A stretch of 16,877 bases of DNA. Source: a bacterium. Its GTDB lineage: Bacteria > UBP15 > UBA6099 > DSWB01. The notes beneath the pieces are model-generated. The model ran no database searches. It was not told the DNA's origin and saw nothing but the letters and a program-made list of their open reading frames with translations. How positions within the stretch are numbered: the stretch's first letter is position 1; every line of letters begins with the position of its first letter. The stretch spans positions 1 to 16,877 of the forward strand of contig JAGUYV010000104.1 of NCBI GenBank assembly GCA_020061125.1. Reading direction: 5' to 3'. The translations under genes and the position numbers were made by a program. This document shows positions 1 to 16,877 of the stretch, in pieces.

Positions 1-1374
1 CGCGGCATTGACGCGCGCCTCGCCATCCCGTGTTACAACGGCGCCGCGCGCCGCGCCAAACTGCGTCTTTCAAACGGAATCTCGAAGCTCAAGGCCGTAA
101 TGGGCGGCGAAACCATCTCTCTTTCCGAAAAACGCGCCACAGCGGGCGGCGTCCCGGTATCGCTCATTGACATTCCATACTATTTCGACCGGGACCGCGT
201 GTACGGTTACGAAGATGATCCGCAACGGTTCGGCGCGTTCTGTCTCGGCGTGGTCTCATGGCTCAAGGCGGATTCATGGCGTCCGGACATCATTCACTGC
301 AATGACTGGCAGACCGCGCTGCTGCCAGCGCTCATCAGAACCGCGCACTCACAGGATCCGGATTTCCGCGGAACCGGCATCGTGTTTTCCATCCACAACC
401 TGGCGTTCCAGGGGGTGATGGACCCGGGAATGCTTCACGCATTCGGACTGCCATGGTCCGAATTTGCAATGGACAGAATGGAATTCTACGGGAATCTCAA
501 CCTCATGAAAGGCGGCGTCACGCATGCGGATCGCGTGTGCACGGTGAGTTCCACTTACGCCCGCGAAATTCTTGACCCGGAACAGGGCCAAGGGCTTCAC
601 GGGTTTCTGCGGGCGCACGCGCACAAATTGAGCGGCATTCTTAATGGAATAGATACGGAAATCTTCAACCCAGGCTTGGATCCGCACATCGAAGCGCATT
701 TCGGCCCGGACAACGCCACGGAGCGCGCACGGAACAAACGGGCGCTGCTGCTGGAATCCGGACTGGACGCGCGGGAGCCGGACATGGCCGCGCCCCTCAT
801 CGGCATGGTCGCCCGGCTTTCGGACCAGAAAGGTTTCGACATTCTGCTCAAGTCCCTGGATGCGCTGCTGCGACGGAATGTGCGCCTTGTGATTCTCGGC
901 GACGGGGATGAGGACATCCGCGCCGCGCTCACAAGCGCCGCGGTGAAATACGACGATAAGCTGTCCGTGCGCTTCGGATTCAGCGAACCCCTGGCACGGC
1001 GCATCTACGCGGGCAGCGACATGTTTCTGATGCCGTCCCGGTTCGAACCATGCGGCCTGGGACAGATGATCGCCATGCGGTACGGGTCCGTGCCCATAGT
1101 GCGCGCCACAGGCGGCCTCGCCGACACAGTCTCTCAATTCGACCCGGGCACGCTCCACGGCAACGGGTTCGTATTCCACGATTATTCCCAGCAGGCGCTC
1201 GCCGCCGCCGTGTTCCAGGCCACAAATCTGTATTTCAATAATCCCAATGCCTGGGCCACGCTGTCGAACATTATCATGAAGCAGGATTTTTCATGGAGCG
1301 CGCCCGCGTCCCTGTACGAACAGCTTTACCGCGACGCAGCGGCGCAAGCGTGCGCCCAGTGTGACACAGAATAA
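1..1374 (+). CDS. glgA: Glycogen (starch) synthase, 5'-truncated by window edge
   Basis: This GT5-family enzyme adds glucose from ADP-glucose (sometimes UDP-glucose) to the non-reducing end of a growing alpha-1,4-glucan in the cytoplasm. The frame is open from base 1, so the true start lies outside the window. The 457 visible residues against a usual length near 480 suggest that about 20-40 N-terminal residues are missing, including the KxGGL sugar-nucleotide loop. Visible GT5 hallmarks are HCNDWQTALLP, SIHNLAFQG, the ILNGID segment, the GMVARLSDQKGFD motif opening the C-terminal Rossmann domain, and the catalytic loop PSRFEPCGLGQMIAMRYG followed by ATGGLADTV. It ends 20 bases before the ligase-like gene on the same strand, so the two may be co-transcribed, although no functional link is evident. 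Codon use is GC-rich, like most of the window. The identification is secure. Confidence 0.96.
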   Translation, partial: RGIDARLAIPCYNGAARRAKLRLSNGISKLKAVMGGETISLSEKRATAGGVPVSLIDIPYYFDRDRVYGYEDDPQRFGAFCLGVVSWLKADSWRPDIIHCNDWQTALLPALIRTAHSQDPDFRGTGIVFSIHNLAFQGVMDPGMLHAFGLPWSEFAMDRMEFYGNLNLMKGGVTHADRVCTVSSTYAREILDPEQGQGLHGFLRAHAHKLSGILNGIDTEIFNPGLDPHIEAHFGPDNATERARNKRALLLESGLDAREPDMAAPLIGMVARLSDQKGFDILLKSLDALLRRNVRLVILGDGDEDIRAALTSAAVKYDDKLSVRFGFSEPLARRIYAGSDMFLMPSRFEPCGLGQMIAMRYGSVPIVRATGGLADTVSQFDPGTLHGNGFVFHDYSQQALAAAVFQATNLYFNNPNAWATLSNIIMKQDFSWSAPASLYEQLYRDAAAQACAQCDTE

Positions 1375-1394
1375 GCCAACAGGATTGTCATGCC

Positions 1395-2837
1395 ATGAAT
1401 TTAGCCCAAAATCTTTTCGCATCAGCCGCGCAGTTCCCGAACCGCACCGCGCTGGTTTTTTATGACAAAAGAATTACATACCAGGAAGCGCGGGATTTGA
1501 CGGCCGCCATGGCCGGCGCGCTGTCCGAGCGCGGTGTGGGACCGGGCGTGCGCCTGGCCATCGCCATGCCCAATATGCCCGAGTTTGTGTACACCTACTA
1601 TGCAACACTGGCCGCAGGCGGCGCCATCGTGCCTGTAAACCCCATGTACACAGCCCGCGAAATCCGCCACATGTTGCGCGACAGCCTCGCGCGTTTTGTG
1701 GTCACGCATCCGCTGTTCGAGCAGTCCGTGAAACAGGCCATTGAGGGCACGGATATCGAACTGATTTATGCGGACAACATGGGCGACCCGGCCAAATTAT
1801 GTCTACGAGACCTGGCGAAAAACGCCAAACCAATGGAACCCGTGGAACTTCACCCGGATGACACGGCTGTCATAGCATACACCAACGCCACGCAGGGCTG
1901 GCCCGTGGGCGCGGAACTGACTCATAACGGACTCAATTTCAATGTCCAGAGCTGCATTCACATGGCGCATGCTGACGAAAATGATGTATTTATATCCGTT
2001 ATCCCGCTTTATCACGCATTTTCAGCTACGACCTGCATGAATCTACCTCTTGCGAGCGGAGGGATGGCAATTCTGAATGAAACATTCTCCGAAAAACGGG
2101 TTGTTGAAATCCTTGAGGCCGAACCTATCACGATTTTCCCTGCAGTACCTGCAATATTTCAAAAGATATTGAAGGAATTCGGCGCATCGGGCAAAAATTT
2201 TTCCAAAGTCAAAGCCTTTGTGCCTGGAGGCGCGCCTTCGGGAGAGGATTTAATACAAAACTTTTCCTCTGCATTCAATGCGAGTGTTTACGAAGGCTAT
2301 GGAATCACTGAATGCGGTCCTGTGACCACAGTTAATCCCATTTACAAAAAGATCTCGAAAATAAGCTCAATTGGCGTTGCTTTGCAGGGGATATCGCTCA
2401 AGATTATTGACGCACAGGGCAATGAAGTTGCTCCTGGAGTTCGTGGCGAGCTTTGCGTAAAGGGCGAAAATGTCATGAAATGCTATTGGAATCAACCAGA
2501 AATGACAGCAAAATTTTTACGGGACGGCTGGTTCCACACAGGAGATGAAGCTTATTCCGATGATGAGGGTTTTATTTACTGGACTGGATTGATAAAGAGA
2601 ATGGTCCTGGTCGGAGGCTTTAATGTCTATCCGGCTGAAGTGGAAAGAATTATTAAGGAACATCCATCCGTAAAGGATTGCCTCGTTTACGGCGTTGAAG
2701 ATCCGTCCATGGGTCAGCATGTTGCAGTTGATATTTCGCTTAATCCTTCGTGTCAGCTTAATAACATTGAGCTAAAGAAATTCGCAAGGCAAAATCTTGC
2801 ACCATACAAAACTCCACGAACTGTCTCAATTCAATAA
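1395..2837 (+). CDS. Acyl-CoA ligase-like (ANL superfamily) protein with degenerate active site; probable pseudoenzyme
   Basis: The fold is that of long-chain fatty-acid-CoA ligases, which activate acids as acyl-AMP and then form acyl-CoA. The 480 residues align along the family: an N-terminal MNLAQNLFASAAQFPNRTAL segment, PLYHAF near 205, YGITECGP at 302-309, HTGDE at 381-385 and GGFNVYPAEVE at 407-417. Three catalytic elements are altered. The P-loop, normally YTSGTTGxPKG, reads YTNATQGWPVG (162-172). The A8 segment, normally DRxKD, reads GLIKR (398-402). The protein stops at KTPRTVSIQ, before the A10 PKxxxGK lysine. Normal members are 500-560 residues. The start ATG has an AGGA about 11 bases upstream. 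Codon use is GC-rich up to about 1920 and AT-rich afterwards. Acyl-CoA synthesis is unlikely; a non-catalytic role or gene decay fits better. Confidence 0.85.
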   Translation: MNLAQNLFASAAQFPNRTALVFYDKRITYQEARDLTAAMAGALSERGVGPGVRLAIAMPNMPEFVYTYYATLAAGGAIVPVNPMYTAREIRHMLRDSLARFVVTHPLFEQSVKQAIEGTDIELIYADNMGDPAKLCLRDLAKNAKPMEPVELHPDDTAVIAYTNATQGWPVGAELTHNGLNFNVQSCIHMAHADENDVFISVIPLYHAFSATTCMNLPLASGGMAILNETFSEKRVVEILEAEPITIFPAVPAIFQKILKEFGASGKNFSKVKAFVPGGAPSGEDLIQNFSSAFNASVYEGYGITECGPVTTVNPIYKKISKISSIGVALQGISLKIIDAQGNEVAPGVRGELCVKGENVMKCYWNQPEMTAKFLRDGWFHTGDEAYSDDEGFIYWTGLIKRMVLVGGFNVYPAEVERIIKEHPSVKDCLVYGVEDPSMGQHVAVDISLNPSCQLNNIELKKFARQNLAPYKTPRTVSIQ

Positions 2838-3120
2838 AAATGATGGCATTCGTCTTAGTCTAACTTTATATCAGATATATTTAATATAGTTATAACTAAT
2901 CATAAAAAATGCACTCGTCTGTACTATATGCAGAATAATCAGAATAACGATTGCTATTTTAACATAACATATATTATGCGACGCTTAAGGTATGTCAAAT
3001 TATAACTTTTATTAACATTATATATAATAAATGGATACTAATTTGATTGCACGATTCGTTTCGATTCTAAATAGCCATTTTGTGTATGAAAAGGCTGAAT
3101 ATGATAACAAAACGCTTAAG
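2838..3120. other. AT-rich convergent intergenic gap, no gene seen
   Basis: This gap separates the rightward ligase-like gene from the leftward kdsD-like gene. It is far richer in A and T than any other part of the window: the row 2881-2940 has 15 G/C in 60 by hand count. Stops are frequent in all frames and no ribosome binding site with a worthwhile frame is visible. No GC-rich hairpin followed by a T-run is apparent for either flanking gene. A 9-base direct repeat, ACGCTTAAG, occurs at 2981-2989 and 3112-3120, the second copy directly abutting the kdsD stop. A short inverted repeat, TATATCAGATATA, lies at 2867-2879. Both may be chance in sequence of this composition. Confidence 0.6.
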
Positions 3121-3705
3121 TCATTTTGACCTTTTTCCAAGTTCTCCCCCGGAGTGATTGAAATTAAAATCATTTTTAGAGAATTCTATCGCTCTTGATA
3201 TTGTAACAGCGAGCGCATCTCCCATGGCAAGAGTTGCAGTTGAACTGCTTGTTGGCGCAAGATTGAGATGATCAGCTTCTGAACCGACTCCGATGTCGAG
3301 TATGGCGTCTGATATCAGCGCGAGCGAGGATTTTGTATCCCCTGTCATGGCAATGACTTTGGCGCCAAGGTGTTTTGCCCGTTTTGCGGTTTCCACAACT
3401 TCCGCGGTTTTGCCGCTGTTTGAAATCGCGATAAGGACATCTTTGGACTGCAGCAAACCTGTATCACCATGCATGGCTTCTGCACTGTGAAGAAAAACCG
3501 AGGGCACGCCCAGGCTGGAGAATGTGGCTGAAATCTTTCTTCCAACATGGCCCGATTTGCCAAGTCCGGTGACCACTACCTTGCCTTTGCACGATTTCAT
3601 GGCTTTAACGGCAAATGTGAAATTTTTATCAAGCCGATCCCGCACGGCTTCAAGCGCGGAAATCTCTTTATTCAATACATCTTTTCCCCATTCAAGAAAG
3701 CTCAT
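3121..3705 (-). CDS. kdsD: D-arabinose-5-phosphate isomerase, SIS domain only (KdsD/KpsF/GutQ family)
   Basis: The family interconverts ribulose-5-phosphate and arabinose-5-phosphate, the first step to Kdo for lipopolysaccharide or capsule. The 194-residue protein is one SIS domain: GLGKSGH at 47-53, HGD at 79-81, SNSGKT at 95-100, a conserved glutamate at 143, APTSSSTATLAMGDALA at 150-166 and the terminal histidine H184 in HSGGELG. It stops ten residues after H184, where full-length KdsD (about 325 residues) continues into two CBS domains, so those regulatory domains are absent. I chose the ATG at 3705 because AAGGA (3716-3720) lies 10 bases upstream; an in-frame TTG at 3735 lacks such support. 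Base composition is lower in GC than genes to its right. A related SIS sugar-phosphate isomerase is the main alternative. Confidence 0.85.
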   Translation of the reverse strand: MSFLEWGKDVLNKEISALEAVRDRLDKNFTFAVKAMKSCKGKVVVTGLGKSGHVGRKISATFSSLGVPSVFLHSAEAMHGDTGLLQSKDVLIAISNSGKTAEVVETAKRAKHLGAKVIAMTGDTKSSLALISDAILDIGVGSEADHLNLAPTSSSTATLAMGDALAVTISRAIEFSKNDFNFNHSGGELGKRSK

Positions 3706-3761
3706 TGATCGAAATTCCTTTGCTGATAGCCGCAACGGCCCTGTATTTGTCGAAATCTGAA

Positions 3762-4667
3762 TTAATCCTGTTCATTACTGGGTTTTTCAGATTCTATTGG
3801 TTCAATGACAGTATTCTGCTGTTGTGAAACGCCGGATGCTCCCCTGCCCTTTTTGCCAGCCCTGCCGAACATGACAAAACAAGCTGCAATAATGAGTAGT
3901 TGCACACCCGTAAAAAATCCGCCCTCCAGATACGATGTGTTGTACCCGAACAGTACTCCGCATCCGGCCAGCGCCAGGACCGCCATGGGCAGCATGGGTA
4001 TGCGCAAAAGCGCGACTGGCAACAGCACGGCCAAAGGCAACAGGCTGCGTCCGGTTACGATGACATATCCTGACCAGTCATGATCGCGCCCCGCGCCGAA
4101 GATAATATAAACAATAATTCCGGCGGCCGCGGCGGTGGCGCACAAAACACCGAAATACGCTGCCTGGCGCACTCCGGGAGACCATCCCATAAGCATGGCA
4201 CGCGCCGCGCGAGATTGGCCCAAACCGGGATTCGAGGCTATGCGTTGTTTGTATGCGGCGGACCAGATTCCGGCGCCGCTCGACCCCATGAGAAGACACA
4301 GCATGCCCGACACGGCGCCGGATATCCATGTCCAACCTGCGATCCTGGGCGCGACAAAGAACATGGCCGAATTCACACCGCTGCTCACGGTCCTGTAGAC
4401 AAAAACCGTGAATGCGGCCGTTGCGATGAGGGAAGTTACATAAGGGACCATGGATTCCGAAAGGATGTCGAAATCCTTTGTATCGCCACTTGCTTGATTC
4501 GTTCCGGACGGTTTCTTGATTAAACTGTTCAAGGCGAGGAACAGCAGCGGCAAGGTGAAAATCACACTGATGTAAATGAAGTTGCTGTTCTCCGGGGTGT
4601 TCAGCGCAACCCATCCATTGATGGCCGCGAACAACGCCAGGAAAAATGCGAAATTAAAGTTTTTCAA
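3762..4667 (-). CDS. Unknown polytopic membrane protein
   Basis: I do not recognise a family. The 301 residues contain about eight hydrophobic stretches, at roughly 6-23, 30-49, 74-92, 109-130, 166-190, 207-221, 225-242 and 250-268. Hydrophilic segments lie at 50-72 and 131-165, and a polar tail runs from 269 to 301 with a basic GRAGKKGRG followed by an acidic end. The first helix could act as an uncleaved signal anchor. The start is taken as TTG at 4667, which overlaps the coaE stop by 14 bases; no ATG precedes the second helix, so coupling to coaE is likely. It ends 56 bases before the kdsD-like start. No catalytic motif or ligand-binding signature is visible, so no function is offered. Confidence 0.75.
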   Translation of the reverse strand: MKNFNFAFFLALFAAINGWVALNTPENSNFIYISVIFTLPLLFLALNSLIKKPSGTNQASGDTKDFDILSESMVPYVTSLIATAAFTVFVYRTVSSGVNSAMFFVAPRIAGWTWISGAVSGMLCLLMGSSGAGIWSAAYKQRIASNPGLGQSRAARAMLMGWSPGVRQAAYFGVLCATAAAAGIIVYIIFGAGRDHDWSGYVIVTGRSLLPLAVLLPVALLRIPMLPMAVLALAGCGVLFGYNTSYLEGGFFTGVQLLIIAACFVMFGRAGKKGRGASGVSQQQNTVIEPIESEKPSNEQD

Positions 4668-5241
4668 TTTCAGACCAGGCTTTCCGCACCTGCCGGCGCG
4701 TGTCCTCGATGCTTCCGTTGTTATATATTACCACATTCGAGCGCTCGATTTTGTCCTTTTGCGGCATTTGCGATCGAATGCGTTGGAGCGCGTGTTCTTC
4801 GGAAACGCCGTCTCGTGCGATGATGCGCTGCACAAGAATTTCCTCATCCGCGGCCACGGTCCATGTGCTTTGGACCAGCTTGTCGAACCCGCTCTCGAAC
4901 AGCAGAGGCACGGCGAGCACAATGTGGCGATCCGGGGGCGCGGAGGCCATGCGGCGCGCGGTTTCCTGTCCTATCAGCGGGTGCAGAATTCCATTGAGCT
5001 TCTGCCTCTGCGCGTCATCAACAAACACTATGTCCGCGAGTTTCTGCCTGTCGAGAGTTCCGTCCGGCTGCAGAACCTGTTCTCCCCATGCGTCCACGAT
5101 GGCGCGCAGGCCCGGCGTTCCGGGCATGACCACATCGCGCGCCACCTGGTCCGTGTCAATGACCACGGCGCCCAGATCTTCAAGCATGTCCGCAACCAGA
5201 GATTTTCCGCTTCCGATGGTTCCCGTAAGTCCGATTCGCAT
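4654..5241 (-). CDS. coaE: Dephospho-CoA kinase
   Basis: CoaE phosphorylates the ribose 3'-hydroxyl of dephospho-CoA with ATP, the final step of coenzyme A synthesis, in the cytoplasm. The 195-residue length is normal. The protein opens with the Walker A loop GTIGSGKS at residues 7-14, followed by the family's IDTDQVAR segment near 28-35, HPLIGQE near 87, VLAVPLLFESG near 107-118 and the lid region QRIIARDG. The ATG at 5241 gives the standard MRIGLTG start; a GGGAAG lies a few bases upstream. It is first in a leftward unit with the membrane protein and the kdsD-like gene, with a candidate promoter about 75 bases upstream. Nothing is odd beyond the overlap at its 3' end. Confidence 0.95.
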   Translation of the reverse strand: MRIGLTGTIGSGKSLVADMLEDLGAVVIDTDQVARDVVMPGTPGLRAIVDAWGEQVLQPDGTLDRQKLADIVFVDDAQRQKLNGILHPLIGQETARRMASAPPDRHIVLAVPLLFESGFDKLVQSTWTVAADEEILVQRIIARDGVSEEHALQRIRSQMPQKDKIERSNVVIYNNGSIEDTRRQVRKAWSEIEKL

Positions 5242-5316
5242 GGGCTTCCCGTGCGATTGCCGCCGCTGGATGTCCTATCGTTCCCCATGGCGCAATCCGT
5301 TGATCTGCTGTCATGA

Positions 5317-5346
5317 ATTATGTGCCGTGAGCGGCTCGCGGATCAA
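5317..5346 (-). promoter_or_regulatory. Candidate sigma-70-type promoter for coaE unit
   Basis: Read on the minus strand, TTGATC (5341-5346) and CATAAT (5317-5322) are separated by 18 bases, close to the TTGACA/TATAAT consensus. The predicted start would lie near 5310, leaving a leader of about 70 bases before coaE. It lies just downstream of the S1-gene terminator, as expected for a new transcription unit. This is a motif match only. Confidence 0.4.
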
Positions 5347-5364
5347 GCGCGCTATGAAAACGAA

Positions 5365-5391
5365 CGGCGGCCGCCTTGCTGGCGGCCGCCG
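5365..5391 (-). terminator. Intrinsic terminator after the S1-domain gene
   Basis: An 11-bp perfect GC-only stem (5365-5375 with 5381-5391) closes a 5-base loop, TTGCT on the plus strand. On the minus strand it is followed by TTCGTTTTC, an interrupted T-rich tail. It sits 54 bases downstream of the S1 stop, and the tail side fits leftward transcription. Each arm contains the self-complementary GGCGGCCGCC. Confidence 0.7.
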
Positions 5392-5445
5392 GTGGAAAAG
5401 CAGCAATGGAAACGACGCCGTCCGCTTGCGGCGCGGCTTCGTGAA

Positions 5446-6639
5446 TTATTCTTCGGTTTGGTCGCCGGACGGCTTCTTGTCCGAGTCCAGTCCGCCGAGC
5501 ATGTCGCCGATGGTTGCGCCGCCGGATTTTCCGTTGTCAATGTAGCGTTCCATGTCCGAGGACACGGCCGAGTCGTCCGCCACTCCGGCGAGGCCGAGCT
5601 TGATGCGGTGCCCTTCTTTGTCGAGCGCCAGAACCTTGACCTTGATGGCGTCTCCCGCGGCTTTCTTCTTCTGCCCCTCGGGTGTGGGCGGCATTTCCGA
5701 ATTGTGGAGCAGGCCCTCGAAGTTGGGGTCCAGGCGCACGAACATGCCGTATTTGACCACGCGGGTGACGACGCCGTCAATTTCCTGATCCACGCGGAAA
5801 GTTTCATCAACAGTTTCCCACGGGTCGCGCTGCGCCTGTTTGATGCTCAACGAAATTTTCTTTTTGTCCTCGTCCACATCCAGCACCTTGACGCTGACCG
5901 TGTCGCCGCAGTTCAGCACATGTGATGGATGACCCACGCGGGACCAGGCCAGTTCGGAAATCTGGACCAGGCCCTCGAACCCGCCCACATCCACGAACGC
6001 GCCGAAGTTGGTCAGCCGGGTGACTTTGCCCTCGATGACGCTGTCCACCTGAAGGGTGCTGAAGACCTCGTTCTTCTTCTCCGCCATTTCCTTGTCCATG
6101 AGTTCCTTGCGGGACACGACGATGTTGCCGGAACCCTTTTCGATCTCAAGGATGTTGACGCGGATTTTCATGCCTTCAACATCTGCGCCGGTCTGCGGCG
6201 GCTCCGGGCCCCAGTGGGACGCGGGCAAGAATGCGTGTCGCCCTACGCCCACATCCAGGCGGAACCCGCCCTTGACCATCTTGCGCACCGTAGCGTCAAT
6301 CGGCTCTTGATCCTCGTGCTTTTTCACGAGTTCATCCCAGCGGCGCTGTTCCACAACTTTGCTGTAGGAAAGGAAAATCTCCTCGTGGGAAATGCGGTCC
6401 ACCATAACCTCGACCTCGTCGTCCACCTTGAGGTCTATCTGCCCGTCGTCGGTCTTTGCGAATTCGCCGGTGGGAATGCGGCCCTCGGATTTGAACCCGG
6501 TGCTCACATACACGAAATCGTCGTCAATCTGGGACACGCGGCCCAGGACAATGTCGCCGACTTCGAGATTGAACGCGGTCATTGTGGAACTCAAGGGAGT
6601 ACCGAAGAAATCGTCGTCGGAATTGCTCTTTTTTACCAT
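5446..6639 (-). CDS. rpsA: Four-S1-domain RNA-binding protein, ribosomal protein S1-like
   Basis: S1-type proteins bind single-stranded mRNA and help load it on the 30S subunit. The 397 residues hold four S1 (OB-fold) repeats at about 26-94, 113-178, 199-267 and 284-352. The third is the most canonical, with TNFGAFVDVGGFEGLVQISEL; the fourth has VKYGMFVRLDPNFEGLLHNSE. The second is divergent (KGGFRLDVGVGRHAFLPAS). The tail includes GATIGDMLGGL near 374-384, like the short GTLGDLL-type end of S1 proteins in several Gram-positive and deep-branching groups. Six-domain proteobacterial S1 is about 555 residues, so this is the short type. The ATG at 6639 follows a near-perfect GGAGGAGGA Shine-Dalgarno, consistent with high expression. 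It has its own candidate promoter and terminator, so it is probably monocistronic. Confidence 0.85.
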   Translation of the reverse strand: MVKKSNSDDDFFGTPLSSTMTAFNLEVGDIVLGRVSQIDDDFVYVSTGFKSEGRIPTGEFAKTDDGQIDLKVDDEVEVMVDRISHEEIFLSYSKVVEQRRWDELVKKHEDQEPIDATVRKMVKGGFRLDVGVGRHAFLPASHWGPEPPQTGADVEGMKIRVNILEIEKGSGNIVVSRKELMDKEMAEKKNEVFSTLQVDSVIEGKVTRLTNFGAFVDVGGFEGLVQISELAWSRVGHPSHVLNCGDTVSVKVLDVDEDKKKISLSIKQAQRDPWETVDETFRVDQEIDGVVTRVVKYGMFVRLDPNFEGLLHNSEMPPTPEGQKKKAAGDAIKVKVLALDKEGHRIKLGLAGVADDSAVSSDMERYIDNGKSGGATIGDMLGGLDSDKKPSGDQTEE

Positions 6640-6678
6640 ATCCTCCTCCGGAAACGGCCTGCCTTCGCCTGTCGGAAT

Positions 6679-6707
6679 ATTTTATGCACCGGCCGCTCAA
6701 AACTCAA
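6679..6707 (-). promoter_or_regulatory. Candidate sigma-70-type promoter for the S1-domain gene
   Basis: On the minus strand TTGAGT (6702-6707) and TAAAAT (6679-6684) are separated by 17 bases, a near-consensus arrangement. The predicted start near 6672 gives a leader of about 30 bases that contains the strong Shine-Dalgarno. The site lies in the 87-base gap between serA and the S1 gene, an AT-rich island in GC-rich surroundings. Confidence 0.55.
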
Positions 6708-6726
6708 TTATTTTGTTGTGCACGCG

Positions 6727-8307
6727 CTATAGAATGAGCAGGCGAACAGAGGCCACGCCGGTGATGTTCGCAAGCGCCTCAAGAGTTTCTCTGGAAATAT
6801 CGTCGTCAATGGTGAGGCACATAATGGCTCGGCCACGCACGGATTCGCGCCCCACCTGCATGCCCGCAATGTTGATGTTGCGATTCCCGAGCAGCGTGCC
6901 TACGCTGCCCACGAGTCCGGGCTGGTCCTTGTGCCGCACATAGAGCACATGGCCGAAAGGTGCGAGTTCCATCCAGTAATCGTCCACCTGCACGATGCGG
7001 ATTTCGTGCATGTCGTAAACCGTGCCGGCCACAACGCGGGTGCGTTTGGAGGTGACCACTTCCACGGTGATGAGGTCGCTGTATTTGGCCGGCTGACCGG
7101 CAGTGGTCTGCGTGAGCTTGATGCCTCTGTTGCCGATCAGCATAGGAGCGTTCACGAAATTCACCGAGTCCTGCATGGTGGGCTTCAGGAATCCCACCAG
7201 AGCGTAGCGGGTGATGAGTTCCGTTTCCATGCCCGCGCTGCGGCCCGCGAATGTCACATTGATCTTCTGGACATTGCCATCGAGAAGCTGCGCCTGGAAC
7301 AGACCGATCTTCTCGGCCAGTTCGAAATACGGCTTGTGGGAAGTGATGATCTCGGGCTTGACCGACGGCATGTTGATGGCGCTTCTCGGAGGAACGCCCT
7401 TGAAGAAATCCACGATCTGGCGCGCAACATCCACGGCTACATTGATCTGGGCTTCCATGGTTGATGCGCCCAGGTGCGGTGTGGCGATCACATTAGGCAA
7501 CTGGAGAAGCGGATTGTCCGTGGCGGGTTCGCTCTCAAACACATCAAGCGCGGCCTGGGACACCTTGCCGCTTTTGAGCGCCGCCAGAAGCGCCTGCTCG
7601 TCAATCAGGCCACCGCGCGCAGCGTTGACGATACGCACACCTTTTTTCATCATGCGCAATTCCTTGGCGCCGATGAGGTGGTGCGTGTCCCGCGTGTGCG
7701 GCATGTGCAGGCTGATGATGTCGGCCCGCTTGAGCACGGTTGTGAAACCGGCAAGGCCCACGCCGATGCGGCGCGCCTGCTCCTCGCTGGCGAAAGGGTC
7801 GTATGCGATGACGGTCATGCCCATGGCAATGGCGCGCTCGGCCACCACGCTGCCCACCTTGCCCAGGCCCAGCAGCCCGAGGGTTTTGTGGAACATCTCG
7901 GTGCCGACAAAAGCCTTTCGATCCCAGCGGCCGTCGCGCAGGGAGCGGTCCGCGGCGGGAATGTTGCGCGCCATGGACATCATGAGCGAGAGCGCGTGCT
8001 CGGCCGCTGAAAGCGTGTTGCCGCGCGGAGAATTGATAACCACGATGCCCGCGGCCGTGGCCGCTTCTATGTCAATGTTGTCCACGCCCACGCCGGCACG
8101 GGCGATGATTTTCAGGTTCTTTGCGGCCTTGATAAGTTTTTTGGTCACGCGCGTGCCGCTGCGCACAATGAGGCCGTTGTATTTGCCGATTTCGCGCACC
8201 AACTGGGCTTCGGTCAACCCGGTCTTTACGGTGACTGCGCATTGTTCGCGCAGCACATCCACGCCCGCTTCGGCCAGGGGATCGGAAACCAGAATTTTAC
8301 ATTTCAT
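6727..8307 (-). CDS. serA: D-3-phosphoglycerate dehydrogenase, long form with ACT domain
   Basis: SerA oxidises 3-phosphoglycerate to 3-phosphohydroxypyruvate with NAD, the committed step of serine synthesis. The 526-residue length matches the long type with an intervening (ASB) domain. The nucleotide fold carries GLGKVG at 147-152. The catalytic trio is R231 in NAARGG, E260 in FESEP and H278 in TPHLG. An ASB region spans about 320-445 and a C-terminal ACT domain about 450-526 (HKDQPGLVGSVGTLL, NINIAGMQVGR), where serine feedback commonly acts in this family. The ATG at 8307 has GGAGGTG about 8 bases upstream and overlaps the aminotransferase end by 11 bases, implying coupled translation with the enzyme of the next pathway step. 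Confidence 0.97.
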   Translation of the reverse strand: MKCKILVSDPLAEAGVDVLREQCAVTVKTGLTEAQLVREIGKYNGLIVRSGTRVTKKLIKAAKNLKIIARAGVGVDNIDIEAATAAGIVVINSPRGNTLSAAEHALSLMMSMARNIPAADRSLRDGRWDRKAFVGTEMFHKTLGLLGLGKVGSVVAERAIAMGMTVIAYDPFASEEQARRIGVGLAGFTTVLKRADIISLHMPHTRDTHHLIGAKELRMMKKGVRIVNAARGGLIDEQALLAALKSGKVSQAALDVFESEPATDNPLLQLPNVIATPHLGASTMEAQINVAVDVARQIVDFFKGVPPRSAINMPSVKPEIITSHKPYFELAEKIGLFQAQLLDGNVQKINVTFAGRSAGMETELITRYALVGFLKPTMQDSVNFVNAPMLIGNRGIKLTQTTAGQPAKYSDLITVEVVTSKRTRVVAGTVYDMHEIRIVQVDDYWMELAPFGHVLYVRHKDQPGLVGSVGTLLGNRNINIAGMQVGRESVRGRAIMCLTIDDDISRETLEALANITGVASVRLLIL

Positions 8308-9439
8308 TCTGGAACACCTCCTCGGCCGCCTTCACACCCGCGCCCAGGGGCGCGTCGAAGCCCATGCGCGCAAGGCACATTTCCAGAGCCGAAAGCGCGA
8401 GGATCACATCCTGCTCCGTGGCGTAGCCCATGTGCGCGATGCGGATGATTTTACCCTTGACCTGCGCCTGGCCGCCGGAGAGCTTGATGCCGAACCGCTC
8501 CTGCGCCATGCTGACCAGCGCGACGCCGTCAATGCCGTCCGGCACGCGCACCACGGTCTCGATATCCGAGCGGTTTTCCGAATAGAATTCCAGGCCCAGG
8601 GCGGCAGCGCCCGCTTTGCATGCGCGCGACAGGCGGCGGTGCCGCTCGATCACATTGTCCAGGCCCTCTTCCATGATCATCTGGAGAGCCTCGTCAACCT
8701 GCAGGCAAAGGGTCACCGCGGAAGTGAACGGCGTCTCGCCCTTTTCCTCCCAGCGCTTCTTGTAATGCTTCATGTCGAAATAGAACTTGGGCAGCGTGGA
8801 GGTTTCATAGGCTTTCCATGCGCGCGCGCTCATACCCAGAAACGCGAGGCCGGGGCCGATCATGAGGGCTTTCTGCGAACCCGCGGCCAGCATGTCTATG
8901 CCCCATTCGTCCATCTTCATGGGCACGCCGCCGAGCGCGGACACGGTGTCCACGATGAACAGAGCGCCGTGCTCACGCACCACGGGACCGATTTCGTGCA
9001 ACGGGTGCAGCGCTCCCGTCGAGGTTTCGCTGTGAGTCACGAAAACGGCCTTTGCGTCAGGGTGGCTTTCGAGCGCTTTTCGCACATCGCTGGCGGTGAC
9101 CAGACCGCCCCACTCTTTCACGATCTCGACAACATTCATGCCGAAAGCCTGGCAAATTTCTGAATAGCGTTCGCCGAATTTTCCGGCCACGGCGCAAAGA
9201 ACCTTATCGCCGGCGCTCAAGGTGTTGGCCACGCCTGCTTCGAGCGCGCCCGTGCCCGTGGAGGCGAGTATGAACACATCGCCGGTCGTGCCCATGACGC
9301 ACCGTATGTTTTTGTGGATACGCGCGAGCACTTCGCGGAATTCCGGGGTGCGGTGATGGATCATGGGCCGGGCCGCGACTTCGGCCACACGCGGCGGAAC
9401 CTGCGACGGGCCCGGTGTAAGCAAGATCTGTTTTTTCAT
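8297..9439 (-). CDS. Class V PLP aminotransferase, probable phosphoserine aminotransferase of the alanine-glyoxylate type
   Basis: This is a 380-residue member of the alanine-glyoxylate/serine-pyruvate aminotransferase group. It opens with LLTPGPSQVPPRV; TGTGALEAGVANTL lies near 61-74, D164 of VDTVSALGG should bind the PLP ring nitrogen, and K190 in GSQKALMIGPGLAF is the expected Schiff-base lysine. By sequence it is not classical SerC, but its gene overlaps serA by 11 bases. Thermotoga maritima shows the same pairing (TM1400/TM1401), so I infer that it converts phosphohydroxypyruvate to phosphoserine with glutamate. Serine-glyoxylate or alanine-glyoxylate transamination is the alternative. 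The ATG at 9439 overlaps the purD stop as ATGA and has AGGA about 9 bases upstream; the frame extends farther upstream inside purD without better support. Confidence 0.9.
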   Translation of the reverse strand: MKKQILLTPGPSQVPPRVAEVAARPMIHHRTPEFREVLARIHKNIRCVMGTTGDVFILASTGTGALEAGVANTLSAGDKVLCAVAGKFGERYSEICQAFGMNVVEIVKEWGGLVTASDVRKALESHPDAKAVFVTHSETSTGALHPLHEIGPVVREHGALFIVDTVSALGGVPMKMDEWGIDMLAAGSQKALMIGPGLAFLGMSARAWKAYETSTLPKFYFDMKHYKKRWEEKGETPFTSAVTLCLQVDEALQMIMEEGLDNVIERHRRLSRACKAGAAALGLEFYSENRSDIETVVRVPDGIDGVALVSMAQERFGIKLSGGQAQVKGKIIRIAHMGYATEQDVILALSALEMCLARMGFDAPLGAGVKAAEEVFQNEM

Positions 9440-10719
9440 TTGACTATCCTGTCCAGTTCCCTTTTGCCGATGTCTTTGCGATGCTGCACGCCGTCCCACT
9501 GAATGCGGGACACGGCTTCGTAGGCGCGATGGTGAGCCGCGGGCAGATTGTCGCCCACGGCGGTCACGCCGAGTACGCGGCCCCCGCTGGTGACGATTTC
9601 CTTTTTCTCATTGAATGCGGTTCCCGCATGGAACACGACCACGCCTTCCACTGTCTCGGCGTTCTTGAGGCCGTAAATCACTTTGCCATTTTCGTAATCG
9701 CCGGGGTAGCCGCCCGCGGCCATGACCACGCACATGGCGGCCTTGTCAGCCGGAGGCACATCCACGGTGGCGAGTTCTCCCCTGGCCGCGGCCAGCAGCA
9801 TGGTCGCGAGATCACCGTTGACAAGCGGCAACACGGCCTGCGCCTCGGGGTCGCCGAACCGCACATTAAATTCCAGCACATGCGGTCCCTTGTAGGTGAT
9901 CATGAGGCCCGCATAAATCACGCCCGTGAACGGACAGCCTTCCTGTTCCATGCCGCGCACCACGGGCTGGATGATGTGTTCGCTGATTTCCTGTATCATC
10001 TCGGCGTCTACCAGGGACACAGGGGAGTACGCGCCCATGCCGCCCGTGTTGGGGCCTTTGTCTTCGTCCCAAACGCGCTTGTGATCCTGGGCCGGGGTAA
10101 GCAGCGTGAAGGTTTTGCCGTCGGCGATTGCCAGGATGGAAGTCTCCTCGCCGCCCAGGCATTCCTCGACGAGCACGCACGCGCCCGAATCGCCGAATTT
10201 TTTGTCCTGCATCAGTTCGCGCACGAAGTCCTGCGCGGCCTCGCGGGTTTCGCACACGGCCACTCCCTTGCCCGCTGCCAGGCCATCGGCCTTGACCACT
10301 GTGGGAAGGGGCACGGTTTCGAGATGTTTAAGCGCGGCGTCCAGATCCGTGAACGCCGCGAACTCCGCGGACGGGATGCCGTGCCGGTCCATGAACTCGC
10401 GGGCGAAAGCTTTGCTGCCCTCAAGCTGCGCGGCGTACTTGCGCGGGCCGAACACGGGGATGCCGCGCTCGGCGCACAGGTCCGCAATGCCCATGACCAG
10501 AGGGAGTTCCGGCCCCGGCACCACGAGATCCACGCCTTTGTCCTGCGCGAAATCCACCAGCGCTTCGAGGTCGCTGTCCTTGATGTTCACGCACTCGGCG
10601 ATGGCGCTGATGCCCGGGTTACCGGGCGCGCAGAATATTTTTTGCACTTTGGGACTTTGGGCGAGCTTCCAGCACAGGGCATGCTCGCGGCCGCCGCCGC
10701 CTACCACAAGAATTTTCAT
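9436..10719 (-). CDS. purD: Phosphoribosylamine-glycine ligase (GAR synthetase)
   Basis: PurD joins glycine to 5-phosphoribosylamine with ATP, step two of purine synthesis. The 427-residue length is standard. It starts with the glycine-rich MKILVVGGGGREHA, followed by APGNPG near 31-36, VVPGPELPLV near 65-74 and the ATP-grasp core (VVKADGLAAGKGV near 141-153, LVEECLGGEE near 182-191). The DHKRVWDEDKGPNTGGMGAY segment and the metal-binding FNVRFGDPE are also present, with a C-terminal hammerhead domain after about 330. The ATG at 10719 is preceded by AGAGGTGA about 10 bases upstream. Next downstream are the aminotransferase and serA; serine is the usual source of the glycine that PurD consumes, a plausible metabolic reason for the linkage. 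Confidence 0.97.
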   Translation of the reverse strand: MKILVVGGGGREHALCWKLAQSPKVQKIFCAPGNPGISAIAECVNIKDSDLEALVDFAQDKGVDLVVPGPELPLVMGIADLCAERGIPVFGPRKYAAQLEGSKAFAREFMDRHGIPSAEFAAFTDLDAALKHLETVPLPTVVKADGLAAGKGVAVCETREAAQDFVRELMQDKKFGDSGACVLVEECLGGEETSILAIADGKTFTLLTPAQDHKRVWDEDKGPNTGGMGAYSPVSLVDAEMIQEISEHIIQPVVRGMEQEGCPFTGVIYAGLMITYKGPHVLEFNVRFGDPEAQAVLPLVNGDLATMLLAAARGELATVDVPPADKAAMCVVMAAGGYPGDYENGKVIYGLKNAETVEGVVVFHAGTAFNEKKEIVTSGGRVLGVTAVGDNLPAAHHRAYEAVSRIQWDGVQHRKDIGKRELDRIVK

Positions 10720-10787
10720 TATGAGAAATCACCTCTCGAGAGTGAATGCGGCGCGCGGCCGCGGGAGCGCTTTGCGAATGGGCCGGG

Positions 10788-12173
10788 TCAGTCCTCCCCA
10801 GGCTCGGGGGCATAGTTTTCAAATGTGGCGTACCGGTGCACGAAGGTCAGGGGCACAGTGCCTGTCGGCCCGTTGCGGTGCTTGGCGAGAATGAGTTCCG
10901 TCTTTTCGGCTTCGGGCCGTTCATAGTCCACTTCTCCCTCGCCGTCTCCCTGCTGTTTGTAATACCCTTCGCGGTAAAGGAACATGACCAGGTCGGCGTC
11001 CTGCTCGATGGCGCCCGACTCGCGCAGGTCGCTCAACATGGGCCGCTTGTTGGGCCGCTGCTCCACGGCTCGCGACAACTGGGAAAGCACGATGACCGGG
11101 ATATTGAGTTCGCGGGCCATGAGCTTCATTTCACGGGAAATTTCAGACACTTCCTGCACGCGGTTTTCCGCGCGGCCCCTGCCTGTCATAAGCTGCATGT
11201 AGTCAACGATCACCATCTGGATGCCGTACTCTTTCTGCATGCGGCGCGCCTTGGCGCGCAGTTCCAGGGGCGTGATGCCCGGCGAGTCCACTAACACCAG
11301 CGGAGACCTGGTGAGAATCTCCATGCCGTTGTAAAGAAGATTCCAATCCTCTTCCTGCAGGAAACCGCCGCGCAGGGCCGCCGCGTCCACACGGGACACC
11401 GAGCAGAGCATGCGCGTGACAAGCTGCTCCGACGACATTTCGAGACTGAACACGCCCACGCCACAATTGCTCTTGACGCAGGCGTGCTCGGCGATCTTGA
11501 GCGCCAGGCTGGTCTTGCCCATGGAGGGCCGGGCCGCGATGATGATCAGATCCGAAGACTGGAACCCGCTGGTGAGCGCATCCAGTTTTTCAAATCCCGA
11601 GGCGATGCCGCTTATGCCGCCCCGCTCTTCGTACTTTTTCTGAATCTGATCGAAAGTGGAAGCCACCGCAACCTTGATGGGAACGATGTCTTCAGAACTG
11701 CGGCCCATGGCTACATCCAGGACCATCTTCTCGGCTTCCGCAATCACGCTTTCCACGCTGCCGCTCTGCTCATAGCCGGAGAGCGTGATCTTGTTGCCCG
11801 CTTTGATGAGCCGCCGCAGCAGGGATTTTTCCTTGACGATCTGCGCGTAGGACTTGGCGTTGGCCGCAGTGGGCGTGCTTTCCACGAGCGTGGCCAGATA
11901 CCCCGAGCCACCCACCTTTTCGAGCAGGCCCTTATTGTTGAGCTGTTCGCCCACGGTGACCATGTCAACCGGCGTTCCGCGATCGAACAGCCCGGTGATG
12001 GCCTCGAAGATGCGGGAATGGTTCTCGCTGTAAAAATCTTCGGGGGACAGAATTTCTATGACGATGGCGATCTGGTCTTTATCGAGCAGCATGGAGCCGA
12101 GCACGGACTGTTCCGAGTCCAGGCTCTGGGGAGGAACTTTCGCGAGTTTGATTTGATCCAGGTTTTCTTCCAT
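10788..12173 (-). CDS. dnaB: Replicative DNA helicase
   Basis: DnaB is the hexameric 5'-to-3' helicase that unwinds DNA at the replication fork and recruits primase. The 461 residues comprise the N-terminal DnaB-N domain (KVPPQSLDSEQSVLGSMLLD, then PEDFYSENHSRIF) and a RecA-like C-terminal domain. The latter has Walker A ARPSMGKT at about 214-221, the SLEMSSEQL segment, Walker B VIVDYMQLM and the LRESGAIEQDADLVMFLYR and KHRNGPTGT motifs. It is uninterrupted, so no intein is present. Start choice is uncertain: neither the ATG at 12173 nor the in-frame GTG at 12194 has a recognisable Shine-Dalgarno, and a strong hairpin lies just upstream. It follows rplI, as in many bacteria. Confidence 0.96.
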   Translation of the reverse strand: MEENLDQIKLAKVPPQSLDSEQSVLGSMLLDKDQIAIVIEILSPEDFYSENHSRIFEAITGLFDRGTPVDMVTVGEQLNNKGLLEKVGGSGYLATLVESTPTAANAKSYAQIVKEKSLLRRLIKAGNKITLSGYEQSGSVESVIAEAEKMVLDVAMGRSSEDIVPIKVAVASTFDQIQKKYEERGGISGIASGFEKLDALTSGFQSSDLIIIAARPSMGKTSLALKIAEHACVKSNCGVGVFSLEMSSEQLVTRMLCSVSRVDAAALRGGFLQEEDWNLLYNGMEILTRSPLVLVDSPGITPLELRAKARRMQKEYGIQMVIVDYMQLMTGRGRAENRVQEVSEISREMKLMARELNIPVIVLSQLSRAVEQRPNKRPMLSDLRESGAIEQDADLVMFLYREGYYKQQGDGEGEVDYERPEAEKTELILAKHRNGPTGTVPLTFVHRYATFENYAPEPGED

Positions 12174-12201
12174 GAAGTGTGCCGCGGCGCGCACGGCGCG
12201 C

Positions 12202-12232
12202 CACCCGGCTCCGGCAGCAACGGAGCCGGGTG
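12202..12232 (-). terminator. Strong hairpin between rplI and dnaB; possible terminator or attenuator without U-tract
   Basis: A perfect 12-bp stem, CACCCGGCTCCG (12202-12213) with CGGAGCCGGGTG (12221-12232), closes a 7-base loop. It lies 38 bases past the rplI stop and 28 bases before the dnaB ATG. On the minus strand the following bases are GC-rich with no T-run, so it is not a textbook intrinsic terminator. It could be a weak terminator, an mRNA-stabilising or processing element, or a structure limiting dnaB translation. Confidence 0.45.
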
Positions 12233-12270
12233 CGGCGCGGGCTGAACACGGCCCGCCGCCCGTACTGATT

Positions 12271-12858
12271 TTACACTATTTCCTGTTCTTCCGCTTGGTC
12301 CGCGGCAGGTTCCGCGTCCTGCGGGACAGCCTCGGGCTGCGCGTCTTGCACAGCGGCGGGCTGCGCCTCGGGAGCGGCGGCCTTTTCTTCTTCGGCCACA
12401 GGTTCCGGTGGGGCGTCCGACGCCACGGTCACGGTTACTGTGACAATGGTGTCGTCCTTGAGCTTGACCTGCACCGGGAATTCTCCGACCTTCTTGATGG
12501 ACTCGGTGAGCAGAACGCGCTGCTTAATGATGGGATAATCGAATTTCTGTGAGAGAACGGCTGCGATTTCCTTGCGGCCCACGGACCCGTAGAGCCTGCC
12601 TTCTGGACCGGCCTTGACAAGGATTTCGAGCTTGCTGTTGCTGATTTTGTCCGCGGCTTTGACGAGTTTTTCCTCGAGTTTTTTCTCGCGGCGCTCGTCG
12701 TAAAAGCGGCGGCGCTCCATGTCCTTGATGGCGGAGCCGTCAGCTTTGGCGGCCAGGCCGCGCGGAATGAGAAAATTGCGCGCGTAGCCGTTGGCCACTT
12801 CCTTGATCTCGTGCTTGTCGCCGAGATTATCAATATCCTGCAACAGGATAACTTTCAT
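12271..12858 (-). CDS. rplI: 50S ribosomal protein L9 with acidic Ala/Pro/Glu-rich C-terminal extension
   Basis: L9 binds 23S rRNA through its N-terminal domain and projects a second domain on a long helix; it helps maintain frame during translation. Residues 1-50 are canonical (MKVILLQDIDNLGDKHEIKEV, GYARNFLIPRGLA). A charged connecting helix (about 45-75) follows, then the C-terminal domain with GRLYGSVGRKEIA near 87-99 and a beta-rich end near 145. L9 is usually about 150 residues; this one has 195. The extra 49 residues are low-complexity, rich in Ala, Pro, Glu and Gln, with related PEA/DAQP/DAEP units, and are probably disordered. The ATG at 12858 has a perfect AAGGAGG 7 bases upstream. 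It lies 54 bases after rpsR in the ribosomal cluster. Confidence 0.96.
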   Translation of the reverse strand: MKVILLQDIDNLGDKHEIKEVANGYARNFLIPRGLAAKADGSAIKDMERRRFYDERREKKLEEKLVKAADKISNSKLEILVKAGPEGRLYGSVGRKEIAAVLSQKFDYPIIKQRVLLTESIKKVGEFPVQVKLKDDTIVTVTVTVASDAPPEPVAEEEKAAAPEAQPAAVQDAQPEAVPQDAEPAADQAEEQEIV

Positions 12859-12912
12859 GATCGAACCTCCTTAATGCGTGCCGGGCGGTGCGCCGGCGCC
12901 CGCGGATGCGTC

Positions 12913-13200
12913 TCAATCGGTGGTGAAGGGAATGAGAGCCATGTTCCGCGCGCGCTTGACCGCGGTGGTGATTTTGCGCTGGCACTTGGCGCATGCGCCC
13001 GTGGCGCGCCGGGGCTTGATTTTGCCGCGCTCGTTGATGTACTTGCGCATCAAGTCCACATTCTTGTAATCAACTTTGAGTTTCTTGTCTATGCAGAACT
13101 CGCAGGCTTTGCGGGATTTGCGTTTGAAGAAGCCCTTTTTTCTCGGGCCTCCGCCGCCGCCCCTGCTGTCGCTTCCGCCGCGTTTCGGGGGTCTAGACAT
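12913..13200 (-). CDS. rpsR: 30S ribosomal protein S18, zinc-cysteine form
   Basis: S18 binds the 16S rRNA platform as a heterodimer with S6, encoded two genes upstream. The 95-residue protein has an unusually Gly/Arg/Lys-rich N-terminal arm (residues 1-32). CEFC (C33, C36) and CAKC (C70, C73) follow, enclosing [21 protein letters not shown]. The four cysteines mark the zinc-binding C+ form of S18; many bacteria have lost them. The end, [14 protein letters not shown], is typical. The ATG at 13200 is preceded by AGGAGG 10 bases upstream. Confidence 0.97.
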
Positions 13201-13223
13201 AATGCGTTCGCCTCCTGTTCAGA

Positions 13224-13778
13224 TCAGAACGGATCGTCGTCGAGGTCAATTTCCTCGTCAATTTCCTGGTCGCTGAATTTACCGAAATTCTTGTTGCCGC
13301 CGGATTGGGGTGCGCCGCCTTTTTGAGCTGGTGGAGCCTGGCGCGCGCTGGAATCTGCGCCCCTTGCCGGGGCCGCCGGCTCGTCGTCGTAATCGGCCAT
13401 GTCCGGCTCGAAATCATGGGCGGCGTCCGAGCCTCCGCGGCCCCCTGCGCCGCCGGGCGCGCGGTCCAGAAACCGCACATCGTCCGCCTTGATTTCCGGG
13501 ATTTGCCGCTTCTCGCCCGTGGGAGTGGTCCAGTTGCGGATCTGCAAACTTCCGTCCACGGCCACCAGGCGTCCCTTGGTCATATACTCGTTCACGCGTT
13601 CGCCCTGCTTGCCCCACACCACGACACGGATGAAATCGGTTTCCTTTTCCGCGCCCTGCTTCTGGAACGGGCGGTCCACCGCAATCACGAAATTGCAGAC
13701 TGCGGTGCCGGAGTTCTTGGTGTAGCGAAGTTCCGGATCCCGCGTGAGCCTTCCGATCAACACCACTCTGTTCAACAT
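13224..13778 (-). CDS. ssb: Single-stranded DNA-binding protein
   Basis: SSB coats single-stranded DNA in replication, repair and recombination, normally as a tetramer. The 184 residues comprise an OB-fold (about 1-108; LNRVVLIGRLTRDPELRYT, VVVWGKQGERVNEYMTKG) and a flexible linker rich in Gly, Ala, Pro and Gln. The protein ends with the acidic tip DLDDDPF, the protein-docking motif of the family. Placement between rpsF and rpsR matches the ordering in Bacillus and many other phyla, whereas enterobacteria carry priB there. The ATG at 13778 has GGGAG 10 bases upstream and begins 21 bases after the rpsF stop. Confidence 0.97.
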   Translation of the reverse strand: MLNRVVLIGRLTRDPELRYTKNSGTAVCNFVIAVDRPFQKQGAEKETDFIRVVVWGKQGERVNEYMTKGRLVAVDGSLQIRNWTTPTGEKRQIPEIKADDVRFLDRAPGGAGGRGGSDAAHDFEPDMADYDDEPAAPARGADSSARQAPPAQKGGAPQSGGNKNFGKFSDQEIDEEIDLDDDPF

Positions 13779-13799
13779 ACCCTCATCACTCCCTCGCGT

Positions 13800-14087
13800 T
13801 TACTCGTCTTCTTTGATGATCATGAAACGAACAATCGGCTGAATGAGCTTGAGCTGGTTCTTGAACGGGGTCAGGATTGAGGAATCGGCCTTGAATTGCA
13901 CCACCTCGTAGCGGCCTTCCTCGAGTGCTCCGATGGGATACGCAAGCCTGCGCACGCCCATGGAACTGGCCTCGGTGATCTCTCCGCTGTTCGTGGTGAT
14001 GAAGTTCGAAATGCGTTCCTGCAGGGGCTGCAGTTCCTCGTCCGGAAGACGGGAATCAACAATGTAAAGCAGTTCGTACTGATTCAA
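13800..14087 (-). CDS. rpsF: 30S ribosomal protein S6
   Basis: S6 is a ribosomal ferredoxin-like-fold protein that pairs with S18 on the 30S platform. I place the start at TTG 14087, giving 95 residues (N-terminus after Met: NQYELLYIVDSRL). The full Shine-Dalgarno GGAGGTGA then sits 8 bases upstream counted from GGAGG. The upstream in-frame GTG at 14096 lies inside that Shine-Dalgarno and cannot use it. Conserved parts are YELLYIVD, the MGVRRLAYPIGALEEGRYEVVQF core, and the end LIQPIVRFMIIKEDE. It leads the rpsF-ssb-rpsR-rplI cluster and is preceded by a promoter candidate and a foldable leader. Confidence 0.96.
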   Translation of the reverse strand: MNQYELLYIVDSRLPDEELQPLQERISNFITTNSGEITEASSMGVRRLAYPIGALEEGRYEVVQFKADSSILTPFKNQLKLIQPIVRFMIIKEDE

Positions 14088-14095
14088 ATGTGTCA

Positions 14096-14147
14096 CCTCC
14101 CTCTGGTCTCGACGGCTCCGCTGCGCATGGGGCGCGGAGCAGAAAGG
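14096..14147 (-). promoter_or_regulatory. rpsF leader hairpin that can pair with the Shine-Dalgarno; candidate S6:S18 autoregulatory element
   Basis: On the minus strand, two helices stack directly on their 5' side. P1 pairs CCUUUCU (14141-14147) with AGGGAGG (14096-14102), which is part of the rpsF Shine-Dalgarno; two of the seven pairs are G-U. P2 pairs GCUCCGC (14134-14140) with GCGGAGC (14115-14121) around a 12-base loop. The 3' side has a 12-base bulge (14103-14114) beginning directly after P2, so the strand reads GAGCCGUC across the junction. From memory, the published S6:S18-binding leader is a hairpin with a CCG-containing bulge on the 3' side upstream of rpsF; the match here is by eye. 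Confidence 0.5.
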
Positions 14148-14168
14148 TCTGTTGTGTGCAACTTTGCT

Positions 14169-14196
14169 ATTGTAACAAAATAATGGACGGATTCAA
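14169..14196 (-). promoter_or_regulatory. Candidate sigma-70-type promoter for the rpsF operon
   Basis: On the minus strand TTGAAT (14191-14196) and TACAAT (14169-14174) are separated by 16 bases, inside an AT-rich patch. Predicted transcription would start near 14162, about 75 bases before the rpsF TTG, which places the whole leader hairpin in the transcript. A 10-base direct repeat (AAAATAATGG on the plus strand) lies at 14177-14186, within the spacer, and at 14205-14214, upstream of the -35 element. Confidence 0.55.
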
Positions 14197-14236
14197 CTTT
14201 TTTTAAAATAATGGCTTTTGTGCGCGGATTTGGCCT

Positions 14237-15475
14237 TCAATACCACACCGGGGCGTCCCATGCCGCGCGGATTTCGCTGACCCGTTTTGCGTCGGATCCG
14301 TCGGCCTTCATCACGAACAGACCCGGATCGCCGTCGATGCCGCTGATGTACGCAATGCGCTTGCCGTCCGGGGACCATGCCGGGAACCGGTTGCGGACGC
14401 GGCCGGTGGTGAGTTGCTTCGGCGGTTCATCCTTGAATGGATCCATGGAAAATATCTGCCCGCCCCCACGTTGCGAGGCATCCACGAAAGCCAGCAGCTT
14501 CGCGGTCTCGGACCATTGCAGGTCTCCGTCCGCCCCGCCCGTTTGCGTAAGCCGCTTTTCTTCAAGCCTGTGCGCGTCAAATCCGAGCATTTTATCGAGA
14601 AGCGGAGTAAGGTCGAGCATGAAGTAATCATATTTCGTGCCCGCGCGCGCATTGGCCGCGAACAGAATTCTGCTGTTTCCCATCCACTGCGGATGCAACT
14701 CGCTGCGCAATGTGGTGTAGGTGAGCCGGGTTTCAAGCCGGTCCTTGTAGCTTTCGGCCATTTTCAGCACATAAATTTCCCAGTTCCCGTCCTTGTAGGA
14801 TTGGTACACCATGTGGCGACCGTCCGGTGACACGCTGGGATTCACGACCTGGTTGTCCTCGTAAATGATTTGCTTCCATCCCCGGCGGTTGCTGGCTGTG
14901 TGCAGGATGAACGAGCTTTTTTCCGCGGTCAGCGAATACAGCAGGGTGCGCCCCTTGCCGATGAATTGCACATCGCCTTCCTTCCAGTGGAAGAGGCTGG
15001 CTTTGTTGGTCTTGCCCGTGCGGATGTCGTAGATGTAGATGTTCCAGTTGAAGTTCTGGAGCGCCTTGGCGTACCAGCGCGAGGCGTAATAGGCATAACC
15101 GTAGAAATAGAGTTCCTCGGTGAGGGGCTTGCCAAGCGCGCGCGTCCAGGGGTCGCCGTTCCAGTCCTTAGTGGCGGCCAGTGCGGGGTCCTCGAAAGTT
15201 CGGAAGCCCACGAAAGCGATGCGCCGCCCGTCCGCGCTCACCGCGGGCCTGCGGTTCAGAAACTTTTCTACTTCCCACGGCTCGTTGGCTCGGTCCGTGA
15301 TTTTTCGGGGCGCGCCGCCGTCCGGATTCACGATATAAATGTTCTGTTCATCGAAAGCACGGCCACCGGCCACATCCGCTGGCTCGTCGGACACAAACAC
15401 GATGTCCGCATGCGCCGCGTCGCAGAGAGCGATAAAAAGAAGAAAAACGAGGCATGAACGAATTGCAGCGGCCAT
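14237..15475 (-). CDS. Secreted TolB-like (PD40) beta-propeller protein
   Basis: The 412-residue protein has a good Sec signal peptide: MAAAIRS, then hydrophobic CLVFLLFIALC, then a likely cut after AHA near residue 23. The mature part is a propeller with WD40-like PD40 repeats, including NPSVSPDGRHMVYQS, HPQWMGNSRILFAA and FPAWSPDGKRIAYIS. It lacks the N-terminal alpha/beta domain of true TolB and starts directly in propeller blades. No tolA, tolQ, tolR or pal is nearby, so I do not call it tolB. A long insert lies between the early blades (about 95-150). I chose the ATG at 15475 for its compact signal peptide; the alternative ATG at 15529 overlaps the alr stop as TGATG and adds 18 residues. 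Neither has a clear Shine-Dalgarno. It is probably co-transcribed with alr; its binding partner is unknown. Confidence 0.8.
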   Translation of the reverse strand: MAAAIRSCLVFLLFIALCDAAHADIVFVSDEPADVAGGRAFDEQNIYIVNPDGGAPRKITDRANEPWEVEKFLNRRPAVSADGRRIAFVGFRTFEDPALAATKDWNGDPWTRALGKPLTEELYFYGYAYYASRWYAKALQNFNWNIYIYDIRTGKTNKASLFHWKEGDVQFIGKGRTLLYSLTAEKSSFILHTASNRRGWKQIIYEDNQVVNPSVSPDGRHMVYQSYKDGNWEIYVLKMAESYKDRLETRLTYTTLRSELHPQWMGNSRILFAANARAGTKYDYFMLDLTPLLDKMLGFDAHRLEEKRLTQTGGADGDLQWSETAKLLAFVDASQRGGGQIFSMDPFKDEPPKQLTTGRVRNRFPAWSPDGKRIAYISGIDGDPGLFVMKADGSDAKRVSEIRAAWDAPVWY

Positions 15476-15528
15476 GAAAGATATTTTACTTGAAAAGCGG
15501 GAACGGGAAAACGCCCTGGCGCGCCGCA

Positions 15529-16683
15529 TCACAGTTCCGCGGGATTTCCGCCGGTGTAATTGGTGTAAACCCTTGGCACGCGTTTGCCGATCAGGGACAC
15601 GGATTCATAGTTGATGGCGTTCATAAGAGCGGCGATTTCATCGAAGGAAATGCGCTCGGCGCCCTGTTTGCCCGCGAGCACGGCTTCGTCGTTCACGCTC
15701 ACGCCGGGCACATCCGTAACATCGGCCATGAGGAAGTCCATGCACACATTTCCGACAATGGGCGCGCGCTGGCCCTGGACAAGCACGAAGCCCCTGTTGC
15801 TCAAGGCGCGGCTGAACCCGTCGGCGTAGCCCGCGGGCATGGTGGCGATGCGCGACGGCCGCTTGGTGACAAATGTGCCTCCGTAACTTATGCGCGCGCC
15901 CGCGGGCACGGTTTTCAATTCCACGATGCTGGTCTTCACGCTCATCACCGGACGCAAATCCAGCGGGAAGCGCTCGGCGAACGCGGGCGACGGATACAGG
16001 CCGTAGAGCACGATGCCGGGGCGCACCATGTCCGCGTGCGCGACGGGATAGCGCACGATGCCCGCGCTGTTGCAGATGTGAATGCGCGGGCGCGCCACAC
16101 CATGGCGGTCCATCTGCGCCAGGAAATCCTCGAACCGCGCGAGCTGTTCGTCGCTGAAATCGTTGCCGGGATCATCCGCGCACGACAGGTGCGTGAACAC
16201 GCCGTCCAGGGACAATCCATCCGATGCCGCAATTTCTCTTACGAAATACGCGGCCTTCTCGGGCAACAGCCCGATGCGCGACATGCCCGTATCAATTTTC
16301 ACATGCACCCGGGCGGTCTTGTTGAGACTCAAAGCTTCCCGCTGCAGCGCGCGTGCAAGACCCAGATGATACACGGTTTGGATGAAATCGCCCTGCACCA
16401 CGGCCTGCGCCCATTCGGGCTGTGTGTAGCCCAGGATGAGAATGTCCGAGGAAACGCCCGCTTCGCGCAACTGGATGCCTTCTTCCAGGGACGCCACCGC
16501 GAACATGTCCGCGCCCGCGCGAGACAGCACCTTGGCCGCCTGCACCGCGCCGTGCCCATAGGCGTCGGCTTTGACCACGGCCATGATTTTCGTTCCGGGT
16601 TTGAGTAACCCGCGGATTACAGTCAAATTGTGCGCCAGATTGTCGCAATCTATCTCTGCCCAGATGGGACGGAATATTTTCAT
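15529..16683 (-). CDS. alr: Alanine racemase
   Basis: Alr is a PLP enzyme that makes D-alanine for peptidoglycan in the cytoplasm. The 384-residue length is typical. K38 in AVVKADAYGHG is the PLP lysine, Y267 in ISYGGTF is the opposing catalytic tyrosine, and KIDTGMSRIG (about 129-138), HICNSAGIV and RPGIVLYGLYP are family motifs. PAGYADGFSR and VGNVCMDFLMADVT line the active site and dimer face. The ATG at 16683 has GGGAG about 9 bases upstream. Its stop lies within bases of the possible upstream start of the propeller gene, suggesting one transcript. Confidence 0.97.
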   Translation of the reverse strand: MKIFRPIWAEIDCDNLAHNLTVIRGLLKPGTKIMAVVKADAYGHGAVQAAKVLSRAGADMFAVASLEEGIQLREAGVSSDILILGYTQPEWAQAVVQGDFIQTVYHLGLARALQREALSLNKTARVHVKIDTGMSRIGLLPEKAAYFVREIAASDGLSLDGVFTHLSCADDPGNDFSDEQLARFEDFLAQMDRHGVARPRIHICNSAGIVRYPVAHADMVRPGIVLYGLYPSPAFAERFPLDLRPVMSVKTSIVELKTVPAGARISYGGTFVTKRPSRIATMPAGYADGFSRALSNRGFVLVQGQRAPIVGNVCMDFLMADVTDVPGVSVNDEAVLAGKQGAERISFDEIAALMNAINYESVSLIGKRVPRVYTNYTGGNPAEL

Positions 16684-16775
16684 GAAATGCTTCTCCCGTG
16701 TAATCGGCTCGCCGCGCCATGCGGCGCCGTTGAAAACAGTGTCCGGCCAAATTGCCGATCATTGCACAAAATATG

Positions 16776-16877
16776 TTATGCGTCCTCGCCGCCCTGCTCA
16801 AGCCTTTTCATGACCTGGGTCAGAGCCGAAGACATGCTGCCCGCGGTGACCGCGCGCTCTCCGCGCTGGCGCGCCGC
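16776..16877 (-). CDS. Unidentified protein, C-terminal 33 residues only (cut by window edge)
   Basis: Reading leftward from the window edge, an open frame of 33 codons ends with TAA at 16776-16778. The visible end is AARQRGERAVTAGSMSSA followed by LTQVMKRLEQGGEDA, hydrophilic and probably helical. Codon use is GC-rich, as in the neighbours. It stops 92 bases before the alr start. The fragment is too short to recognise a family, and it could also be a chance open frame. Confidence 0.4.
   Translation of the reverse strand, partial: AARQRGERAVTAGSMSSALTQVMKRLEQGGEDA

Follow-up and report, generated by a model that had tools for sequence, protein, structure and literature searches.

A phylum-restricted clade of free-standing acyl-CoA ligase-like proteins that has very likely lost adenylation

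Our searches of the open-access literature turned up two precedents, and only two, for a pseudoenzyme of the ANL superfamily. The first is FLD2 of the eukaryotic DIP2 proteins, an ANL-type domain with degenerate adenylation motifs that has been evolutionarily retained (PMC9342972), while the second is the inactive NRPS A domains, for example in the albicidin line, which are retained despite poor core motifs (PMC8949500). FLD2 is degenerate at A5 and A7 and shares one chain with FLD1, which keeps both, whereas the proteins described here are free-standing, keep A5 and A7, and lose A3, A8 and A10. The inactive NRPS domains are parts of assembly lines, where they are complemented in trans, whereas our protein stands free and has no carrier domain. 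Compared with working enzymes, it has the two-domain fold, A4, A5, A7 and the A8 loop in common with the PRK06187 or FadD-like long-chain acyl-CoA ligases, but not their A3 Gly, Thr and Lys, their A8 Arg and Asp/Glu, or their A10. Similarly, 4-coumarate:CoA ligase (5bst, 5bsr) is a near-complete structural match to its predicted model yet is a working ligase, with the ATP-phosphate contacts and A10 segment that our protein lacks. Degenerate ANL domains are known within larger proteins; our searches of open-access papers turned up no free-standing ANL protein, retained phylum-wide, that loses A3, A8 and A10 yet keeps A5 and A7.

The gene lies on a 16,877-nucleotide contig (JAGUYV010000104.1) from a bacterium of the phylum UBP15, the whole of which is called the window below. 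From an ATG at 1395, an uninterrupted frame of 480 amino acids runs to a stop codon at 2835-2837 (Table 1). Both homology and fold place the product in the ANL superfamily: it matches Pfam AMP-binding (PF00501) at 1.5e-87 and AMP-binding_C (PF13193) at 8.7e-10, the latter match covering only positions 1-64 of the 76 in the profile. Its best NCBIfam family is NF004837 (PRK06187, long-chain-fatty-acid--CoA ligase), at 354.9 bits, which falls short of the cut-off of 476 bits; its clade relatives score 342-373 bits, and a canonical paralogue from the same genome scores 535.9 bits, above the cut-off. The domain and best-family matches thus make the window protein look like a fatty-acid ligase, which it very likely is not. 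A search against Rfam gave no match.

Table 1. Positions of the gene and of its altered and retained motifs in the window
Feature	Position	Strand	Remarks
ANL-superfamily (acyl-CoA synthetase-like) gene, member of the very likely adenylation-dead clade	1395..2837	+	480 aa; open frame, Pfam, orthologues
Altered A3 P-loop, YTNATQGWPVG (residues 162-172)	1878..1910	+	canonical Gly, Thr, Lys replaced
A4 His207, acyl-pocket histidine	2013..2015	+	kept in 7/7 members
A5, YGITE (302-306)	2298..2312	+	kept; Tyr302, Gly303, Thr305, Glu306 clade-invariant
A7, HTGD (381-384)	2535..2546	+	ribose-binding Asp384 kept in 7/7
A8 hinge, GLIKR (398-402)	2586..2600	+	Arg399 lost, Lys401 kept, Asp/Glu402 replaced by invariant Arg
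A8 loop, GGFNVYP (407-413)	2613..2633	+	retained
C-terminus, PRTVSIQ and stop	2814..2837	+	chain stops before A10 (PKTxxGK)

Motifs were compared between seven proteins of the clade and 34 canonical relatives. The window protein departs from the A3 P-loop of active ligases, [ST]SG[ST]TGxPKG, at residues that are nearly constant among the relatives (Gly165 in 33/34, Thr167 in 32/34 and Lys171 in 32/34), and the canonical Ser/Gly164 is replaced by an Asn that is invariant in the clade. Thr166 is present in the window copy and lost in six of the seven members, the clade having mostly a bulky residue at 166 and a hydrophobic one at 171. The pattern YTN[AG]xxGxx[LMV]GAxLTH is common to all seven proteins, and the window protein combines it with Arg402, the absence of A10 and a place in the single clade, the features by which we define this phylum-restricted group. 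At the A8 hinge, the Arg and the Asp/Glu of the active-ligase GRxKD/E are both missing. Arg399, found in 34/34 canonical relatives, is Leu in the window copy and His or Arg in its clade relatives (lost in 5/7 members), while Asp/Glu402, found in 33/34, is Arg in 7/7; Lys401 is retained in the window copy and is Arg in one clade member. The C-terminal end of the window protein reads ...LAPYKTPRTVSIQ, and the segment with the catalytic A10 lysine is absent from all seven members, each of which stops short of it. The YGxTE of A5 and the ribose-binding Asp of A7 that mark active ligases are present. Eight of the 54 positions that at least 80% of the canonical relatives conserve have been lost by most clade members: Gly165, Thr166, Thr167 and Lys171 in the P-loop, Arg399 in A8, and Pro283, Gly363 and Ile404. 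Half of the eight thus fall in the P-loop, a concentration with p = 0.012. By sequence comparison, then, the losses of the clade sit on the ATP-phosphate contacts, with A4, A5, A7 and the A8 glycine loop kept. A first-pass annotation, made from the letters of the window, had described the intact 480-codon frame, the altered P-loop and A8 element, a chain ending ahead of the A10 lysine, and the persistence of YGITE, HTGD and GGFNVYP, and each of these readings holds, with the refinement that the A8 lysine is retained. It had also spoken of three independent losses. The losses are real, but most are common to the whole clade and only the A8 Leu is private to the window copy, so that they are better described as losses of the clade.

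Mutation of the P-loop Gly lowered the activity of one studied ligase 1,000-fold, and mutation of the A8 Arg 100-fold (PMC8388817). The P-loop Lys mutant of the same enzyme dropped only 4-fold, leaving a quarter of the activity, and so loss of this residue alone would not be lethal to activity (PMC8388817). Adenylation cannot do without the A10 Lys, which has little effect on the second, thioester-forming half-reaction (PMC11255334). With the P-loop Gly, Thr and Lys, the A10 Lys and, in most members, the A8 Arg all gone, we would expect ATP not to be positioned for attack and adenylation to be absent or negligible. Our conclusion from the biochemistry of these motifs is that the first half-reaction is very likely absent or negligible throughout the clade, and that an acyl group, CoA or adenylate may still be bound.

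The distribution of the family was examined in a collection of 386 genomes, of which only seven are from the phylum of the window genome. Orthologues are encoded by six of these seven, those of the other five genomes being 48-52% identical to the window protein, and the seven clade proteins come from six genomes, three families and four genera. One genome (G001) carries a second family copy (L037:2393-3847), which has 43% identity to the window copy and a more altered P-loop, YTNGVGGCCLG. No orthologue was found in the seventh phylum genome (G004), an absence that is uninformative, because this genome is 67% complete and gmhB, a neighbour of the gene in congeners, is likewise missing. Matching named records include bacterium ADurb.Bin236 (placed under unclassified Bacteria at NCBI), RA.bin91, USCA_metabat.19_sub and Dive96_bin1.91; all the named records of the phylum in this set are metagenome assemblies. 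When the seven clade members and the 34 canonical relatives were placed in a maximum-likelihood tree, the seven formed one group with support of 100/100, on a stem 0.74 changes per column long. The DNA pattern of the altered P-loop occurs in 6/386 genomes, all six in the phylum (6/7) and none among the 379 elsewhere, and the reversed pattern, used as a control, occurs in no genome. A family-alignment scan of the genome contigs, which rests on two short peptide patterns and may have missed a distant member, found none outside the phylum, the next relatives having at most 34% identity; the P-loops read among the closest non-clade relatives are canonical or nearly so. One such scan of viral contigs found no relative.

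Among close members, selection on the gene is clearly purifying. Among the orthologues of G002, G003 and G006, to which the estimate was confined since synonymous sites are saturated between genera, the window copy included, dN/dS is 0.031, 0.119 and 0.083, somewhat higher than the 0.018-0.042 of the neighbouring gmhB. In the P-loop segment (162-177), 9/16 residues are clade-invariant compared with 117/480 overall (p = 0.005, a modest test given the few lineages), which argues that constraint on the segment persists despite the loss of its catalytic residues.

We favour, with a probability of about 0.55, a reading in which the protein is an ancient, phylum-restricted paralogue, dead for adenylation, that binds a ligand and works, by way of ANL domain movement, either as a sensor or as a partner subunit. 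An old paralogous branch of the long-chain acyl-CoA ligases would have lost acyl-adenylate formation within the phylum and then been retained. The A4 His, A5, the A7 Asp and the A8 glycine loop, all of them kept, may hold an acyl group, acyl-CoA or adenylate. Rotation of the ANL domains could then serve ligand sensing or, with the protein as a partner, the regulation of one of the cell's active ligases or beta-oxidation enzymes. Engineered biosensors show that ANL domain movement is able to report ligand binding (PMC10590383). More tentatively, we suggest for the phylum as a whole that a fatty-acid ligase may have become a pseudoenzyme in which a remodelled but conserved P-loop receives a new ligand, either as a sensor of acyl-CoA or acyl-adenylate or as an enzyme of the thioester half-reaction only. 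Natural loss of the ATP-phosphate side alone would have uncoupled the two half-reactions of ANL chemistry in this clade, which would offer, from a poorly sampled phylum, a testable case of how an enzyme family changes into another kind of protein.

The cell is otherwise equipped for fatty-acid metabolism. In the window genome, G001 and G005 there are ordinary ligases of the same group whose A3, A8 and A10 are intact, and every phylum genome encodes additional AMP-binding proteins; of those inspected, most have canonical P-loops. The window genome has 17 acyl-CoA dehydrogenase and 8 thiolase matches, and the phylum genomes have 8-18 acyl-CoA dehydrogenase and 5-11 thiolase-family matches. Thus, fatty-acid activation need not depend on the altered ANL protein. 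Comparison of the orthologue neighbourhoods revealed no neighbour of the clade gene that is conserved between genera, and a role as a regulatory partner accordingly gains no support from gene order. In the window the gene lies near glgA and a gene for a SIS protein. The neighbours are what we take, from reading translations, to be metK and a gene for a peptidase-like protein in G001, and mutS and gmhB in G002, G003 and G006; in G005 a presumed radical-SAM-like protein is encoded nearby. As the neighbours differ between genera, the attempt to assign function by association failed.

The AlphaFold model of the window protein has the full two-domain ANL fold, with a mean pLDDT of 94 and a pTM of 0.92, and 478 of its residues align to the 4-coumarate:CoA ligase structures 5bst and 5bsr at 2.0 A. 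The model fits structures in the thioester conformation. We rejected this conformation as evidence of function, since the model of the canonical control paralogue, folded with the same sequences, fits it too.

The main competing explanation, which we consider unlikely, is that the protein no longer adenylates but still moves acyl groups from acyl-AMP, supplied by a partner ligase, to CoA or another thiol, or runs this transfer backwards. In its favour, the thioester-forming half-reaction needs no A10 lysine (PMC11255334), and A5, the A7 Asp, A8 Lys401 and the A8 glycine loop are all kept. However, the ribose-contacting A8 Arg is lost in 5/7 members, the Asp/Glu adjacent to the hinge is Arg in 7/7, and no dedicated partner that makes acyl-AMP is encoded beside the gene. 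Free acyl-AMP is also not known to form a usual pool in cells, which counts against this explanation.

It is less probable still that the clade consists of active ligases with an unusual ATP site, in which adenylation still proceeds with the altered P-loop, perhaps on a special acid or aided by another protein. The strong conservation of the P-loop segment in the clade implies that some function remains, and the quarter of activity left in the P-loop Lys mutant (PMC8388817) is in keeping with a working enzyme. Against this, changes at the P-loop Gly, Thr and Lys, at the A8 Arg and in the A10 segment occur together, a set seen in 0/34 canonical relatives, when a single mutation of the P-loop Gly or the A8 Arg is already severe (1,000-fold and 100-fold; PMC8388817). 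Similarly improbable is a structural or moonlighting protein that binds no small molecule and keeps the fold solely to contact other proteins. Catalytic losses with retention of the fold would suit such a protein as well as they suit ligand binding, but the adenine- and ribose-site residues, the A4 His and the A8 loop are clade-invariant, which would not be expected if the surface alone mattered.

It is very improbable that a normal ligase gene has recently decayed in this one genome, or that the altered motifs come from faulty sequencing or assembly: a fall in third-position G+C along the window copy and its one private change (A8 Arg to Leu) would fit, but the altered motifs and the length recur in separately assembled genomes from three families, and the frame is intact, with pN (0.34-0.39) far below pS (above 0.8) against every relative. 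The first-pass annotation had left the choice between recent decay and a retained non-catalytic role such as ligand sensing. The homologue search with alignment of A3, A8 and A10, which gave the same altered motifs in 6/7 phylum genomes, the monophyly of the clade, the purifying dN/dS of 0.03-0.12 among close members and the invariance within the P-loop refute decay. A retained role is consequently well supported, and a real protein with a changed job is most likely; that the role is non-catalytic, and specifically one of ligand sensing, we infer.

Several minor observations concern the gene and its surroundings. Third-position G+C in the window copy is 0.67 over codons 1-200 and 0.41 over codons 201-480, with identity to the orthologues steady across the drop, and the stretch 3' of the gene is about 33-36% G+C, the surrounding region being otherwise near 60% (1801-3300). 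Promoter-like sites exceed shuffles by two standard deviations, most of them lying in the A+T-rich stretch; sites resembling terminators are at chance level, and we draw on neither. Cysteines at residues 174, 307 and 429 are conserved in 7/7 or 6/7 family members: Cys429 is invariant, Cys174 is Glu in the window copy and Cys307 is Ala in the second copy of G001. At 3765-4667 on the minus strand, between coaE and the SIS-domain gene, a 301-amino-acid protein without a Pfam match is encoded. Elsewhere in the window genome (L154, contig C380) is a 623-amino-acid ANL protein with no recognisable A10, whose P-loop, YSSGTEGRPRG, has Glu in place of the second Thr and Arg in place of Lys.
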